DNA of 64,000 nucleotides from Sanguibacter sp. HDW7. Its GTDB lineage: Bacteria; Actinomycetota; Actinomycetes; Actinomycetales; Cellulomonadaceae. The stretch covers positions 3,224,001-3,288,000 of the forward strand of contig NZ_CP049862.1 in assembly GCF_011300875.1 (NCBI RefSeq), written 5' to 3'. A model generated the notes under the pieces. It was not told the origin of the DNA, did not search any database, and was given only the letters and a program-made list of their open reading frames with translations. Shown here piece after piece: positions 1 to 64,000 of this stretch. Made by a program: the position numbers and the translations under genes. The first letter of the stretch is position 1; every line of letters starts with the position of its first letter.

Positions 1-510
1 GACGTGGAGGTTCGCGAAGCGTCCCGAGAGCAGCCAGCCGAAGAGCGCGACCGCGAGCGCAACCATGACGCCGATCTGCAGGAGCAGCTGCGGGACGCCG
101 CTCAGCGCGGTGAGGCCCGCGACGCCGAGGAAGTAGACGCCCGCGGTCTGCACCGTGACGTAGAGGGCCTCGAAGCCGAGGATCGCGGGCGTGACGATGC
201 GGTTGCCCGTCACCGTCTGGAACGCGACGGTCGCGAGGCCCTGGCAGAACGCGACGACGGCGATGACGACGATGCTCGTCGCACGCCGCTGCGCGACGAG
301 CCAGTAGCCCGCGCTGCCGGGGCGGCCCGGGTTGTCGAGCAGCAGGTAGGCGGCGACGAGGCCGAGGGCCACGAGGACGAGGCCGACGACGAGCAGCGCG
401 TAGCGTCGGGCGTCGCGCGGCGTCGCGAACGCACCCGAGCGGCGCGGCGTCGGGCGCTCGGGCGTCAGCGCCGACGCGGCCTCCGCGGGGGCCAGAAGGG
501 TGTCAGCCAC
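1..510 (-). CDS. FecCD-family iron-siderophore ABC permease (partial)
   Basis: This reading frame runs off the left window edge. From the GTG at 510 it encodes 170 residues beginning MADTLLAP. A cytoplasmic N-terminus of about 35 residues is followed by hydrophobic segments and by VTGNRIVTPAILGFEALYV, which resembles the conserved first-half motif of FecCD permeases. It would form the membrane channel with the permease encoded just upstream. The start overlaps that gene's stop by 8 bases (503-510), and GGGAGG lies just 5' of the GTG, so the two are translationally coupled. The C-terminal half and any ATPase gene lie outside the window. Confidence 0.85.
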   Translation of the reverse strand, partial: MADTLLAPAEAASALTPERPTPRRSGAFATPRDARRYALLVVGLVLVALGLVAAYLLLDNPGRPGSAGYWLVAQRRATSIVVIAVVAFCQGLATVAFQTVTGNRIVTPAILGFEALYVTVQTAGVYFLGVAGLTALSGVPQLLLQIGVMVALAVALFGWLLSGRFANLHV

Positions 511-1507
511 GTCGCCTCCCGCGGACGAGCATCGTGATGAAGACGACCGAGCCGACCACGCCGAGGACGAGCGACACGGGTACCTCGAACGGCGCGATGA
601 CGACGCGCCCCACGAGGTCGCACGCCGCGACGAGCCCGACGCCGAGGACGACGACCCACGGCAGGTTCGAGCGCAGGTCGTCGCCGCGCCGCAGCGCGAC
701 GACGTTCGGCACGACGAGGCCGACGAACGGCAGGTTGCCGACGACGACCGCGACGACCCCCGTCGCGACGGCGACGAGCCCCGCGCCGAGCATGACCACC
801 CGGTCGTGGTTGAGGCCGACGTTCGTCGCGACGTCCCGGCCGAGGCCCGCGACAGTGAACCGGTCCGCGGCGACGACGATCGCGACGAGCACGAGCAGCA
901 CGACCCACAGCGGCTCGTACTGCCCGCGGAACACCGACGTGAACGAGCCCGCGAACCACACCGAGACGTACTGCAGCGAGTTCGTCGCGAGCGCGAGGTA
1001 GCTCGAGACCGCGCCGACGACGGCGCCGAGCATGATGCCGACGACGGGCACGACGAGCGAGCTCGTCAGCGTGATCCGCCGCAGCACGAGGAAGAAGAGC
1101 ATCGTGCCGATGAACGACGCGCCGATCGCGACGCCCATGCGCGCCATGATCGACGCCGTCGGCGCGAGCACCGTCACCGCGAGCAGGCCGAGGCCCGCCC
1201 ACTCGGTCGTGCCCGTCGTCGTGGGCTCGACGAAGCGGTTCTGCGTGAGCATCTGCATGACGAGGCCCGAGACCGCCATCGCCGCGCCGGCGAGGACGAG
1301 CGCGACCGTGCGGGGCACGCGCGTCACGGCGAACATCCACGCTCCGTCGTCGGCCCCCACGACGTCGTACTGACCCGTGAACAACGAGGCGACGAGCAGC
1401 CCGACGACACCGAGCGTGGCGAGGAGGAGCCACGGCACGCCGCGACGCCGGCGCGCGGTCTGCGCGTCGGCGTCGGGCGTACCCGCGGGGCGGGACGTCG
1501 TCGTCAT
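503..1507 (-). CDS. FecCD-family iron-siderophore ABC permease
   Basis: Encodes about 334 residues, a normal length for FecCD permeases, with roughly nine or ten hydrophobic segments. Family motifs visible include RVPRTVALVLAGAAMAVSG, then MQMLTQNRFVEPTTTG, and near the C-terminus GNLPFVGLVVPNVV. It is the second half of a heterodimeric inner-membrane channel for ferric siderophores. I chose the second of two adjacent ATGs (1507) because GGAG lies five bases upstream. A GTG at 1549 would add 14 Pro/Gly/Arg-rich residues and lacks a ribosome site. It lies 49 bases downstream of the binding-protein gene, in the same operon, under the IdeR-type box near 2609. Confidence 0.9.
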   Translation of the reverse strand: MTTTSRPAGTPDADAQTARRRRGVPWLLLATLGVVGLLVASLFTGQYDVVGADDGAWMFAVTRVPRTVALVLAGAAMAVSGLVMQMLTQNRFVEPTTTGTTEWAGLGLLAVTVLAPTASIMARMGVAIGASFIGTMLFFLVLRRITLTSSLVVPVVGIMLGAVVGAVSSYLALATNSLQYVSVWFAGSFTSVFRGQYEPLWVVLLVLVAIVVAADRFTVAGLGRDVATNVGLNHDRVVMLGAGLVAVATGVVAVVVGNLPFVGLVVPNVVALRRGDDLRSNLPWVVVLGVGLVAACDLVGRVVIAPFEVPVSLVLGVVGSVVFITMLVRGRRRG

Positions 1508-1556
1508 CATTGCTCCGGGCGGCGGGCGGCCCGCAGGGCCACGCGCCACCGAGGGA

Positions 1557-2543
1557 TCAGGCCGCTGCCTCGAAGGCGGCGGCGAGGGTGTCGAGGAACT
1601 CGATGTACGTCTGGATGCCCTCGTTCGTGTACGTGTCCGTCGGCATGAAGACGAGCTGCTTCTTCGTCACGGCCGAGACCTTCGAGAGCGGCTCGGCGGC
1701 CGCGAGGACGTTCGCAGCCGGCTTGTACGCCGGGTCGTCCGCCGCGACGGCCGCGTCGCGGTCCATGACGAGGATCCACTCGGGGTTCGACTGCGCGATC
1801 GCCTCGACGGAGATGTCGTCGCCCTGGTGGTCGTCGGACGCACCCTCGATCTCGAGCGCGGGCGTGAGGCCGAGCAGGCCGAAGAGCGGGCCGAGCGTGC
1901 GGCCGACCTCAGGGGCGATGTAGCCGATCTCGCCGCCCGACGTCGTCACGGCCATGACCTTCTGCGACGGGTCGTACGCGGCCCTGACGCGCGCGACGGC
2001 GGCGTCGAGGTCGGCGGCGAGCTTCGTCGCCTCGGCCTGCTTGCCGAAGATCTCGCCGAGGACGGTGACCTGGCGCTTGAGCTCGGCGTCGAAGGGCTGG
2101 CCGTCGCGCGGGTCGAGGTTGACGATCGTCGCGCCGGGCGCGAGGTCGGCGATGGCCTTCTCGTGCTGCGTGAAGCGCTGACCGTTGACGACGAGCTGAG
2201 GCTCGGCGGCGACGAGGGCCTCGAGGTCGGGCTCGCCGTGGCTGCCCAGGTCGATGATCTTGTCGTTCGTCTTGTAGCCGATCGTCGTCGGCATGAGCGT
2301 GCGGGACGCGGCGGTGAGCTCGACGCCCCAGGCCTCGAGGGTCTCGAACGTGCGGTTGTCGGTCGCGACGACGGACGTGAGCGGGAGCTTCACCGTCTTG
2401 GAACCGGTGTTGTCCTCGATCGTCACGGTCTTCGCGTCGCCGGCGGACGTGGGAGCGCCTGCCTCGGTGTCGGCGGCGCAGCCCGTGAGCGCGAGCGCGG
2501 TGGCGGCGACGAGCGCGGTGAGCGCGGGTCGGACGCGGATCAT
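1557..2543 (-). CDS. Siderophore-binding lipoprotein of ABC importer (FatB/YclQ-like)
   Basis: Encodes 328 residues. The N-terminus has a short basic segment, a hydrophobic stretch and the lipobox LTGC at residues 19-22, so it should be lipid-anchored outside the membrane. The body fits the periplasmic-binding TroA-like fold: VVATDNRTFETLEAWGVE near residue 60, DLGSHGEPDLEALVAAEPQLVV near 105, and a C-terminal helix. The resemblance is to FatB/YclQ-type proteins that bind catecholate siderophores, though the ligand cannot be assigned. GAGGAG precedes the ATG. It is the first gene of the iron-uptake operon with the two permeases downstream. Confidence 0.9.
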   Translation of the reverse strand: MIRVRPALTALVAATALALTGCAADTEAGAPTSAGDAKTVTIEDNTGSKTVKLPLTSVVATDNRTFETLEAWGVELTAASRTLMPTTIGYKTNDKIIDLGSHGEPDLEALVAAEPQLVVNGQRFTQHEKAIADLAPGATIVNLDPRDGQPFDAELKRQVTVLGEIFGKQAEATKLAADLDAAVARVRAAYDPSQKVMAVTTSGGEIGYIAPEVGRTLGPLFGLLGLTPALEIEGASDDHQGDDISVEAIAQSNPEWILVMDRDAAVAADDPAYKPAANVLAAAEPLSKVSAVTKKQLVFMPTDTYTNEGIQTYIEFLDTLAAAFEAAA

Positions 2544-2599
2544 GTGGTTCTCCTCGGTCGATGCATGCAGGGCGCGTGCGCTGCGATGGAGCCATCTTC

Positions 2600-2618
2600 T
2601 CAGGTAAGGCTCACCTCA
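2600..2618. promoter_or_regulatory. DtxR/IdeR-type iron box
   Basis: The 19-mer TCAGGTAAGGCTCACCTCA matches 15 of 19 positions of the actinobacterial IdeR/DtxR consensus TTAGGTTAGGCTAACCTAA. It lies 57 bases upstream of the siderophore-binding lipoprotein gene. A possible minus-strand -35 (TTGTGA) overlaps its edge. Iron-loaded IdeR would be expected to repress the importer here. Confidence 0.8.
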
Positions 2619-2797
2619 CAACATTTACGTGACGTGACACTAACCATATTCACAACCCGTCCGCCAGTCGGATGACGCCGAGTCACCAACCGAGACACCC
2701 AAGGCCCGTCGAACCTCTCACCAGCGCCCACTCCACTCTTCCCTCGCACTGCTCCGCTATCGACCGCGCGCCCTCCCGAACCACCCCACCCCTCCTC
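2619..2797. other. Intergenic stretch without recognised features
   Basis: Between the iron operon promoter and the first palindrome there is no open frame with a ribosome site and no clear hairpin. A lone fragment CGCTATCGA near 2754-2762 resembles one arm of the palindromes that follow. Confidence 0.5.
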
Positions 2798-2848
2798 GTT
2801 CCGATAGCCGATCGAGCCACTTGACGCGCCCGGATCGGCTATCGGAAC
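2798..2848. repeat. Palindromic element, family B copy 1
   Basis: Perfect 16-bp inverted arms: GTTCCGATAGCCGATC at 2798-2813 and its complement at 2833-2848, with a 19-base spacer. The core CGATAGCCGATC recurs in the neighbouring copy and at 43594-43648. It lies between divergent genes (siderophore-binding protein and rsgA), so it is not placed as a terminator. Confidence 0.75.
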
Positions 2849-2873
2849 ACCGGCGCTGCGCGGGGTGGGCGCT

Positions 2874-2916
2874 CGATAGTCGATCCGTACTGCACCTGTG
2901 TGCGGATCCGCTATCG
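2874..2916. repeat. Palindromic element, family B copy 2 (degenerate)
   Basis: Arms CGATAGTCGATCCG (2874-2887) and CGGATCCGCTATCG (2903-2916) pair at 12 of 14 positions across a 15-base loop. It is 25 bases from copy 1 and shares its core. Confidence 0.6.
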
Positions 2917-3022
2917 ATGAAGCGTTGGCGCGCAGGGACGGCGCGAAAAGGCGTTGCCCTCATGCCCGACGCCGCGACAAGGTCGACGGGACGGGGCCGT
3001 CCGGTCCCGCACAGGAGGACAC

Positions 3023-4045
3023 ATGCTCGAAGACCTCGGCTGGGACGACGCTCGCGCCACCGCGTGGGACGCCGACCCGCTCTCGCTCAGCGGCGCGCAG
3101 CCCGGCCGCGTCGTGCGCGCCGAACGCACCGCCGCGCGCGTCGCGCTCGCCGACGACGTCGTCACCGTTCCCGTCTCGGGGCTCGCCGTCGGCGACTGGG
3201 TCGCGACCGACGGCGCGACATGGGCGAGCGTCCTGCCGCGCCGCACGACGCTCGCCCGGCAGGCCGCCGGCACGACGTCCGACGAGCAGGTGCTCGCCGC
3301 GAACGTCGACGCCGTGATCGTCGTCGAGCCCGCCGACCCCGAGCCGAACGTCCGCCGCGTCGAGCGTATGCTCACGCTCGCCTGGTCGAGCGGCGCCGCG
3401 CCCGTCGTCGTCCTCACGAAGAACGACCTCGCGACGCGCGACCTCGTGCCCGACGTCGCCGCCGTCGCGCTCGGCGTCGACGTCGTCGCGACGAGCTCGC
3501 TCACGGGCGAGAACCTCGATGCCGTCCGACGCCTGCTCGGGCCGGGCCGCACGTTCGTGCTGGTCGGGCCGTCGGGCGCGGGCAAGTCGAGCCTCGTCAA
3601 CGCGCTCGCCGGACGCGAGGTCCTCGCGACGGGCGACGTTCGCGGCGACGGGCGGGGCCGTCACACCACGACGCACCGGGAGCTCGTCGTCGTCGAGGAC
3701 CTCGGCTGCCTCGTCGACACGCCCGGCGTCCGCGAGGTCGCGATGACGGGCGACGCCGACGGGCTCGAAGCTGCGTTCGCCGACGTCGTAGAGCTCGCCG
3801 CGACATGCCGCTTCGCCGACTGCGAGCACCGCACGGAGCCCGGCTGCTCGATCAACGCCGCGATCGACGACGGCACGCTCGACGCCGCGCGCCTCGGCGC
3901 GTTCCAGAAGCTCGAGCGCGAGATCGCCTACCAGGCGCGACGCCGCGGCGAGGTCGCGGCGTACACAGCGCGGACGGAGCGCCGTGCGCGCGTCGCCCGC
4001 ATCCGCGAGGCGATGGCGGTCAAGGGCCGCCCCCGCGGCCTCTGA
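3023..4045 (+). CDS. rsgA: Ribosome small-subunit-dependent GTPase A
   Basis: Encodes 340 residues. The circularly permuted GTPase order is visible: TKND (G4) near residue 133, then the P-loop GPSGAGKSS near 185, the switch region with HTTTHRE, and DTPG (G3) near 231. An N-terminal OB-type region precedes it. A C-terminal zinc site reads CRFADCEHRTEPGC. RsgA checks late 30S subunit maturation and releases RbfA. The start at 3023 is set by AGGAGG seven bases upstream; an in-frame ATG at 2954 has none. It appears monocistronic. Confidence 0.97.
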   Translation: MLEDLGWDDARATAWDADPLSLSGAQPGRVVRAERTAARVALADDVVTVPVSGLAVGDWVATDGATWASVLPRRTTLARQAAGTTSDEQVLAANVDAVIVVEPADPEPNVRRVERMLTLAWSSGAAPVVVLTKNDLATRDLVPDVAAVALGVDVVATSSLTGENLDAVRRLLGPGRTFVLVGPSGAGKSSLVNALAGREVLATGDVRGDGRGRHTTTHRELVVVEDLGCLVDTPGVREVAMTGDADGLEAAFADVVELAATCRFADCEHRTEPGCSINAAIDDGTLDAARLGAFQKLEREIAYQARRRGEVAAYTARTERRARVARIREAMAVKGRPRGL

Positions 4046-4171
4046 CCCTCCGCGTCTCTCCGACGGCTTGACGGCGGGCGACGGCGCCTCTGGCGACGTC
4101 GGCGAGGCACGGCCGCGCGCCGTGGGTCCTGACGTAGCGTCGGGGAACACCCCGCGTCGAAGGAGACCACC

Positions 4172-5254
4172 GTGCCCGCACCCGTCCGCCTCGCGATCGT
4201 CGGCTCCGGCTGGCGTGCCGAGTTCTTCGCCCGCCTCGCCCGCGCACTGCCCGAGAGCTTCGAGCTCGTCGGCGTGACGAGCCGTCGGCCGGAGAGCGTC
4301 GAGCGCGTCGCAACTGCGTGGGGGACGCAGGGCTACGCGACCGTCGCCGACCTCCTCGCCGGAGCATCGCCGCAGGTCACCGTCGTGTCGACGCCGTGGC
4401 CCGTGACGCCGGTCGCGACGGCTGAGGTCGCCCGGGCGGGTGGCGTCGCCCTCGCCGAGACCCCGCCCGCCCCGGACCTCGACGGCCTCCACACCTTGTG
4501 GGAGGAGGTCGGGGCGACCGGCCGCGTGCACGTCGCCGAGCAGTACCTCTCCCTGCCCATGCACGCCGCGCGCCTCGCCGTCGTCGAGCGCGGGCTCGTC
4601 GGCGAGCCGCAGTCCGTCCACGTGTCCTCGACGCACGGGTACCACGCCGTCGCGATGATCCGCGGGCTGCTCGGCGCGGCCGACGACCACGGCCCCGTCA
4701 CCGTCCGTGCGCACCGCTTCGGCGGGCGAATCGTCCAGCCGCTCACGCGCGACGGCTGGAGCGACGACGACTCGGTGCACGACGCGGGCACGGTCCTCGC
4801 GACGCTCGACCTCGACGGCCGCCACGGCCTCTACGACTTCACCGACAACCAGTGGCACAACCAGCTCCGCTCGCGCCGCGTCCTCGTGCGCGGCACGCAC
4901 GGCGAGATCTCGAACGACGACGTGCTGCGGCTCTCGGGCCCGCGGCAGGTGACGACGACGACGCTGCGGCGCCGTCAGCTCGGCTACGACCTCGACCTCG
5001 ACGGGTACGACACCGACCACGTGTCGCTCGGCGGCGAGGTGCTGTGGAGCAACCCGTTCATCGGGAAGCGCTTCATGGACGAGGAGATCGCGATCGCGAC
5101 CCTCATGCTCGGCGCGGCCGACCTCGCGCGCGACGAGGGGCCGGGGCCCTACCCGCTCGCACGGGCGTGCCACGACCACGCCGTGTCGCTCGCGATCGAT
5201 GAGGCGGTCGAGACCGACCGGCCCGTCACCGTCGCCCGCCAGCCCTGGTCCTGA
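4172..5254 (+). CDS. Gfo/Idh/MocA-family oxidoreductase
   Basis: Encodes 360 residues. The N-terminal Rossmann fold is clear: RLAIVGSGWRAEFF at residues 6-19 is the dinucleotide loop, followed by VGVTSRRPE and VVSTPWPVTP. The usual catalytic EKP motif appears instead as ETPPAP near residue 95, so the lysine is replaced. The C-terminal half has the alpha/beta domain typical of the family. Substrate is unknown; sugar or inositol dehydrogenation is the family norm. The GTG start has AAGGAG six bases upstream. No operon partner is seen: rsgA ends 126 bases upstream and the next gene converges. Confidence 0.8.
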   Translation: MPAPVRLAIVGSGWRAEFFARLARALPESFELVGVTSRRPESVERVATAWGTQGYATVADLLAGASPQVTVVSTPWPVTPVATAEVARAGGVALAETPPAPDLDGLHTLWEEVGATGRVHVAEQYLSLPMHAARLAVVERGLVGEPQSVHVSSTHGYHAVAMIRGLLGAADDHGPVTVRAHRFGGRIVQPLTRDGWSDDDSVHDAGTVLATLDLDGRHGLYDFTDNQWHNQLRSRRVLVRGTHGEISNDDVLRLSGPRQVTTTTLRRRQLGYDLDLDGYDTDHVSLGGEVLWSNPFIGKRFMDEEIAIATLMLGAADLARDEGPGPYPLARACHDHAVSLAIDEAVETDRPVTVARQPWS

Positions 5255-5296
5255 CCCCTTCCCGTCGCTCCTGCCCCACCCGACCCGCCGCCTCCC

Positions 5297-5345
5297 ACGG
5301 ATTGACGGGTTCCCCCCATCGGATGGGAGCAACCCGTCAATCCGT
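5297..5345. repeat. Palindromic element, family A copy 1
   Basis: Perfect 15-bp arms, ACGGATTGACGGGTT (5297-5311) and its complement (5331-5345), with an inner CCCATC/GATGGG stem. It lies between two convergent genes and could terminate both, but related copies sit in non-terminator positions. Confidence 0.8.
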
Positions 5346-5369
5346 CGAGGAGGACGGCGACCGAGCCGG

Positions 5370-7019
5370 TCAGCGGGAGTAGTAAGCCTTGCCCGGCTGC
5401 GGGGAGCCCAGGAGGTCGGTCACCGTGACGAGCGTGTAGCCCTTTGCCCGGAGCCCCTTGATGATCTGCGGCACGGCGTCGACCGTCGAGGAATGGATGT
5501 CGTGCATGAGCACGATCGACCCGCGCTTCGCCGCTGTCGCGGCCTTCACGGTGCTCGGCGTCGAGCGTGTCTTCCAGTCGAGCGTGTCGATGTTCCAGAG
5601 GATCACCGCCTCGCCTGCCTTCTTCGCGGCGGCTCGAACGGTGTCATTCGTCGCGCCGTACGGCGGCCGCACGAGCGTCGGCCGCCTGCCCGTGGCCTTC
5701 TCGATCGCGTCGGCTGTGCGAGTGAGCTGGAGGCGCACGTCGGTCGCGGACAGGGTCGTGAGGTCGCGGTGGTCCCACGTGTGCGACGCGAGATCGTGCC
5801 CCTCGGCGACGATGCGCCGGGCGACCTTCGGGTAGGTCTCGACGCGCTGGCCGAGCGCGAAGAACGTCGCTGGAGCCTTGGCCCGGCGCAGCTCGTCGAG
5901 CAGGCGCGCGGTGTACGGGCCGGGACCGTCGTCGAAGGTCAGCGCGATGCACTTCGCCTTCGCACAGTCGACGCGCTTGGCCGGACGCGGCTTGCTCGTG
6001 GGCTTCGTGGACGGCTTGGCCGACGGCTCCGCGGAGGGAGTGCTGGTCGCCGTGCCCGTCGGCTCGGCCGACGGTGCGCCAGTGGGTCCTTCGGTGGGCG
6101 TCGTGGTGGGCTCGTCGGTGGGTCCAGTCGTCGGGGTGCTGGTCGGCTCGGGGGTCGTCGGGACGTCCGTCGGCGTCGGCATGGCGACGGGACCGAGCGC
6201 GACCGGGTGGAGCGTCGCCGCGCGGGCCGCGACGCCACGGTCGGTGAGCAGGCTCGTCGTCGCGTCGGGGGCGATGGCGAGGGTGACGCGTCCGACGTAG
6301 CACGCGGTGATCTCGCACTCGTCGTAGCCGACGACGAGCGAACCGTCGTCGGCGAACGCGACGAGCGGTGCGGACACTGCCGAGACCGTCGCACCTGCAA
6401 GCTCTGGACGCGTCGCGACTGCGGCCGCGAGCGCGACGTCGGTCCGGGCGACGTCGAGCAGGGTGCTCGGGGAGAGCACCGTGCCTGCGGTCGGGTCGAA
6501 CCAGAAGGTCTTCCAGGACTCGGCTGCGGAGCCGCCGGCGTTGAGGAACTCGTCGATGACGATCCCGATCGCGTCCGGGGCGGAGCCGAGCACGTGCCAG
6601 CCGACGTTGAGCTCCGGGACGGCGATCGACTCCGGGCCCGTCGCGGGGTAGTCACGCTCGAAGTCGGCGACGCGTCCGGTGACGTACGTCGCGAGCGTCG
6701 TGTCGATCGTGGGACGGCCGACCTGCGGCCACTGCGCGAAGACTCGCCGGGCGTTGTCGGTGTGGGTGCCCACGCTCAGGGGCATTCCCGCGAGCAGCTC
6801 GGGGTCGAGCAGGGCGGGCACCGTCCCGGTGGCGTCGAGCTCGTCCGGGAAGGGCGAGGTCGTCGGGGCGGGGCTCGTCGTCGACGGCGGTAGGGGCGAG
6901 ATCGTCGGGGCGGGCGAGGGCGTCGTCGTGCCCGCGGGCTCGACCGGACCCGGCGTGCAGGCGCCGAGCGCGAACGCTGCAGCAAGCAGCGCGACGGTGG
7001 TCGTGCGGACGCGGTTCAC
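5370..7019 (-). CDS. Lipoprotein polysaccharide deacetylase (NodB domain)
   Basis: Encodes 549 residues. A signal peptide ends in the lipobox LGAC (18-21). Residues about 60-270 form an extracellular domain recalling the DUF4163/DUF3298 region found before NodB domains in PdaC-type enzymes. A linker rich in T, P, E and S (about 285-345) follows. The C-terminal NodB domain keeps its motifs: TFDDGP, SHTWDHRD (metal-binding DxxH and HxxxH residues), RPPYG, NIDTLDW and LMHDIH. It should deacetylate a wall or surface glycan, perhaps peptidoglycan. The GTG start follows GGGGGAG. A single-gene unit. Confidence 0.9.
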   Translation of the reverse strand: MNRVRTTTVALLAAAFALGACTPGPVEPAGTTTPSPAPTISPLPPSTTSPAPTTSPFPDELDATGTVPALLDPELLAGMPLSVGTHTDNARRVFAQWPQVGRPTIDTTLATYVTGRVADFERDYPATGPESIAVPELNVGWHVLGSAPDAIGIVIDEFLNAGGSAAESWKTFWFDPTAGTVLSPSTLLDVARTDVALAAAVATRPELAGATVSAVSAPLVAFADDGSLVVGYDECEITACYVGRVTLAIAPDATTSLLTDRGVAARAATLHPVALGPVAMPTPTDVPTTPEPTSTPTTGPTDEPTTTPTEGPTGAPSAEPTGTATSTPSAEPSAKPSTKPTSKPRPAKRVDCAKAKCIALTFDDGPGPYTARLLDELRRAKAPATFFALGQRVETYPKVARRIVAEGHDLASHTWDHRDLTTLSATDVRLQLTRTADAIEKATGRRPTLVRPPYGATNDTVRAAAKKAGEAVILWNIDTLDWKTRSTPSTVKAATAAKRGSIVLMHDIHSSTVDAVPQIIKGLRAKGYTLVTVTDLLGSPQPGKAYYSR

Positions 7020-7147
7020 TGTGGCTCCCCCTCGTTCGGACCCGCAGGTGCGGGCCCGAGCCCCACGCTAACGAGACGTCGCGGGTCACCACATCCACCA
7101 AAGGTAGGACGTCTGGTCAGGTTCTCGTCACGGGCGCCCGGGTCGCG

Positions 7148-7819
7148 TCACCCCTGCCGGCTGACCATCTCCGAGACCCACAGCGGCACGTACGGGCTGA
7201 CACAGCCGGGAGGCGTGGGGTAGTCCTTGAGGACCTCGAGCCGCTCACCGATCGCGAGAACACGCTCCCTCAGCACAGGGTGGTGGATGCCGATCGTGCC
7301 GAGGCACCAGTTCATCGCCCACTGCAGCCGCTCGGGCGCGTCCTTCATGCGCACCGTGATCTCGTCGAGGAGGCCCGGCAGGTCGAGGTCGTCGGCCTTC
7401 TTCGGCACGAGGTCGCTCGTGAGCGCCCAGCCCGCGGACTCGACCCACGGGTCGGAGTCGCCCTTCCACCGGACGCGCAGCGCCTCGACGTGCGGGCTCT
7501 TGCGCACGACGTAGCCGACGAGCCAGTCCTGCTGCTTGGGCGTGCGCGCCTCGCGGAGCATCGTGTCGAGCTCGTCGGCAGTGAGGTCCTTGGACTTGAG
7601 GATGAGCAGCGCGAGCAGGCGCGCGTCGCCGTCGCCCGTCGCCCACAGCTCACGCGCGAGCGGCGTCTGTGTGGTCCCGAGACGCTTGGCGACGCCGCGC
7701 AGTTTGGTGAGGTTGACCGAGTGGTCGTCGCCGTGACGCTCGTTCACCGCACGCACCTTGGGGTCGTGCAGGGCGGCGAGCTCCGCCAGGGCGTCGTCGC
7801 GCGTCATGGTCTCAGGCAT
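7148..7819 (-). CDS. AlkD-like DNA alkylation repair protein
   Basis: Encodes 223 residues, almost entirely helical, matching the HEAT-like DNA alkylation repair family: NLTKLRGVAKRLGT near residue 30, LARELWATGDGDARLLA near 50, then repeated helical pairs with WVESAGWALTSD and WAMNWCLGTIGIH. Family members such as AlkC/AlkD excise N3/N7-alkylated purines, but this subgroup is divergent and glycosylase activity is not assured. The start at 7819 has GGAGG eight bases upstream; the frame stays open for 36 more codons without a ribosome site. Confidence 0.75.
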   Translation of the reverse strand: MPETMTRDDALAELAALHDPKVRAVNERHGDDHSVNLTKLRGVAKRLGTTQTPLARELWATGDGDARLLALLILKSKDLTADELDTMLREARTPKQQDWLVGYVVRKSPHVEALRVRWKGDSDPWVESAGWALTSDLVPKKADDLDLPGLLDEITVRMKDAPERLQWAMNWCLGTIGIHHPVLRERVLAIGERLEVLKDYPTPPGCVSPYVPLWVSEMVSRQG

Positions 7820-8034
7820 GGGTGGTCCTCCGTCGTTCAGCCGTTGTCGGCAGCGTACGACGAGCCTCCGACATCGTGACCCCGCCGCACGGTCCCGCCC
7901 CCGCGCCCCGTCGGACCACCGGAGCACCCGGGACTCGCGGCCTGGATCCTCCCCGCCCCACCTCTCGCCCGACCGCCCCCACCGGCAGTAACGTCATCCC
8001 GACCCCCGCAGGGGACCCTCGACGAGGAGGACGC

Positions 8035-9186
8035 GTGACGACTGAACGTAGGCAGCTGGTCGCGGTAGGTGGCGCCTATGCGGCGCAGCAGTTCGGGTAC
8101 GGTGCGCTCGTCACGGCGCTGCCCGCGTTGCGCGACCGGTCGAGCCTCAGCGACGGCGACCTGTCGCTCGTCATGCTTGGGGTCATCATCGGTGCGGCGT
8201 GCGGGTCGATCCTCGCGGAGCGGGTCGCGGTCCGGTGGGGTTCACGGCAGGCGCTCGTCGCGGCACTCGCGGTGCAGGGGGTGGCGCTCGCGCTCGTCAC
8301 GGTCGCGGTGCCGGTGGCGTTGCTGGTTCCGTCGCTCGTGCTCGTCGGGCTGGGGCTGGGTGGCATCGACGCGTCGTACAACATGCAGGCGTCGCTCACG
8401 GAGCAGCGCCTGGGGCGGCCGGTCCTCGGTCGCCTCTACGCGGCGGGGACGTTCGCGGCGATCGTCGCGACGGGTGTGACGGCGGGGGCGCTCGCGCTGG
8501 GGCTGCCTGCGGTCGCGGCGCTAGTTGTCGCGGTGCTCCTGCACGCGACGGTCGCGGTGCGCGGCGTGCGGGACCTCGATCCGCGGCGCGCGGCGCACCG
8601 GGTCGAGGAGCGTCGGTCGGACCGCACGCCGCTGCCGACGGGCGCGATCGTCGCGGTGGGGTCGGTGGTGTTCGCGGCGTTCGTCGTCGACGCGGTGGTC
8701 TCGACGTGGGGGACGGTGCTCGCGACGGACGAGCTGCGTCTCGCTGACGCTCGCACGCCCCTGCTCTACATGACCTACCTCGCGGCGTCGCTCGTGGCGC
8801 GCCTGCTCACGGACCGCGCGGTCCTCGCGGCGGGACGGGTGCGCGTGGGTGTGGTGGCGGGTTCGGTGGGCGCGGTGGGCTGCGTGGTCATCGCGTGGTC
8901 GGGTGCGGTGCCGCTCGTCGTGCTGGGCTTCGCGGCGGCGGGCATCGCGTCGGGCTGCCTCGTGCCGCTCGCGTTCTCACGTGCGGGCGAGCTCGTGCCG
9001 GGACGCAGCGACGAGGTCATCGCGCGCGTCAACCTCTTCAACTATGCGGCGGCGGTGCTGGGCGGCGCGCTTCCCGGGGTCGTCGCGGAGGTCGCGCGGC
9101 TCGGCCTCGCGTTCCTCCTGCCGGCGGCGGCGCTCGTCGTGTGCATCCCGCTGCTGCGGACGCTGCGACGCCGGGTACCGAGCTAG
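8035..9186 (+). CDS. MFS transporter
   Basis: Encodes 383 residues with about twelve hydrophobic segments. The loop between TM2 and TM3 reads ERVAVRWGSRQ, matching the MFS G-x-x-x-D/E-R-x-G-R/S type motif, and GLGLGGIDASYNMQ follows. It resembles the YbjJ-like group of small MFS permeases; the substrate is unknown. The GTG start is set by GAGGAGG five bases upstream. The long N-terminal extension that is open in frame to 7822 is Pro/Arg-rich and not credible. Confidence 0.85.
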   Translation: MTTERRQLVAVGGAYAAQQFGYGALVTALPALRDRSSLSDGDLSLVMLGVIIGAACGSILAERVAVRWGSRQALVAALAVQGVALALVTVAVPVALLVPSLVLVGLGLGGIDASYNMQASLTEQRLGRPVLGRLYAAGTFAAIVATGVTAGALALGLPAVAALVVAVLLHATVAVRGVRDLDPRRAAHRVEERRSDRTPLPTGAIVAVGSVVFAAFVVDAVVSTWGTVLATDELRLADARTPLLYMTYLAASLVARLLTDRAVLAAGRVRVGVVAGSVGAVGCVVIAWSGAVPLVVLGFAAAGIASGCLVPLAFSRAGELVPGRSDEVIARVNLFNYAAAVLGGALPGVVAEVARLGLAFLLPAAALVVCIPLLRTLRRRVPS

Positions 9187-9229
9187 CCGCTCGGGGCACG
9201 CCGGGCGGGGGTGCGTACGGCGGACGCCG

Positions 9230-9580
9230 TCACGCCCCGTCCGACGGAGCCTCCCGCTCAGCGACGTCCCCTGCAGTATGCGCGGGCTGATCGTCGACGG
9301 GCGGCACCCACTCGGAGACGAGCCCGTCGACAACCTCGAGGCGTGCGAGCACCTCGGACTCGATGGCGTCGACGTCGGAGCCGTCGTCGAGCACTCGACC
9401 GGCGGCAAGCCCGACAAGGAACGCCGTGAGCGGTGCACCGGGTCGGACGGCGTGGTGGGCGACGTCTCGCACCATGTCGAGGATCGGCCCCGTGACGCGG
9501 TCGAGCACGTCCTGCTCGATGTCGAGGGCAGGTCCGGCCTGCTCGAGCCAGCGGTCCAGGTCGCTCACCGGGGTCTCCAT
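9230..9580 (-). CDS. DUF6457-type small protein in molybdate operon
   Basis: Encodes 116 residues, acidic and helical, containing LDRWLEQAGPALDI and VAHHAVRPGAPLTAFLVGLAAG. This matches small actinobacterial proteins of the DUF6457 type that I recall near molybdenum genes; no function is established. Its start lies inside the end of modC (overlap 9565-9580), so it is the last gene of the modABC operon and probably linked to Mo uptake or cofactor handling. No membrane segment or signal peptide. Confidence 0.75.
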   Translation of the reverse strand: METPVSDLDRWLEQAGPALDIEQDVLDRVTGPILDMVRDVAHHAVRPGAPLTAFLVGLAAGRVLDDGSDVDAIESEVLARLEVVDGLVSEWVPPVDDQPAHTAGDVAEREAPSDGA

Positions 9581-10320
9581 CCATCCTCGGCGCGCCCGTC
9601 GCGCGCCTCCCGCACCGATTCTCCCCTTTCGACGGCCCTTCCGTCAGCCAGACGCACGGAACGATCTCCGAGCGCGACAGCCTCGGCGGCGTCGTGGGTG
9701 ACGAGAACGACGGGCGTGCCCCCCGCGGCGACGTCGCGGACGACGTCGTGGAGGAGAGGCCGGGCAGCCTCGTCGAGGGCTGCGAACGGCTCGTCGAGCA
9801 GCAGCAGCGCAGGTTCGACGACGACGGCACGGGCGAGCGCGACGCGCTGCGACTGGCCTCCGGAGAGCCGGTCGGCACGCTCGTGCGCGTGGTCGGCGAG
9901 ACCGACGTGCTCGAGGGCGTCGGCCGCGCGCTTCCGGGCGTCGCGGACCGGAACACCGCGGGCGCGGAGACCGAACGCGACGTTCTCGAGCGCGCTCAGG
10001 TGTCCGAAGAGGACGTGCGACTGCGGCACGAGCCCGGTCCGACGGTCGGGCGCGGGCACGTGGACACGCGCCTGGACGTCGTCGAGCACCGCACCGCCGA
10101 GCGTGACGCGTCCGGCAGCGAGCGGCACGAGGCCCGCGAGCACCCAGAGGAGCGTCGACTTGCCGGACCCGTTGGGGCCGACGACGCACAGCACCTCGCC
10201 CGGCGCGACGGACAGCTCGACGTCGAGCTGCAGCCGGCCTCGCTCGGCGACGACGTGCGCACGGAGACCCCCGGGCACGTGACCGTCGTCCACCCCGGCC
10301 CCCGGGAGCTGGAGCCTCAC
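9565..10320 (-). CDS. modC: Molybdate ABC transporter ATP-binding protein
   Basis: Encodes 251 residues. Walker A GPNGSGKST is near residue 49, the Q-loop is in GLVPQSHVLF, the signature LSGGQSQRVALARA is near 150 and Walker B LLLLDEPFAALD near 172, with the switch histidine in VLVTHD. It is shorter than E. coli ModC because it lacks a C-terminal TOBE domain; that domain is in the separate regulator encoded at 12067-12468. The GTG start overlaps the modB stop as GTGA. Confidence 0.92.
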   Translation of the reverse strand: MRLQLPGAGVDDGHVPGGLRAHVVAERGRLQLDVELSVAPGEVLCVVGPNGSGKSTLLWVLAGLVPLAAGRVTLGGAVLDDVQARVHVPAPDRRTGLVPQSHVLFGHLSALENVAFGLRARGVPVRDARKRAADALEHVGLADHAHERADRLSGGQSQRVALARAVVVEPALLLLDEPFAALDEAARPLLHDVVRDVAAGGTPVVLVTHDAAEAVALGDRSVRLADGRAVERGESVREARDGRAEDGWRPR

Positions 10321-11162
10321 CGCGCACCTACCGTCTCGGCACCGCGCGCGGCGAGCCCCGCGAGCCCGCCGAGCCACCGCGAGCGCAGCGCGACGAGCAC
10401 GACGAGCGACACGACGACGAGCACGAGCGACAGCGCGACGGCCGTGGCCCGGTCCCGTTCGAGCGCGAGGTAGATCGCGACCGGCATCGTGCGGGTGACG
10501 CCCGGGAAGTTGCCGGCAAAGGTGATCGTGGCGCCGAACTCGCCGAGCGCCCGCGCGAACGCGAGCACGGCTCCGGCCGCGACGCCCGGCGCGACGACGG
10601 GCAGCGTGACCCGCCGGAACACGTACCAGCGCGAGCCACCGAGCGACGCCGCGACCTGCGCGAGCCGCGGGTCGACCGCTTGCAGCGCGGCGTCGACGGA
10701 GATGACGAGGAACGGCAGCGCGACGAACGTCTGCGCGACGACGACCGCCGCCGTCGTGAACGGCAGCTGCACGCCGAACCACGCGTCGAGGTGCTCGCCC
10801 AGCAGGCCTCGTCGGCCGAGCAGCGCGAGCAGGGCGACGCCGCCGACGACGGGTGGCAGCACCATCGGCATGGTGACGAGCGCGCGCACGAGCCCGGGCA
10901 GCGGCAGCGCGTCGTGCGCGAGGAGCCACGCGAGCGGCACCCCGAGCACGACGCACAGCAGCGCAGACAACCCGGCGGTCCGCAGGCTCAGCCACAGAGC
11001 CTCCGCCGCGGGCCCGTCGTCGAGCAGCCCCACCATCTCGCGCCAGGGCGCGGACGCGACGAGCGCGACGAACGGTGCGACGAGGAAGGCGAGCGCGAGC
11101 ACGCCGGGGACCGCGAGCGCGAGCGGTGCCCGCGCTCGACGGGCCACGGCGCGACGCGTCAC
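10317..11162 (-). CDS. modB: Molybdate ABC transporter permease
   Basis: Encodes 281 residues with about six hydrophobic segments. The EAA-type loop that contacts the ATPase reads ASLGGSRWYVFRRVTLP near residue 185, and ARALGEFGATITFAGN is the classic ModB/CysT signature. It forms the homodimeric channel for molybdate or tungstate. The GTG start overlaps the modA stop by four bases, and the stop overlaps the modC start the same way, so the three are tightly coupled. Confidence 0.95.
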   Translation of the reverse strand: MTRRAVARRARAPLALAVPGVLALAFLVAPFVALVASAPWREMVGLLDDGPAAEALWLSLRTAGLSALLCVVLGVPLAWLLAHDALPLPGLVRALVTMPMVLPPVVGGVALLALLGRRGLLGEHLDAWFGVQLPFTTAAVVVAQTFVALPFLVISVDAALQAVDPRLAQVAASLGGSRWYVFRRVTLPVVAPGVAAGAVLAFARALGEFGATITFAGNFPGVTRTMPVAIYLALERDRATAVALSLVLVVVSLVVLVALRSRWLGGLAGLAARGAETVGAR

Positions 11163-12070
11163 GGGAGACGGAACCCGGCCTCGGCGAGTGCGCTGCGGCC
11201 GCGCTCGGAGGCGAGGAGGTCGCGGAACGCCTTGGCTGCGGCCGCGTTGGGCGCCTCGGCGACGGTCGCGACGAGGTAGTCGTTGACGACGGTCGACGCC
11301 TCGGGGAACTCGATCGTGAGGACGTCGTCGCCCGCGTCCTTGGCGTCGGTCGTGTAGACGAGCGCGGCGTCGACCTCGTCGGAGACGGCGAGCTGGAGGG
11401 CCGCCGTGACGTTCTCGGAGTACGTGTCGGGCGTGACCTTGAGGCCGGCCTTCTCGATGACCTGCGCGGCCGCGGCGCCGCACGGCACCTCCTCGGCGCA
11501 CAGCGCGAGCCTCAGGTCGTTGTTCGTGAGGTCCTTGAGGTTCGCGACCTTGCCCGGGTTGTCGGGCGGCGTGACGATGACGAGGGTGTTGCCCGCGAAG
11601 ACGGCCTGGTCGGTGACGTGCTCGGCCGCGGTCTTCATGGTCGCGGCGGACGCCGTGAGGAGCACGTCGGCGGGGGCGCCTGCGACGACCTGCTCCGCGA
11701 GCGCGGAGCTCGCCGCGAACGAGAAGTCGATCTTCAGGCCCGTGTGCGCGGCTTCGAGCTCGGCGCCGAGCTTGGTGAGGACGGGCTCGAGCGAGGCGGC
11801 GGCGAGGACGACGAGGCGGCCCGTGACGGCCGCGTCGGAGGTTGCGCCCGTGCTCGTCGCCCCCTGCGTCCCGGCCGTTCCCGGCGCAGCGTCGTCCGCG
11901 CACGCGGCGAGCCCGCCCGCGGCGAGCGCCGCGAGCGCGAGGGTTGCCACGGCGCGGGATGCTGCCCGACGGCGCGGGGCGCGGTGGATGCGGGCCGGGC
12001 CGCAGTCGGTCGTGCCCGTCGGTGCGGTGGCGGACGAGCTGCGGACGATGGTGGTGCGTGCGGTGCTCAC
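11159..12070 (-). CDS. modA: Molybdate-binding lipoprotein
   Basis: Encodes 303 residues. A long basic N-terminal stretch (about 40 residues) precedes a hydrophobic segment and the lipobox LAAC near residue 57. The mature part is ModA-like: LVVLAAASLEPVLTKLG, then FSFAASSALAEQVVAGAPADVLLTAS, and later VYTTDA and a C-terminal RDLLASERGR. The unusually long pre-signal region may mean the true start is further in, but the GTG at 12070 overlaps the upstream stop as GTGA, the pattern used throughout this operon. Confidence 0.92.
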   Translation of the reverse strand: MSTARTTIVRSSSATAPTGTTDCGPARIHRAPRRRAASRAVATLALAALAAGGLAACADDAAPGTAGTQGATSTGATSDAAVTGRLVVLAAASLEPVLTKLGAELEAAHTGLKIDFSFAASSALAEQVVAGAPADVLLTASAATMKTAAEHVTDQAVFAGNTLVIVTPPDNPGKVANLKDLTNNDLRLALCAEEVPCGAAAAQVIEKAGLKVTPDTYSENVTAALQLAVSDEVDAALVYTTDAKDAGDDVLTIEFPEASTVVNDYLVATVAEAPNAAAAKAFRDLLASERGRSALAEAGFRLP

Positions 12071-12468
12071 AGGGCCTCCCCGAGGCGGTCGATCATCACG
12101 GACGTGGCCTTGACCCGGGCAGCGACGAGGCTGCCGGGCTCGAGGCCGAGCTCGTCGGCAGCCTCACGGCTGACGAGCGAGACGATGCGGAACGGCCCGG
12201 CCTGCACCTCGACCTGCGCCATGACGCCGTCGCGGACGACCCGCGTGACGATGCCGTCGAGGCGATTGCGGGCGGAGACGGTGCCGTCGCCACCGTCGGG
12301 CGCGTCGGCGAGCTCTCGGGCGAAGGCGGCGACGTCGGCGCCGGCGATGGTCCGCCGGCCGGTGTCGCTGCGGGTCGCGGGCAGGCGCCCGGCGTCGATC
12401 CAGCGGCGGACGGTGTCGTCGCTCACCCCGAGCAGCCGCGCTGCCTCGCTCACCCGAATCTCGCTCAT
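12067..12468 (-). CDS. HTH-TOBE molybdate-responsive regulator
   Basis: Encodes 133 residues. Residues 1-45 are an excisionase/MerR-type helix-turn-helix: VSEAARLLGVSDDTVRRWID. Residues about 67-133 form one TOBE/Mop domain (ARNRLDGIVTRVVRDGVMAQVEV, then SREAADELGLEPGS), which binds molybdate in ModE and Mop proteins. It is therefore a one-polypeptide candidate Mo sensor, a domain order different from ModE with its winged helix. First gene of the mod operon. The ATG has no ribosome site but sits seven bases after a -10-like TAGTGT, implying a leaderless transcript. Confidence 0.88.
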   Translation of the reverse strand: MSEIRVSEAARLLGVSDDTVRRWIDAGRLPATRSDTGRRTIAGADVAAFARELADAPDGGDGTVSARNRLDGIVTRVVRDGVMAQVEVQAGPFRIVSLVSREAADELGLEPGSLVAARVKATSVMIDRLGEAL

Positions 12469-12474
12469 GCGGCA

Positions 12475-12480
12475 ACACTA
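12475..12480 (-). promoter_or_regulatory. Leaderless -10 element of mod operon
   Basis: TAGTGT on the minus strand is separated by six bases from the ATG at 12468, placing the predicted transcription start on the A of the ATG. No Shine-Dalgarno sequence is present. Confidence 0.6.
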
Positions 12481-12583
12481 GAGGGATTCACCCGCACCTG
12501 CGTGAGTTTGCCCGTGAAAAACCCTCATCGCGAGACTGTGCAGCGTCTCGCTCGCCGTACCGCGGCGTCCCGCGCCGTCCCGC

Positions 12584-12670
12584 GACCTAGTCCCTCGGGC
12601 TCGAGCTAGTGCCCGCGGGGTACTAGGTCAGGGTTCAACCGACTAGGTCAGGTTCCAACCGACTAGGTCA
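12584..12670. repeat. Direct repeats (20-bp period) plus inverted copy upstream of mod operon
   Basis: Three copies of ACTAGGTCA start at 12622, 12642 and 12662, spaced exactly 20 bp; the full unit is near GACTAGGTCAGGTTCCAACC. An inverted copy GACCTAGTCCC lies at 12584-12594. CTAG is otherwise scarce in such GC-rich DNA. The array lies 115-200 bp upstream of the mod operon start and 36 bp downstream of mobA. Regular spacing of about two helical turns suggests cooperative protein binding. Confidence 0.7.
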
Positions 12671-12705
12671 GCGCGAAGGGACGAGCTCGCGGGCGGCGCC
12701 AGCCT

Positions 12706-13296
12706 CTAGTTCTGCTCGTGCGTCGCACGGGCTCGGGCGAGGTCGTCCGGGGTGTCGACGTCGAGCTCCTCGAGATCGGTCACGGGGACCTCGACGATCT
12801 CGAGGCCCTCCGCGAGGGCACGGGCGGGCAGGTTGTGCGCGCCTCCCTCGAGCACGTGCGCGACACCCGCGAGCCGGTAGGCCGCGAGCAGGGGCTGCCT
12901 CCTGCCCGACGCCCCGACGGCCAGCGCAGCGCCCGCGCCCGGCGTCGCGTCGAGCGCGGCGAGCAGCCGTGGGACGACGTCGCCGGCCCACGGCTGGTCC
13001 CCCGCGAGCGCGACGAGCACGAGGGCGTCGGGCGCGGTCGCGGCCCCGGCGGCGAGCGCCGCGGCGGGACCTCCGCCCGGTGGGTCCTCGCGGACCCAGC
13101 GCACGCCCGGGTGGCGGGCGTGGGCGGCGTGCCCGGGGTCGTCGGCGACGACGACGCGCGGCCAGGCGGACGTCGAGTCGAGCACGCGGTCGAGGATCGA
13201 GCGCCCGCCGACGTCGAGCGCGGTCTTGTCCCCGCCCCCGAGCCGCCGAGCGGTCCCGCCGGCAGGCACGACGACGACGACGTCCGCAGCTCTCAT
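12706..13296 (-). CDS. mobA: Molybdenum cofactor guanylyltransferase-like protein
   Basis: Encodes 196 residues of the MobA-like NTP transferase family. The nucleotide loop VPAGGTARRLGGGDKTAL is near residue 10, and VALAGDQPWAGDVVPRL near 95 holds the metal-binding aspartate region. The C-terminus ends in the family's usual LDVDTPDDLARARA. It should transfer GMP to molybdopterin. The ATG at 13296 has GGGGGAG eight bases upstream. It lies upstream of the mod operon on the same strand, separated by 237 bases with repeats. Confidence 0.88.
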   Translation of the reverse strand: MRAADVVVVVPAGGTARRLGGGDKTALDVGGRSILDRVLDSTSAWPRVVVADDPGHAAHARHPGVRWVREDPPGGGPAAALAAGAATAPDALVLVALAGDQPWAGDVVPRLLAALDATPGAGAALAVGASGRRQPLLAAYRLAGVAHVLEGGAHNLPARALAEGLEIVEVPVTDLEELDVDTPDDLARARATHEQN

Positions 13297-13337
13297 CCCC
13301 ACGTCTCCCCCAACCGCATCGCGCCGCACCCTTCCCC

Positions 13338-13388
13338 GACGGATTGACGGCATCCGACCGTCGAACCGTCGGAACGCGTCAATCCGTC
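13338..13388. repeat. Palindromic element, family A copy 2
   Basis: Arms GACGGATTGACG (13338-13349) and CGTCAATCCGTC (13377-13388) are perfectly complementary, extended outward by CCC/GGG with one bulge. The element sits between divergently transcribed mobA and moaE, where a terminator would be out of place. Confidence 0.78.
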
Positions 13389-13524
13389 GGGAAGGACGGA
13401 GAGGGGGGCGACGTGGGGGGTGACGCGACGGGCGTGGGCACGGGACGCGACGCGCGGGCTCTCCATCGACACCGCGCGGTTCATTGACACGGTGCAGGCC
13501 GTGGGGAGCGCGTCCGCGCGTGCG

Positions 13525-13530
13525 TAGGGT
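13525..13530 (+). promoter_or_regulatory. Leaderless -10 element of moaE
   Basis: TAGGGT followed by six bases and then the GTG start at 13537, so the predicted first transcribed base is the start codon. Confidence 0.55.
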
Positions 13531-13536
13531 GGGGGC

Positions 13537-14013
13537 GTGACCCTGCCCGACGCCTCCGCCCACCGCGACAGCTCGCGGATCGTGCCGCCGCGCCGCGCCG
13601 TCGTGCGCGCGACCGTGACGACGGACCCGCTCGACGTCGACGAGCACGCGCGCCTCGTCGAGGACGCGGCCGCGGGTGCGGTCGTGACGTTCGCAGGCGT
13701 CGTCCGCGACCATGACGGGGGCCGCGGGGTCACGGGCATCGAGTACGTCGGGCACCCCGACGCGGCGGAGGTCCTTGCGCGGGTCGTCGCGGAGGCCGTC
13801 GAGCATCTCGACGTCGACGCGGTCGCCGTGACGCACAGGCTCGGACCGCTCGTGGTCGGCGAGTGCGCGCTCGCTCTCGCGGTGAGCTCGGCGCACCGCC
13901 GCGAGGCCTTCGAGGCTGCGGCAGCGCTGGTCGACGCGGTCAAGGAGCACCTCCCGGTGTGGAAGCGGCAGGATCTGTCCGACGGCGGCGAGGAGTGGGT
14001 CGGCTCGGCCTGA
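13537..14013 (+). CDS. moaE: Molybdopterin synthase catalytic subunit
   Basis: Encodes 158 residues. Conserved MoaE elements are present: VTFAGVVRDHDGGRGV near residue 49, HRLGPLVVGE near 103, SSAHRREAFEAA near 120 and the catalytic-lysine segment VKEHLPVWKRQ near 138. With MoaD thiocarboxylate it inserts two sulfurs into precursor Z (cPMP). It is monocistronic and converges with moaD. An extra N-terminal tail of about 20 residues precedes the domain; the leaderless promoter supports the GTG start chosen. Confidence 0.95.
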   Translation: MTLPDASAHRDSSRIVPPRRAVVRATVTTDPLDVDEHARLVEDAAAGAVVTFAGVVRDHDGGRGVTGIEYVGHPDAAEVLARVVAEAVEHLDVDAVAVTHRLGPLVVGECALALAVSSAHRREAFEAAAALVDAVKEHLPVWKRQDLSDGGEEWVGSA

Positions 14014-14071
14014 GCAGCGCCGCTCGCGCGTCCGGACGACGCACCCGGCACCCCGGCACGCACCGCGTCCC

Positions 14072-14344
14072 TCACCCTCCGGCGAACGGCGGCAGGACGT
14101 CGACGGTGGTCGCCCCGTCGAGCGGTGCGTCAGGGTCGCGCAGGAGTCGGCCGTCGGCGAGGACGCTGCACAGCGCGAGGAGCGCCTCGAGCCCGGGGTG
14201 GGCGGCGAGGACGGCGGCGGTGACGTGCCCGACGGTCGGCGCGGCGGGGACGGTGAGAACCTCCTGCTCGCAGTCGGCGCTGGCCGAGGCGGCGGCGAAG
14301 TAGCGGACGGTGAGGGTCGTGGTCCCGTCGATGACCTCGGTCAT
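14072..14344 (-). CDS. moaD: Molybdopterin synthase sulfur carrier subunit
   Basis: Encodes 90 residues with the ubiquitin-like beta-grasp pattern and the C-terminal PPFAGG tail needed for adenylation and thiocarboxylation. It supplies sulfur to MoaE and is loaded by the MoeB/MoeZ protein encoded at 18704-19951. It starts four bases after the moaA stop, so the two are co-transcribed. Confidence 0.93.
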   Translation of the reverse strand: MTEVIDGTTTLTVRYFAAASASADCEQEVLTVPAAPTVGHVTAAVLAAHPGLEALLALCSVLADGRLLRDPDAPLDGATTVDVLPPFAGG

Positions 14345-14348
14345 GCCG

Positions 14349-15455
14349 TCATCCTCCGATCGCGCTCATGAGCCTGTCGGGCTGCAGGAAGCCCTCGTCG
14401 TCGATGCCGTGGCCGGCCTTCTTGCCCCACATGGCGGTGCGCCAGGCGTCGGCGATCTCGTCGTCGGACGCGCCGCCGCGCAGCAGCCCGCGCAGGTCGG
14501 TCTCCTCGCGCGCGAAGAGGCAGGTGCGGATCTGGCCGTCGGACGTGAGGCGGGTGCGGTCGCACGCGCCGCAGAAAGGCCGGGTGACGGTGCCGATGAC
14601 GCCGACGCGTCCGACGTCGACGCCGTCGCGGAGCACGCGCCACGTCTCGGCGGGAGCGCCACCGCGGACGGCCGCGCCCTCGGGTGCGAGCGTGTGCGCG
14701 GCGGTGAGGGACGCAAGGATCTCGTCGGCCGTCACCATGTCGTCCCGCACCCACGTGCCGTGCGGGCCGAGCGGCATCTGCTCGATGAAGCGCAGCTCGA
14801 AGCCGCGCTCGAGCGCCCAGTCGAGCAGGCGTGGCGCCTCGTCCTCGTTGATGCCCCGCACGAGGACGGCGTTGACCTTGATGGGGGCGAAGCCGACGGC
14901 CTCGGCCGCGTCGAGGCCCGCGAGGACGTCGTGCAGGCGGTCACGGCGGGTGAGCTGCGCGTAGCGGGCGGGGTCGAGGGAGTCGACAGAGACGTTGACG
15001 CGTGTGAGGCCGGCGTCCGCGAGCGTGCGGGCGCGCCGGTCGAGGCCGAGACCGTTGGTCGTGAGCGACGTGGGGACGCGCGCGCCGCCGGGGGTGCGCA
15101 GCTCGTGCGTCGCGGCGACGATGGTCTCGAGGCCGCGTCGCAGGAGGGGCTCGCCTCCCGTGAAGCGCACCTCGGTGACGCCGAGGCGTTCGACGGCGAT
15201 GCGGACGAGCCGCGAGATCTCGTCGTCGTCGAGCATCTGCTCGGTGGGCGTCCACTCGAGGCCCTCGGCGGGCATGCAGTAGGTGCAGCGGAGGTTGCAG
15301 CGGTCTGTGAGAGAGACACGCAGGTCGACGGCACGGCGGCCGAAACGGTCGACGAGGCCGGGGTCGTCGGGCCGTGCGACCTCGCTCGTGAGCACCCCGG
15401 CACGTGCGGCGCCGGGCGCCTGCGCGGGGTGGTCGGTCGAGGTGAGGTCCGCCAC
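14349..15455 (-). CDS. moaA: GTP 3',8-cyclase (radical SAM)
   Basis: Encodes 368 residues. The radical SAM cluster motif is CNLRCTYC near residue 53, with FTGGEPLLR for SAM binding. The second 4Fe-4S site is CGACDRTRLTSDGQIRTC near residue 297. The last two residues are the GG needed for MoaC-coupled activity. It starts the Moco pathway by converting GTP to 3',8-cH2GTP. The GTG start has no ribosome site; TAGACT ends seven bases before it, indicating a leaderless transcript. It is divergent from moeA. Confidence 0.97.
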   Translation of the reverse strand: MADLTSTDHPAQAPGAARAGVLTSEVARPDDPGLVDRFGRRAVDLRVSLTDRCNLRCTYCMPAEGLEWTPTEQMLDDDEISRLVRIAVERLGVTEVRFTGGEPLLRRGLETIVAATHELRTPGGARVPTSLTTNGLGLDRRARTLADAGLTRVNVSVDSLDPARYAQLTRRDRLHDVLAGLDAAEAVGFAPIKVNAVLVRGINEDEAPRLLDWALERGFELRFIEQMPLGPHGTWVRDDMVTADEILASLTAAHTLAPEGAAVRGGAPAETWRVLRDGVDVGRVGVIGTVTRPFCGACDRTRLTSDGQIRTCLFAREETDLRGLLRGGASDDEIADAWRTAMWGKKAGHGIDDEGFLQPDRLMSAIGG

Positions 15456-15461
15456 TCCGCC

Positions 15462-15467
15462 AGTCTA
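15462..15467 (-). promoter_or_regulatory. Leaderless -10 element of moaA
   Basis: Minus-strand TAGACT with six bases before the GTG at 15455. Mirror image of the moeA promoter. Confidence 0.6.
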
Positions 15468-15473
15468 GGAGCG

Positions 15474-15540
15474 GCCACCGACATCTGCCCGGGGCCGCCC
15501 GTGGAAAAACCCGGTGACTGCCCTGCGGGATGTCGGTGGC
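15474..15540. promoter_or_regulatory. Mirror-image operator pair between moaA and moeA
   Basis: GCCACCGACATC (15474-15485) and its exact complement GATGTCGGTGGC (15529-15540) lie symmetrically in the 103-bp divergent intergenic region. Read outward, each copy ends 18 bases before its own gene's start and six bases before its own -10. The likely role is a shared binding site for one regulator serving both promoters. Confidence 0.65.
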
Positions 15541-15546
15541 GCCGAG

Positions 15547-15552
15547 TAGGTT
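15547..15552 (+). promoter_or_regulatory. Leaderless -10 element of moeA
   Basis: TAGGTT, six bases, then GTG at 15559. The spacing is identical to that of moaA. Confidence 0.6.
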
Positions 15553-15558
15553 GGCGCC

Positions 15559-16896
15559 GTGAACCTCTCCGACGACGTTCCCCGCACCGACGTACCCCGC
15601 CTCGACGCGCCGCGCCCGACGCGCACGCCCGCCGAGCACGCGGCCGCGATCCTCGCGCTCGGCGCCCCGCTCCCCGCGGAAGAGATCCCGGCCGACGTCG
15701 CCGCGCTCGGGCGCGTCCTCGCGGCGGACGTCGTCGCGCTCGTCGACCTGCCGCCGTGGGACAACTCGGCGATGGACGGCTACGCGCTGCGCCACGCGGA
15801 CCTCCGAGGTCTGGCGGAGCGGGACGACGCCTCCGGGACCGGCGAGCCCTCGGACGGCGGACCCTTCCTCGGCACGGGGCGCCTTCCCGTCGTCGACGTC
15901 GTCCCCGCGGGCGACCCACGCGACCTCACGCTCGTCCCGGGCTCTGCGGTGCGCATCATGACGGGTGCGCCGGTGCCGGCGGGCGCTGACACTGTCGTGC
16001 AGGTCGAGCGGACGGACGCGGGCCGGGAGCTCGTCGAGGTGCGCGAGGCCGTGCCGGCGGGCGCGAACATCCGCCGTCGCGGCGAGGACGTGACTACGGG
16101 CGAGGTCGTCCTGCGCGCGGGCGAGGTCCTCACGGCGGCTCGCCTGGGGCTCGCGGCGGCGACGGGCCACGCGACGCTGCAGGTCCACGCGCGGCCGCGC
16201 GTCCTCGTCGTCTCGACGGGCTCCGAGCTTGTCGCGCCCGGGTCGCTCGCGGCCGGGGAGCCGCTTCCGCACGGGGCGATCTTCGAGTCGAACTCCGTCC
16301 AGCTTGCTGCGCTCGCGCGCGCGGCGGGCGCTGACGTCGAGGTCCGGACGGTGCCCGACGACGTCCCCGCGCTGCGCGCCCTGCTCACTGACCCCGATCT
16401 GGCGGCGGACGTCGTCGTGACGAGCGGCGGGGTGTCAGTCGGCGAGTTCGACGTCGTCCGGGACGCGCTCGCCGAGCATCTCGAGCTCGTGCACGTGCGG
16501 ATGCAGCCGGGACGTCCGCAGGCGTCGGGGCTGCTGCCGTCGGGCGCGGTGGTCGTGGGCCTGCCGGGGAACCCGGTGAGCTCGTACGTGTCGTTCGAGG
16601 TGTTCGTGCGGCCGCTGCTGCGGCGCCTCACCGGCGCGGCGTCGCTCGAGCGCCGGCGGGTCCGGGCGGCGCTCACGTCGCCGCTCTCCTCGCCGTTGGG
16701 CAAGGCGCAGTACGTGCGGGTCGCGCTCGCGTGGCCGGGCGGTGTGCCGGAGGCGACGCCCGTCGGCGGTCGCGGTTCGCACCTGCTCGGGGCGCTCGCC
16801 GGCTCGGACGGCCTGGCCGTCGTGCCCGCCGACGTCACGGATCTCGAGGCGGGGGCCATGGTCGACGTCCTCGACCTGCGGGAGGATGAAGCATGA
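15559..16896 (+). CDS. moeA: Molybdopterin molybdenumtransferase
   Basis: Encodes 445 residues. Domain signatures are DLPPWDNSAMDGYA near residue 65, MTGAPVPAGADTVVQVE near 134, the MoCF fold with STGSEL and DVVVTSGGVSVGEFD near 290, and GLPGNPVSSYVSFEVFV near 335. It inserts molybdate into adenylylated molybdopterin. First gene of a moeA-moaC-moaB operon in which all genes overlap. The promoter looks leaderless. Confidence 0.96.
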   Translation: MNLSDDVPRTDVPRLDAPRPTRTPAEHAAAILALGAPLPAEEIPADVAALGRVLAADVVALVDLPPWDNSAMDGYALRHADLRGLAERDDASGTGEPSDGGPFLGTGRLPVVDVVPAGDPRDLTLVPGSAVRIMTGAPVPAGADTVVQVERTDAGRELVEVREAVPAGANIRRRGEDVTTGEVVLRAGEVLTAARLGLAAATGHATLQVHARPRVLVVSTGSELVAPGSLAAGEPLPHGAIFESNSVQLAALARAAGADVEVRTVPDDVPALRALLTDPDLAADVVVTSGGVSVGEFDVVRDALAEHLELVHVRMQPGRPQASGLLPSGAVVVGLPGNPVSSYVSFEVFVRPLLRRLTGAASLERRRVRAALTSPLSSPLGKAQYVRVALAWPGGVPEATPVGGRGSHLLGALAGSDGLAVVPADVTDLEAGAMVDVLDLREDEA

Positions 16897-17378
16897 CCTC
16901 GACGCCCGACGCTCCCCGCCTCACCCATGTCGACGCGAGCGGCGCCGCGCGCATGGTCGACGTCGCCGAGAAGCCCGTGACCGTCCGCACGGCGACGGCT
17001 ACGGGCCGCGTGCTCGTCTCGGCCGAGGTCGTGCGGCTGCTGCGAGGCGAGGGTATGCCGAAGGGCGACGCTCTCGCGGTCGCGCGCATCGCGGGCATCG
17101 CAGCTGCGAAGCGCACTCCGGACCTCGTGCCGCTGTGCCACCCCATCGCGATCCACGGCGTCAAGGTCGACCTTGTCGTCGAGGACGACGGCGTCGCGAT
17201 CTCCGCGACGGTGCGCACCGCGGACCGGACGGGCGTCGAGATGGAGGCGCTGACCTGCGTATCGGTCGCGGCGCTCGCGCTCGTCGACATGGTCAAGGCC
17301 GTCGACAAGCTCGCGACGATCACGGACGTGCGGGTCGAGGCGAAGAGCGGCGGCCGCTCGGGCGACTGGTCGCGCTGA
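16893..17378 (+). CDS. moaC: Cyclic pyranopterin monophosphate synthase
   Basis: Encodes 161 residues with the MoaC signatures KRTPDLVPLCHPIAIHGVKV near residue 70, DRTGVEMEALTCVSVAALA near 112 and the catalytic-lysine stretch MVKAVDK near 135. It rearranges the MoaA product to cPMP. The ATG overlaps the moeA stop by four bases. Confidence 0.96.
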   Translation: MTSTPDAPRLTHVDASGAARMVDVAEKPVTVRTATATGRVLVSAEVVRLLRGEGMPKGDALAVARIAGIAAAKRTPDLVPLCHPIAIHGVKVDLVVEDDGVAISATVRTADRTGVEMEALTCVSVAALALVDMVKAVDKLATITDVRVEAKSGGRSGDWSR

Positions 17379-17854
17379 TGGCTGGGTCAGCGCGCGTCGT
17401 CACGGTGAGCGACCGCGCGTCGGCGGGCGTCTACGAGGACCGTTCGGGCCCGATCCTCGTCGCGGGCCTGCGAGCCCTGGGCCTGGAGGTCCCGGACGCG
17501 ACGATCGTCCCCGACGGTGACGCGGTGCGCACCGCGCTGCTCGACGCGGTGCGGGCCGGAGCGGATGTCGTCGTCACGACGGGCGGCACGGGCCTCGGCC
17601 CGCGCGACCTCACGCCCGACGTCACGGCGACGGTCGTCGAGCGTCCGGTGCCGGGCCTCGCGGAGCTGCTCCGAGCCGACGGCCTGGCGCACGGCGTCCC
17701 GGCGGCGGTCCTCTCGCGCGGCATCGCGGGCGTCGTCGACCGCACGCTCGTCGTCAACGTCGCGGGCTCGACGGGCGCGGCGCGCGACGCCGTCCGCGTG
17801 CTCGGCCCGGTCCTCCCCCACGCCCTCGACCAGCTCGCAGGCCGCACGCACTGA
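17378..17854 (+). CDS. mog: MoaB/Mog-type molybdopterin adenylyltransferase
   Basis: Encodes 158 residues of the MoCF-binding fold: VVTVSDRASAGVYEDRSGP at residues 7-25, then DVVVTTGGTGLGPRDLTPD near 65 and NVAGSTGAARDAV near 125. Such proteins adenylylate molybdopterin before Mo insertion by MoeA. The ATG shares one base with the moaC stop (TGATG), so translation is coupled. MoaB and Mog cannot be separated by motif alone. Confidence 0.93.
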   Translation: MAGSARVVTVSDRASAGVYEDRSGPILVAGLRALGLEVPDATIVPDGDAVRTALLDAVRAGADVVVTTGGTGLGPRDLTPDVTATVVERPVPGLAELLRADGLAHGVPAAVLSRGIAGVVDRTLVVNVAGSTGAARDAVRVLGPVLPHALDQLAGRTH

Positions 17855-17931
17855 CAGCTCCACACCCACGTCCCGGACGCACTCTCGCGCCCTGCCCGTC
17901 AGCCGCGCCCGCTGCGCGCTGATCGCGCAAG

Positions 17932-18369
17932 TCACACGCCGGAGGCGCCCGGGGCCCTCCATGGATCGATCAGCGGAACGCCGCTGGCCGCAAAGTCAGC
18001 GACATTCCTCGTCGCCAGCGTGAAGCGGTGCGCGGAGCACGTGGCTGCGATGAGCGCGTCGATCACCGGCATCGTCATCCCGCCGGACCGCGCGGCGGCC
18101 TGCAGGCGCGCGAACTCGAGCGCCACAGCGCCGTCGACCGGGAGGACCCGCCCCTCGAAGAGCGGGAAGACCTCGTCCTCGAGACGCTGCGTGAGCATCG
18201 AACGGCGCGCGCCGTCGGGAAGGACCGCGAGTCCCAGCCGCAGCTCCGCCACCGTGAGCACGCTGACATAGAGCGTCTCGACGTGCTGGGCGTCGATCCA
18301 CTCGATGACCTGCGGAGCAGGTGTCGGACGCACCGCCTCCGAGAGGACGTTCGTGTCGAGGACGATCAC
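17932..18369 (-). CDS. PIN-domain toxin (VapC/FitB-like)
   Basis: Encodes 145 residues of the PIN fold. The acidic active-site residues are visible: VLDTNVLSE at the start, TVAELRLG near residue 41, IDALIAAT near 99 and ATRNVADF near 118. The family cleaves RNA, commonly tRNA. Its GTG start overlaps the antitoxin stop as GTGA. It resembles FitB-type VapC proteins more than the short archaeal ones. It lies between the Moco operon and the nar operon with no evident functional link to either. Confidence 0.9.
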   Translation of the reverse strand: MIVLDTNVLSEAVRPTPAPQVIEWIDAQHVETLYVSVLTVAELRLGLAVLPDGARRSMLTQRLEDEVFPLFEGRVLPVDGAVALEFARLQAAARSGGMTMPVIDALIAATCSAHRFTLATRNVADFAASGVPLIDPWRAPGASGV

Positions 18370-18605
18370 CCGAGGTTGACCGGCTCGTACGGGGTGCGGT
18401 CGCGCACGATCTCGAGCTCGACACCGCCGGCGGCGTGTCCGATGTCGGCAAGGAGGGAACCGAGCCGCACCCGACCCTCGTCTGCCACGGCGGCGTCGAG
18501 GATCGCCCTCACCTCGGCCTCCGCGCTCCTGCCGTGTGCCGCAGCGCGCAGCTTGAGCGCTCGGTGGGTCTCGTCCGAGATCCCTCGCACAGTCATCGCG
18601 GCCAT
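18366..18605 (-). CDS. FitA/VapB-like ribbon-helix-helix antitoxin
   Basis: Encodes 79 residues. The N-terminal part, MTVRGISDETHRALKLRAAA, is a typical FitA/Arc-type ribbon-helix-helix, and HGRSAEAEVRAIL continues it. The C-terminal tail would wrap and inhibit the PIN toxin. GGGAGG precedes the ATG by eight bases. TGATATC repeats just upstream are probable autoregulatory sites. Confidence 0.88.
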   Translation of the reverse strand: MAAMTVRGISDETHRALKLRAAAHGRSAEAEVRAILDAAVADEGRVRLGSLLADIGHAAGGVELEIVRDRTPYEPVNLG

Positions 18606-18621
18606 CCGTCACACCTCCCGC

Positions 18622-18648
18622 TGATATCAACCGGTTTCGACGATATCA
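18622..18648 (-). promoter_or_regulatory. Candidate autoregulatory operator of antitoxin-toxin pair
   Basis: TGATATCA at 18622-18629 and, on the opposite strand, TGATATC at 18642-18648 form a dyad about 20 bp apart immediately upstream of the antitoxin ribosome site. One copy may also serve as the -10 (TGATAT). Confidence 0.5.
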
Positions 18649-18703
18649 CTGCGGCAACACCTCCGCTTCTCGCACACCCGCGGTACGGCGCGATCACGCC
18701 AGG

Positions 18704-19951
18704 TCAGTCAGACCCCACGACCTCGCGTCCCGTCGCGTGCCACGCGACGACACCGCCGGCGAGGGCACGCACGTCGGCCACACCAGCCTCACGGGCGAGC
18801 GTCGCCGCGCGCAGCGCGCGAGCATCGAGCTCGCACAGGACGACGAGCGGCGCGCGCACGGCGTCCGACCCGACGAACGCAGTCCCGTCCTCGAACAGCT
18901 CGATCGGCACGGACCGCGTGCCGGAGATGCCGTAGGCCGCGAACTCCTCGGGCGAGCGCACGTCGACGACGTCGCAGGCGCCCGAGGCGAGCAGCTCCGC
19001 GAGCGCGTCGACGTCGATCCTGGCGACCTGGGTCCCGGGCATCCCGCACGCCTCCACAGCAGCGACGAGGTCCCGCCCGAGCGGCCGCCCCCCAGGAGTC
19101 CCGGACACGGCGAGCTCCCGCCACGACGATCCCCACGCGTCGAGCACGAGCAGCCGCCCGAGCAGCGAGGGCCCGCCGCAGACGAGCCGCACGACCTCGA
19201 GCGTGAGCATCGAGCCGACGGCCGCGCACACGGCGCCGAGGACGCCGGCCGTCGAGCAGCTCGCGACGCTCCCGGGCGGCGGTGGCGCGTCGAACACGTC
19301 GCGGTACTCGACGCCGTCGCCGCCGGGCGGCGCGGCCCAGAACGTCGAGACCTGCCCGTGCCCGCCGAGGACGGCGCCCCACACGCAGGGCAGGCCGAGC
19401 TCGGCGCACGCGTCGCCGACGAGGTAGCGGGTCGCGAAGTTGTCGGCGCCGTCGACGACGAGGTCGTACCCGCCGAGGATCGCCAGCGCATTGTCGGGCC
19501 CGAGGCGCACGTCGTGCGTGACGACGGTGACGTCGGGGTTGAGGGCGCGCACGGCGTCGGCGGCGGAGTCGACCTTGCTGCGGCCGACGTCTGCGGTCCC
19601 GTGGATGACCTGGCGCTGGAGGTTGGAGAGGTCGACGACGTCGTCGTCGATGATCCCGAGCGTGCCGACGCCCGCGGCCGCGAGGTAGAGCAGGACGGGT
19701 GCGCCGAGGCCGCCCGCCCCGACGACGAGGACCCGCGCGCCGAGGAGGCGTCGCTGCCCCTCTGCCCCGACCTCGGGCAGGACGAGGTGCCGCGCGTAGC
19801 GCTCGGCCTGTGCGCCGGTGAGCGCGGGCCCGGGCTCGACGAGCGGCCCGAGCCGCCGCGGCCCCGGGGCGCGGACCGTCCCGGGTGCGGCGGCGCCTGC
19901 CGAGGCGGCCCCGGCCGCCCCGGGCGCGGCGGGACCAGGAGGAACAGTCAT
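18704..19951 (-). CDS. moeZ: MoeB/MoeZ-type sulfurtransferase adenylyltransferase with rhodanese domain
   Basis: Encodes 415 residues. An Ala/Pro-rich lead of about 35 residues is followed by a ThiF/MoeB E1-like domain: YARHLVLPEVG, ATP site VLVVGAGGLGAPVLLYLAAA, DDDVVDLSNLQRQ, GADNFATR and catalytic CSTAGVLG. Residues about 310-415 form a rhodanese domain (VVDVRSPEEFAAYGI). Its active-site loop reads CELDAR, unlike the usual C-R-S-G-x-R. It would adenylate and sulfurate MoaD. It starts 13 bases after the narI stop, so it belongs to the nar transcript. Confidence 0.9.
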   Translation of the reverse strand: MTVPPGPAAPGAAGAASAGAAAPGTVRAPGPRRLGPLVEPGPALTGAQAERYARHLVLPEVGAEGQRRLLGARVLVVGAGGLGAPVLLYLAAAGVGTLGIIDDDVVDLSNLQRQVIHGTADVGRSKVDSAADAVRALNPDVTVVTHDVRLGPDNALAILGGYDLVVDGADNFATRYLVGDACAELGLPCVWGAVLGGHGQVSTFWAAPPGGDGVEYRDVFDAPPPPGSVASCSTAGVLGAVCAAVGSMLTLEVVRLVCGGPSLLGRLLVLDAWGSSWRELAVSGTPGGRPLGRDLVAAVEACGMPGTQVARIDVDALAELLASGACDVVDVRSPEEFAAYGISGTRSVPIELFEDGTAFVGSDAVRAPLVVLCELDARALRAATLAREAGVADVRALAGGVVAWHATGREVVGSD

Positions 19952-19964
19952 GCGACCCAGCGTC

Positions 19965-20711
19965 TCACCGCTTCCGCGAGCGCGTCTCGACCGGGTCCCA
20001 GCCCGGACGCCCCTCGCGCATGCCGTGCTGCACGTCCCGCGAGCGGTAGACGATGTGGGGCCGCACGAGGTAGCCGACGGGCGCCGACCACACGTGCACG
20101 AGGCGCGTGAACGGCCACAGCGCGATGAGCAGCAGCCCCGAGACGATGTGCAGCGCGAACAGCACGGGCACACCCTCCATGAGCGTGAGGTCGGGCTGGA
20201 AGAACATCACCGAGCGGATCCACGGCGAGATGGACTCGCGGTAGTTGTAGCCGCCGCCGATGATCTGCTCGACGACGGTCGCAGCCGTGCCGAACACGAT
20301 CGCGCCGCCGAGCGCGACGAACATGAGCTTGTCCATGCGGGTCGTCGCGAGGAAGACGGAGCGCGTGCGCCGACGCCGGTAGATGAGGATCGCGAGGCCC
20401 GCGACGGTGAGGACCGCGGCGAACGTTCCGAGCCACGTCGCGCCGAGGTGGTACATGTGCTCGTTGATGCCGATCGCGTAGAGCCACCCGCGGGGCACGA
20501 GGAGCCCGACGACGTGCCCGCCCGCGACCATGAGGACGCCGACGTGGAACATGGGCGAGCCCCAGCGCAGCAGCTTCTTCTCGTAGAGCTCGCTCGAGCG
20601 CGTCGTCCACCCGAACTGGTCGTAGCGGTAGCGCCAGATGTGCCCGACGACGAAGACGGCGCCGGCGACGTAGGGCAGGACGCCCCACAGGAGGAGGTCT
20701 GTCGTGCTCAT
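19965..20711 (-). CDS. narI: Respiratory nitrate reductase gamma subunit (cytochrome b)
   Basis: Encodes 248 residues with five hydrophobic segments. Candidate haem-ligand histidines lie in PMFHVGVLMVAGGHVVGL near residue 55 and FALHIVSGLLLIALWPFTRLVH near 190. It anchors NarGH to the membrane and passes electrons from menaquinol. The ATG overlaps the narJ stop (ATGA). Confidence 0.95.
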   Translation of the reverse strand: MSTTDLLLWGVLPYVAGAVFVVGHIWRYRYDQFGWTTRSSELYEKKLLRWGSPMFHVGVLMVAGGHVVGLLVPRGWLYAIGINEHMYHLGATWLGTFAAVLTVAGLAILIYRRRRTRSVFLATTRMDKLMFVALGGAIVFGTAATVVEQIIGGGYNYRESISPWIRSVMFFQPDLTLMEGVPVLFALHIVSGLLLIALWPFTRLVHVWSAPVGYLVRPHIVYRSRDVQHGMREGRPGWDPVETRSRKR

Positions 20712-21496
20712 GGCGTCGTCTCCTGGCGGACGGTGGGGAACGGGAGGAGGGATCCGCCGAGGCCGACCATCTCCTGGGGCGGTCCGGCGGCGAGCAGGTC
20801 CACGAAGCGCGCGGCGACGGCGTCGGGGACCTGCGGCAACGTGCGGCACAGGGCGTCGAGCAGGTGCCGGTAGGGGCTGCGCACGTGGTGGAGCGCGGAG
20901 CGGAGGAGCTCGACGCCCTCGCGGTGGGTCGCGAGGAGCATGTCGGCGACGGGGCCGCCGTCGCGTGCGGAGAGCTCGAGGACGCTCGGCAGGTAGTCGG
21001 GCAGGTCGTCGTCGCCGAGCTCCCAGCCGCAGGCGGCGAACGCCTCGGCGAACGTCACGAGCGCCATGCCGCGCCGGCGCGTGTCCCCGGAGGAGTAGTA
21101 GGTGAGGTGGAGGGCGCAGCGGCGCTTCTGGTCGAAGGTCTCGACGTAGTGCGTCTGGGTGCGGTCGACGCCCCACGCACGGACGGTGTCGATGTGGGTG
21201 CGCAGGTCGTCGCCGAGGACCGCGGGCAGGGCCTGGGAGGTCGTCGCGACGGCATCGAGCCGCTCCTCGAACGACGCGTCCGGGTAGTCGAGGAGCAGGG
21301 CGACGGCCATGTGGGTCGCGCGCCGCAGCTCGTCGGGCAGGTCGATCGGCTCGAGGAACGGCAGCGGCTCGGTGCGTCCGCCGCGCCGCGGCGCGGTCGA
21401 GGCGGGCGGCACGGACGTGACGGGCTCGGGCGGCCCGGCGGGCAGGGGCGCCCGGCCGGTGACGCGCTGCCAGAGGGTGGGTGCGGGGGCGCTCAC
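20708..21496 (-). CDS. narJ: Nitrate reductase assembly chaperone
   Basis: Encodes 262 residues. The helical TorD/NarJ-type core includes LLLDYPDASFEERLD, YVETFDQKRRCALHLTYYSSGDTRRRG near residue 120 and DYLPSVLELSA. It holds apo-NarG until the Mo cofactor is inserted and does not remain in the enzyme. A 40-residue Pro-rich N-terminal extension is unusual. The GTG overlaps the narH stop. Confidence 0.93.
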   Translation of the reverse strand: MSAPAPTLWQRVTGRAPLPAGPPEPVTSVPPASTAPRRGGRTEPLPFLEPIDLPDELRRATHMAVALLLDYPDASFEERLDAVATTSQALPAVLGDDLRTHIDTVRAWGVDRTQTHYVETFDQKRRCALHLTYYSSGDTRRRGMALVTFAEAFAACGWELGDDDLPDYLPSVLELSARDGGPVADMLLATHREGVELLRSALHHVRSPYRHLLDALCRTLPQVPDAVAARFVDLLAAGPPQEMVGLGGSLLPFPTVRQETTP

Positions 21497-23295
21497 GGTC
21501 GCGGTCCTCCCTCGGGCAGGGAGGACGGGCCCGGGTCGGGTCCGGCGTCGGGGCCCTCGTCGGGTCCCGGACCGGGGGGCGGCGTGAGGCCGTCGGGGTC
21601 GGGGGCACCGGGAGGGGCGTCGTGCGGGTGCTCGTGCGGCGCGTCCTCACGGTCGGGGAACATGCCGGGCGGTGTGCCCTTGCCGTCCCACGTGAGGAGG
21701 TTGACGCGCGAGCGCGGCTCCTCCATGCCGTCGGACGTCTGGCGCTCCTGGAGGATGTGGAAGTTCTCGACGGTCGCGCGCAGCGGCTTGCCGCTCGACG
21801 AGCCGAAGCGCGGGCCACCCATGCCGGGCCCGCCGTCGTGGTCGAGGGAGCAGCCGGAGTCGAGCTCGTCGAGCCCGAGCATCTCGAGCTCGCGCGCCGT
21901 CTCGGCGTGCGCGGTCGGGATGACGTAGCGGTCCTCGTACTTCGCGATCGCGAGGAGCTCGTACATCGCCTCGATCGTCGCGCCGTCCATGCCGACGGAC
22001 TCGGCGATGAGCGGGTCCTGCTCGAGGCCGAGGTTGACGTTGCGCATGTGCGCGCGCATCGCCGCGAGGCGCTGCAGGGACTGCTCGACGGGACCGGGGT
22101 CGCCCGCGCTGAACAGGCCGGCGAGGTACTCGACGGGGATGCGGAGCTTGTCGATCGCGTGGAAGAGCGTCGGCGCGTCCTCGCCGTCGTTGCCGGAGTC
22201 GGTGACGACGTCGACGACGGGCGACAGCGGCGGTACGTACCAGACCATCGGCAGGGTCCGGTACTCGGGGTGCAGCGGGAGGGCGACCTCGTAGCGGGAG
22301 ATGAGGTCCCAGCACGGGGAGTTCTGCGCGGCCTCGATCCAGTCGTCCGCGATGCCGTCGCGGCGTGCGGCGGCGACGACCTCGGGGTCGTGGGGGTCGA
22401 GGAAGATCGAGCGCTGGGCCTCGAGGAGGTCCTTCTCGTCGGGCGTCGCGGCGGCGGCGAGGGCCTTGTCCGCGTCGTAGAGGACGAGCCCGAGGTAGCG
22501 CAGGCGGCCGACGCACGTCTCGGAGCAGACGGTCGGCTGGCCGACCTCGAGTCGCGGGTAGCACATCGTGCACTTCTCGGCCTTGCCCGTCTTGTGGTTG
22601 AAGTACACCTTCTTGTACGGGCAGCCGGTGACGCACATGCGCCAGCCGCGGCACTGGTCCTGGTCGACGAGGACGATGCCGTCCTCCTCGCGCTTGTACA
22701 TCGCGCCCGACGGGCACGACGCGACGCACGCGGGGTTGATGCAGTGCTCGCAGATGCGCGGCAGGTAGAACATGAACGACTGCGAGAACTCGGCCTCGAC
22801 GCGCTTGGACATGGTCGCGAGGATCGGGTCCTGCTGCATGGTCTCGCCGGCGCCGCCGAGGTTGTCGTCCCAGTTGGCCGACCACGTGATGGCCATGTTG
22901 TCGCCCGTGATGAGCGACATGGGGCGGGCGACGGGCGTGTGCTCGCCCTGCGGGGCGGAGATGAGCGTGTCGTAGTCGTACGTCCACGGCTCGTAGTAGT
23001 CGGAGATCTCGGGCAGCACGGGGTTGGAGAAGATGCTCACGAGCTTCGAGAAGCGTCCGCCGGCCTTGAGCTTGAGCCGTCCGCGGCGGGTGAGCTCCCA
23101 GCCGCCGCGCCAGCGCTCCTGGTCCTCGTAGGTGCGCGGGTAGCCGATGCCGGGCCGCGTCTCGACGTTGTTGAACCAGACGTACTCCATGCCGGAGCGG
23201 TTCGTCCACGCCTGCTTGCACGTGACCGAGCACGTGTGGCAGCCGATGCACTTGTCGAGGTTCATCACCATCGTCATCTGTGCCATGACTCGCAT
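21493..23295 (-). CDS. narH: Respiratory nitrate reductase beta subunit
   Basis: Encodes 600 residues, longer than the roughly 510-560 of other NarH proteins because of an acidic Pro/Gly-rich C-terminal tail of about 60 residues. Four iron-sulfur sites are visible: CIGCHTCSVTC, CEHCINPACVASCP, CRGWRMCVTGCP (tryptophan in place of a cysteine, as in the 3Fe-4S site of NarH) and CTMC with a later CVGR. It carries electrons from NarI to NarG. The start shares one base with the narG stop, and AGGAGG lies ten bases upstream. Confidence 0.96.
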   Translation of the reverse strand: MRVMAQMTMVMNLDKCIGCHTCSVTCKQAWTNRSGMEYVWFNNVETRPGIGYPRTYEDQERWRGGWELTRRGRLKLKAGGRFSKLVSIFSNPVLPEISDYYEPWTYDYDTLISAPQGEHTPVARPMSLITGDNMAITWSANWDDNLGGAGETMQQDPILATMSKRVEAEFSQSFMFYLPRICEHCINPACVASCPSGAMYKREEDGIVLVDQDQCRGWRMCVTGCPYKKVYFNHKTGKAEKCTMCYPRLEVGQPTVCSETCVGRLRYLGLVLYDADKALAAAATPDEKDLLEAQRSIFLDPHDPEVVAAARRDGIADDWIEAAQNSPCWDLISRYEVALPLHPEYRTLPMVWYVPPLSPVVDVVTDSGNDGEDAPTLFHAIDKLRIPVEYLAGLFSAGDPGPVEQSLQRLAAMRAHMRNVNLGLEQDPLIAESVGMDGATIEAMYELLAIAKYEDRYVIPTAHAETARELEMLGLDELDSGCSLDHDGGPGMGGPRFGSSSGKPLRATVENFHILQERQTSDGMEEPRSRVNLLTWDGKGTPPGMFPDREDAPHEHPHDAPPGAPDPDGLTPPPGPGPDEGPDAGPDPGPSSLPEGGPRP

Positions 23296-26200
23296 CAGTA
23301 CGTCACCTCCTGGCTCCGGCGGCGGATGGTCGTGACCTCGTCGCGCTGGTTGCCCGTGGGACCGAGGTAGTTGAACGCGAACGACAGCTGGGCGTAGCCG
23401 CCGACGAGGTGGCTCGGCTTGAGCAGCACGCGCGTGAGCGAGTTGTGGATACCTCCGCGCAGCCCCGAGGTCTCCGACCTCGGGACGTCCACCGTGCGGT
23501 CCTTCGCGTGGTACATGTACACGGTCCCCTCCGGCATGCGGTGGGAGACGATCGCGCGGGCGACGACGACGCCGTTGCGGTTGTACGACTCGATCCAGTC
23601 GTTGTCGGTGACGCCGATCTTCGCCGCGTCCTGCGGCGACATCCAGATCGTGGGGCCGCCGCGCGAGAGCGCGAGCATGAAGAGGTTGTCCTGATACTCG
23701 GAGTGGATCGACCACTTCGAGTGGGGCGTGAGGTACCTGACGGCGACCTCGGCGTGCCCCTCGGACGCGCGCGTGCCGGACGCGTCGGTCGAGCCGACGC
23801 GGGCGTCGCCGAAGAGCCGGTGCATGTCGAGCGGCGGACGGTAGACGGGCAGCGACTCGCCGAGCTCGGTCATCCAGTCGTGGTCGAGGTAGAAGTGCTG
23901 CCGTCCCGTGAGCGTGTGCCAGGGCCGCGAGTGCTCGATGTTGATGGCGAACGCCGTGTAGCGGCGGCCGCCGTGCTCGGAGCCGGACCACTCGGGCGAC
24001 GTGAGGACGGCGACGGGCTGCGCCTGCGTGTGCGCGAAGGTGATGCGCTGTCCCTCGTTGTCCTCGGCGAGCTGCGCGAGGCGCGTGCCCGTGCGCCGCT
24101 CGATGTCCTTGAACCCCTGGACGGCGAGCCGGCCGTTCGTCGTGCCGGACAGCGCGAGGATCATCTCGCACGCCTGCTGCGCGGTCTCGAGGCGGGGGCG
24201 GCCTGCGCCGACCCCGTCACGCACGATGCCGTTGCGGACGCCGAGCTCGGCAACCTCGGGCGTCGGGTCGAACGCGACGGACTTCGTCACCATGCCGAGA
24301 CGGTCGGTGAGCGGGCCGAGCGCGGCCCACTTTTCGGCGATCTTCGTGTAGTCGCGGTCGACGACGACGAGCTTCGGCATCGTCTGCCCCGGCACGCGCT
24401 CGGCCTGCGCGGGGACCTCGCCGCGCGGGTAGGCGAGCTCGTCGGGCGTGTCGTGCAGGAGCGGCACGGCGACGAGGTCGGAGCGGGCCTCGAGGTGCCC
24501 GACGGCCAGCCGCGAGACCTCCTGGGAGAGCGTCGCGTAGATGTCGAAGTCGGTGCGCGTCAGCCACGGCGGGTTGATCGCCGGGTTGAACGAGTGGATG
24601 AACGGGTGCATGTCGGTCGACGAGAGGTCGTACTTCTCGTACCAGGTCGCGGCCGGCAGGACGACGTCGGAGAACAGCGTCGTCGACGTCATGCGGAAGT
24701 CGCTCGTCACGAGGAGGTCGAGCTTGCCGCGCGGCGCCTCGTCGCGCCACGTCATCGTCTTCGGACGCCGGTCGGGGCCGGCCTCGTCGGCGAGGACCGC
24801 GGAGTCGGTGCCGAGCAGGTGCTTGAGGAAGTACTCGTTGCCCTTGCCGGACGAGCCGAGGATGTTGGCGCGCCAGATGTTGAGGACGCGGGGGAAGTTC
24901 GCCGGGTTGTCGGGGTCCTCGCACGCGAAGCGCAGGGAGCCGTCGGCGAGGGAGTCGACGACGTGCTGCGCGGGCTCCTTGCCCGCGACGCGGGCCTCGT
25001 CGACGAGGTCGAGCGGGTTGCGGTCGAACGTCGGGTAGCTGGGCATCCAGCCGCGCTGCGCGGACTCGACGAGGCAGTCGGCCGTCGTGCGGTCGGCGAA
25101 CGTGCCCTCGGCAAGCGGCGACGCGAGCGCGTCGGCGGGCAGGCCGTCGTAGCGCCACTGGTCGGTCGCGAGGTACCAGAACGCGGTGCCGATCATGTTG
25201 CGCGGCGGGCGCTGCCAGTCGAGCGCGTTGCCGTACTGCGTGTAGCCCGTGAGGGGGCGGACCTTCTCCTGGCCGACGTAGTGGGCCCAGCCGCCGCCGT
25301 TGACGCCCTGGCAGCCGGTCATGGCAGTGAGCGCGAGGAACGTGCGGTAGATCGTGTCGGAGTGGAACCAGTGGTTGGTGCCGGCGCCCATGAGGATCAT
25401 CGAGCGGCCGCCGGAGTCCTCGGCGTTCTGCGCGAACTCGCGGCCGATCCGGGCGGCGAGCTCTGCGGGCACGGAGGTGATCTCCTCCTGCCAGGCGGGC
25501 GTGCCGGGGGTCGTCGGGTCGTCGTAGCCCGTCGGCCACGTGCCCGGCAGGCCGTCACGGCCGACGCCGTACTGGGCGAGCATGAGGTCGTAGACCGTCG
25601 TGACGAGCTCGTCGCCCACGGCGACGACGGGCACGCCGCGCCGCACGGCGCCGGCGCCGCCCGTGTGGCGGCCCTGCTCGGTCGTGCCGGGGACGGCGCC
25701 GTCCTTCTCGGGGTCGCCGGGGGCGACGTCGAAGCGCGGCAGGTCGAGCTCGACCGCCTGCCCGTCCCAGCCGTCGAGGTCCATGACGGACAGGCGCGGG
25801 TCGAGGTCGCCGAGCTCGAGGTTCCACGTGCCGGCCTTGGCCGGGTCGAAGCGGTGGCCGAGCGACCCGCCGGGGATCTTCACGGAGCCGTCGGCGTCGA
25901 GGACCGCGGTCTGGAACGCGGCGTCGCGGTCGGCGGGCGGCGTCGGGAGGTCCGCGGCAGTGAGGAACTTGCCGGGGACCCACGCATCGCCGCGGCGGCG
26001 CAGACGCACGAGGTTGGGCGCGTCGGTGAAGCGACGCATGTAGTCGACGAACGGCGCGGTGCGCCGCGCGACGTGGAACTCCGTGAGGATGACGTGGCCC
26101 ATCGCCATGGCGAGCGCGCCGTCCGTGCCGGGGTGGGGTGCCATCCAGTCGTCGGCGAACTTCGTGTTGTCCGCGTAGTCCGGGGAGACGGTGACGACCT

Positions 26201-27077
26201 TCTGGCCGCGGTAGCGGGCCTCCGTCATGAAGTGCGCGTCCGGGGTGCGCGTCACGGGGACGTTCGAGCCCCACATCATGAGGTACGACGCGTTCCACCA
26301 GTCGGCCGACTCGGGGACGTCCGTCTGGTCGCCGAACACCTGCGGCGAGGCGACCGGCAGGTCGGCGTACCAGTCGTAGAACGAGAGCATGGTGCCGCCG
26401 AGCAGGTGCACGAAGCGCGCGCCGGCGCCGTGCGACACCATCGACATCGCGGGGATCGGGCTGAAGCCCGCGATGCGGTCCGGACCGAACTCCTTGGCCG
26501 TGTGGACGTGCGCGGCCGCGACGATCTCCGCGGCCTCCTCCCACGTCGCCCGGACGAGCCCGCCCTTGCCGCGCGCCGCCTTGTACGCGCGCGCCGTCTC
26601 CGGGTCCCCCGTCACCTCGGCCCACGCGAGCACCGGGTCACCGGTGCGTGCCTTCGCCGCCCGGTAGGCGTGGAGCAGGACGCCGCGCACGTACGGGTAG
26701 CGGACGCGCGTCGGCGAGTACGTGTACCAGGAGAACGCGGCGCCGCGCGGGCAGCCGCGCGGCTCGTACTCGGGCGAGCCCGGGCCGACCGACGGGTAGT
26801 CGGTCTGCTGCGTCTCCCACGTGATGATGCCGTTCTTCACGTAGACCTTCCACGAGCACGAGCCCGTGCAGTTGACGCCGTGCGTCGACCGGACGATCTT
26901 GTCGTGGCTCCAGCGGTCCCGGTAGAACGCGTCGCCGGTCCGACCTCCCTCGACGAACACGGCACGCAGGTCCTCGGAGACCGTGCCCTTGTGAAGCTTC
27001 GAGCCGACGCGCACGAGCGCGTCGACGAGGCCGTTGTCGAGGCCCGGGGCCCGGGTCGCTGCGTCGGTCATGCTCAT
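23295..27077 (-). CDS. narG: Respiratory nitrate reductase alpha subunit (Mo-bisMGD)
   Basis: Encodes 1260 residues, normal for NarG. The FS0 cluster region with histidine ligand reads HGVNCTGSCSWKVYVKNG near residue 50. VASPQVFGDQTDVPES near 235 carries the Asp ligand area of Mo, and WGSNVPVTRTPDAHF follows. It faces the cytoplasm and reduces nitrate to nitrite. A second in-frame ATG at 27071 has a better-spaced GAGG and may be the real start. It is followed by narH-narJ-narI-moeZ without gaps. Confidence 0.97.
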   Translation of the reverse strand: MSMTDAATRAPGLDNGLVDALVRVGSKLHKGTVSEDLRAVFVEGGRTGDAFYRDRWSHDKIVRSTHGVNCTGSCSWKVYVKNGIITWETQQTDYPSVGPGSPEYEPRGCPRGAAFSWYTYSPTRVRYPYVRGVLLHAYRAAKARTGDPVLAWAEVTGDPETARAYKAARGKGGLVRATWEEAAEIVAAAHVHTAKEFGPDRIAGFSPIPAMSMVSHGAGARFVHLLGGTMLSFYDWYADLPVASPQVFGDQTDVPESADWWNASYLMMWGSNVPVTRTPDAHFMTEARYRGQKVVTVSPDYADNTKFADDWMAPHPGTDGALAMAMGHVILTEFHVARRTAPFVDYMRRFTDAPNLVRLRRRGDAWVPGKFLTAADLPTPPADRDAAFQTAVLDADGSVKIPGGSLGHRFDPAKAGTWNLELGDLDPRLSVMDLDGWDGQAVELDLPRFDVAPGDPEKDGAVPGTTEQGRHTGGAGAVRRGVPVVAVGDELVTTVYDLMLAQYGVGRDGLPGTWPTGYDDPTTPGTPAWQEEITSVPAELAARIGREFAQNAEDSGGRSMILMGAGTNHWFHSDTIYRTFLALTAMTGCQGVNGGGWAHYVGQEKVRPLTGYTQYGNALDWQRPPRNMIGTAFWYLATDQWRYDGLPADALASPLAEGTFADRTTADCLVESAQRGWMPSYPTFDRNPLDLVDEARVAGKEPAQHVVDSLADGSLRFACEDPDNPANFPRVLNIWRANILGSSGKGNEYFLKHLLGTDSAVLADEAGPDRRPKTMTWRDEAPRGKLDLLVTSDFRMTSTTLFSDVVLPAATWYEKYDLSSTDMHPFIHSFNPAINPPWLTRTDFDIYATLSQEVSRLAVGHLEARSDLVAVPLLHDTPDELAYPRGEVPAQAERVPGQTMPKLVVVDRDYTKIAEKWAALGPLTDRLGMVTKSVAFDPTPEVAELGVRNGIVRDGVGAGRPRLETAQQACEMILALSGTTNGRLAVQGFKDIERRTGTRLAQLAEDNEGQRITFAHTQAQPVAVLTSPEWSGSEHGGRRYTAFAINIEHSRPWHTLTGRQHFYLDHDWMTELGESLPVYRPPLDMHRLFGDARVGSTDASGTRASEGHAEVAVRYLTPHSKWSIHSEYQDNLFMLALSRGGPTIWMSPQDAAKIGVTDNDWIESYNRNGVVVARAIVSHRMPEGTVYMYHAKDRTVDVPRSETSGLRGGIHNSLTRVLLKPSHLVGGYAQLSFAFNYLGPTGNQRDEVTTIRRRSQEVTY

Positions 27078-27130
27078 CCTCGTTCTCTCGGCTGCTCCGC
27101 CGGGTCAGGTGGACGTCGTACGTGCACGAA

Positions 27131-27152
27131 CGCCGGCCCCGTGGGGGCCGGC
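27131..27152 (-). terminator. Strong hairpin between narK and narG
   Basis: CGCCGGCCCC pairs with GGGGCCGGCG across a two-base loop, nine bases past the narK stop and 54 bases before narG. There is no U-tract, as is common in high-GC actinobacteria. It may terminate most narK transcripts or set the narK/narGHJI ratio by partial read-through or RNA processing. Confidence 0.65.
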
Positions 27153-27161
27153 GTGCGGGCG

Positions 27162-28475
27162 TCAGCTCGGGTGGGGCGCTCCGGGACGGACGTAGTTCGT
27201 CCAGGTGAGCCACGTGCAGAAGGCGAAGAAGACGGCGGCGCCGATGAAGAAGGAGCGCGGCGCGACGAACGACAGGCTCATGCCGACGATGAACGGGCCG
27301 AAGGCCGCGATCGCGGACGTGAAGCCGATGACGCCGCCCGCGCGACGCTTGTCGAAGATCATCGGCATCTGCTTGAACGTGCCCGCGTTGCCGATGCCGG
27401 CGAACGTGAAGATCGCGAGCATCCCACCGAGGAACCAGCCGAACTTCGAGACGTCGGACGGGTCGAGGAAGAAGATCGTGAAGACGGTCGAGACGGTCAT
27501 GCCGATGCCGGCGACGAGCGTCCAGATCGCACCGCCGAAGCGGTCGCAGAGCGGACCCCACGCGGCGCGCGTCACGGACCCGAGCAGCGGGCCGATGAAC
27601 GCGAACTTCAGCGGGTCGGGCGCATTCTCGAAGCTGCCGAACTCGGCGAGCGTGATGAGGCCGAGCTGCGCTGCGAAGCCCGAGAACGCGCCGAAGGTCA
27701 TGAGGTAGATCGCTGTCATCACCCATGTCTGCTTGACGCGGAAGATGTCGAGCTGGTCGCGGAAGCTTGCGCGGATGGGCACGCGTCGCAGCACGACGGC
27801 CGCGAGGACGATGCCGAGGATGATCCAGGGCACGACGACGAGCGCCACGTTGTGCAGCCACAGGTCACCGCCGTCCTTCGTCGACTGGGGCGTGAGGACG
27901 GCGGTCCCGAAGAGGCCGAAGCCGACGACCCACGGGGCGAGGAGCTGCACGAGGCTCACGCCGAAGTTGCCGATGCCGGCCTGGAGCCCGAGCGCCGTGC
28001 CGGCCTTCTTCTTGGGGAAGAAGTAGCTCGTCGAGGGCATGAAGCCCGCGAAGGCGCCACCGCCGATGCCCGTCATGAACGCGAGCACGAGGAGCGTCTC
28101 GTACGACGTCGAGGAGTCGCGGACGGCGAACGTCCAGCCGAGCACGGGCAGCAGCAGGAGCGTCGTCGCGCCGCCCACGAGGGTGCGCGTGCCGACGATC
28201 GGCGGCAGGAACATGAAGATGAGCCGCATGACGCCGCCGGCGAGGCCGGGGATCGCCGCGAGCCAGTAGAGCTGGCTCGGGTCGAGGTCGAAGCCCACAC
28301 TGTTGAGGCGCGGCGCGATGGCCGAGACGAGGTACCACACCATGAACGCGAGGGTGAGGTTGTACGTCGTCACCCAGAGCGTGCGCCAGGCGAGGCCCTT
28401 GTCCCAGGTGCGCTCGTCCTCGGGGTTCCAGTTGGACAGGTCTCGGACGAGGTCTGGTCCTGCGGTCGTCGCCAT
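27162..28475 (-). CDS. narK: Nitrate/nitrite MFS transporter
   Basis: Encodes 437 residues with about twelve hydrophobic segments. The two nitrate-signature stretches are evident: AGIGNFGVSLVQLLAP near residue 170 and AGIGNAGTFKQMP near 370. It imports nitrate and/or exports nitrite for NarGHI. The ATG at 28475 is preceded by GGGAG five bases away; a GTG two codons earlier is less likely. It precedes narGHJI on the same strand. Confidence 0.95.
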   Translation of the reverse strand: MATTAGPDLVRDLSNWNPEDERTWDKGLAWRTLWVTTYNLTLAFMVWYLVSAIAPRLNSVGFDLDPSQLYWLAAIPGLAGGVMRLIFMFLPPIVGTRTLVGGATTLLLLPVLGWTFAVRDSSTSYETLLVLAFMTGIGGGAFAGFMPSTSYFFPKKKAGTALGLQAGIGNFGVSLVQLLAPWVVGFGLFGTAVLTPQSTKDGGDLWLHNVALVVVPWIILGIVLAAVVLRRVPIRASFRDQLDIFRVKQTWVMTAIYLMTFGAFSGFAAQLGLITLAEFGSFENAPDPLKFAFIGPLLGSVTRAAWGPLCDRFGGAIWTLVAGIGMTVSTVFTIFFLDPSDVSKFGWFLGGMLAIFTFAGIGNAGTFKQMPMIFDKRRAGGVIGFTSAIAAFGPFIVGMSLSFVAPRSFFIGAAVFFAFCTWLTWTNYVRPGAPHPS

Positions 28476-28646
28476 CTGCACTCCCAGGGTGCGTTTCGGA
28501 TACGGCGTGCGTGCCGTCGTCCGAGCATGCCCCGGGAGGGTTCGCGCATGTCGTCGTCGACACCGTGCTTAATCGACCGTAGTCGTCCGGCTCGGGCGGA
28601 GCCACCCCTCGGGTGACATCCGTCGAGCGTGTCGTCGGTCGTCGGG

Positions 28647-29291
28647 TCAGGCGATGCGACGGCGGAGGCTGAGCGTGCAGTGCTCCTCGCCGACGAAGGG
28701 CTCGAGCCGCTCGACCTCGTGGGCGCCGTCGGCCTGCTCGAGCACGCTCTGCGCAAGCTCGGTGTGGAGGCGGCAGACGACGTCCTGACGGGCGCGTGCC
28801 AGCTCGACGAACGGGCAGCGGAAGAGGTGGAACGTGAGCTCGCCCGGCGCGTACACCGGGTCGAAGCCGACGCGGTCGAGGTGGGCCTCGAGCGCGAGGA
28901 CGTCGCGTTCGGACCCTTCCGGGACCGGAACGCGCCCGGTCGTGCCGTCGTCGCGGGCGGCGTCGGCGAGCAGGGCGGCGGCTCGGCGGGCCTGCGCGAT
29001 GTCGGCCTCGAGGCGGCTCCGGGCGTCGGGGTCGGACGCGAGGTCCTCGGCCGTCGTCACGCGGTAGATCATGCGAGGGCGGCCGCGAACCGTGCGCACC
29101 TCGGGGGTGCGCCGGACGAGGCCGACGTCGACGAGCACGGCGAGGTGCTCGCGGACCGTGTTGGCGTGCAGGCCGGTGCCGGCGACGAGGTCGTCGACGA
29201 GGCGGGGGCCGTCCGTCTGCAGGCGGTGGAGCAGCTCGACGCGGCTCTCGGCCGCGAGCGCCCGTCCCACCGCCGATCTGCTCGTCGTCAT
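28647..29291 (-). CDS. ArsR/SufR-like regulator with C-terminal cysteines (ArnR-type candidate)
   Basis: Encodes 214 residues. The N-terminal winged helix is clear (LLHRLQTDGPRLVDDLVAGT, then TVREHLAVLVDVGLVRR and GRPRMIYRV). The C-terminal half has FRCPFVELARARQDVVCRLH and, near the end, GEEHCTLSLR: spaced Cys and His residues resembling the SufR/ArnR iron-sulfur site. In Corynebacterium ArnR, such an Fe-S ArsR-type protein encoded next to narKGHJI represses it. By position and design this is a good candidate for the same role; homology is inferred. An ATG at 29291 is chosen; a GTG at 29318 is possible. Confidence 0.8.
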   Translation of the reverse strand: MTTSRSAVGRALAAESRVELLHRLQTDGPRLVDDLVAGTGLHANTVREHLAVLVDVGLVRRTPEVRTVRGRPRMIYRVTTAEDLASDPDARSRLEADIAQARRAAALLADAARDDGTTGRVPVPEGSERDVLALEAHLDRVGFDPVYAPGELTFHLFRCPFVELARARQDVVCRLHTELAQSVLEQADGAHEVERLEPFVGEEHCTLSLRRRIA

Positions 29292-29322
29292 CTTCCGTTT
29301 GTACCTCCCCCCGGGCACGCAC

Positions 29323-29342
29323 CGCGGGACCTAGGTCCCGCG
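29323..29342. promoter_or_regulatory. Perfect 20-bp palindrome between regulator and corA
   Basis: CGCGGGACCTAGGTCCCGCG is a perfect palindrome in the divergent region, 32 bases upstream of the ArnR-like regulator start. It probably binds a dimeric regulator, most simply the adjacent one as an autoregulator. Confidence 0.6.
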
Positions 29343-29384
29343 CCATGTCGCTAGGCTCGGAACGTCGTCGTCCTAGGAGCATTC

Positions 29385-30470
29385 ATGTCCACGAGCCCTG
29401 CCCGTCGCGACCGTCCGCGTCGCCTGCTCGACCTCATGGGCCGTCGCGACGGGTCCGACGACGCGAGCACCGCGACGTTGCACGTCACGCAGCTGCGCAA
29501 CGGTGAGGTCGTGGAGTCCCGGTCGGTGGGCGACAACGCGTCGGATGCTGCCGCCGACGCGGCGCTCGCGTTCGCGCAGGAGGAGCCGGAGAGCCTCGTC
29601 GTCCTCGGCTACGACATGCCGTCGCCCGAGGAGCTCGCGCACCTCGGCAGCGTGTGGGACCTGCATCCGCTGCTCGTCGAGGACCTCCTCAAGGCGCGGC
29701 AGCGTCCGAAGCTCGAGCGGTACGGGGACGTGCTGTTCGTCGTCGCGCGCATGGCGGCGTACGACGACCCCACGGAGGACGTCGTCGTCACGGAGTTCCA
29801 CCTGCTGCGTCGGGGCAACGTCGTCGCGATCCTCTGCCAGTCGCGCTCCGGGGAGTCCGTGGTGGAGGCGCACCAGCTCGTGCGGGATCCCGGGGTGCTG
29901 CGGCTGGGGCCGGAGGCCGTCGTCCACTCGTTCCTCGACGTCGCGGTGGACGGGTATGCGCGGGTGGTCGAGGACCTCGAGGTGGACCGGGAGCAGATCG
30001 AACGGCAGGTGTTCGACGGTGACGAGGCGGTCGCCGAGCGCATCTATCGTCTGAGCAGGGAGATCATCGACCTCCAGCATGCGGCGGTGCCCCTGGTCGC
30101 GGTGGTCGACGGGTTGCGGGCGGGCTTCGAGCAGCACGGGGTGCATCCGGAGCTGCGCGCCTATCTCCAGGACGTCGCGGACCATCTTGCGCGGGTGACG
30201 AGCGCGATCGCGGGGCTGCGCGAGGCGCTCGCGCAGATCCTCAACGTCAACGCGACGCTCGTCAACCAGCGGCAGAACGAGAACATGAAGAAGATCTCGG
30301 GCTGGGCGGCGATCCTCTTCGCGCCGACGCTCGTGGGCGCGATCTACGGCATGAACTTCGACGACATGCCGGAGCTCCACTGGTCGCTCGGGTACCCGAT
30401 GGCGCTGGGCCTCATGGTCGCCCTCGGTGCGGGGCTGTGGGTCCTCTTCCGCCGCAACCGCTGGATGTAG
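29385..30470 (+). CDS. corA: CorA-family magnesium/cobalt transporter
   Basis: Encodes 361 residues. The long cytoplasmic domain (about 1-285) ends in a helix with LAQILNVNATLVNQRQNENM. Two C-terminal membrane segments flank the family signature IYGMNF, followed by a basic tail. It forms pentameric divalent-cation channels. AGGAG lies six bases before the ATG. It ends three bases from the convergent EamA gene. Confidence 0.95.
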   Translation: MSTSPARRDRPRRLLDLMGRRDGSDDASTATLHVTQLRNGEVVESRSVGDNASDAAADAALAFAQEEPESLVVLGYDMPSPEELAHLGSVWDLHPLLVEDLLKARQRPKLERYGDVLFVVARMAAYDDPTEDVVVTEFHLLRRGNVVAILCQSRSGESVVEAHQLVRDPGVLRLGPEAVVHSFLDVAVDGYARVVEDLEVDREQIERQVFDGDEAVAERIYRLSREIIDLQHAAVPLVAVVDGLRAGFEQHGVHPELRAYLQDVADHLARVTSAIAGLREALAQILNVNATLVNQRQNENMKKISGWAAILFAPTLVGAIYGMNFDDMPELHWSLGYPMALGLMVALGAGLWVLFRRNRWM

Positions 30471-30473
30471 CCG

Positions 30474-31463
30474 TCAGGCCTGCGGGCGCAGGCCGCGCGC
30501 GGAGACGACGGCGTTGCTCGCGACGATGAGCGCGATGCCGACCCACTCGTTGACGTCGAGCGTCTGGTGGAGCACGAGCCAGCCCATGAGGGCGGCCCAC
30601 ACGGGGTTGATGCTCGCGAACGTCCCGAACATGGGTGCGGGCACGCGGCGCAGCGCGAGGACGTCGACGACGTACGGCACGAGGGACGCGAGGATCGCGC
30701 AGCCGGCCCCGAGCGCGAGCGCGTGCCAGGTGAGCGGGTGCTGCGTGAACCACCAGGCGGCGACGGGCAGCCACGCGAGGGCCGTGAGGCCGCTCGCGAG
30801 CGCGGGCCCGTCGAGGCCTGAGAACTGCTGGCCGACGGCTCGGTTGAGCAGGATGTATGCGGCCCACGTGGCTGCGGCGGCGAGGGCGAGCGCGATGCCG
30901 ACGACGTCGGTCGTCGGGCCGGGGTTCGTGAGGACGACGACGCCGACGCCCGCGAGCACCGCGCACGCGAGGTCGAGGCGTCGCCGGGAGCCGAGGATCG
31001 CGACGGCGAGCGGGCCGAGGAACTCGATCGTCACCGCGAGGCCGAGGCCGAGCCGCTCGACGGCGAGGTAGAGCGAGAGGTTCATGACGCTGAAGACGGC
31101 GACGAGGCCGAGCGCGAGGAGCCACTGCTCCCGGCTGCGGCCACGGATGCGGGGCCGCACCGTGGGCACGAGGACGGCCGCGGTGACGAGCTGGCGCAGG
31201 GCGACGACGCCGACGGGGCCGATGAGCGGGAAGGCCGTCGCGCCGAGCGCGGCCCCGGCCTGTCCGGAGACGGTGCCGCCGAGCATGAGGCCGATGCCGA
31301 CGGCGCGGTCCTTCGTCGTCGGCGTGCCGGCGGTGGTCACGCGGATGTCGCTGCCTCGGTCGGGCGTCGACTGCGCGGAGGGGTTGCCGACGAGGCCGGC
31401 GGGGTGTGCCGGAGGTGTCGGGCTGGGTGCGGGCATGGTGCCGCGCGCCGCGAGGAGGCTCAT
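30474..31463 (-). CDS. EamA-family (DMT) exporter, RhtA-like
   Basis: Encodes 329 residues with about ten hydrophobic segments in two EamA repeats after a polar N-terminus of about 45 residues. The second repeat contains RRVPAPMFGTFASINPVWAA, typical of RhtA-type threonine/homoserine exporters; substrate is uncertain. TACCGT lies seven bases before the ATG, suggesting a near-leaderless message. An internal ATG at 31436 would remove nine residues. It is divergent from a LysR gene that may control it. Confidence 0.88.
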   Translation of the reverse strand: MSLLAARGTMPAPSPTPPAHPAGLVGNPSAQSTPDRGSDIRVTTAGTPTTKDRAVGIGLMLGGTVSGQAGAALGATAFPLIGPVGVVALRQLVTAAVLVPTVRPRIRGRSREQWLLALGLVAVFSVMNLSLYLAVERLGLGLAVTIEFLGPLAVAILGSRRRLDLACAVLAGVGVVVLTNPGPTTDVVGIALALAAAATWAAYILLNRAVGQQFSGLDGPALASGLTALAWLPVAAWWFTQHPLTWHALALGAGCAILASLVPYVVDVLALRRVPAPMFGTFASINPVWAALMGWLVLHQTLDVNEWVGIALIVASNAVVSARGLRPQA

Positions 31464-31500
31464 GCGTCGAACGGTAGGCGCGCGACTGTCCTTCTCCTAG

Positions 31501-31526
31501 TGCATGATGCATGCCTGCCATACCCT
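31501..31526. promoter_or_regulatory. LysR-type operator and leaderless -10
   Basis: TGCATGATGCA (31501-31511) is a T-N11-A-like palindrome in the 69-bp region between the divergent EamA and LysR genes. TACCCT (31521-31526) is the -10 of the LysR gene, six bases from its ATG. Confidence 0.55.
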
Positions 31527-31532
31527 GAGGTC

Positions 31533-32393
31533 ATGGACTGGACGGTGCGGGAGCTTGAGGTGTTCGTCGCGGCCGCGGAGACCGGGTCGTTCACGGACGC
31601 GGCTCTGCTGCTGCGCGTGTCGCAGGCGTCGGTGTCGCGCACGGTCGCGGCGCTCGAGCAGGCACTCGGCGACCGCGTCCTGCAGCGTGTGCCCCGCGGC
31701 TGCGAGCCGACGGCGTTCGGTCTGCAGGTCCTCCCCCACGCCCGTCGGGTGCTCGCGGAGGCGGGTCGGTTCAGCGAGTTCGTGCGGTCGCGGCACGGGC
31801 TGCTGCGGCTCGGGTACGCGTGGTCGGCGCTCGGCCGGCACACCGCGCCGCTGCAGCGGCGGTGGGCTCGCGAGCACCCGGCGGTCGGGCTCGAGCTCGT
31901 GCGGTTCAACTCCCCGACCTCGGGGCTCGCCGAGGGGCGGTGCGACGTCGCGATCGTGCGCAGGCCCGTCGACGACCGCCGCTACGGCTCGTTCGTCGTG
32001 GGTCTCGAGCGTCGTCTGGTGGCGTTCGCGTCGGACGACGCCCTGTGGTCGCGCCGTCGCCAGGTGACGATGGCGGAGATCGCGGGGCGCACCGTCGTCA
32101 TCGACCCCCGCACGGGAACGACGGGCTCGGACCTGTGGCAGGGAGCGGCGACGCTGCCGACGTTCGTCGAGTCGACGGACGTCGACTCGTGGCTCGACGC
32201 GATCGCGGCGGGCCGCGGCGTCGGCACGACGGCGCAGGCGACGGCGGACCACCACCCGCGCCCGGGCGTCACCTACCGACCGATCAAGGACGGCCCGCGC
32301 ATCGCGGTGCGCCTCGTGTGGCTGCGCGACGCGAGGCCCGCGGGCCTCGACGAGCTCGTCCACACGGTGACGGAGCTCTACGCGTCGACCTGA
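31533..32393 (+). CDS. LysR-family transcriptional regulator
   Basis: Encodes 286 residues. The N-terminal winged helix is typical: LEVFVAAAETGSFTDAALLL, then RVSQASVSRTVAALE and ALGDRVLQRVPRG. A substrate-binding domain follows (GLLRLGYAWSALGRH). It probably governs the divergent EamA exporter gene, the usual LysR arrangement. The last 16 bases overlap the convergent XRE gene. Confidence 0.92.
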   Translation: MDWTVRELEVFVAAAETGSFTDAALLLRVSQASVSRTVAALEQALGDRVLQRVPRGCEPTAFGLQVLPHARRVLAEAGRFSEFVRSRHGLLRLGYAWSALGRHTAPLQRRWAREHPAVGLELVRFNSPTSGLAEGRCDVAIVRRPVDDRRYGSFVVGLERRLVAFASDDALWSRRRQVTMAEIAGRTVVIDPRTGTTGSDLWQGAATLPTFVESTDVDSWLDAIAAGRGVGTTAQATADHHPRPGVTYRPIKDGPRIAVRLVWLRDARPAGLDELVHTVTELYAST

Positions 32394-33286
32394 GGCATCT
32401 CGGCACCCGCCGGCGCCTGCGTCGCGGCCCACGACGCGAGCAGCGCGAGCCCGTCCTCCGACGCTGAGCCCGGATCCGCCGTGAAGACGTTCAGCTGGAG
32501 CCCCGCGTCGGCGGGCAGGATGAGCGCCTCGTAGTCGAGCTCCAGCCTCCCGACGACCGGATGATGGAAGACCTTCGTCCCCGACCGGTGGTAGCGGACA
32601 TCGTGCGAGGCCCACAGCTGTCGGAACTCTTCCGACCTGGTCGAGAGCTCGCCCACAAGGTTCGTGAGGCCGACGTCGTACGGGTTGCTGCCGGCCTCGG
32701 CGCGCAGGATCGCCACCGCGTCGTGCGCGATGCGTGCGGTCGCGTCGCCCCAGAAGCGCTCTGCGGCCTCCGGGTCGAGGAACTGGAAGCGCGCGGTGTT
32801 GACCGGCCGTCCCGGGACGGCCGTCGGCGAGTCGTACAGCGGTGAGTAGAGCGCGCGCCCCAGGGGGTTCGCGCCGAGGATGTCGAGGTGACCGTTGCGC
32901 ACGAGCGCGGGCGCGTCACGCAGAGCGTCGAGCGTGCGCTGCACGACGGGACGCAACGACGCGGGTCGGGCACGTCGGGCGCGAGCCCGGCTCGCACCGC
33001 TCGCGTGCGCGGCACGCGCAAGGGCAAAGAGGTGGCCGTGCTCGGCCTCGTCGAGCTGGAGCGCGGCCGCGAGCGCCTCGAGAACCTCCTCCGAGACGCC
33101 GCCGAGGTTCCCGCGTTCCATGCGCGTGTAGTAGTCGACACTGACGCCCGCGAGCATCGCAACCTCCTCGCGGCGCAGCCCGGGGACGCGACGATGACCA
33201 CCGTAGGCAGGCAGCCCCGCTCGGACGGGGGTGAGCCGCGCGCGGCGTGTCGTGAGGAACTCCCGGGTCTCGGCCTTCAGATCCAT
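32378..33286 (-). CDS. XRE-family regulator with MmyB-like ligand domain
   Basis: Encodes 302 residues. Residues about 5-90 hold an XRE helix-turn-helix: VPGLRREEVAMLAGVSVDYY and TRMERGNLGGVSEEVLEALA. The remainder is the MmyB-type PAS-like ligand pocket (NGHLDILGANPLGRALYSPL, NTARFQFLD). Such regulators often control divergent reductases; here the AKR-ADH-AKR operon starts 149 bp away. TACCGT ends seven bases before the ATG, so the message looks leaderless. The chosen start removes 27 unsupported codons. Confidence 0.9.
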   Translation of the reverse strand: MDLKAETREFLTTRRARLTPVRAGLPAYGGHRRVPGLRREEVAMLAGVSVDYYTRMERGNLGGVSEEVLEALAAALQLDEAEHGHLFALARAAHASGASRARARRARPASLRPVVQRTLDALRDAPALVRNGHLDILGANPLGRALYSPLYDSPTAVPGRPVNTARFQFLDPEAAERFWGDATARIAHDAVAILRAEAGSNPYDVGLTNLVGELSTRSEEFRQLWASHDVRYHRSGTKVFHHPVVGRLELDYEALILPADAGLQLNVFTADPGSASEDGLALLASWAATQAPAGAEMPQVDA

Positions 33287-33322
33287 GGCTCGACGGTACG
33301 TCGGGCCACCCCTCGACGGGGA

Positions 33323-33399
33323 GGGCCTGCTGGTACCCCGATCGCGAAGGTCGCGGCCCGGCCGCACGGGGTCCTCGCCAGCGGGGTACCGCCAGGGCC
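33323..33399. promoter_or_regulatory. Paired inverted operator candidates between XRE gene and reductase operon
   Basis: GGGCCTGCTGGTACCCCG (33323-33340) and, inverted, CGGGGTACCGCCAGGGCC (33382-33399) match at 15 of 18 positions. Each also contains a GGTACC core. They flank the centre of the divergent region, as expected for binding sites of the XRE/MmyB regulator. Confidence 0.6.
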
Positions 33400-33435
33400 T
33401 TCCTCGTCGTCGTCGAGATTCGTACCGTCAGAGTC

Positions 33436-34335
33436 ATGACCGATTCTCACGTTCCTCAGATCCCGCTCGGCGGCGGGCTCACGCTCCCTGCCCTCGGCCT
33501 CGGCGTCTTCCAGACGCCGCAGCAGCAGACCGTCGACGCGGTCGCCGAGGCGCTGCGCCTCGGATACCGCCACATCGACACGGCCGCCGCGTACGGCAAC
33601 GAGCGCGAGGTGGGCAAGGCGCTCGCTGCCTCTGGCGTCACCCGCGACGAGGTCATCGTCGAGACGAAGGTCTGGATCAGCGACTACGGGTACGACGCGA
33701 CGCTCCACGCCTTCGAGAAGTCGGCCACCAAGCTCGGCGTCGAGCAGATCGACCTCCTGCTGCTCCACCAGCCGCTGCCCACGCGCTTCGATCTCACCCT
33801 CGACGCCTACCGTGCGCTCGAGACGCTGCTCGCAGACGGAGCGGTCCGCGCGATCGGCGTGAGCAACTTCATGCCTGAGCACCTCCGTCGACTGCTCGAC
33901 ACCGCGTCGGTCGTGCCGGCGGTGAACCAGATCGAGGTGCACCCGTACTTCAGCCAGCCCGAGCTCCGTGCTCTTCACGCCGAGCTCGGGATCCTCACGC
34001 AGGCGTGGTCGCCGATCGGCGGCATCACGTTCTACCCCGGCTACGGCGAGGGACGTCGCTCGACGCTCGAGGACCCGACGATCTCGGCGATCGCCGCCGC
34101 GCACGGCGCGACGCCCGCGCAGGTCATGCTCCGCTGGCACGTGCAGCAGGGACGCTCCGCGATCCCCAAGTCCGTGACTCCTCACCGCATCGCGGAGAAC
34201 CTCGCGATCGACACCTTCGACCTCACGGCCGAGGATCTCGCCGCGATCGACGCCCTCGACACGGGGGTCCGCGGCGGCCCCGACCCTTCGACGATCACCC
34301 TCGAGTCGTTCGGTCGTCCGATCCCCGAGGCCTGA
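33436..34335 (+). CDS. Aldo/keto reductase (2,5-diketogluconate reductase-like)
   Basis: Encodes 299 residues of the AKR (beta/alpha)8 fold. The catalytic tetrad can be traced: Asp in HIDTAAAYGNE, Tyr in the same motif, Lys in VETKVW, and the usual His position in LLLLHQPLP. NADPH-binding is indicated by IPKSVTPHRIAENL. Substrate unknown. TACCGT lies seven bases upstream of the ATG. First gene of a three-gene redox operon under the divergent XRE regulator. Confidence 0.92.
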   Translation: MTDSHVPQIPLGGGLTLPALGLGVFQTPQQQTVDAVAEALRLGYRHIDTAAAYGNEREVGKALAASGVTRDEVIVETKVWISDYGYDATLHAFEKSATKLGVEQIDLLLLHQPLPTRFDLTLDAYRALETLLADGAVRAIGVSNFMPEHLRRLLDTASVVPAVNQIEVHPYFSQPELRALHAELGILTQAWSPIGGITFYPGYGEGRRSTLEDPTISAIAAAHGATPAQVMLRWHVQQGRSAIPKSVTPHRIAENLAIDTFDLTAEDLAAIDALDTGVRGGPDPSTITLESFGRPIPEA

Positions 34336-34370
34336 GTCCCACCCCACCGCCCCACAGAGAGGCACCTTCC

Positions 34371-35417
34371 ATGCGAGCCACTTACATGCACGGCGCGGGC
34401 GACGTCCGCGTCGAGACCGTCCCGGACCCGGTCCTGCACGCTCCGACCGACGCCATCGTCCGCGTCGTCCGCGCCTGCGTGTGCGGGTCCGACCTCCACC
34501 CGTACCACTCGCTCCCGGCCGGGCCCGCCCGACCCATGGGTCACGAGCTCATCGGCGTCGTCGAGGAGGTGGGAGCCGAGGTGCGCACCGTCCGCGTCGG
34601 CGACTTCGTCGTCGCCCCGTTCGCCTTCTCCGACAACACGTGCGTGTTCTGCCGGGAGGGCTTCCAGACGTCGTGCCCGCACGGCGGCTTCTACGGGCGC
34701 CCGGAGACCGGAGGCCTCCAGGCCGAGCTTGCGCGCATCCCGCTCGCCGACGGCAGCCTCGCCGTCGTGCCCGACCTCGACCCGGCGTCGGCGACGGAGA
34801 CGATGCTCCACTCGCTCCTCGCACTGTCCGACGTCTACCTCACCGGGTATCACGCGGCGCTCATGGGTGGGGTCGGCCCACGCACGACCGTCACTGTCGT
34901 CGGTGACGGTGCGGTAGGTCTCTCGGCCGTGCTCGCGTCGCGACGGATGGGAGCTGAGCGCATCATCCTCATGGGACGCCACGTCACCCGCACGGATCTC
35001 GGGCGGCTCTGGGGCGCGACGGACGTCGTCGCAGAGCGCGGCGCGGCCGGTGTCGCACAGGTCATGGACCTCACGGACGGCGAGGGCTCGCACGTCGTGC
35101 TCGAAGCTGTGGGGCACATGCCGGCGTACGAGCAGGCGTACGGAATCGTGCGACCGGGTGGTGTCATCTCGCGCGTCGGCGTCCCGCAGTACGAGTCGGC
35201 GCCCGTCGGGTTCGGCTCGCTGTTCGGCAGGAACGCGCGGCTCGCAGGAGGGCCGGCACCGGTACGCGCCTACCAGGACGCTGCGATCGCGGAGGTCCTC
35301 GCGGGCGACCTCGAGCCAGGGCTCGTCTTCGACCGCACGCTGCCGCTCGTCGATGCCGCCGAAGCGTACCGGCTCATGGATTCACGTGAGTCCCTCAAGG
35401 TGTCGCTGCGTCCCTGA
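34371..35417 (+). CDS. Zinc-dependent alcohol dehydrogenase
   Basis: Encodes 348 residues of the MDR family. Catalytic-zinc residues are in CVCGSDLHPYH near residue 38 and GHELIGVVEEVG near 60. The structural-zinc loop has only three cysteines (NTCVFCREGFQTSC). The coenzyme fold shows VVGDGAVGLSAVLASRRMG near 183. Substrate unknown. AGAGAGG precedes the ATG by about nine bases. Second in the AKR-ADH-AKR operon, 35 bases after the first. Confidence 0.92.
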   Translation: MRATYMHGAGDVRVETVPDPVLHAPTDAIVRVVRACVCGSDLHPYHSLPAGPARPMGHELIGVVEEVGAEVRTVRVGDFVVAPFAFSDNTCVFCREGFQTSCPHGGFYGRPETGGLQAELARIPLADGSLAVVPDLDPASATETMLHSLLALSDVYLTGYHAALMGGVGPRTTVTVVGDGAVGLSAVLASRRMGAERIILMGRHVTRTDLGRLWGATDVVAERGAAGVAQVMDLTDGEGSHVVLEAVGHMPAYEQAYGIVRPGGVISRVGVPQYESAPVGFGSLFGRNARLAGGPAPVRAYQDAAIAEVLAGDLEPGLVFDRTLPLVDAAEAYRLMDSRESLKVSLRP

Positions 35418-35461
35418 GGACGCGGCGGCGCAGCACCACCTCAGCCCGACAGCCCACCTGA

Positions 35462-36570
<1,109 letters not shown>

Positions 36571-36606
36571 TCAGCCGTCCAGTCAGCCCCCTGAGCCTCG
36601 GCGAGG

Positions 36607-37080
36607 TCAGGCCTGCGACGGGTACCCGAAGGAGCTCGCGACCGGCAGCGTCCCGGTGCGCAGGCCGTCGAGGACGAAGCGCTCGTAGTGCGGGACGGGT
36701 TCGGGCAGGGCGTCGAGGGCGTACCAGTCGAGGCCGTCGCACTTGTGCGGCTCCACGATCCGCGGCGTGCCGGCCCAGGTCTCGACGGTCCAGAACCACT
36801 CGATGCGCTGCTCGATGGGCGCGTCGGAGCCGTCGGTGCGCTGCAGGACGGTGAGGAGCCGCAGGTCGGCGACGTCGACGGTCACGCCGAGCTCCTCGGC
36901 GACCTCACGCACCGCGGCCCGGGCGGCGGTCTCCCCGGGCTCGACGTGCCCGGCGGCGCCCGCGACCCAGTGCCCGTCCATGTAGCCGGTGCCGGCGCGG
37001 TGCTGCAGCAGCACCTCCTCGCCCCGTCGCAGGAACACGTAGGAGGCGGGGATGAGGGCGTAGCCCGTGCGTTCGCTCAT
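36607..37080 (-). CDS. NUDIX hydrolase coupled to dnaB
   Basis: Encodes 157 residues. The NUDIX box G-x5-E-x7-REVAEELGV is intact at residues about 44-66. The start overlaps the dnaB stop by four bases (ATGA), so it is translated from the dnaB transcript. Substrate is unknown; a nucleotide-sanitising role would suit its coupling to the replicative helicase but is only an inference. Confidence 0.9.
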   Translation of the reverse strand: MSERTGYALIPASYVFLRRGEEVLLQHRAGTGYMDGHWVAGAAGHVEPGETAARAAVREVAEELGVTVDVADLRLLTVLQRTDGSDAPIEQRIEWFWTVETWAGTPRIVEPHKCDGLDWYALDALPEPVPHYERFVLDGLRTGTLPVASSFGYPSQA

Positions 37081-38441
37081 GCCTGCATGTCCACGAAGCG
37101 CGAGTAGTGGCCCTGGAACGCGACGGTGATCGTGTCGGTGGGGCCGTTACGGTGCTTGGCGACGATGAGGTCGGCCTCGCCCGCGCGCGGCGACTCCTTC
37201 TCGTAGGCGTCCTCGCGGTGCAGGAGGATGACCATGTCAGCGTCCTGCTCGATCGAGCCGGACTCACGCAGATCACTCATCGCGGGCTTCTTGTCGGTGC
37301 GCTGCTCAGGGCCACGGTTGAGCTGCGAGAGCGCGATGACGGGGACCTCGAGCTCCTTGGCGAGGAGCTTGAGGGCACGGGAGAACTCGGAGACCTCCTG
37401 CTGGCGCGACTCGACGCGCTTGCCGGACGTCATGAGCTGCAGGTAGTCGATGACGACGAGCTTGAGGTCGTGGCGCTGCTTGAGGCGGCGGCACTTGGCG
37501 CGGATCTCCATGAGCGACATGTTCGGGGAGTCGTCGATGAACAGCGGGGCCTCGGAGATGCGGCCCATGGTGCCGGCGAGCTTCTGCCAGTCGTCGTCGC
37601 TCATCGAGCCGTTGCGCAGCTTCTGCAGGTGCACGCGCGCCTCGGCGGAGAGCAGACGCATCGTGATCTCGGTCTTGCTCATCTCAAGACTAAAAACAAC
37701 GGCAGCCTGGTTGTTCTTAATTGCCGCGGCGCGCACGAAATCAATGGCGAGGGTCGATTTTCCGATGGCCGGACGGGCGGCGATAACAATCATCTGACCT
37801 GGGTGAAGACCATTAGTCAGCTTATCAAGATCAGCAAATCCGGTCGGCACGCCGACCATGCCCTCGCCGCGGCTTCCCGCGGCCTCGATCTCGTCGACCG
37901 TGGAGCCGAGGACCTCGCCGAGGATGACGTAGTCCTCGGTCGCGCGGGTCTCGGTGACGGCGTAGACCTCGGCCTGGGCGTTGTTGACGATCTCGTCGAC
38001 GTCGCCGCCGTCGGCGGCGTACCCGAGCTGGACGATGCGGGTGCCGGCCTCGACGAGGCGGCGGAGGATGGCGCGCTCGCGCACGATGCGGGCGTAGTAG
38101 CCGGCGTTCGCGGCGGTGGGCACCATCGCGATGAGCTCGTGGATGTAGGGGGCGCCACCGATGCGCCCGACCTCGCCGCGCTTGGTGAGCTCGGCGAGGA
38201 CCGTGATGGCGTCGGCCGGCTCGCCGCGACCGTAGAGGTCCATGATCGCGTCGTAGATGAGCTCGTGGGCGGGCCGGTAGAAGTCGTTGCCCTTGAGCTC
38301 CTCGACGACGTCCGCGATGGCGTCCTTGGAGATGAGCATGCCGCCGAGGACGGACTGCTCGGCGGCGATGTCCTGGGGCGGGGTGCGGTCGAAGGTGCGG
38401 CCTTCGGGGCTGCCGTACTCGTCGTTGTGCTCCGCCGACAT
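37077..38441 (-). CDS. dnaB: Replicative DNA helicase
   Basis: Encodes 454 residues. The N-terminal domain starts PPQDIAAEQSVLGGML. The RecA-like domain has Walker A ARPAIGKST near residue 220, VFSLEMSK, Walker B KLVVIDYLQLM and SDLRESGSIEQDADMV. No intein is present. A tract of about 160 bp over the Walker A region has strikingly low GC and unusual codons (separate entry). The ATG at 38441 has GAGG nine bases upstream; the frame extends 21 codons further without one. A -10-like TAGTGT lies at 38550-38555. Followed by a coupled NUDIX gene. Confidence 0.97.
   Translation of the reverse strand: MSAEHNDEYGSPEGRTFDRTPPQDIAAEQSVLGGMLISKDAIADVVEELKGNDFYRPAHELIYDAIMDLYGRGEPADAITVLAELTKRGEVGRIGGAPYIHELIAMVPTAANAGYYARIVRERAILRRLVEAGTRIVQLGYAADGGDVDEIVNNAQAEVYAVTETRATEDYVILGEVLGSTVDEIEAAGSRGEGMVGVPTGFADLDKLTNGLHPGQMIVIAARPAIGKSTLAIDFVRAAAIKNNQAAVVFSLEMSKTEITMRLLSAEARVHLQKLRNGSMSDDDWQKLAGTMGRISEAPLFIDDSPNMSLMEIRAKCRRLKQRHDLKLVVIDYLQLMTSGKRVESRQQEVSEFSRALKLLAKELEVPVIALSQLNRGPEQRTDKKPAMSDLRESGSIEQDADMVILLHREDAYEKESPRAGEADLIVAKHRNGPTDTITVAFQGHYSRFVDMQA
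37681..37841 (-). other. Low-GC, foreign-codon tract inside dnaB
   Basis: By hand count the tract is about 51% GC against roughly 70% on both sides. Codons 201-253 use TTT, CTT, GAT, AAT, ACT, AGT, ATT, GTT, GGA, AAA and GCA, which are almost absent from neighbouring genes, yet the protein remains a normal DnaB. It is centred on the P-loop. Boundaries are abrupt. It could be a recombination or co-conversion tract, or a nucleotide-level functional element. Confidence 0.85.
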
Positions 38442-38596
38442 GCGCCCCGCCTCTCGTGCGACCCGGTGGCCGCTCCACCGGATCGTCCCTCGAGCCTCGG
38501 ACATCCGGGCTCGGTGGGTGGTCCGGGCCGACGGGCCCGGGACACCCGCACACTACGGCGCGACGGTCCGTGGGGCCAACGTCGTCGTGCACCGAG

Positions 38597-38737
38597 TTAT
38601 CCACAGCGAACTCCACGGTTGTGGAAACAGCCCGTCAGGGAACCCACAGCCTGTGGATCACTCGGGGGATAACATGGGAGCGCGGTGTCACACCGCTTCA
38701 CGATCCGCAAGATTCCGCCGTTCACGCCTGTGGACAG
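38597..38737. promoter_or_regulatory. Cluster of DnaA boxes between dnaB and MATE gene
   Basis: A perfect TTATCCACA lies at 38597-38605. Near-matches on the other strand are TGATCCACA (38652-38660, 8/9) and CTGTCCACA (38729-38737, 8/9 to TTGTCCACA), with a weaker GTTTCCACA at 38620-38628. The 309-bp gap from dnaB to the MATE start (38442-38750) contains no gene. Confidence 0.65.
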
Positions 38738-38750
38738 AAAGTTGTCCTCC

Positions 38751-40091
38751 ATGCGTCCACCAGCTGAACGATCACGTGATCGCGCGCTGGACAGGTCGAT
38801 CCTCGCGCTCGCCGTCCCCGCCCTCGGCGCCCTCGTCGCCGAGCCCGTGTTCGTCCTCGTCGACTCCGCCGTCGTCGGTCACCTCGGCACCGCAGAGCTC
38901 GCCGGGCTCTCCCTAGCGAGCACGATCCTCATGACCGTCGTCGGCCTCTGCGTCTTCCTCGCGTACGCGACGACGGCCGCCGTCTCGCGCCGCGCGGGCG
39001 CGGGCCACCGCGCCGAGGCTCTCCAGGCGGGAATCGACGGGCTGTGGCTCGCGCTCGCCCTCGGCCTCGCCCTCGCGGCCGGGCTCGGTCTCGCGGCTCC
39101 GCACGTCATCGGGCTGCTCGGCGCGGACACGGACGTGGCACGGCACGCGACCGACTACCTGCGCTGGTCCGTGCCGGGGCTGCCCGGCATGCTCGTCGTC
39201 CTCGCGTCGACGGGCGTCCTGCGCGGCATGCTCGACACGCGCACACCGCTGTACGTCGCGGTCGGCGGCGCCATCCTCAACACGGTCCTCAACGTCACGC
39301 TCGTGTGGGGCCTCGGGCTCGGCATCGCCGGCTCGGGCGCGGGCACGGCGGTCGCGCAGCTCGCGATGGCCGTCGTCCTCGTGGTCGTCGTCGTCCGTTT
39401 CGCACGCAGGGAGCGCGTGAGCCTGCGGCCGCAACGAGGCGGCATCTGGGCGTCGGCGCGCGGTGGACTTCCGCTCGTCGTGCGCACGCTCTCGCTGCGG
39501 CTCGCGATCCTCCTCACGGTGTGGGTCGCGACAGGGCTGGGGGCGGTGACGCTCGCGTCGCACCAGGTGGTCAACAGCGTGTGGGGCCTCACGGCGTTCG
39601 CGCTCGACGCCCTCGCGATCGCCGCGCAGGCACTCGTCGGCCACGGCCTCGGCGCGGGCGACACGGCGCGGGTCCGCACGGTCCTGCGGCGCACGCTGCA
39701 GTGGGGTCTCGGCGCCGGCGCCGTCCTCGGCGTGATCGTCGCGGCGGCGTCACCGCTGCTCGCGCCGCTGTTCACCGAGGACGCGGAGGTGCGTCGCGCG
39801 GTGGTCGCGGGCCTCGTGACGACGTCCGTGCTGCTGCCGCTCGCGGGCTGGGTGTTCGTGCTCGACGGCGTGCTCATCGGTGCGGGCGACGGTCGCTACC
39901 TCGCCTGGGCGGGCATGGCCACGCTCGTCGCGTACGTGCCGTGCGCGCTCGCCGTGCGCGCGTGGGCGCCGTCCGGGGCGTGGGGGGTCGTGTGGCTGTG
40001 GCTCGCGTTCAGCGGCGTGTTCATGCTGGCGCGGGCGCTGACGACAGGTCTGCGCGCGCGCACGACGGCGTGGATGGTCACGGGTTCCTGA
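38751..40091 (+). CDS. MATE-family (DinF-like) multidrug/cation exporter
   Basis: Encodes 446 residues with about twelve hydrophobic segments in two related halves. Family stretches include EPVFVLVDSAVVGHLGTAELAG near residue 33, RGMLDTRTPLYVAVGGAILN near 160 and SHQVVNSVWGLTAFALDALAIAAQ near 270. It likely exports drugs or toxic cations by sodium or proton antiport. The ATG at 38751 is chosen because the 22-codon extension crosses DnaA boxes and has no ribosome site. Monocistronic. Confidence 0.92.
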   Translation: MRPPAERSRDRALDRSILALAVPALGALVAEPVFVLVDSAVVGHLGTAELAGLSLASTILMTVVGLCVFLAYATTAAVSRRAGAGHRAEALQAGIDGLWLALALGLALAAGLGLAAPHVIGLLGADTDVARHATDYLRWSVPGLPGMLVVLASTGVLRGMLDTRTPLYVAVGGAILNTVLNVTLVWGLGLGIAGSGAGTAVAQLAMAVVLVVVVVRFARRERVSLRPQRGGIWASARGGLPLVVRTLSLRLAILLTVWVATGLGAVTLASHQVVNSVWGLTAFALDALAIAAQALVGHGLGAGDTARVRTVLRRTLQWGLGAGAVLGVIVAAASPLLAPLFTEDAEVRRAVVAGLVTTSVLLPLAGWVFVLDGVLIGAGDGRYLAWAGMATLVAYVPCALAVRAWAPSGAWGVVWLWLAFSGVFMLARALTTGLRARTTAWMVTGS

Positions 40092-40119
40092 CCCGACGCC
40101 CCCTCTCTCACCCTTCCCC

Positions 40120-40168
40120 ACGGATTGACGCTCTCCCCCGGTCCGACGGGGGGAGAGCGTCGATCCGT
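40120..40168. repeat. Palindromic element, family A copy 3
   Basis: ACGGATTGACGCTCTCCCCC at 40120-40139 pairs with 40149-40168 at 19 of 20 positions, and the one difference is a G-T wobble. It lies between MATE and VOC genes on the same strand and could act as a terminator there. Confidence 0.8.
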
Positions 40169-40189
40169 CGAGCAACGGATCGGCGTCGC

Positions 40190-40195
40190 TACGCT
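40190..40195 (+). promoter_or_regulatory. Leaderless -10 element of VOC gene
   Basis: TACGCT, six bases, then the ATG at 40202; no ribosome site. Confidence 0.55.
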
Positions 40196-40201
40196 CGGCG
40201 C

Positions 40202-40672
40202 ATGACCGACACGACCGACACCCCGCCCGCTGCAGCGCCTTCGGACGCGACGAGCCACCCCGCACCCCGTCTCGCCCTGCAGGAGATCGTGGTCGACTGC
40301 GCCGACCCCGCTGCTCTCGCCCAGTTCTGGGCCGGCCTGCTGCGCACGCGTTGGGTCCTGCAGCACGAGGGGTGGGCCGTGGTCGACGCGGACCCGCTGT
40401 TCCTCGCGTTCCAGCAGGTCCCGGAGCCCAAGAGCTCTCCGAAGAACCGCCTGCACCTCGACGTGCTCGCCACGGATGCGGACGCGGAGGCCGCACGCGC
40501 TGTCGCGCTCGGGGCGACGCTCGCGGGCGGTCGGGAGATCGGGGACGACGGCGACGGGTACGTCGTCCTGCGCGACCCGGAGGGCAACGAGTTCTGCCTC
40601 GTCGTCGACAACGGCGGCGGCTGGACGGCGGGAACGCGTGCGGCGCTCGACGAGCGAGGCACGGAGGGCTGA
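40202..40672 (+). CDS. VOC-superfamily (glyoxalase-like) protein
   Basis: Encodes 156 residues. After a polar 25-residue lead, LQEIVVDCADPAALAQFWAG begins a vicinal-oxygen-chelate fold, with NRLHLDVLATDADAE and a C-terminal RDPEGNEFCLV, the usual glutamate metal-ligand motif. Several actinobacterial paralogues have no assigned substrate; this one is not distinguishable further. Monocistronic, flanked on both sides by family A palindromes. Confidence 0.88.
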   Translation: MTDTTDTPPAAAPSDATSHPAPRLALQEIVVDCADPAALAQFWAGLLRTRWVLQHEGWAVVDADPLFLAFQQVPEPKSSPKNRLHLDVLATDADAEAARAVALGATLAGGREIGDDGDGYVVLRDPEGNEFCLVVDNGGGWTAGTRAALDERGTEG

Positions 40673-40695
40673 CTCCCCGCTCGACCCACCACCAC

Positions 40696-40748
40696 GACGG
40701 ATCGACGCAGCACCCCCGTTCGATGGGAGGAACGCATCAGTCCGTCGG
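40696..40748. repeat. Palindromic element, family A copy 4 (degenerate)
   Basis: Arms GACGGATCGACGC (40696-40708) and GCATCAGTCCGTC (40734-40746) pair imperfectly (about 10 of 13, counting no wobble). It lies between the convergent VOC and membrane-protein genes, 530 bp from copy 3. Confidence 0.6.
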
Positions 40749-40793
40749 GAGGTACGGGCGCCGGAAGCCGCGTGGGTACCGGGGAGCAGCGCC

Positions 40794-41324
40794 TCAAGCA
40801 GGGGGCAGGGGGCGTGCGAGCCCGACGGGGCCGGTGCGGCGGGCGTCGCGGACGAGCACGCCGACGAGCGCGAGCAGCGCCGCTCCGGAGAGGAGATGGA
40901 GCGGCAGGCCCCATGTCGAGCTGTCGGCGCCGCTGGTGCCGTACGTGTCGGCGAGCGCCGTGCCGGGCCCGAAGCTCGCCATGAAGTAGGCGGGCGAGCC
41001 GGCGGCGAGCATCCCGAGGAACCATGCGGCGACGAGGCAGGGACGCGGTGCAGCGGAGAGCCACGTGATGAGCGCGAGCACGAGCGCGAGGAGCACGCCG
41101 CCGACGAGCACCCCGAGCGTCACCCAGGTACCGAGCGAGTCGTGGTTCGCCTCGACGTCGTCGATGATGCGCGCGAGCGAGCGGCCGGGCGCGGCCGCGA
41201 GCGGGTTGAGGACGAGGGCCTGGACGGCGGCCACGGCCGCGTAGAGGGTGACGAGCACCAGACCGACGACGGCGACGACGCGCGCGCGACGCGCCTGACC
41301 GGGTCGTACGAGATGGCCTGCCAT
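40794..41324 (-). CDS. Small four-helix membrane protein of unknown function
   Basis: Encodes 176 residues. Hydrophobic segments lie at about 16-40, 68-92, 96-118 and 138-160, with a basic N-terminus and a Pro/Arg tail. No motif is recognised. TAGCGT at 41336-41331 is six bases from the ATG, so the transcript seems leaderless. The gene is probably real because of that promoter and the continuous membrane pattern, but its function is unknown. Confidence 0.7.
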   Translation of the reverse strand: MAGHLVRPGQARRARVVAVVGLVLVTLYAAVAAVQALVLNPLAAAPGRSLARIIDDVEANHDSLGTWVTLGVLVGGVLLALVLALITWLSAAPRPCLVAAWFLGMLAAGSPAYFMASFGPGTALADTYGTSGADSSTWGLPLHLLSGAALLALVGVLVRDARRTGPVGLARPLPPA

Positions 41325-41330
41325 CCGCCC

Positions 41331-41336
41331 ACGCTA
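41331..41336 (-). promoter_or_regulatory. Leaderless -10 element of membrane-protein gene
   Basis: Minus-strand TAGCGT followed by six bases and the ATG at 41324. Confidence 0.5.
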
Positions 41337-41396
41337 GGACGACGCCACGACCCCGAGCATCCGACCTTGGGATGATTTCGTCCCGTTACGAGGGAT

Positions 41397-41436
41397 GTGG
41401 ACGTGACGCGCCGGAGCACGGGCGGGTCACGTCCAC
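41397..41436 (-). terminator. Hairpin after ADP-ribosylglycohydrolase gene
   Basis: Perfect 11-bp arms GTGGACGTGAC (41397-41407) and GTCACGTCCAC (41426-41436) begin four bases beyond the stop codon. No U-tract. Confidence 0.65.
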
Positions 41437-41440
41437 GGGC

Positions 41441-42883
41441 TCAGCGCGTCGCCGCCCCGTCCCGCGGCGTAAGGCTCCGCACAGCGTCGCGGAGGAAGCC
41501 CCGGGGGTTGGCGTGGCGCAGGACCTTGATCGAGCGCTCGAGCGCGGTCTCGGGCTCGACCCCGAACCGCAGCACCGAATAGGCCGCGGCGGCTGCGGCG
41601 GTCCTGCTGCGGGCCTCGTAGCAGTGGACGAGCACGGTGCGGCCCTCGGCGCGGAGGTCGGCGATGACGTCCGCGACCTCGCGGAGCGTGGCGGCAGGGT
41701 CGAGGTTCGTCCCCTGCTGGTCGATGAGCCGCACGCGCACGTGGTGCTCGGGCCGCACCCCGGCGGCGGGTGCGGGCTGCGCGGTGCCGACGCGGCACAG
41801 CGAGACGACGGCGTCGACCCCGGCGGGCGGGCCGTCGAGCGCCGAGAGGTCCGCGAGGAGGACGCCCGGGTCGTCGGGGTGCGCGACGGGAGGCGTCGTG
41901 TCGTCCGAGACGGGCATCCGCTCGACGCGCGGCCACGCGCCCGGCCTGCCCGGCGCCCCGTCGAGCACGATCTCGGTGAGGCGTGCGAGGTCGTCCCCGG
42001 TCGCGATGATGTCGCGTCCGCCCCAGCCGTGCAGGTGGCGCAGCCACGTGAGCGGCAGGCGGGAGTGCCCGGCGAGCGCGCCCTCGAGCATGCCGGTGAT
42101 CGCGGCGACGGTGTCGGTGTCACCGCCTCCGCGGACGGCGAGTTCGACGCGGCTGCGGTAGTCGGTGCCGTGGACGACGGCGGACCAGGCGGACTGGAGC
42201 GACGAGCGCACCCACCCGTTGGAGCCGTACCAGTGGACGGGCAGGTGCGCCTCGGCCTCGTCGAGGAGCGCGGCCCAGTGGGCGGCGCGGTCGGCGGGCA
42301 GGGCGCGGAGGTCGGCCTCGCCCGTGAGGACTGCGTGGCGGACGGTGAGGGCCCACAGGACGCAGGCCTCGGCGGCCTCGGGGTCGTGGTGGGTGAGCGT
42401 GGACTGGCGGGCGGCGGCCGCGGCGGTGCGTCCGGCGTCGTCGAGCGTCGCGACGATGACGGGCGCGAGGCGCATGAGCGACCCGTTGCCGCCCGAGCGT
42501 CCGGTTTCCGCGTGGAGGGCGTCCGAGGCGGCGACGGCTGACGCCTCGGTGGACTCGGCGCGGCCGAGCACCTGACGGGTCTGGATGCCGACGTCCTTGG
42601 CGTCGCGGGCCCAGTCCTTCCAGGCGCCGACGATGCCTCCGAGCGTCGCGGCGTCGTCGAGCGGCTCGCCCGCGGCGAGGGCGCGGAGGATCGGGACGGC
42701 CATCGACGTGTCGTCGGTCCACTCCCCCTTCTCCCAGCCGAAGGTGCCGCCGGCGGCGAGCCTCACGGGCTGGTCTGCGGCGAGCGGCGCCTGGAACTCG
42801 TAGGGGGCTCCGACAGCGTCGGCGAGGGCGGCGCCGAGGACGACGCCGACGGCGCGGTCCTTCTGCTGCGTGGTGAGCACCAT
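41441..42883 (-). CDS. ADP-ribosylglycohydrolase fused to a dual-specificity-phosphatase-like domain
   Basis: Encodes 480 residues. Residues 1-300 match the DraG/ADP-ribosylglycohydrolase fold: GAALADAVGAPYEF, the metal-binding WTDDTSM, GNGSLMRLAPV, and late GGGDTDTVAAITG with paired aspartates. Residues about 330-480 carry a cysteine-phosphatase signature, VLVHCYEARSRTA (C-x5-R). It could remove ADP-ribose from a target and then process a phosphorylated product. The ATG has GGGAGG five bases upstream. It is divergent from an NrtR-type regulator, an association known for NAD/ADP-ribose genes. Confidence 0.9.
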   Translation of the reverse strand: MVLTTQQKDRAVGVVLGAALADAVGAPYEFQAPLAADQPVRLAAGGTFGWEKGEWTDDTSMAVPILRALAAGEPLDDAATLGGIVGAWKDWARDAKDVGIQTRQVLGRAESTEASAVAASDALHAETGRSGGNGSLMRLAPVIVATLDDAGRTAAAAARQSTLTHHDPEAAEACVLWALTVRHAVLTGEADLRALPADRAAHWAALLDEAEAHLPVHWYGSNGWVRSSLQSAWSAVVHGTDYRSRVELAVRGGGDTDTVAAITGMLEGALAGHSRLPLTWLRHLHGWGGRDIIATGDDLARLTEIVLDGAPGRPGAWPRVERMPVSDDTTPPVAHPDDPGVLLADLSALDGPPAGVDAVVSLCRVGTAQPAPAAGVRPEHHVRVRLIDQQGTNLDPAATLREVADVIADLRAEGRTVLVHCYEARSRTAAAAAAYSVLRFGVEPETALERSIKVLRHANPRGFLRDAVRSLTPRDGAATR

Positions 42884-42960
42884 GCTGACCTCCCTGAAGG
42901 TCGATATGCTGAAACTTGCGATTATCGAGAGAATAAGCGCGGACATGATTAGATGTCAAC
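42884..42960. promoter_or_regulatory. AT-rich divergent promoter with candidate NrtR site
   Basis: This 77-bp region is unusually AT-rich. GCGATTATC (42918-42926) and GAATAAGCGC (42931-42940) form an imperfect dyad. A -10-like TTAGAT ends six bases before the NrtR ATG. The site would let NrtR control itself and the divergent glycohydrolase. Confidence 0.5.
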
Positions 42961-43605
42961 ATGCACGTCGACTCCCACGGCAAGAGGCTCACGGACTACC
43001 CGCGCCCCTCGGTCGCCGTCGACACTGCGGTCCTCTCCGTCGTCGACGGCGCGCTGGTCGTCGCGCTCGTCGTCGACCACCGCACGGGTGGCCGACGCCT
43101 TCCCGGGACCTTCCTTCACGCGGGCGAACGCCTCGCCGACGCCGTCCGCCGCTCCCTCGCCGCGAAGGCTGGCCTCCACGATCTCGAGCCCGTCCAGCTC
43201 GGCGTCCTCGACGACCCCGAGCGCGACGATCGCGGATGGGTCCTGTCCGTCGCGCACCTCGCCGTCGTCCCGGCCAGCACGCTCGCGGGCCTCGAGCCCG
43301 CGCCTGTCGCCGAGGCCCACGGGCTCGACCACGACCACGACGCGATCGTCGACCTCGCCGTCGCGCGCGTCCGCGCGGACCACGCCACGCGCCCCGACCC
43401 GAACCGGCTGCTCGGCGAGCCCTTCCCCATGACGGAGCTCCGCGAGCTCCACGAGGCGGTCGCGGGCGAGCGCCTGCAGCCCGACACGTTCCGCCGCTGG
43501 GCGCTGCCGTGGCTCGTGGACTCGGGCGAGCAACGCCGCGGCACCGTCGGCAAGCCGGCCGCCCTCTTCACCCACCCCGCCGACCCGGCCCCCGTGGCTC
43601 GATAG
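42961..43605 (+). CDS. nrtR: NrtR-like regulator (NUDIX plus winged helix)
   Basis: Encodes 214 residues. Residues about 14-140 form a NUDIX-type domain in which the hydrolase box is degenerate (GTFLHAGERLADAVRRSLAAKAG: the REx2EE residues are lost), so it should sense ADP-ribose-like ligands rather than cut them. Residues about 145-214 are the NrtR-type winged helix (ELHEAVAGERLQPDTFRRW, KPAALF). NrtR proteins repress NAD-metabolism genes. The stop codon lies inside palindrome B copy 3. Confidence 0.88.
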   Translation: MHVDSHGKRLTDYPRPSVAVDTAVLSVVDGALVVALVVDHRTGGRRLPGTFLHAGERLADAVRRSLAAKAGLHDLEPVQLGVLDDPERDDRGWVLSVAHLAVVPASTLAGLEPAPVAEAHGLDHDHDAIVDLAVARVRADHATRPDPNRLLGEPFPMTELRELHEAVAGERLQPDTFRRWALPWLVDSGEQRRGTVGKPAALFTHPADPAPVAR

Positions 43606-43648
43606 CCGATCCGACCACCTGAGCCGGTCGGATCGGCTATCGAGCCAC
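43594..43648. repeat. Palindromic element, family B copy 3
   Basis: Perfect 23-bp inverted arms (43594-43616 and 43626-43648) with a nine-base loop share the core CGATAGCCGATCCG with the copies near 2.8 kb. The left arm contains the last codons and TAG stop of the NrtR gene, so the element supplies that gene's end. Confidence 0.85.
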
Positions 43649-43701
43649 GGCGGCGCGGGGTCTCGTACGTCGGGCGCGGGGAGGCAGCCGCGCAGAAGCA
43701 C

Positions 43702-43735
43702 GAAGCCCGGCACCCCTGACGGGGTACCGGGCTTC
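43702..43735 (-). terminator. Hairpin terminator after rplI
   Basis: GAAGCCCGGCACCCC pairs with GGGGTACCGGGCTTC (one mismatch) across TGAC, 18 bases past the rplI stop. It is placed to end the rpsF-ssb-rpsR-rplI transcript and could also stop transcription from the NrtR side. Confidence 0.75.
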
Positions 43736-43752
43736 GCTGGTCAGCGCTGCGC

Positions 43753-44202
43753 TCAGGCGGCGACGACCTTGATCTTGACGTTCGCGGCGACCTCGGCGTG
43801 CAGGCGCACCGACACGGTGTACTCGCCGGTCGACTTGATCGTCTGGCCGACCTCGATCTTGCGGCGGTCGAGCTTCGGGCCACCGGCAGCCTCGACGGCC
43901 GCGGCGATGTCCGCGGTCGTCACGGCGCCGAAGAGGCGGCCACCGTTGCCGGCCTTGGCCGACACGGCGTACGGCTTGCCCTGGAGCGCGTCGCGCACAG
44001 CGCGGGCACCCTCGAGCGTCGCGATCTCGCGGGCCTTGCGGGCCTTGCGGATCGCCGTCACCTCGGACTCGGCACCCTTGGACCAGGCGGTCGCCAGGCC
44101 ACGGGGGACGAGGTAGTTGCGCGCGTAACCGTCCTTGACGGTGACGACGTCGCCGGGCTCACCGAGGCCGGAGACCTCGTGCGTGAGGATGAGCTTTGCC
44201 AT
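43753..44202 (-). CDS. rplI: 50S ribosomal protein L9
   Basis: Encodes 149 residues. The N-terminal RNA-binding motif is [24 protein letters not shown], followed by the long connecting helix and a C-terminal domain. Last gene of the rpsF-ssb-rpsR-rplI operon, 29 bases after rpsR. Confidence 0.98.
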
Positions 44203-44231
44203 CTTCTGTGATTTCCCTTCGTGGCGCCGGC

Positions 44232-44468
44232 TCAGCGAGCCGAGGACGAGTAGGGCAGGAGGGCCATCTCGCGCGCGTTCTTCACGGCGCGCGCGATCTG
44301 ACGCTGCTCCTGGACGGAGACACCCGTGACGCGGCGCGCACGGATCTTCCCGCGGTCAGAGATGAACTTGCGCAGGAGCGCAGAGTCCTTGTAGTCGACG
44401 ACGTCGATCTTCGCGGACTTCAGCGGGTTGGACTTCTTCTTGGGCTTGCGGACAACGGCCTTGGCCAT
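44232..44468 (-). CDS. rpsR: 30S ribosomal protein S18
   Basis: Encodes 78 residues: a basic N-terminus ([14 protein letters not shown]), [17 protein letters not shown] and the conserved [21 protein letters not shown]. It has no cysteines, so it is the zinc-free form. S18 binds S6 in the 30S platform and, with S6, can bind the rpsF leader. AAGGAG precedes the ATG. Confidence 0.98.
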
Positions 44469-44494
44469 CGTGGGGGCTCCTTGTCAGGTGCTGT

Positions 44495-44522
44495 CCCTCC
44501 GCGCCGCGAGGCGGGCGGAGGG
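44495..44522 (-). other. Hairpin between ssb and rpsR
   Basis: CCCTCCGC (44495-44502) and GCGGAGGG (44515-44522) pair around a 12-base loop within the operon. It may be an RNA-processing or attenuation structure that adjusts S18 and L9 output relative to Ssb. Confidence 0.45.
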
Positions 44523-44554
44523 TCGTCGTGTCTGTGTCCCGGGCGGGGGAACGG

Positions 44555-45061
44555 TCAGAACGGGGGCTCGTCGGAGAAGCCGCCGCCGGAGGAGGCGGGA
44601 CCGGACGTGGCCCACGGGTCGTTCTGCTGCTGGTAGCCACCGCCACCACCACCCTGGGGTGCGCCGCCGAAACTGCCACCACCGCCGCCACCCGAGCGCT
44701 GGGCTCGCGTGACCTTGGCGGAGGCGTACCGCAGGGACGGACCGATCTCGTCCACCTGCAGCTCGACGACGGTGCGCTTCTCACCCTCACGGGTCTCGTA
44801 CGACCGCTGGGTCAGCCGACCCTGCACGATGACGCGCATGCCCTTGGTGAGGGTCTCTGCGACGTTCTCGGCGGCCTCGCGCCAGACCGAGCAACGGAGG
44901 AACAGCGCATCGCCGTCCTTCCACTCGTTCGACTGGCGGTCGAAGGCGCGGGGCGTGGAGGCCACCGTGAAGTTGGCCACCGCTGCACCCGACGGGGTGA
45001 AACGGAGCTCCGGGTCCGCGGTGAGGTTGCCCACCACGGTGATGACGGTGTCACCAGCCAT
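44555..45061 (-). CDS. ssb: Single-stranded DNA-binding protein
   Basis: Encodes 168 residues. An OB fold (about 1-115, [19 protein letters not shown]) is followed by a Gly-rich linker and the protein-interaction tip FSDEPPF. It coats single-stranded DNA and recruits repair and replication proteins. GAAGGAG precedes the ATG. Second in the rpsF operon. Confidence 0.97.
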
Positions 45062-45126
45062 TGCCTACTCCTTCGAGATGTACGGGACCCACCGGCTGCT
45101 GCCGGCGGGGGTGGAGCGTGGAGACG

Positions 45127-45480
45127 TCAGGAAGCGTCGGCCTCGGCGGGGACCTCGGCGGCGACGGCGGGAGCCGCTGCAGCCTTGGACTCCTCGCGGC
45201 GGAGCACCTTCGTGCGCAGGACGACCTCGTTGAGGCCGAGCTGGCGGTCGAGCTCCTTGGCGGTCGCGGGGGTCGCGGTGAAGTCGACCACCGCGTAGAT
45301 CCCCTCGGACTTCTTCTTGATGTCGTAGGCGAGACGACGGCGGCCCCAGATGTCGATCTTGTCGACGGACCCACCCTCGGTCGTGACGACCGTGAGGTAC
45401 TTGTCGAGCGACGGGGCGACGGTGCGCTCCTCGATCTCGGGATCAAGGATGATCATCAGCTCGTACTGACGCAGGCTCAT
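45127..45480 (-). CDS. rpsF: 30S ribosomal protein S6
   Basis: Encodes 117 residues: [19 protein letters not shown], the [20 protein letters not shown] segment and a basic [11 protein letters not shown], ending in an Ala/Glu tail. AGGAGGTGGGT gives a strong ribosome site at the ATG. The 5' leader of about 105 bases is structured (separate entry). First gene of the operon. Confidence 0.97.
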
Positions 45481-45540
45481 ACCCACCTCCTCTGGACTTG
45501 GCGGCCACGGGACTTCCGTGACAGGAGGGTTGTTGCGTCT

Positions 45541-45597
45541 CCCTGCGGCGGGCACGTCCGATGGCGGACGGTCGACGCAGGGCAGGGTGTCAGGGTA
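45541..45597 (-). promoter_or_regulatory. rpsF promoter and structured leader (S6:S18-type candidate)
   Basis: TACCCT (45597-45592) is a -10 giving a start near 45585. The RNA then begins with CCCTGCG, pairing with CGCAGGG at 45547-45541, enclosing an inner CGTCCG/CGGACG hairpin and an unpaired TGCCCGC that contains CCG next to the outer stem. This layout resembles the S6:S18-binding rpsF leader motif, which would repress the operon when free S6-S18 accumulates. Confidence 0.55.
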
Positions 45598-45657
45598 CCG
45601 GAAACGTCGGCACCCTCACCAACGGTGTGACGGACCGCTCAGGCCCGTCCACCGAGG

Positions 45658-48036
45658 TCATGGCTCCCGACCCTCCCCGCCCTGTGCGTCCGCGGGCTGC
45701 GTCGTCGGGTCCTGGGCCGGTTCTGTCGTGGGGTCCGGGGGTTCCGGCTCGGTCGGGTCGTCGGTCGGCGTGGGGTCGGGCGTGGCCGGGGGCCCGGAGG
45801 AGACGACGATCGTGATGCTCGAGCCAGGGGGGACCTCGGTGCCCTCGCCCGGCTGGGACTCGATGACGAGCCCCTTGGGGATGTTCGCGTCCTCGCGATA
45901 GATGACGACGGCCTCGAGGCCGGCCCTCGACAGGAGACGGCGCGCGGTCTCCTCCTTGACGCCGACGATGCCGCCCGGGACGGCCGCTGCCTGCGGCGTC
46001 GTGGGCTCGTCGCTGGGCGTCTCGGAGGGCTCGTCGGTCGGCTCCACGCTCGGGGTGTCCGTCGGCGTGGGGCGTTCGGGGACGGCGCGGGCGGGGAAGT
46101 CGACGACGGGGACGCCGTCGAGCGCCTTCGTCATGTACGACGTCCAGATGTCGAGGGGCGCGGTGCCGCCGGTGATCTCGCGGTAGCCCCGGAACGTGTC
46201 GATCGACTGCTGGCTGCCGTCGTCGCCGCTCTGGTAGAGGGCCACGGCGGTGACGACCTGCGGGGTGTAGCCGACGAACCATGCGGAGCGGTTGTCGTTC
46301 GACGTGCCGGTCTTGCCGGCGACGGGGCGGCCGAGCTGCTTGGCGGTCGTGCCGGAGCCGTGCTGGACGACCTGCGTGAGCGCGTACGTGGTCTCGTTGA
46401 CGACGTCGGCCTCGATGACGCGTTCGGGTGCCTTGGCACCGCGGTAGATGTCGGAGTCTCCGCCGATCCGACGGACGGAGTCGACGATGAACGGGTCGTT
46501 GTGGAGACCGCCGGAGGCGAGCGTGCCGTAGGACTCCGCCATGTCGATCGGGTGGACGGCCGCGACGCCGAGCACGGACGAGGGCACGTCCTTGAGGTCC
46601 GGGGTGTCGGTCGGGATTCCTGCGCGGACGGCGACGGCGTTGGTGACCTCGGGGGTGAGCTCGAGGTTGAGCTCGACGAACGGGGTGTTGACGGAGTTCT
46701 CCGTGGCGCGCAGCAGGCTGATGTTGCCCCAGTTGGTGCCGCCGAAGTTCCGCACCGGATCCTTGATGCCGTCGAAGCGGCGGCCGCTGTTGCCGTTGAA
46801 GCGGTCGTCCAGGGTGTGCCCGGCCTCGAGAGCGGCGACGAGCGTGAAGGGCTTGAACGTCGAGCCGGCCTGGGCGCGGTCCTGGGTGACGCGGTTCTGC
46901 TGGACCTTCGTGTAGTCCTCGCCCGCGTAGAGCGCACGGATCGCACCCGTGCTGGCGTCGAGGGCGACCGCTGCGGCGCGGAGGTTCTTCGAGGAGCCCT
47001 CGAGGAGGCCTTCCTTCTGGATGGTCTCCTGGAGCGCGGCCTGATCCTTGCGGTCGATCGTCGTGATGATCTTCAGGCCGACGGCGCCGATCTCCTCGTC
47101 GGTCGTGAGGCCCGCGGCGACGACTTCGCGCCGCACCATGTCGAGCAGGTAGCCGCGCGGGCCGGCGAGCGAGTTGGACCGCTTGACCTCGATGGTCTTG
47201 GGCATCTTGAGCTTGTCGGCCTCGGCCTGGGTGAGGGCGCCGGTGAGGACCATCGAGTCCCGGACGTAGTCGAACCGGCGCTCGGCGTTGGTCTCGCTCG
47301 TGCGCGGGTCGAAGTTGGTGGGCGACGGGATGATGCCGGCGAGGAGGACGGCCTGGGCCGTCGTGAGGTCCTTGGCGTCGACGCCGAAGTAGGCCTGGGC
47401 CGCGGTCTGGATGCCGTAGGCGCCGCGACCGAAGTAGATCGTGTTGATGTAGCCGGAGAGGATCTCGTCCTTGTCGGCCTGCTGCCCGAGCTTGAGGGAG
47501 AGCAGCGCCTCCTTGAGCTTGCCGACGTAGTCGGTGACGGTCTCGTCACCGAGGTAGCGCTCGGCGTACTGCTGCGTGATCGTCGAGCCGCCCTGGCGCT
47601 TGCCGGTCGTGACGTTGACCCACAGCGCGCGGGCCATGCCCTTGACGTCGACCCCTGCGTTCTCCCAGAACGTCCGGTCCTCGGCGGCGACGACGGCATC
47701 CTTGACGACGTCGGGGATGACGTCGTCGGCGATGATCTCGCGGTTGTTCTCGACGAACTTGCCCATCTCGGTCGTGCCGTCCGAGTAGTAGACGGTCGTC
47801 GTCTGGGCGAGCGCGAAGGCGGAGGCCTCGGGGATCTCGGTGCGCGCGTAGGCGGTGACGAGTGCCCCGACGCCGACGGCACCGACGAAGAGGACCGAGG
47901 TGAGGACGAAGCGCCACGACGGCACCCAGCGGTGGATGCGGCCTCGGCCCGCTCGCGGGTAGTTGAACAGACGGCGACGGCCCGACGCCGGTGCGGCGGC
48001 ACGCTTCGCGCTCGCTGCCTTCCTCGTCCCGGTCAC
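45658..48036 (-). CDS. Class A penicillin-binding protein with PASTA domain
   Basis: Encodes 792 residues. A basic N-terminus and one membrane segment (about 43-65) lead to a GT51 glycosyltransferase (VVAAEDRTFWENAGVD, QGGSTITQQYAERYL). The transpeptidase has the STFK, SVN and KTGTS triads (GSTFKPF, ENSVNTPF, VAGKTGTSNDN). A single PASTA domain (about 680-745) and a Thr/Pro/Asp/Glu-rich tail follow. It polymerises and cross-links peptidoglycan. GAAGGGG lies before the GTG. It lies upstream of rpsF on the same strand. Confidence 0.95.
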   Translation of the reverse strand: MTGTRKAASAKRAAAPASGRRRLFNYPRAGRGRIHRWVPSWRFVLTSVLFVGAVGVGALVTAYARTEIPEASAFALAQTTTVYYSDGTTEMGKFVENNREIIADDVIPDVVKDAVVAAEDRTFWENAGVDVKGMARALWVNVTTGKRQGGSTITQQYAERYLGDETVTDYVGKLKEALLSLKLGQQADKDEILSGYINTIYFGRGAYGIQTAAQAYFGVDAKDLTTAQAVLLAGIIPSPTNFDPRTSETNAERRFDYVRDSMVLTGALTQAEADKLKMPKTIEVKRSNSLAGPRGYLLDMVRREVVAAGLTTDEEIGAVGLKIITTIDRKDQAALQETIQKEGLLEGSSKNLRAAAVALDASTGAIRALYAGEDYTKVQQNRVTQDRAQAGSTFKPFTLVAALEAGHTLDDRFNGNSGRRFDGIKDPVRNFGGTNWGNISLLRATENSVNTPFVELNLELTPEVTNAVAVRAGIPTDTPDLKDVPSSVLGVAAVHPIDMAESYGTLASGGLHNDPFIVDSVRRIGGDSDIYRGAKAPERVIEADVVNETTYALTQVVQHGSGTTAKQLGRPVAGKTGTSNDNRSAWFVGYTPQVVTAVALYQSGDDGSQQSIDTFRGYREITGGTAPLDIWTSYMTKALDGVPVVDFPARAVPERPTPTDTPSVEPTDEPSETPSDEPTTPQAAAVPGGIVGVKEETARRLLSRAGLEAVVIYREDANIPKGLVIESQPGEGTEVPPGSSITIVVSSGPPATPDPTPTDDPTEPEPPDPTTEPAQDPTTQPADAQGGEGREP

Positions 48037-48217
48037 GGTGGCCCCTTCTTGTCGCTGGTACGGCCGTAGGCACCCTATGCGCTCGCGCAGCGCCGGCGGG
48101 GGACCCGACCCGGACTCTGCCCGGCCCTGCCCCGCGTGCTCCGCACGATCTTCACAGGGGCGGTGACGCAGCGCACGCGCGGGTGCTTGCGGCGGCGGGC
48201 GGCGCGTCCTACGCTCG

Positions 48218-48242
48218 TCGATGTATCGGTTCGATACATCGA
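48218..48242. promoter_or_regulatory. PadR-type operator
   Basis: TCGATGTATCG and CGATACATCGA form perfect 11-bp arms around a 3-base centre, containing the ATGT-N-ACAT core of PadR sites. A -10-like TACGCT (48210-48215) lies just upstream, so the operator covers the predicted transcription start of padR-ino1. Confidence 0.75.
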
Positions 48243-48291
48243 CACGTCCTCGGGGCCACGGCGCCCCGGACGACCCAGGAGGAGGTGCAGG

Positions 48292-48948
48292 GTGCGCGCA
48301 CGGTCGGAGGTCCTCGAGACCGCGATCCTCGGCATCCTCGCGGACTCCCCCCTCCACGGCTATGAGCTGCGCAAGCGGCTCAACGTGCTGCTCGGGTCGT
48401 TCCGCGCCCTCTCGTACGGCTCCCTCTACCCGGCACTGCGCTCGCTCGAGCAGCGCGCGCTCATCGCCGGCACGGAGACGACGGACGCGCCTCCCCAGCA
48501 CGCGCTCTCCGGACGTCGCTCGCGCATCGTGTACGAGCTCACGGCGCACGGCAAGGAGCACCTGCAGGGGCTTCTCTCGTCCTCGGGCCCCGCGGCCTGG
48601 GAGGACGAGGGCTTCGACGTCAGGTTCGCCCTCTTCGGGAAGACCGACGCCGAGACCCGCCTGCGCATCCTCGAGGGACGTCGCACGCGGCTCGCCGAAC
48701 GCCTGGAGATGGTGCGCGAGAGCGCGAGCCGGACCCGCGAGCGTCTCGACGAGTACACGCTCGAGCTTCAGCGGCACGGCCTCGAGCAGGTCGAGCACGA
48801 GGTCGCCTGGCTCGACGAGCTCATCGACACCGAGCGCGGGCGTGCCCGTGCTCCGCGGTCCGCGGCGCGCCGCGCAACGGGCAGCACCACTCAGAACGAA
48901 GCCGCGGACGAGCAGCGTCCCGGCACAACCAGCAAGGAGCGAGGATGA
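48292..48948 (+). CDS. PadR-family transcriptional regulator
   Basis: Encodes 218 residues. The winged helix reads [21 protein letters not shown] and [18 protein letters not shown], with a beta-wing containing [14 protein letters not shown] long C-terminal helical region forms the dimer interface. GGAGGAGG precedes the GTG. Its stop overlaps the ino1 start by four bases, so it should control its own operon, including inositol synthesis. A PadR gene next to ino1 is, from memory, also seen in mycobacteria. Confidence 0.92.
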
Positions 48949-50039
48949 CCTCCATCCGCGTCGCCATCGTCGGCGTCGGCAACTGTGCCGCGTCGCTCGT
49001 CCAGGGCGTCCACTACTACCGCGACACCCCGGCCGACCAGAAGGTCCCCGGCCTCATGCACGTCCAGATGGGCGAGTACCACGTCAAGGACGTCGAGTTC
49101 GTCATGGCGCTCGACGTGGACGCGAAGAAGGTCGGCTTCGACCTCTCGGAGGCGATCTTCGCCTCGGAGAACAACACCATCAAGATCTCGGACGTCCCGC
49201 CGCTCGGCGTGACGGTCCAGCGCGGCCACACCCTCGACGGCATCGGCAAGTACTACGCCGAGACCATCGAGGAGTCTGACGCCGAGCCGATCGACGTCGT
49301 CCAGCAGCTCAAGGACAACAAGGTCGACGTCCTCGTCTGCTACCTCCCCGTCGGTTCGGAGAAGGCCGCGAAGTTCTACGCGCAGGCCGCCATCGACGCG
49401 AAGGTCGCCTTCGTCAACGCGCTCCCCGTCTTCATCGCGTCCGACCCGGAGTGGGCCGCGAAGTTCGAGGAGGCCGGCGTGCCGATCGTCGGCGACGACA
49501 TCAAGTCGCAGGTCGGCGCGACCATCACGCACCGCGTGCTCGCGCGTCTCTTCGAGGACCGTGGAGTCATCCTCGACCGGACGTACCAGCTCAACGTCGG
49601 CGGCAACATGGACTTCAAGAACATGCTCGAGCGTGAGCGCCTTGAGTCCAAGAAGATCTCCAAGACGCAGGCCGTGACGTCCAACCTCGAGGACGGCCCC
49701 CTGGCCGGCAAGAAGGAGGACCGCAACGTCCACATCGGCCCGTCGGACTACGTCGCGTGGCTCGACGACCGCAAGTGGGCGTACGTGCGCCTCGAGGGTC
49801 GCGCGTTCGGCGAGGTCCCCCTCAACCTCGAGTACAAGCTCGAGGTCTGGGACTCCCCGAACTCGGCCGGCATCATCATCGACGCGCTCCGCGCGGCGAA
49901 GATCGCCAAGGACCGCGGCGTCGGCGGCCCGATCCACGCTGCTGCGACGTACTTCATGAAGTCGCCGCCGCTCCAGATGGAGGACGGCGTCGGCCGCGCC
50001 CGCCTCGAGGCCTTCCTCGCGGGCGAGATCGAGCGCTGA
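48945..50039 (+). CDS. ino1: Inositol-3-phosphate synthase
   Basis: Encodes 364 residues of the short actinobacterial form. The NAD loop is [16 protein letters not shown] near residue 6; [45 protein letters not shown] and [11 protein letters not shown] are the active-site stretches. It converts glucose-6-phosphate to inositol-1-phosphate for mycothiol and phosphatidylinositol. It is translationally coupled to padR. Confidence 0.97.
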
Positions 50040-50063
50040 CCCGGCTCTCCGGGACCAGATCGA

Positions 50064-50103
50064 CGGGAGAACCCCCGCGCCGCACGGCGCGGGGGTTCTC
50101 CCG
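50064..50103 (+). terminator. Strong terminator hairpin after ino1
   Basis: A perfect 19-bp stem (50064-50082 with 50085-50103) around a two-base centre starts 25 bases past the ino1 stop. There is no U-tract, only TTCC. Confidence 0.85.
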
Positions 50104-50120
50104 TTCCTGCAGGTGGCCGA

Positions 50121-50126
50121 TAGCGT
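50121..50126 (+). promoter_or_regulatory. Leaderless -10 element of MFS gene
   Basis: TAGCGT, six bases, then GTG at 50133. It begins 18 bases beyond the ino1 terminator. Confidence 0.55.
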
Positions 50127-50132
50127 GGGCGC

Positions 50133-51446
50133 GTGCGCGTACTCGCCGAGCTCCGGACCCTCCTGAGGATCCGTGACTTCAGACGGCTGTTCACGATCAG
50201 GATCGTGAGCCAGTCGGCCGACGGCATGTTCCAGGCGGGCCTCGCGACCCTGTTCTTCTTCTCGCCGGAGCGCGCATCGAGCGCGGGCCAGGTCGCGATC
50301 GCATTCGCTGTGCTCCTCGCGCCGTTCACGATCGTCGGGCCGTGGGCAGGGGTCTTTCTCGACCGCTGGCGTCGCCGTCAGGTGCTGCTCGTCGGCAACC
50401 TCGTGCGGGCTTTCGTCGCCCTCGTGATCGGTGGGCTCATGCTGGCGACGCCGGCCGGCCAGGATCTCGGCGTCGGGATCTATGCGCTCGCGCTCGTCAA
50501 CCTGTCGATCAACCGCTTCCTGCTCTCGGCCCTGTCGGCGGGCCTGCCGCGGCTCGTCGACGGGCAGCTGCTGCTCACAGCGAACTCGCTGCTCCCGACG
50601 CTCGGCGCGGTGTCGTCGGGCGTCGGCGCGGGGCTGGGGCTGCTCATCGGGCTCGTCGCACCTGCCGGCCGGCTCAAGGATGCGGCCGCTGTCGTCGTCG
50701 CGGCGCTGCTCATGTCGGCGGCGTCGGCTCTCGCGCTGCGCCTGCGCCGGGACCGTCTGGGCCCGGAGGAGCCGGACCGCACGCCCCTGCGGGACTCGCT
50801 CGGCGTCATGGCCCGCGACCTCGTCGCGGGGGCGCGCTACCTCGCGCGGCGGGGCACGCCCGGGCAGGCGCTCGTCGTCATGTCGCTGCACCGGTTCCTC
50901 TTCGGCATGACGATGGTCTACGGGATCCTCCTCGCGAAGAACTACCTCGCCTCCCCGTCGGACGCGTCGGGCGGGCTCGCGGTGTTCGCGCAGATCGGTG
51001 CGGCGACGGGGCTCGGTTTTGCGGCGGCGGTCGTGCTCTCGCCGACGCTCGGCGCGCGGCTCGGCCAGCGGCCGTGGATCCTCGTGTGCCTGGGTCTGGG
51101 GGCGTTCGCCCAGGCCGCACTGGCCGTGCACGTGTCGCTCCCGATGATGCTCGTCGCGGGGGCGGCGCTCGGGCTGTCGTCGCAGGGCGCCAAGATCGCG
51201 GTCGACACGATCGTCCAGCGGGACACGGCCGACGACTTCCGGGGACGCGCGTTCGCTCTGTACGACGTCCTGTACAACACGGGTCTCATCGGGGCGGCGG
51301 CGCTCGCCGCCGCGGCCCTCCCGGACGGCGGCTACTCGCGGCCGCTGTACGCGGCGCTCGCCGTCGTGTACGTCGTCGTCGCGGTCGTGTACGCCCGACG
51401 CGGCGTGCGCGAGCCCCGCGAGGTCGTCGGGGTCACCGGGGCCTGA
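50133..51446 (+). CDS. MFS transporter
   Basis: Encodes 437 residues with about twelve hydrophobic segments. VGPWAGVFLDRWRRRQVLLV near residue 70 is the MFS loop motif (G-x-x-x-D-R-x-x-R). It resembles the MefA/enterobactin-exporter-like group of drug or siderophore exporters; substrate unknown. The leaderless GTG start is supported by TAGCGT seven bases upstream. Confidence 0.88.
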   Translation: MRVLAELRTLLRIRDFRRLFTIRIVSQSADGMFQAGLATLFFFSPERASSAGQVAIAFAVLLAPFTIVGPWAGVFLDRWRRRQVLLVGNLVRAFVALVIGGLMLATPAGQDLGVGIYALALVNLSINRFLLSALSAGLPRLVDGQLLLTANSLLPTLGAVSSGVGAGLGLLIGLVAPAGRLKDAAAVVVAALLMSAASALALRLRRDRLGPEEPDRTPLRDSLGVMARDLVAGARYLARRGTPGQALVVMSLHRFLFGMTMVYGILLAKNYLASPSDASGGLAVFAQIGAATGLGFAAAVVLSPTLGARLGQRPWILVCLGLGAFAQAALAVHVSLPMMLVAGAALGLSSQGAKIAVDTIVQRDTADDFRGRAFALYDVLYNTGLIGAAALAAAALPDGGYSRPLYAALAVVYVVVAVVYARRGVREPREVVGVTGA

Positions 51447-51493
51447 CTCCCCGGGTGGCGCGCTGGGACGTGTGTCACACTGTTCGTTATCCA

Positions 51494-51507
51494 TGGGAGC
51501 GCTTCCT
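51494..51507 (+). promoter_or_regulatory. CebR/LacI-type operator candidate
   Basis: TGGGAGCGCTTCCT matches 12 of 14 positions of TGGGAGCGCTCCCA, the site of actinobacterial CebR/CelR LacI-family regulators of cello-oligosaccharide genes. It lies 211 bases before the importer gene. No LacI gene is in the window. Confidence 0.5.
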
Positions 51508-51552
51508 CGCTGGATGGCAGCGTGAGACCGCACCCACGGGGCTTCTGTGCGA

Positions 51553-51578
51553 GTTAGTCAGGACGGATGCCTAACTAA
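51553..51578 (+). promoter_or_regulatory. Second inverted repeat upstream of importer operon
   Basis: TTAGTCAGG (51553-51561) and CCTAACTAA (51570-51578) pair at 8 of 9 positions across eight bases. Possible operator of an unidentified regulator. Confidence 0.45.
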
Positions 51579-51633
51579 GTCTCATCTTGGTAACGACCCT
51601 GCGCCAGGGGTGCAGATTTAAGTAACCCTTCCT

Positions 51634-51639
51634 TACTAT
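51634..51639 (+). promoter_or_regulatory. -10 of importer operon
   Basis: TACTAT lies in an AT-rich segment, with a weak -35-like TGCAGA 17 bases upstream. The predicted leader is about 60 bases, with GAAAGGA before the ATG at 51705. Confidence 0.5.
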
Positions 51640-51704
51640 GGCTCTAGACCTCCACGGTGGAGGACTCGTCGGTGCAGTGCTGCGCCGCAGAGAAAGGACC
51701 AACG

Positions 51705-53441
51705 ATGCTCCGTACAGGAAGCCGCAAGCGGCTCATCCCGCTGGTGGCGCTGGTTTCCAGCGTCGCGCTGTTCGCCACCGCATGCTCGGGCGACGGCAAG
51801 ACCGAAGAGACGTCAAAGCCCGGTGCGGGTGGCTCCTCGGCGCCGTCCGACAAGCCGGCCGAGAAGGTCGACCGCCCGCTCGTCGTGTTCGCCGGCTCGC
51901 AGACGCCGATCACCGCGAACTTCAACCCGTACGCGCCGACCGTCCTGCACGGCGCGCTCGGCCCCATCTACGAGACGCTCTTCCACTACAACAAGACGTC
52001 GGCCGACCCGGCCACGCCGATGCTCGGTGAGTCCTTCGAGTTCAACGCCGAGGGCACCGAGGCGACGATCAAGCTCCGCGCGGGCGTCAAGTGGAACGAC
52101 GGCAAGGACTTCACGGCCGACGACGTCGTGTTCTCCTTCACCAACGTCGCCAAGGCGAACTACATCGACTCGGCCGAGGCCGTCGACGCCACGACCGTCA
52201 AGCTGAAGTTCAACGCCCCGTCCTTCACCAACGAGTGGGCGATCTTCGGCGCGACGTTCATCGTCCCCAAGCACGTCTTCGGCGAGTTCACCGAGCTCGA
52301 GAAGCTCGTCGCCTTCGCGAACGACAAGGCGCCCGTCGGCACCGGCCCGTTCGTCCTCGAGGCCGCGACCTCCGCGTCGTACACCCTCAAGGCCAACCCG
52401 AACTACTGGCAGACCGGCAAGCCGGCCCTCCAGGAGGTCCAGTACCTCGGCATCGACGGCAACAGCTCTGCTCAGGCGATGATGCAGGCCGGCGAGATCG
52501 ACTACATGTCGCTCTTCGTGCCGAACCCCGAGTCGCTCACCGGCACCGGTGACATCGCGATGGTCAACACGCCGATGGACCCGACCGTCCTCTACACCTG
52601 CGCCAACGCCGACCTCGGCTGCAAGGGTGCCCAGACGGACGTCGCCGTGCGCAACGCTCTCAGCCTCGCGCTCGACCGCAAGACGATCAACGACAAGGCG
52701 TTCGTCGGCCTCGCCGGCACCATCTCGCCCACGTTCGCGCTCCTCGGTCGTGACGACAAGTGGATCGCCGACGGCATGCCCAAGGAGATCGGCCAGACGG
52801 CCGACGTCGCGGGCGCCGAGAAGATCCTCACCGACGCCGGCTACGCCAAGGGCTCGGACGGCATCTTCGCCAAGGATGGCCAGAAGGTCTCCATGAAGCT
52901 CAAGGTCATCTCCGACTGGTCCGACTACGTCTCCGCGGTCGAGCTCATCTCCTCGCAGGCCAAGGCGGCCGGCATCGAGGTCAAGGTCGAGACGACCGAC
53001 TGGGACGGCTTCTCCAACGCGCGTCTCTCCGGTGACTACGAGCTCATCATCGGCGGCATGGTCGGCACGTCGCTGTCCGACCCGTTCCAGCTCTACCGCG
53101 ACTGGTTCGCCGGTACGCACACCCAGAAGGTCGGGACGAACCTCGAGCCCGGCGAGTGGAACATGACGCGCTACTCCAACAAGATCGTCGACGACGCCAT
53201 CGCCACGGCGGCCGGCACGCGTGACGAGGCAGCGAAGAAGGAGGCGTACGGCAAGATCCAGACGGAGATCGTCCGCGACCTCCCGTACATCCCGCTCATC
53301 ATCAACGCCACGCAGACGTGGTTCAACACGGTCGACTACGGCAACTGGCCGACCGAGAGCAACATGTTCGCCTTCCCGGCCGCATGGGGCTCCGTCTCCT
53401 CGGGTGTCGTGCTCTCGAGCATCACCGGCCCGAGCAAGTGA
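51705..53441 (+). CDS. Dpp/Opp-type substrate-binding lipoprotein
   Basis: Encodes 578 residues. The signal peptide ends in the lipobox ATAC near residue 26, followed by a Gly/Ser/Lys linker. The body is the large family-5 binding protein: YETLFHYNK, LRAGVKWNDGKDFTADDVVFSF near residue 130, VGTGPFVLE, and late NATQTWFN. The family binds peptides, nickel or, in cellulolytic and chitinolytic bacteria, oligosaccharides. The downstream hydrolases suggest an amino-sugar or acyl-D-amino-acid ligand. First gene of a nine-gene operon. Confidence 0.93.
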   Translation: MLRTGSRKRLIPLVALVSSVALFATACSGDGKTEETSKPGAGGSSAPSDKPAEKVDRPLVVFAGSQTPITANFNPYAPTVLHGALGPIYETLFHYNKTSADPATPMLGESFEFNAEGTEATIKLRAGVKWNDGKDFTADDVVFSFTNVAKANYIDSAEAVDATTVKLKFNAPSFTNEWAIFGATFIVPKHVFGEFTELEKLVAFANDKAPVGTGPFVLEAATSASYTLKANPNYWQTGKPALQEVQYLGIDGNSSAQAMMQAGEIDYMSLFVPNPESLTGTGDIAMVNTPMDPTVLYTCANADLGCKGAQTDVAVRNALSLALDRKTINDKAFVGLAGTISPTFALLGRDDKWIADGMPKEIGQTADVAGAEKILTDAGYAKGSDGIFAKDGQKVSMKLKVISDWSDYVSAVELISSQAKAAGIEVKVETTDWDGFSNARLSGDYELIIGGMVGTSLSDPFQLYRDWFAGTHTQKVGTNLEPGEWNMTRYSNKIVDDAIATAAGTRDEAAKKEAYGKIQTEIVRDLPYIPLIINATQTWFNTVDYGNWPTESNMFAFPAAWGSVSSGVVLSSITGPSK

Positions 53442-53487
53442 CACCTGAGCCGAAGAGGAGCTGGATCGAAGTGAGGACGGCAACGCC

Positions 53488-54483
53488 ATGAAGTTCTACA
53501 TCCGAAGGATCGCCTTCTACCTGGTGACCCTCTGGGCAGCCATCTCCCTCAACTTCTTCATCCCCAAGCTGATGCCCGGCAATCCTGCCGACATCTTCCG
53601 GGAGAACCTTCTCCGCCAGGGTGGCGAGGTCACCCCGGCCATGGAGAAGACGATCCAGCTCCTCTTCGGCTCTCCCGACGACTCCCTCTGGGAGCAGTAC
53701 ACGCGGTACTGGTCGAACCTCTTCCAGGGCAACCTGGGAATCTCGACCACGAAGTACCCGACTCCGGTCACCGAGCTCCTCAGCGAGGCGCTCCCCTGGA
53801 CCCTCATCCTCGTCGGCACCGCGACCGTCATCGCCTTCGTCCTGGGCGTCGGGCTCGGCGCCTGGGCGGGCTGGAAGCGCGGCACGTGGGTCGACAGCCT
53901 CATCCCCGGCTCCGCACTCATGCAGTCCATCCCGTACTTCTGGCTCGCGCTCGTGCTCGTCGCGATCTTCTCGGTCAACCTCGGTTGGTTCCCGATCATC
54001 GGCGGCTACTCGGCCCGCGAGTTCCGCGGCGGGCCAGAGATGTCGTGGGAGTTCATCGCGAGCGCCACGAAGCACGCGGTCCTGCCCGCGGCGACCATCG
54101 TCATCTCGTCCGTCGGCGGCTGGCTCATCGGCATGCGCAACATGATGGTCGCGACCCTCTCCGAGGACTACGTGACGACGGCCGAGGCCAAGGGGCTCAA
54201 GCCCTCCCGCGTCTTCCTCACCTACGCGACGCGCAACGCGTCGCTCCCCTCGCTCGCAGGATTCACGATCACCCTCGGCTTCGTCGTCGCCGGATCGATC
54301 GTCATGGAGCAGGTCTTCTCCTACCCCGGGATCGGCAAGCTCATGATCACCGCGGTGACGCAGAAGGACTTCGCGCTCATGCAGGGAGTGTTCCTCGTCA
54401 TCACCCTCACGGTGCTCGCGGCGAACTTCCTCATGGACATCTTCTACGGACTCATCGACCCGAGGGCGCGCCAGAATGTCTGA
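53488..54483 (+). CDS. Dpp/Opp-type ABC permease (DppB-like)
   Basis: Encodes 331 residues with six hydrophobic segments. The N-terminal FYIRRIAFYLVTLWAAISLN and PGNPADIFREN match the DppB family, and the coupling loop reads YVTTAEAKGLKPSRVFL. It pairs with the next permease to form the channel. It overlaps that gene by eight bases. Confidence 0.95.
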   Translation: MKFYIRRIAFYLVTLWAAISLNFFIPKLMPGNPADIFRENLLRQGGEVTPAMEKTIQLLFGSPDDSLWEQYTRYWSNLFQGNLGISTTKYPTPVTELLSEALPWTLILVGTATVIAFVLGVGLGAWAGWKRGTWVDSLIPGSALMQSIPYFWLALVLVAIFSVNLGWFPIIGGYSAREFRGGPEMSWEFIASATKHAVLPAATIVISSVGGWLIGMRNMMVATLSEDYVTTAEAKGLKPSRVFLTYATRNASLPSLAGFTITLGFVVAGSIVMEQVFSYPGIGKLMITAVTQKDFALMQGVFLVITLTVLAANFLMDIFYGLIDPRARQNV

Positions 54484-55480
54484 CAACTCCACCACCCAGA
54501 CCACTCCGGACACGGCGCTCGCCCAGGCGGCCGGCGCACCAGCGCTCAGCGGCGCTCCGCAGCGCGGCGGACTGAAGTCGTTCCTGCCGAGCTTCTCCGG
54601 CAAGCTCGCCATCGGCCTCGTCCTCACGCTCGGCATCACGGCCTTCGCGCTCATCGCGCCGCACGTGACGCAGGACCCGCGCAACTACGACTCCGACCGG
54701 TTCCTGCCGCCCGGCTCCGGGCACCTGCTCGGAACCAACAACCTCGGTGCCGACGTCCTCGCCCAGCTCGCCGAAGGTGCGGCCGGATCGCTCATGGTCG
54801 GTCTCGTCACCGGTGTCATCGCGATCCTGCTCTCGCTCGTCTTCGGCATCGTCGCGGGCTACCTCGGCGGCTGGACCGACGAGGTCCTCTCCCTCATCAC
54901 GAGCATCATGCTCGTCATCCCGGGCCTCCCGCTCATCATCGTCATCGCGGCCTACCTCGAGAACCGCTCGCTCACGGTCATCGCGATCATCCTCGGCCTC
55001 ACCAGCTGGGCCGGACCCGCGATCGTCCTGAGGACCCAGGCAAGATCGCTGCGCAACCGCGACTACGTCGCCGCCGCACGCGTCGCCGGCGAGCGCCCCC
55101 TACGCATCATCACCGTCGAGATCCTCCCGAACCTGCTCCCGCTCCTCGCGGCGCAGTTCCTCGGGGCGTTCGTCGCCGCGATCCTCGCGGAGGCCGGCCT
55201 CTCCTTCCTCGGTCTCGGCCCCTCCGGCTCGCTCACCTGGGGCGTCATGCTCAACCAGGCGATGGCGCACAACGCGTTCCAGGTCGGCGCCTGGTGGTGG
55301 TTCGTCCCGCCGGGCCTCCTCATCGCCCTCTTCGGTTGCGGTCTCTCGCTCATCAACTTCTCGATCGACGAGATCATCAACCCCAAGCTCCGCAACGCAC
55401 CGGCCGCCGTCAAGAGCGTCCGCAAGGCGCGCAAGGCCGGCGCCGAGGTCACGTCCTCCGCCACGACGAAGGAGGCCTGA
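54476..55480 (+). CDS. Dpp/Opp-type ABC permease (DppC-like)
   Basis: Encodes 334 residues. A polar N-terminus of about 40 residues precedes the first membrane segment. GTNNLGADVLAQLAEGAAGS near residue 83 and the coupling loop DYVAAARVAGERPLRIITVE near 195 are DppC signatures. It ends three bases before the first ATPase gene. Confidence 0.95.
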   Translation: MSDNSTTQTTPDTALAQAAGAPALSGAPQRGGLKSFLPSFSGKLAIGLVLTLGITAFALIAPHVTQDPRNYDSDRFLPPGSGHLLGTNNLGADVLAQLAEGAAGSLMVGLVTGVIAILLSLVFGIVAGYLGGWTDEVLSLITSIMLVIPGLPLIIVIAAYLENRSLTVIAIILGLTSWAGPAIVLRTQARSLRNRDYVAAARVAGERPLRIITVEILPNLLPLLAAQFLGAFVAAILAEAGLSFLGLGPSGSLTWGVMLNQAMAHNAFQVGAWWWFVPPGLLIALFGCGLSLINFSIDEIINPKLRNAPAAVKSVRKARKAGAEVTSSATTKEA

Positions 55481-55483
55481 ACC

Positions 55484-57248
<1,765 letters not shown>

Positions 57249-57252
<4 letters not shown>

Positions 57253-58991
57253 CCGGCTCCGCGGCGTCACGCAGCCTGCTCCCCCTCCCGCGATCTGTCG
57301 CCGCGGGTCAGGGGACCGTCGCCCTCCACGACGGTTCGCGGATGCATGTCGCTCCTCAGCTCCGTCCGGCAGCCCGCGCCTGGGCCCGTGACGCCGCGGA
57401 AGCCCACGGTGTCGACCTCGTCCTCACGGACGAGGTCGACGCACCCGTGGTCCTCGAGATCGACCCCGTCCTCCCTGCGGGCGGGTACACGCTGACGACC
57501 CGCCGCACCGGCACGCGCGTGCGGATCGGCGCGGGCGACCTCGCCGGAGCCTTCGCCGCCGTGCAGACCCTGCGCCAGCTCGCAGGTCCCGACGGCTTCC
57601 GGCGCGGTCCCGTGCGGAACGCGGGCCGGATCGAGCTTCCCGTCATCCAGGTCGAGGACGCCCCCCGCTTCGCGTGGCGCGGCATCCTGCTCGACGTCGC
57701 CCGGCACTTCCTGCCGAAGGCCGACGTCCTGCGGTTCATCGACCTCGCGGCAGCCCACCACCTCAACGTGCTCCACCTGCACCTCACGGACGACCAGGGC
57801 TGGCGCGTCGAGATCGACGCGTTCCCCCGGCTCACCGAGGTCGGCTCGTGGCGCCCGACGACGCAGGTCGGTTCGTGGCGCTTCCCCAATCTCGACGGCC
57901 GCCCGCACGGCGGCTTCTACACGAAGGACGACCTGCGCGAGATCGTCGCGTACGCGCGCGCCCGTGGCGTCGAGGTCATGCCGGAGATCGACGTGCCTGG
58001 TCACGTCGAGGCCGCGATCGCGGCGTACCCCGAGCTCGGCGTGTCGAAGAAGCCGCACCAGGTCCGCACCACGTGGGGCATCTCGACGCAGGTGCTCGAC
58101 CCGTCCGAGGCGAGCCTCGACTTCTTCCGCACCGTCGTCGACGAGCTCGTCGAGGTGTTCGACGGGCCCTGGTTCGGCATCGGCGGCGACGAGGTCCCGC
58201 CGCACCTGTGGCTCGACGCGCCGCACGTCGTCGCGCAGGCCGAGGCCCTGGGCCTCGGCTCGGTCGCAGAGCTGCACGGCTGGTTCCTCGGCCGTCTGGC
58301 CGAGCACGTCCTCGCACGCGGTCGCCGGCCCGTCGTGTGGGACGAGGGTGTGACCGAGCACCTCCCGCAGCAGGCGATCGTCACGTCGTGGCGCGGCTTC
58401 GCGGCCGGCGTCCGGGCGACCCAGGCGGGCCACGACGTCGTCATGGCGCCCGAGCAGGTCGTCTACCTCGACCACCGTGCCTCGGAGCGCGAGGACGAGC
58501 CGGTGCCTGTCGGCTTCGCACGCACGCTCGAGGACGTGTATGCGTTCGAGCCGCTGCCGGACGACGTGCTCGCACGGACGGGCCCCGTGGGCCCGGGTCG
58601 AGTGCTCGGCGTCCAGGCGTGCCTGTGGTCGGAGTACCTCCACGACGCCCGACGGCGCGACTACGCGGCGTTCCCGCGCCTCGCGGCGTTCGCCGAGGTC
58701 GCGTGGTCGCCCGCGACGGACCGCTCCCTCGGGTCGGCGGCGCAGGACGAGTTCCGCGCGCGCCTCGTCGACGCCCACCTGCCGCGCCTCGCGGCCGCGG
58801 GCGTCGAGCACCGCCCCCTCGACGGTCCCCTCCCCTGGCAGCAGCTGCCGGGCCTGCCGGGCTGGCCGATCGACCTCGCGGCGACCCTCGCCGCAGCGGG
58901 CCCCGAGGGCCATGTCGGTGGGTGGCACGAGGGCAACGAGCACGGCGACGCGGGTCTCGCGGCGGCGCCGGCCGACGGGACCCCGGAGTGA
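57249..58991 (+). CDS. Cytoplasmic beta-N-acetylhexosaminidase (GH20)
   Basis: Encodes 580 residues. A GH20 N-terminal alpha/beta domain (about 10-125) is followed by the barrel (RFAWRGILLDVARHFLPKAD, LHLHLTDDQGWRVEID). The catalytic Asp-Glu pair is in GIGGDEVPP near residue 313. There is no signal peptide, so it acts inside the cell on imported material and should release terminal beta-GlcNAc or GalNAc. The GTG overlaps the importer ATPase stop (GTGA), tying hydrolysis directly to uptake. Confidence 0.95.
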
Positions 58992-60541
58992 TCGTCCGCG
59001 GCGCCCGCCTCCCGCTCGGCACGCATCTCTCGGCACCCGTCGACCTCCATGTCACGGGTGACCGGGTCTCCGCCGTCGTGCCCGCAGGCCGCGGCGTCGA
59101 CCTTCCCGAGGGACCGGTCCTCGATGCGGGCGGGCGCGTCGCGCTGCCCGGCTTCGTCGACGCGCACTCGCACGCGGAGTCGGCGGTGTTCGACGCCGAC
59201 GTCCAGGCCGCGCTCCTGCGGCAGGGCGTGACGACCGTGGTCCTCGGTCTTGACGGCGTCTCGTACGCACCGGACCCGAACGGCCGTGGCTGGGCCGGGG
59301 AGTACTTCGCCGGGATCCTCGGTGCGCACCCGACGTTCCGCGGCGGCTCCGTCGCGGACCTGCTCGCGACGTACGAGGGCGCGGTCCCCGTCAACGTCGC
59401 CTACCTCGCGCCGCACGGCACGATCCGGCACGCGGTGCTCGGCGCGTCGGACGCCCCGGCGGACGACGACGCACGCGCGCGCATCGTCGCGCTGCTGCGC
59501 GAGGCGCTCGACGACGGCGCCGTCGGCCTGTCGACCGGTCTCGAGTACGTGCCGGCCGCGCACGCGGACCGGGCCGAGCTCGAGGCGCTGCTCACGGAGG
59601 TCGCACGCCGCGACCTCGTCCACGCGAGCCACATGCGCGGCTACGAGGAGCACGCGGCCCGCGCTCTCGGCGAGCTCGCGGACCTCGCTCTCGCGACGGG
59701 CGTGCGGACCCATGTCTCGCACCTGCACGGCCCGGCCGCCGAGGTCCTCGGGGCGCTCGCCGCGGCCGAGGCCCGCGGCGTGAGCATGACCCACGACACC
59801 TACCCTTTCCTCCGCGGCTGCTCGATCCTCTCGATGGTCGCCCTGCCGACGTGGCTGCCGCTCGCTGACGCCGCAGCGACGCGCGCGGCGCTCGGCGACC
59901 CGGCGACCGCCGCACGCGTCGGCGAGCACCTCGCGACGCTCGACGACCTCTGGCCGCGCGTGACGCTCGCCTCCGTCCCCGGCGATCTCGCGTGGACCGA
60001 GGGGCTCGCGCTGCTCGAGGTCGCGTCGCGGCTCGGCACGACACCCGCTGACGCAGCGCTGCGCCTCCTCGTCGCGTCCGACCTGCGCGTCACGTGCATC
60101 TTCCAGCAGCCCCCGACGGGCACGGAGGCGTCCCTCACCGCGCTCGCGACGCACGGCGGCCACACGGTCGGCTCCGACTCGATCTACCCCGGCTCCCGCC
60201 CGCACCCGCGCGGCTGGGCGACCTTCCCCGCGACCCTCGCCCGCATGCTCGCGCCCACGGGGCCGTGGTCGTGGGCGGATGCCGCCGAGCACCTCGCAGG
60301 TCGCGGGGCACGCGCGCACTCGCTCGCGCGCGGGACGCTCACGGTCGGCGCGGTGGCCGACCTCGTGCTCGTCGACCCGGACCGTCTCGCGGCGCGTGCG
60401 ACGTACGACGACCCGCGTCTCCCTGCGGAGGGCATCGACGACGTCGTCGTCGCCGGAGTGCAGGTCCTCACGGACGGACGGCTCACGGGAGCCACGCCCG
60501 GGCGCGCGCTGCGCCCCGACCCGGAAGGCGGTCGACGATGA
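58988..60541 (+). CDS. N-acyl-D-amino-acid deacylase (amidohydrolase)
   Basis: Encodes 517 residues. The amidohydrolase metal site begins with PGFVDAHSHAES near residue 57. GLSTGLEYVP and RTHVSHLHG continue it, and the later aspartate is in VGSDSIYPG. The loop that normally holds the zinc cysteine (GNCG) reads GLDG, an aspartate instead. It should release D-amino acids from N-acyl forms. The GTG overlaps the GH20 stop, and its own stop overlaps the next start. Confidence 0.9.
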   Translation: MIVRGARLPLGTHLSAPVDLHVTGDRVSAVVPAGRGVDLPEGPVLDAGGRVALPGFVDAHSHAESAVFDADVQAALLRQGVTTVVLGLDGVSYAPDPNGRGWAGEYFAGILGAHPTFRGGSVADLLATYEGAVPVNVAYLAPHGTIRHAVLGASDAPADDDARARIVALLREALDDGAVGLSTGLEYVPAAHADRAELEALLTEVARRDLVHASHMRGYEEHAARALGELADLALATGVRTHVSHLHGPAAEVLGALAAAEARGVSMTHDTYPFLRGCSILSMVALPTWLPLADAAATRAALGDPATAARVGEHLATLDDLWPRVTLASVPGDLAWTEGLALLEVASRLGTTPADAALRLLVASDLRVTCIFQQPPTGTEASLTALATHGGHTVGSDSIYPGSRPHPRGWATFPATLARMLAPTGPWSWADAAEHLAGRGARAHSLARGTLTVGAVADLVLVDPDRLAARATYDDPRLPAEGIDDVVVAGVQVLTDGRLTGATPGRALRPDPEGGRR

Positions 60542-61902
60542 CTGCGACGACGACGAGGACGGCGACCGGGACCGTCCTCGGGCCCTGGACGAAGGGCCTG
60601 TGCCTCGACGGCGCGCTGCCGATCGAGGAGCTGCGGGCGCGCCTCGCGGTCGACCGTCCGTCTCTTGACGACCCCCTCTTCTCGTGGCCGCTGCTCACGC
60701 TCGGCGCGGACGCGCTCGACAACAACCTCGCGGCGATGGCACACGTCGCTGCCGCCCGTGGTGTCCTTCACGCGCCGCACGCGAAGACGCACATGTCGCC
60801 GCAGCTCGCGGCGCGCCAGATCGCGGCCGGCGCATGGGGTCTCACGGTGGCCGACGGAGCCCAGCTGCGCGCTGTCCTCGCGTGGGAGCTCGCGGATCTG
60901 CGCCGTGTCGTCGTCGCCAACGAGATGCTCGACGCGCGCGACCTGCGCTGGCTGTGCGCGGAGCTCGCGCGCCGCGCCGCCCTCGGTCGGCCCCTCGAGG
61001 TTCTCGTCCAGGTCGACTCGGCGCGTGGCATCGAGGTGCTCGCGGGCATCCTCGCGGGGATCCCGGGCTCGGCCGAGCCTGGCGCGCCCGTCCCGGCCGT
61101 GCTCGTCGAGCTCGGCGCGAGCGGCGGCCGTGCAGGCGCGCGGAGCCTCCAGGAGGCCGAGGCGCTCGGTCGCCTCGCGCACGCGCAGCGGGTGCAGGTC
61201 CGCGGTGTGAGCGGCTACGAGGGCTCCGTGACCCATGGGCACGACGCCGCGGCGCTCGCCGCGGTCCGACGGTTCGTCGGCGAGCTGCGCGAGCTCGCGG
61301 GCCGGCTCGTCGCCGGCGGCGTCATCTCTCTCACCCCGGCCGCGGCGCCCGACGAGACGCCGGGCGTCGTCGTCTCGGCCGGCGGCAGCGCCTACCTCGA
61401 CGTCGTGCTCGACACCCTGCCGGGCTCGATCGTGCCCCCGGGGCACCGTTCGCCGGTCGAGGTCCGTCCGGTCGTCCGCGCGGGCGCGTACCTCACCCAC
61501 GACGACGGGCTCCTCGTACGCGCCGACCCCTGGTCCCGCATGCCGGCCGACTGGGTCGTGACCGTCCCGCAGCCCGCGCTGCGGGTCCACGCACAGGTCC
61601 TCTCGACGCCCGAGCCGGGCCTCGCGATCATCGGCGCGGGCCGCCGCCACGTCCCCTACGACATCGACCTGCCGGTGCCCCTCGGGCTGCCGGGGTGGGA
61701 GATCGTCAAGGTCGACGACCAGCACGCCTACCTGCGCCACACCGAGGCGGAGCCGGGCGCACCGGGTCCCGCGTCGCTCCAGCCCGGGGAGGTCGTCACG
61801 CTCGGCCTCTCCCACCCGTGCACCGCGTTCGACAAGTGGCGCACGGCCATCCTCGTCGACGCCGACGGCCACGCCGTCGACGTCGTCGAGACCCAGCTCT
61901 GA
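60538..61902 (+). CDS. D-serine dehydratase-like PLP enzyme (fold type III)
   Basis: Encodes 454 residues. The PLP lysine lies in LHAPHAKTHMSPQLA near residue 82 within an alanine-racemase-like barrel. The C-terminal D-serine-dehydratase-like domain carries the zinc pair in LGLSHPCTAFDKW (His and Cys two apart). It likely dehydrates D-serine or D-threonine, or acts as a D-threonine aldolase; sequence does not decide. The ATG overlaps the deacylase stop. Confidence 0.9.
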   Translation: MTATTTRTATGTVLGPWTKGLCLDGALPIEELRARLAVDRPSLDDPLFSWPLLTLGADALDNNLAAMAHVAAARGVLHAPHAKTHMSPQLAARQIAAGAWGLTVADGAQLRAVLAWELADLRRVVVANEMLDARDLRWLCAELARRAALGRPLEVLVQVDSARGIEVLAGILAGIPGSAEPGAPVPAVLVELGASGGRAGARSLQEAEALGRLAHAQRVQVRGVSGYEGSVTHGHDAAALAAVRRFVGELRELAGRLVAGGVISLTPAAAPDETPGVVVSAGGSAYLDVVLDTLPGSIVPPGHRSPVEVRPVVRAGAYLTHDDGLLVRADPWSRMPADWVVTVPQPALRVHAQVLSTPEPGLAIIGAGRRHVPYDIDLPVPLGLPGWEIVKVDDQHAYLRHTEAEPGAPGPASLQPGEVVTLGLSHPCTAFDKWRTAILVDADGHAVDVVETQL

Positions 61903-61946
61903 CGTCACGGACGTCGGCGCAGCACGTCACCATCGAGGAGAGAACC

Positions 61947-62360
61947 ATGACCGTCGGACCCAAGGTCGCCGTCAGCACGCCGGACGCGCCGGCCCCCGCG
62001 CACACCTTCCACCAGGGGGTCCGCCGCGGCCCGTTCGTCCAGGTCTCGGGCCAGGGCCCGGTCGACCCGGCGACGAGCGAGTACCTCTTCCCCGGCGACG
62101 TCGCGGCGCAGACGACGCGCACGCTCCGCAACGTCCTCGCGATCGTCGAGGCCGCGGGCGCGACGTTCGACGACATCATGATGCTGCGGGTCTACCTCAC
62201 GCGCCGCGAGGACTTCCCCATCATGAACGAGGCGTACGGGGCCTTCGTCGAGGAGCACTCGACGACGGGCGTCCTGCCGTCGCGCACGACGGTCTTCACG
62301 GGCCTCCCGCGCGAGGAGATGCTCGTCGAGATCGACGCGTTCGCGATCGTCGCGGACTGA
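61947..62360 (+). CDS. RidA-family enamine/imine deaminase
   Basis: Encodes 137 residues of the YjgF/YER057c/UK114 fold: GPFVQVSGQGPVDPAT, LAIVEAAGATFDDIMMLRVYL and VLPSRTTVFTGLP with the conserved substrate-binding arginine. RidA proteins hydrolyse reactive enamines made by PLP dehydratases, exactly the product expected from the enzyme encoded just upstream. GAGGAGAGA precedes the ATG. Last gene of the operon. Confidence 0.93.
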   Translation: MTVGPKVAVSTPDAPAPAHTFHQGVRRGPFVQVSGQGPVDPATSEYLFPGDVAAQTTRTLRNVLAIVEAAGATFDDIMMLRVYLTRREDFPIMNEAYGAFVEEHSTTGVLPSRTTVFTGLPREEMLVEIDAFAIVAD

Positions 62361-62390
62361 CGCACGTCCGGACCTCGTCCGGCGCAAGGT

Positions 62391-62425
62391 ACGGCCCCCT
62401 GCTCGTGGACGGTGCAGGGGGCCGT
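62391..62425. terminator. Bidirectional terminator hairpin
   Basis: ACGGCCCCCTGC (62391-62402) pairs perfectly with GCAGGGGGCCGT (62414-62425). It lies between the convergent RidA and cca genes, 30 bases past the RidA stop. Confidence 0.8.
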
Positions 62426-62431
62426 GCCGTG

Positions 62432-63997
62432 TCAGCTCTCGGTGGCCTCGGGCTGCGCGGCCCACCAGGCGAGGAGCGCCTCACGGCCCTCGTCCTCGCT
62501 CATGGGGCCGCGATCCATGCGGAGCTCGAGCAGGTGCTTGTAGGCGCGTCCGACGAGCGGACCCGGCCTGATGCCGAGAGCCGCCATGATCTGGCCGCCG
62601 TCGAGCGCGGGACGGATCGCGGCGATCTCCTCGGCCTCGGCAAGCGTCGCGATGCGCTGCTCGAGGTCGTCGTACGCGGCGCGCAGGCGTGAGGCCTTGC
62701 GCTTGTTGCGGGTCGTGCAGTCGGCGCGCGTGAGCCGGTGGAGCCGTTCGAGGAGCGGTCCGGCGTCCGTGACGTAGCGCCGCACGGCCGAGTCGGTCCA
62801 CGCACCGTCGCCGTAGCCGTGGAACCGCAGGTGCAGCTCGACGAGCCGCGAGACCTGCTGCACGGTCTCCTTGTCGTAGCGCAGCGCCCGCAGGCGCTTC
62901 GTCGTGAGCTTGGCACCGACGATCTCGTGGTGGTGGAAGCTCACGGAGCCGTCGTCCTCGAAGCGGCGCGTCGCGGGCTTGCCGCAGTCGTGCAGGAGCG
63001 CGGCGAGCCGCAGCACGAGGTCCGGGCCGGGCACGGGGCCGTCCGCGCCCGTCTCGAGGTCGATGGCCTGCTCGAGGACGGTGAGCGTGTGCTGGTAGAC
63101 GTCCTTGTGCCGACGGTGCTCGTCGACGGTCTCGCGCATGGTCGCGAGCTCAGGAAGGACGTGCGCGGCGAGGCCCGTGTCCATGAGGACCTCGAGGCCG
63201 CGGCGCGGGAACGGCGCGAGAAGGAGCTTGTCGAGCTCGGCACGGATGCGCTCGGCGGAGACGATCGTCAGGCGGTCGGACATCGCGGTCATCGCGGCGT
63301 ACGTCGCGGGCTCGACCTCGTGGCCGAGCTGGGCGGCGAAGCGCGCGGCGCGCATCATGCGCAGCGGATCGTCGTCGAACGACAGCTCGGGAGCGATCGG
63401 CGTCCGCAGGACGCCTGCGGCGAGGTCCTCGAGACCGCCGTGGACATCGACGAGCTCGAGCTGCGGCAGCCGCAGCGCCATGGCGTTGACCGTGAAGTCG
63501 CGGCGTGAGAGGTCTCCCTCGAGGGTGTCGCCGAAGGTCACGACGGGCTTGCGGGACTCAGGGTCGTACTCGTCGCTGCGGTACGTCGTCACCTCGACGA
63601 CGACGTCCGCGCGGTCGAGCCGCGCGAAACGGCGGGCCCCGATCGTGCCGAAGGCCTTGCCGATGTCCCAGTGGGCGTCGCCCCAGCGGGCGAGGATCGC
63701 GAGCGTCTCGTCGGGGGACGCGGACGTCGTGAAGTCGAGGTCGTTCGACGCACGGCCGAGGAACGCGTCCCGGACCGGTCCGCCGACGAGCGCAAGCTCG
63801 TGACCTGCGGCGGCGAAGACCTCGCCGAGCTCGAGGACCTCGGGTGGCAGGGAGGCGACGACGGTGAGCGCCCGGCGGCGCATCTGCTCGAGCGTCCGGG
63901 GGCCGTGCGGGGTGAGAAGGTCGTCGTCCACGACGTCCAAGCGTGCCAGATGGAGCGCCCGGCAGCCTACCGGCCCAGCGGTTCGTGGCTCGGTCAC
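62432..63997 (-). CDS. cca: CCA tRNA nucleotidyltransferase with HD domain
   Basis: Encodes up to 521 residues. The nucleotidyltransferase head holds ELALVGGPVRDAFLGR and NDLDFTTSASPDE near residue 85 (metal-binding Asp pair), then LSRRDFTVNAMAL and FDDDPLRMMRAARFAAQLG. An HD domain (LAALLHDCGKPATR) follows. It adds CCA to tRNA 3' ends. The start is uncertain: a GTG at 63997 sits at the window edge, but a -10-like TAGGCT at 63969-63964 would favour a later start such as the ATG at 63883. Confidence 0.93.
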   Translation of the reverse strand: MTEPRTAGPVGCRALHLARLDVVDDDLLTPHGPRTLEQMRRRALTVVASLPPEVLELGEVFAAAGHELALVGGPVRDAFLGRASNDLDFTTSASPDETLAILARWGDAHWDIGKAFGTIGARRFARLDRADVVVEVTTYRSDEYDPESRKPVVTFGDTLEGDLSRRDFTVNAMALRLPQLELVDVHGGLEDLAAGVLRTPIAPELSFDDDPLRMMRAARFAAQLGHEVEPATYAAMTAMSDRLTIVSAERIRAELDKLLLAPFPRRGLEVLMDTGLAAHVLPELATMRETVDEHRRHKDVYQHTLTVLEQAIDLETGADGPVPGPDLVLRLAALLHDCGKPATRRFEDDGSVSFHHHEIVGAKLTTKRLRALRYDKETVQQVSRLVELHLRFHGYGDGAWTDSAVRRYVTDAGPLLERLHRLTRADCTTRNKRKASRLRAAYDDLEQRIATLAEAEEIAAIRPALDGGQIMAALGIRPGPLVGRAYKHLLELRMDRGPMSEDEGREALLAWWAAQPEATES

Positions 63998-64000
63998 CCC

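Follow-up and report, generated by a model that had tools for sequence, protein, structure and literature searches.

The closest described parallels to the locus analysed here come from mobile elements that enter host genes. In fungal mitochondria, SNP density is raised beside mobile self-splicing introns and not beside immobile ones (Repar & Warnecke 2017, PMC5378118). In the part of that paper drawn on here, no donors were found, repair mutagenesis was weighed against co-conversion, and polymorphism within populations did not perfectly match the presence or absence of the element (PMC5378118). The dnaB gene described below is similar in that the diversity of a host gene is raised at a mobile-element site with no donor identified. 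Unlike in the mitochondrial case, empty and occupied dnaB alleles differ between species, the gene is a bacterial chromosomal one, the elements are inteins, nearly all changes are synonymous and they form a low-GC patch.

Additional likenesses are offered by the sections consulted on WHO6 and FBA1 of Torulaspora, where an intein-derived endonuclease is set against an essential gene, the alleles that survive carry changes at the target, and the conversion tracts are asymmetric, reaching 106-306 bp in one direction and 5-14 bp in the other (PMC7282813). However, WHO6 is located downstream of FBA1, the FBA1 alleles, sensitive and resistant, number only a few, resistance is backed by experiment, and no family-wide codon pattern is involved (PMC7282813). 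Haloarchaeal mcm, in the portion of the report used here, is likewise a single replicative helicase gene with several sites for inteins, and its empty alleles have features opposing invasion, but resistance at MCM-d is attributed to a Pro for Ser that blocks splicing while the endonuclease still recognises the site (PMC10643990). For class 3 DnaB P-loop inteins, the insertion point follows the P-loop Lys and precedes a Ser/Thr, according to the consulted part of PMC5050341. In the consulted portions of PMC3229294, PMC1508164 and PMC5050341, synonymous change at empty sites does not come up, and the open-licence literature, as far as its accessible text extends, yielded no description of empty intein sites that had been synonymously recoded.

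A low-GC tract in the dnaB gene

The window, namely the whole 64-kb stretch of DNA analysed, carries the replicative DNA helicase gene dnaB on the minus strand (37080..38441), an ORF with an ATG at 38441 and with matches to Pfam DnaB_C (1.2e-109) and the DnaB N-terminal domain. An upstream in-frame ATG at 38504 gives a 475-aa dnaB ORF. This gene was the sole full-length match in its own genome, the one other match being 37% over 66 residues. The window allele is called G000 hereafter, and its 438 codons are numbered from the F of FDRTPPQD.

By comparison of GC content and codons, a synonymously recoded tract with A/T third positions was delimited at 37686..37841 on the minus strand, from codon 185 (37841) to codon 236 (37686). 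The GC content is 0.506 at 37680-37839 and about 0.65-0.75 in the neighbouring DNA on both sides. With the same value of 0.506, positions 37679-37838 form the deepest 160-bp GC trough of the window (mean 0.72, sd 0.045), so the low-GC patch over the DnaB P-loop with a normal protein, described in a sequence-only reading, is real. A/T third positions were found in 25/50 codons of the tract, the highest 50-codon stretch among 41 coding-like ORFs; the runner-up, with 24, covers the beginning of a different gene. Third positions are 91-95% G/C in the dnaB genes of six congeners. The Walker A motif GKS (37755-37763) lies inside the tract.

Further low-GC troughs of the window (0.544-0.562) were located at 51543-51702, 2538-2697, 42839-42998 and 53453-53612. 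Three other A/T-rich candidates (48877-49026, 9496-9645 and 1517-1666) were set aside, because by eye, against the ORF listing, they coincide with the beginnings of genes, with gene junctions or with the non-coding strand.

Empty and occupied insertion points in the genus

Inteins of relatives define two insertion points, both of which are empty in the window. The first separates the Lys (AAA) from the Ser (TCG) in the GKS of Walker A (codons 212/213; 37757..37758, minus strand), where the inteins of relatives have the ends ALALDTP and HN, followed by the Ser. The second lies between Gly and Ser of RESG/SIEQ (codons 379/380; 37256..37257, minus strand). About the GK/S point, the tract extends from -28 to +24 codons, and site 2 of the window is merely mildly A/T-enriched, as judged by A/T-third counts per 15 codons. 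The dnaB reading frame of the window is intact and uninterrupted, in agreement with the earlier statement that no intein is present now.

Among the six genomes of the genus searched, an intein of 363 aa with a GC content of 0.71 and GC-rich flanks occupies exactly the GK/S point in G002, and one of 427 aa occupies site 2 (codons 379/380) in G005, whereas neither is found in G000, G003, G001 or G004. The G002 intein scored above the cut-off of LAGLIDADG_3. By eye, it has an Ala1 (ALALDTP) and HEW, RC and PTHN residues, and it resembles class 3 inteins by Ala1 and W-C-T-like residues, which we take to be the hallmarks of that class; the window allele is an empty target without the intein. The suggestion that the P-loop is an intein site was thus supported by the intein at the exact homologous point in G002, and across the family recoding tracks empty sites. 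A search with PF14890 gave no match in the window's own genome, and the same model also misses the P-loop intein of G002. As a check for a third intein site in another gene, the model was run on the family and matched in 35/150 genomes searched; the places compared, for a part of the matches, were at dnaB site 2, and further genes may be among the rest.

The closest congener, G003, has a DnaB protein 99% identical to that of G000, and 71/438 codons differ. Twenty-eight of these 71 lie within one 51-codon stretch, and none of 20,000 permutations was as extreme; over codons 186-236 there are 28 synonymous and 0 amino-acid differences. Change is densest at codons -28 to -17 (9/12) and +5 to +24 (12/20) about GK/S. 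The patch had been placed precisely over the P-loop, which holds in that the tract covers GK/S, but the densest change against G003 lies outside the P-loop codons 204-216 (5/13). Nucleotide divergence at codons 186-236 versus elsewhere was 0.183 versus 0.038 for G000/G003, 0.190 versus 0.041 for G001/G004 and 0.131 versus 0.069 for G002/G005, and synonymous divergence across dnaB was likewise raised in the tract relative to the rest of the gene. The clustering of differing codons in G001/G004 was also unmatched in 20,000 permutations.

The low-GC codons themselves vary within the genus. G003 has a milder set that partly overlaps that of G000, a strong set in G001 is absent from its near twin G004, and the occupied G002 is without such codons; the same rare codons, whose presence in all relatives had been named as refuting horizontal conversion, are therefore not carried by all congeners. 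The A/T codons of the tract are layered, with 8 common to G000 and G003 (the identical codon each time), 19 found in G000 only and 5 in G003 only.

Several side observations were made in the same comparisons. Codon 246 (37656-37658) is Arg CGT in 5/6 congeners and CGA in G003, and the 4-codon bin that contains it has A/T thirds of 0.27-0.33 whether or not the family genes are occupied, an A/T-ending codon that persists in a GC-saturated gene. A second DnaB-like gene, 38-42% identical and perhaps on a mobile element, is present in some genomes (L024 (G001:C2), G060, G212 and G120). At L012/L023 (G003:C19:81056-81217), a 132-codon frame includes 54 residues with 61% identity to the C-terminus of DnaB and may be what is left of a gene.

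Synonymous change and intein occupancy across the family

The family was taken to be Cellulomonadaceae by inference, since one of its dnaB genes (L149) is identical to that of Cellulomonas sp. Root930 (L051), and 216 of the 221 genomes searched had a match. The dnaB genes of 152 genomes were picked by rank and occupancy, and hence non-randomly; L273 (G135) was dropped, leaving 151, and L171 was retained with an alignment over 420/438 codons. The first half of L273 is not in one frame and both intein regions are present, indicating a frame disruption or an assembly error. The P-loop point was occupied in 60/151 of these genes and empty in 91, and site 2 was occupied in 39/151 and empty in 112. 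Cores were set at codons 204-230 for the P-loop and 366-404 for site 2.

In the P-loop core, the third-position A/T fraction was 0.215 both in genes with two empty sites (n=71) and in those occupied at site 2 only (n=20), compared with 0.122 in genes occupied at the P-loop only (n=41) and 0.080 in those occupied at both (n=19). In the site-2 core, the corresponding values were 0.152 for both empty, 0.097 for site 2 only, 0.247 for P-loop only and 0.120 for both occupied, against a background of 0.033-0.038 in family dnaBs. At the level of genes, uncorrected for kinship, empty and occupied alleles differed in A/T at the P-loop (Mann-Whitney p 0.0009) and not significantly at site 2 (p 0.17). 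Empties were higher in 9/10 genera with both P-loop states, g22 being reversed and g2 near equal (0.11 vs 0.09), and in 8/9 genera with both states at site 2, where the exception is the window's own genus (0.11 in the empties against 0.24 in G005, its only member occupied there). Recoding was missing (<0.1 in the core) in 36/91 P-loop empties, and g19, all members of which are occupied at the P-loop, had an A/T fraction of 0.31. At fourfold sites, 33 recoded empty cores had A.23, C.31, G.30 and T.15, compared with a background in these 33 genes of A.02, C.62, G.33 and T.03.

P-loop inteins of merely 141-146 aa, too short for an endonuclease, occur in nine genes (L196, L203, L204, L206, L255, L256, L260, L266 and L277) of several genera, alongside forms of 272-415 aa. 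The P-core A/T fraction was slightly higher with the short inteins (0.148, n=9) than with inteins of at least 300 aa (0.107, n=46).

A tree of the rest of dnaB gave 66 pairs with non-overlapping paths, of which 65, at a tree distance of at most 0.3, were used for the pair p-values. The ratio of core to background synonymous change at the P-loop was 2.78 where occupancy differs (raised in 25/25 pairs), 2.47 where both members are empty (25/26) and 1.81 where both are occupied (12/15). At site 2, the ratios were 3.00 (23/23), 1.77 (24/37) and 1.11 (3/6), respectively. Occupancy-differing pairs exceeded both-occupied pairs at the P-loop (p 0.0045) and at site 2 (p 5e-5), while both-empty and both-occupied pairs did not differ significantly (p 0.076 and 0.091, respectively). 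Among 28 pairs in which one site alone switched occupancy, the switched site was the more divergent in 20 (p 0.0044). For example, between L047 (both sites empty) and L278 (both occupied), 12/26 codons differ at the P-loop and 17/33 at site 2, compared with 13/266 elsewhere.

The direction of change was also asymmetric. In differing pairs, the family-rarer codon was carried by the empty member 172 times versus 81 for the occupied member at the P-loop, and 271 versus 94 times at site 2, and the occupied member was nearer to the family-typical codons in 20/24 (P-loop) and 18/22 (site 2) pairs. Similarly, mismatches to the consensus of occupied flanks, of 30 and with the own genus left out, averaged 5.60 in empties versus 3.57 in occupied alleles at the P-loop and 5.81 versus 2.23 at site 2. 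When the consensus was instead derived from the empty alleles, the values for empties and occupied alleles were 5.34 versus 4.82 at the P-loop and 4.34 versus 4.79 at site 2. Because the difference shrinks or reverses in this way, the two classes hold different flank types, and the empties are not merely disordered.

Causes and meaning of the recoding

We consider that the tract is probably an empty intein homing site that was rewritten without protein change as homing endonucleases attacked intein-free alleles, through escape, break repair or both. An intein is likely the cause of the recoding. Cutting by the endonuclease, whose activity is predicted, would be the driver, and two kinds of process would together produce the recoding, namely selection favouring alleles that escape cutting or invasion, and repair or recombination at the break. 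The intein found at this point in relatives, which in G002 includes a LAGLIDADG endonuclease domain, would threaten or cut a neighbouring intein-free allele. As the Walker A protein sequence has to stay the same, alleles that remain intein-free would gather their many changes near the site at synonymous positions. Three routes might lead from attack to recoding, namely selection against cutting or entry, error-prone repair, and recombination; the latter two, acting on the broken site, would explain why the tract reaches about 75 bp to either side. We know of no agent other than a site-specific intein endonuclease that would act at the two points and do so in an occupancy-dependent manner.

Some observations count against this explanation. 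The P-loop is still raised in both-occupied pairs, these do not differ significantly from both-empty pairs, the gene-level A/T test at site 2 is non-significant, 36/91 P-loop empties are unrecoded, and some genera depart from the trend (g22, g2 and g19 at the P-loop, and the window's own genus at site 2). Moreover, within +/-15 nt of GK/S the window allele has 5/30 mismatches to the occupied consensus and G003 has 2, so loss of the endonuclease footprint is not seen here, and most of the change in the window sits 30-80 bp upstream or 12-72 bp downstream of the insertion point. Intein-type endonucleases easily tolerate single synonymous substitutions, according to the consulted part of PMC3024317, so that many would be needed for escape, and the same tolerance also argues against easy escape. 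So does the cutting by haloarchaeal mcm endonucleases of a target with mostly synonymous substitutions, as given in the consulted portion of PMC10643990. Synonymous recoding might even be an inherited immunity to a gene-drive-like parasite, with third positions selected to change far beyond the footprint, but we put this forward only tentatively. Through such homology insulation, divergent flanks would make recognition weaker and also impede the homologous repair by which the intein is copied in.

Alternatively, the site could be a mutational hotspot only, where cuts are repaired by error-prone synthesis and purifying selection leaves the synonymous changes. Repair mutagenesis has been discussed for mobile introns in the part of PMC5378118 used here, and repair or recombination is supported by a gradient of change around the sites, with tails to about 20 codons at the P-loop and 45 at site 2, and by an excess of multi-base codon changes (4.4% in the P-loop core and 5.7% in the site-2 core, versus 1.0% in the background). 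However, amino-acid change did not rise alongside synonymous change at the P-loop core, where the synonymous/amino-acid counts were 199/25 in both-empty pairs versus 91/24 in both-occupied pairs (Fisher p 0.02), which supports selection; the same contrast between differing and both-occupied pairs gave p 0.09 at the P-loop, and the contrasts at site 2 were non-significant (p 0.66 and 0.35). Additionally, G000/G003 is the sole pair with 0 amino-acid changes among 612 family pairs having 26-32 synonymous tract differences, 457 of which have 4-9 amino-acid changes. A hotspot alone is therefore a rather doubtful explanation.

Slightly less probable still is co-conversion, in which gain or loss of an intein by recombination swapped the flanks for the DNA of another strain, of any GC content, and left a scar. 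The tract width fits conversion, and occupied alleles do share a flank type at site 2, where Ser380 (window 37254-37256) is AGY in 36/39 occupied versus 13/112 empty genes, suggesting that the codon adjoining the intein travels with it. At the P-loop, Ser213 (window 37755-37757) is TCN in 60/60 occupied genes, with AGY in 0/60 of them and in 12/91 empties. On the other hand, comparison with 230 other dnaB sequences (228 distinct, as L051 = L149 and L098 = L187) yielded no close source, although a close strain outside this sample may be one. The peptide of G000 at 213-241 was identical only in G003, the next nearest having 5 residue differences, and the best DNA match of the tract was again G003 (0.817, against 0.965 in the flanks), followed by one at 0.745. 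For 21 strongly recoded empties other than G000, the nearest match of the core was less alike than the flanks of the same pair in 19, the exceptions being L166 and L172, the latter about equal. This nearest-match comparison, together with the tree-independent pairs, stood in for separate trees of the tract and the flanks.

No close donor of the tract was found in 14 phage records (identities 67-75%) or in 42 plasmid records, where matches of more than 50 bases were at most 79% identical and the four matches above 80% were pieces of 25-44 bases. The proposal of co-conversion from a lower-GC donor was thus not supported, as the change against G003 is purely synonymous and the P-loop intein of G002 is itself GC-rich, as are its flanks; a GC-rich donor from the family would not reduce GC in any case. 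Because GC-saturated codons mostly change to A/T, the drop in GC needs no low-GC donor. The synonymous-only change, the peptide found only in G003 and the lack of a match closer than G003 indicate that the codons were changed in place.

A nucleotide-level constraint independent of inteins, such as an embedded RNA element or translation pausing, is very improbable even though the tract sits at a functionally key motif and outgroups are slightly raised at the P-loop too (core/background ratio 1.38, and 1.04 at site 2, in 14 pairs from 33 dnaBs of Streptomyces and close kin, including one Kitasatospora and one Saccharothrix; 1.26 and 1.01, respectively, in 20 pairs of other outgroups), since the codons are not kept in relatives, occupied alleles are less enriched, the second intein site outside the P-loop behaves alike, the hairpin and RNA signal suggested earlier fold unremarkably (z = 0.06), Rfam gave no match up to E 1 in 37000-38600, and no promoter or terminator match was found.

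Taken at the level of the family, dnaB genes without an intein appear more recoded at the site than carriers, which looks like a trace, in the DNA itself, of conflict between the gene and its parasite. The case also warns against taking every short low-GC tract in a conserved gene for foreign DNA. With two sites in one essential gene of one family and many independent changes of occupancy, dnaB offers naturally replicated material for testing what footprint homing leaves in host DNA, a matter of long debate. The finding also bears on the resistance of host genes to homing drives where the protein cannot change. If the immunity reading is true, empty intein sites could be recognised in high-GC bacteria by their low GC, and such patches would record earlier exposure to inteins.
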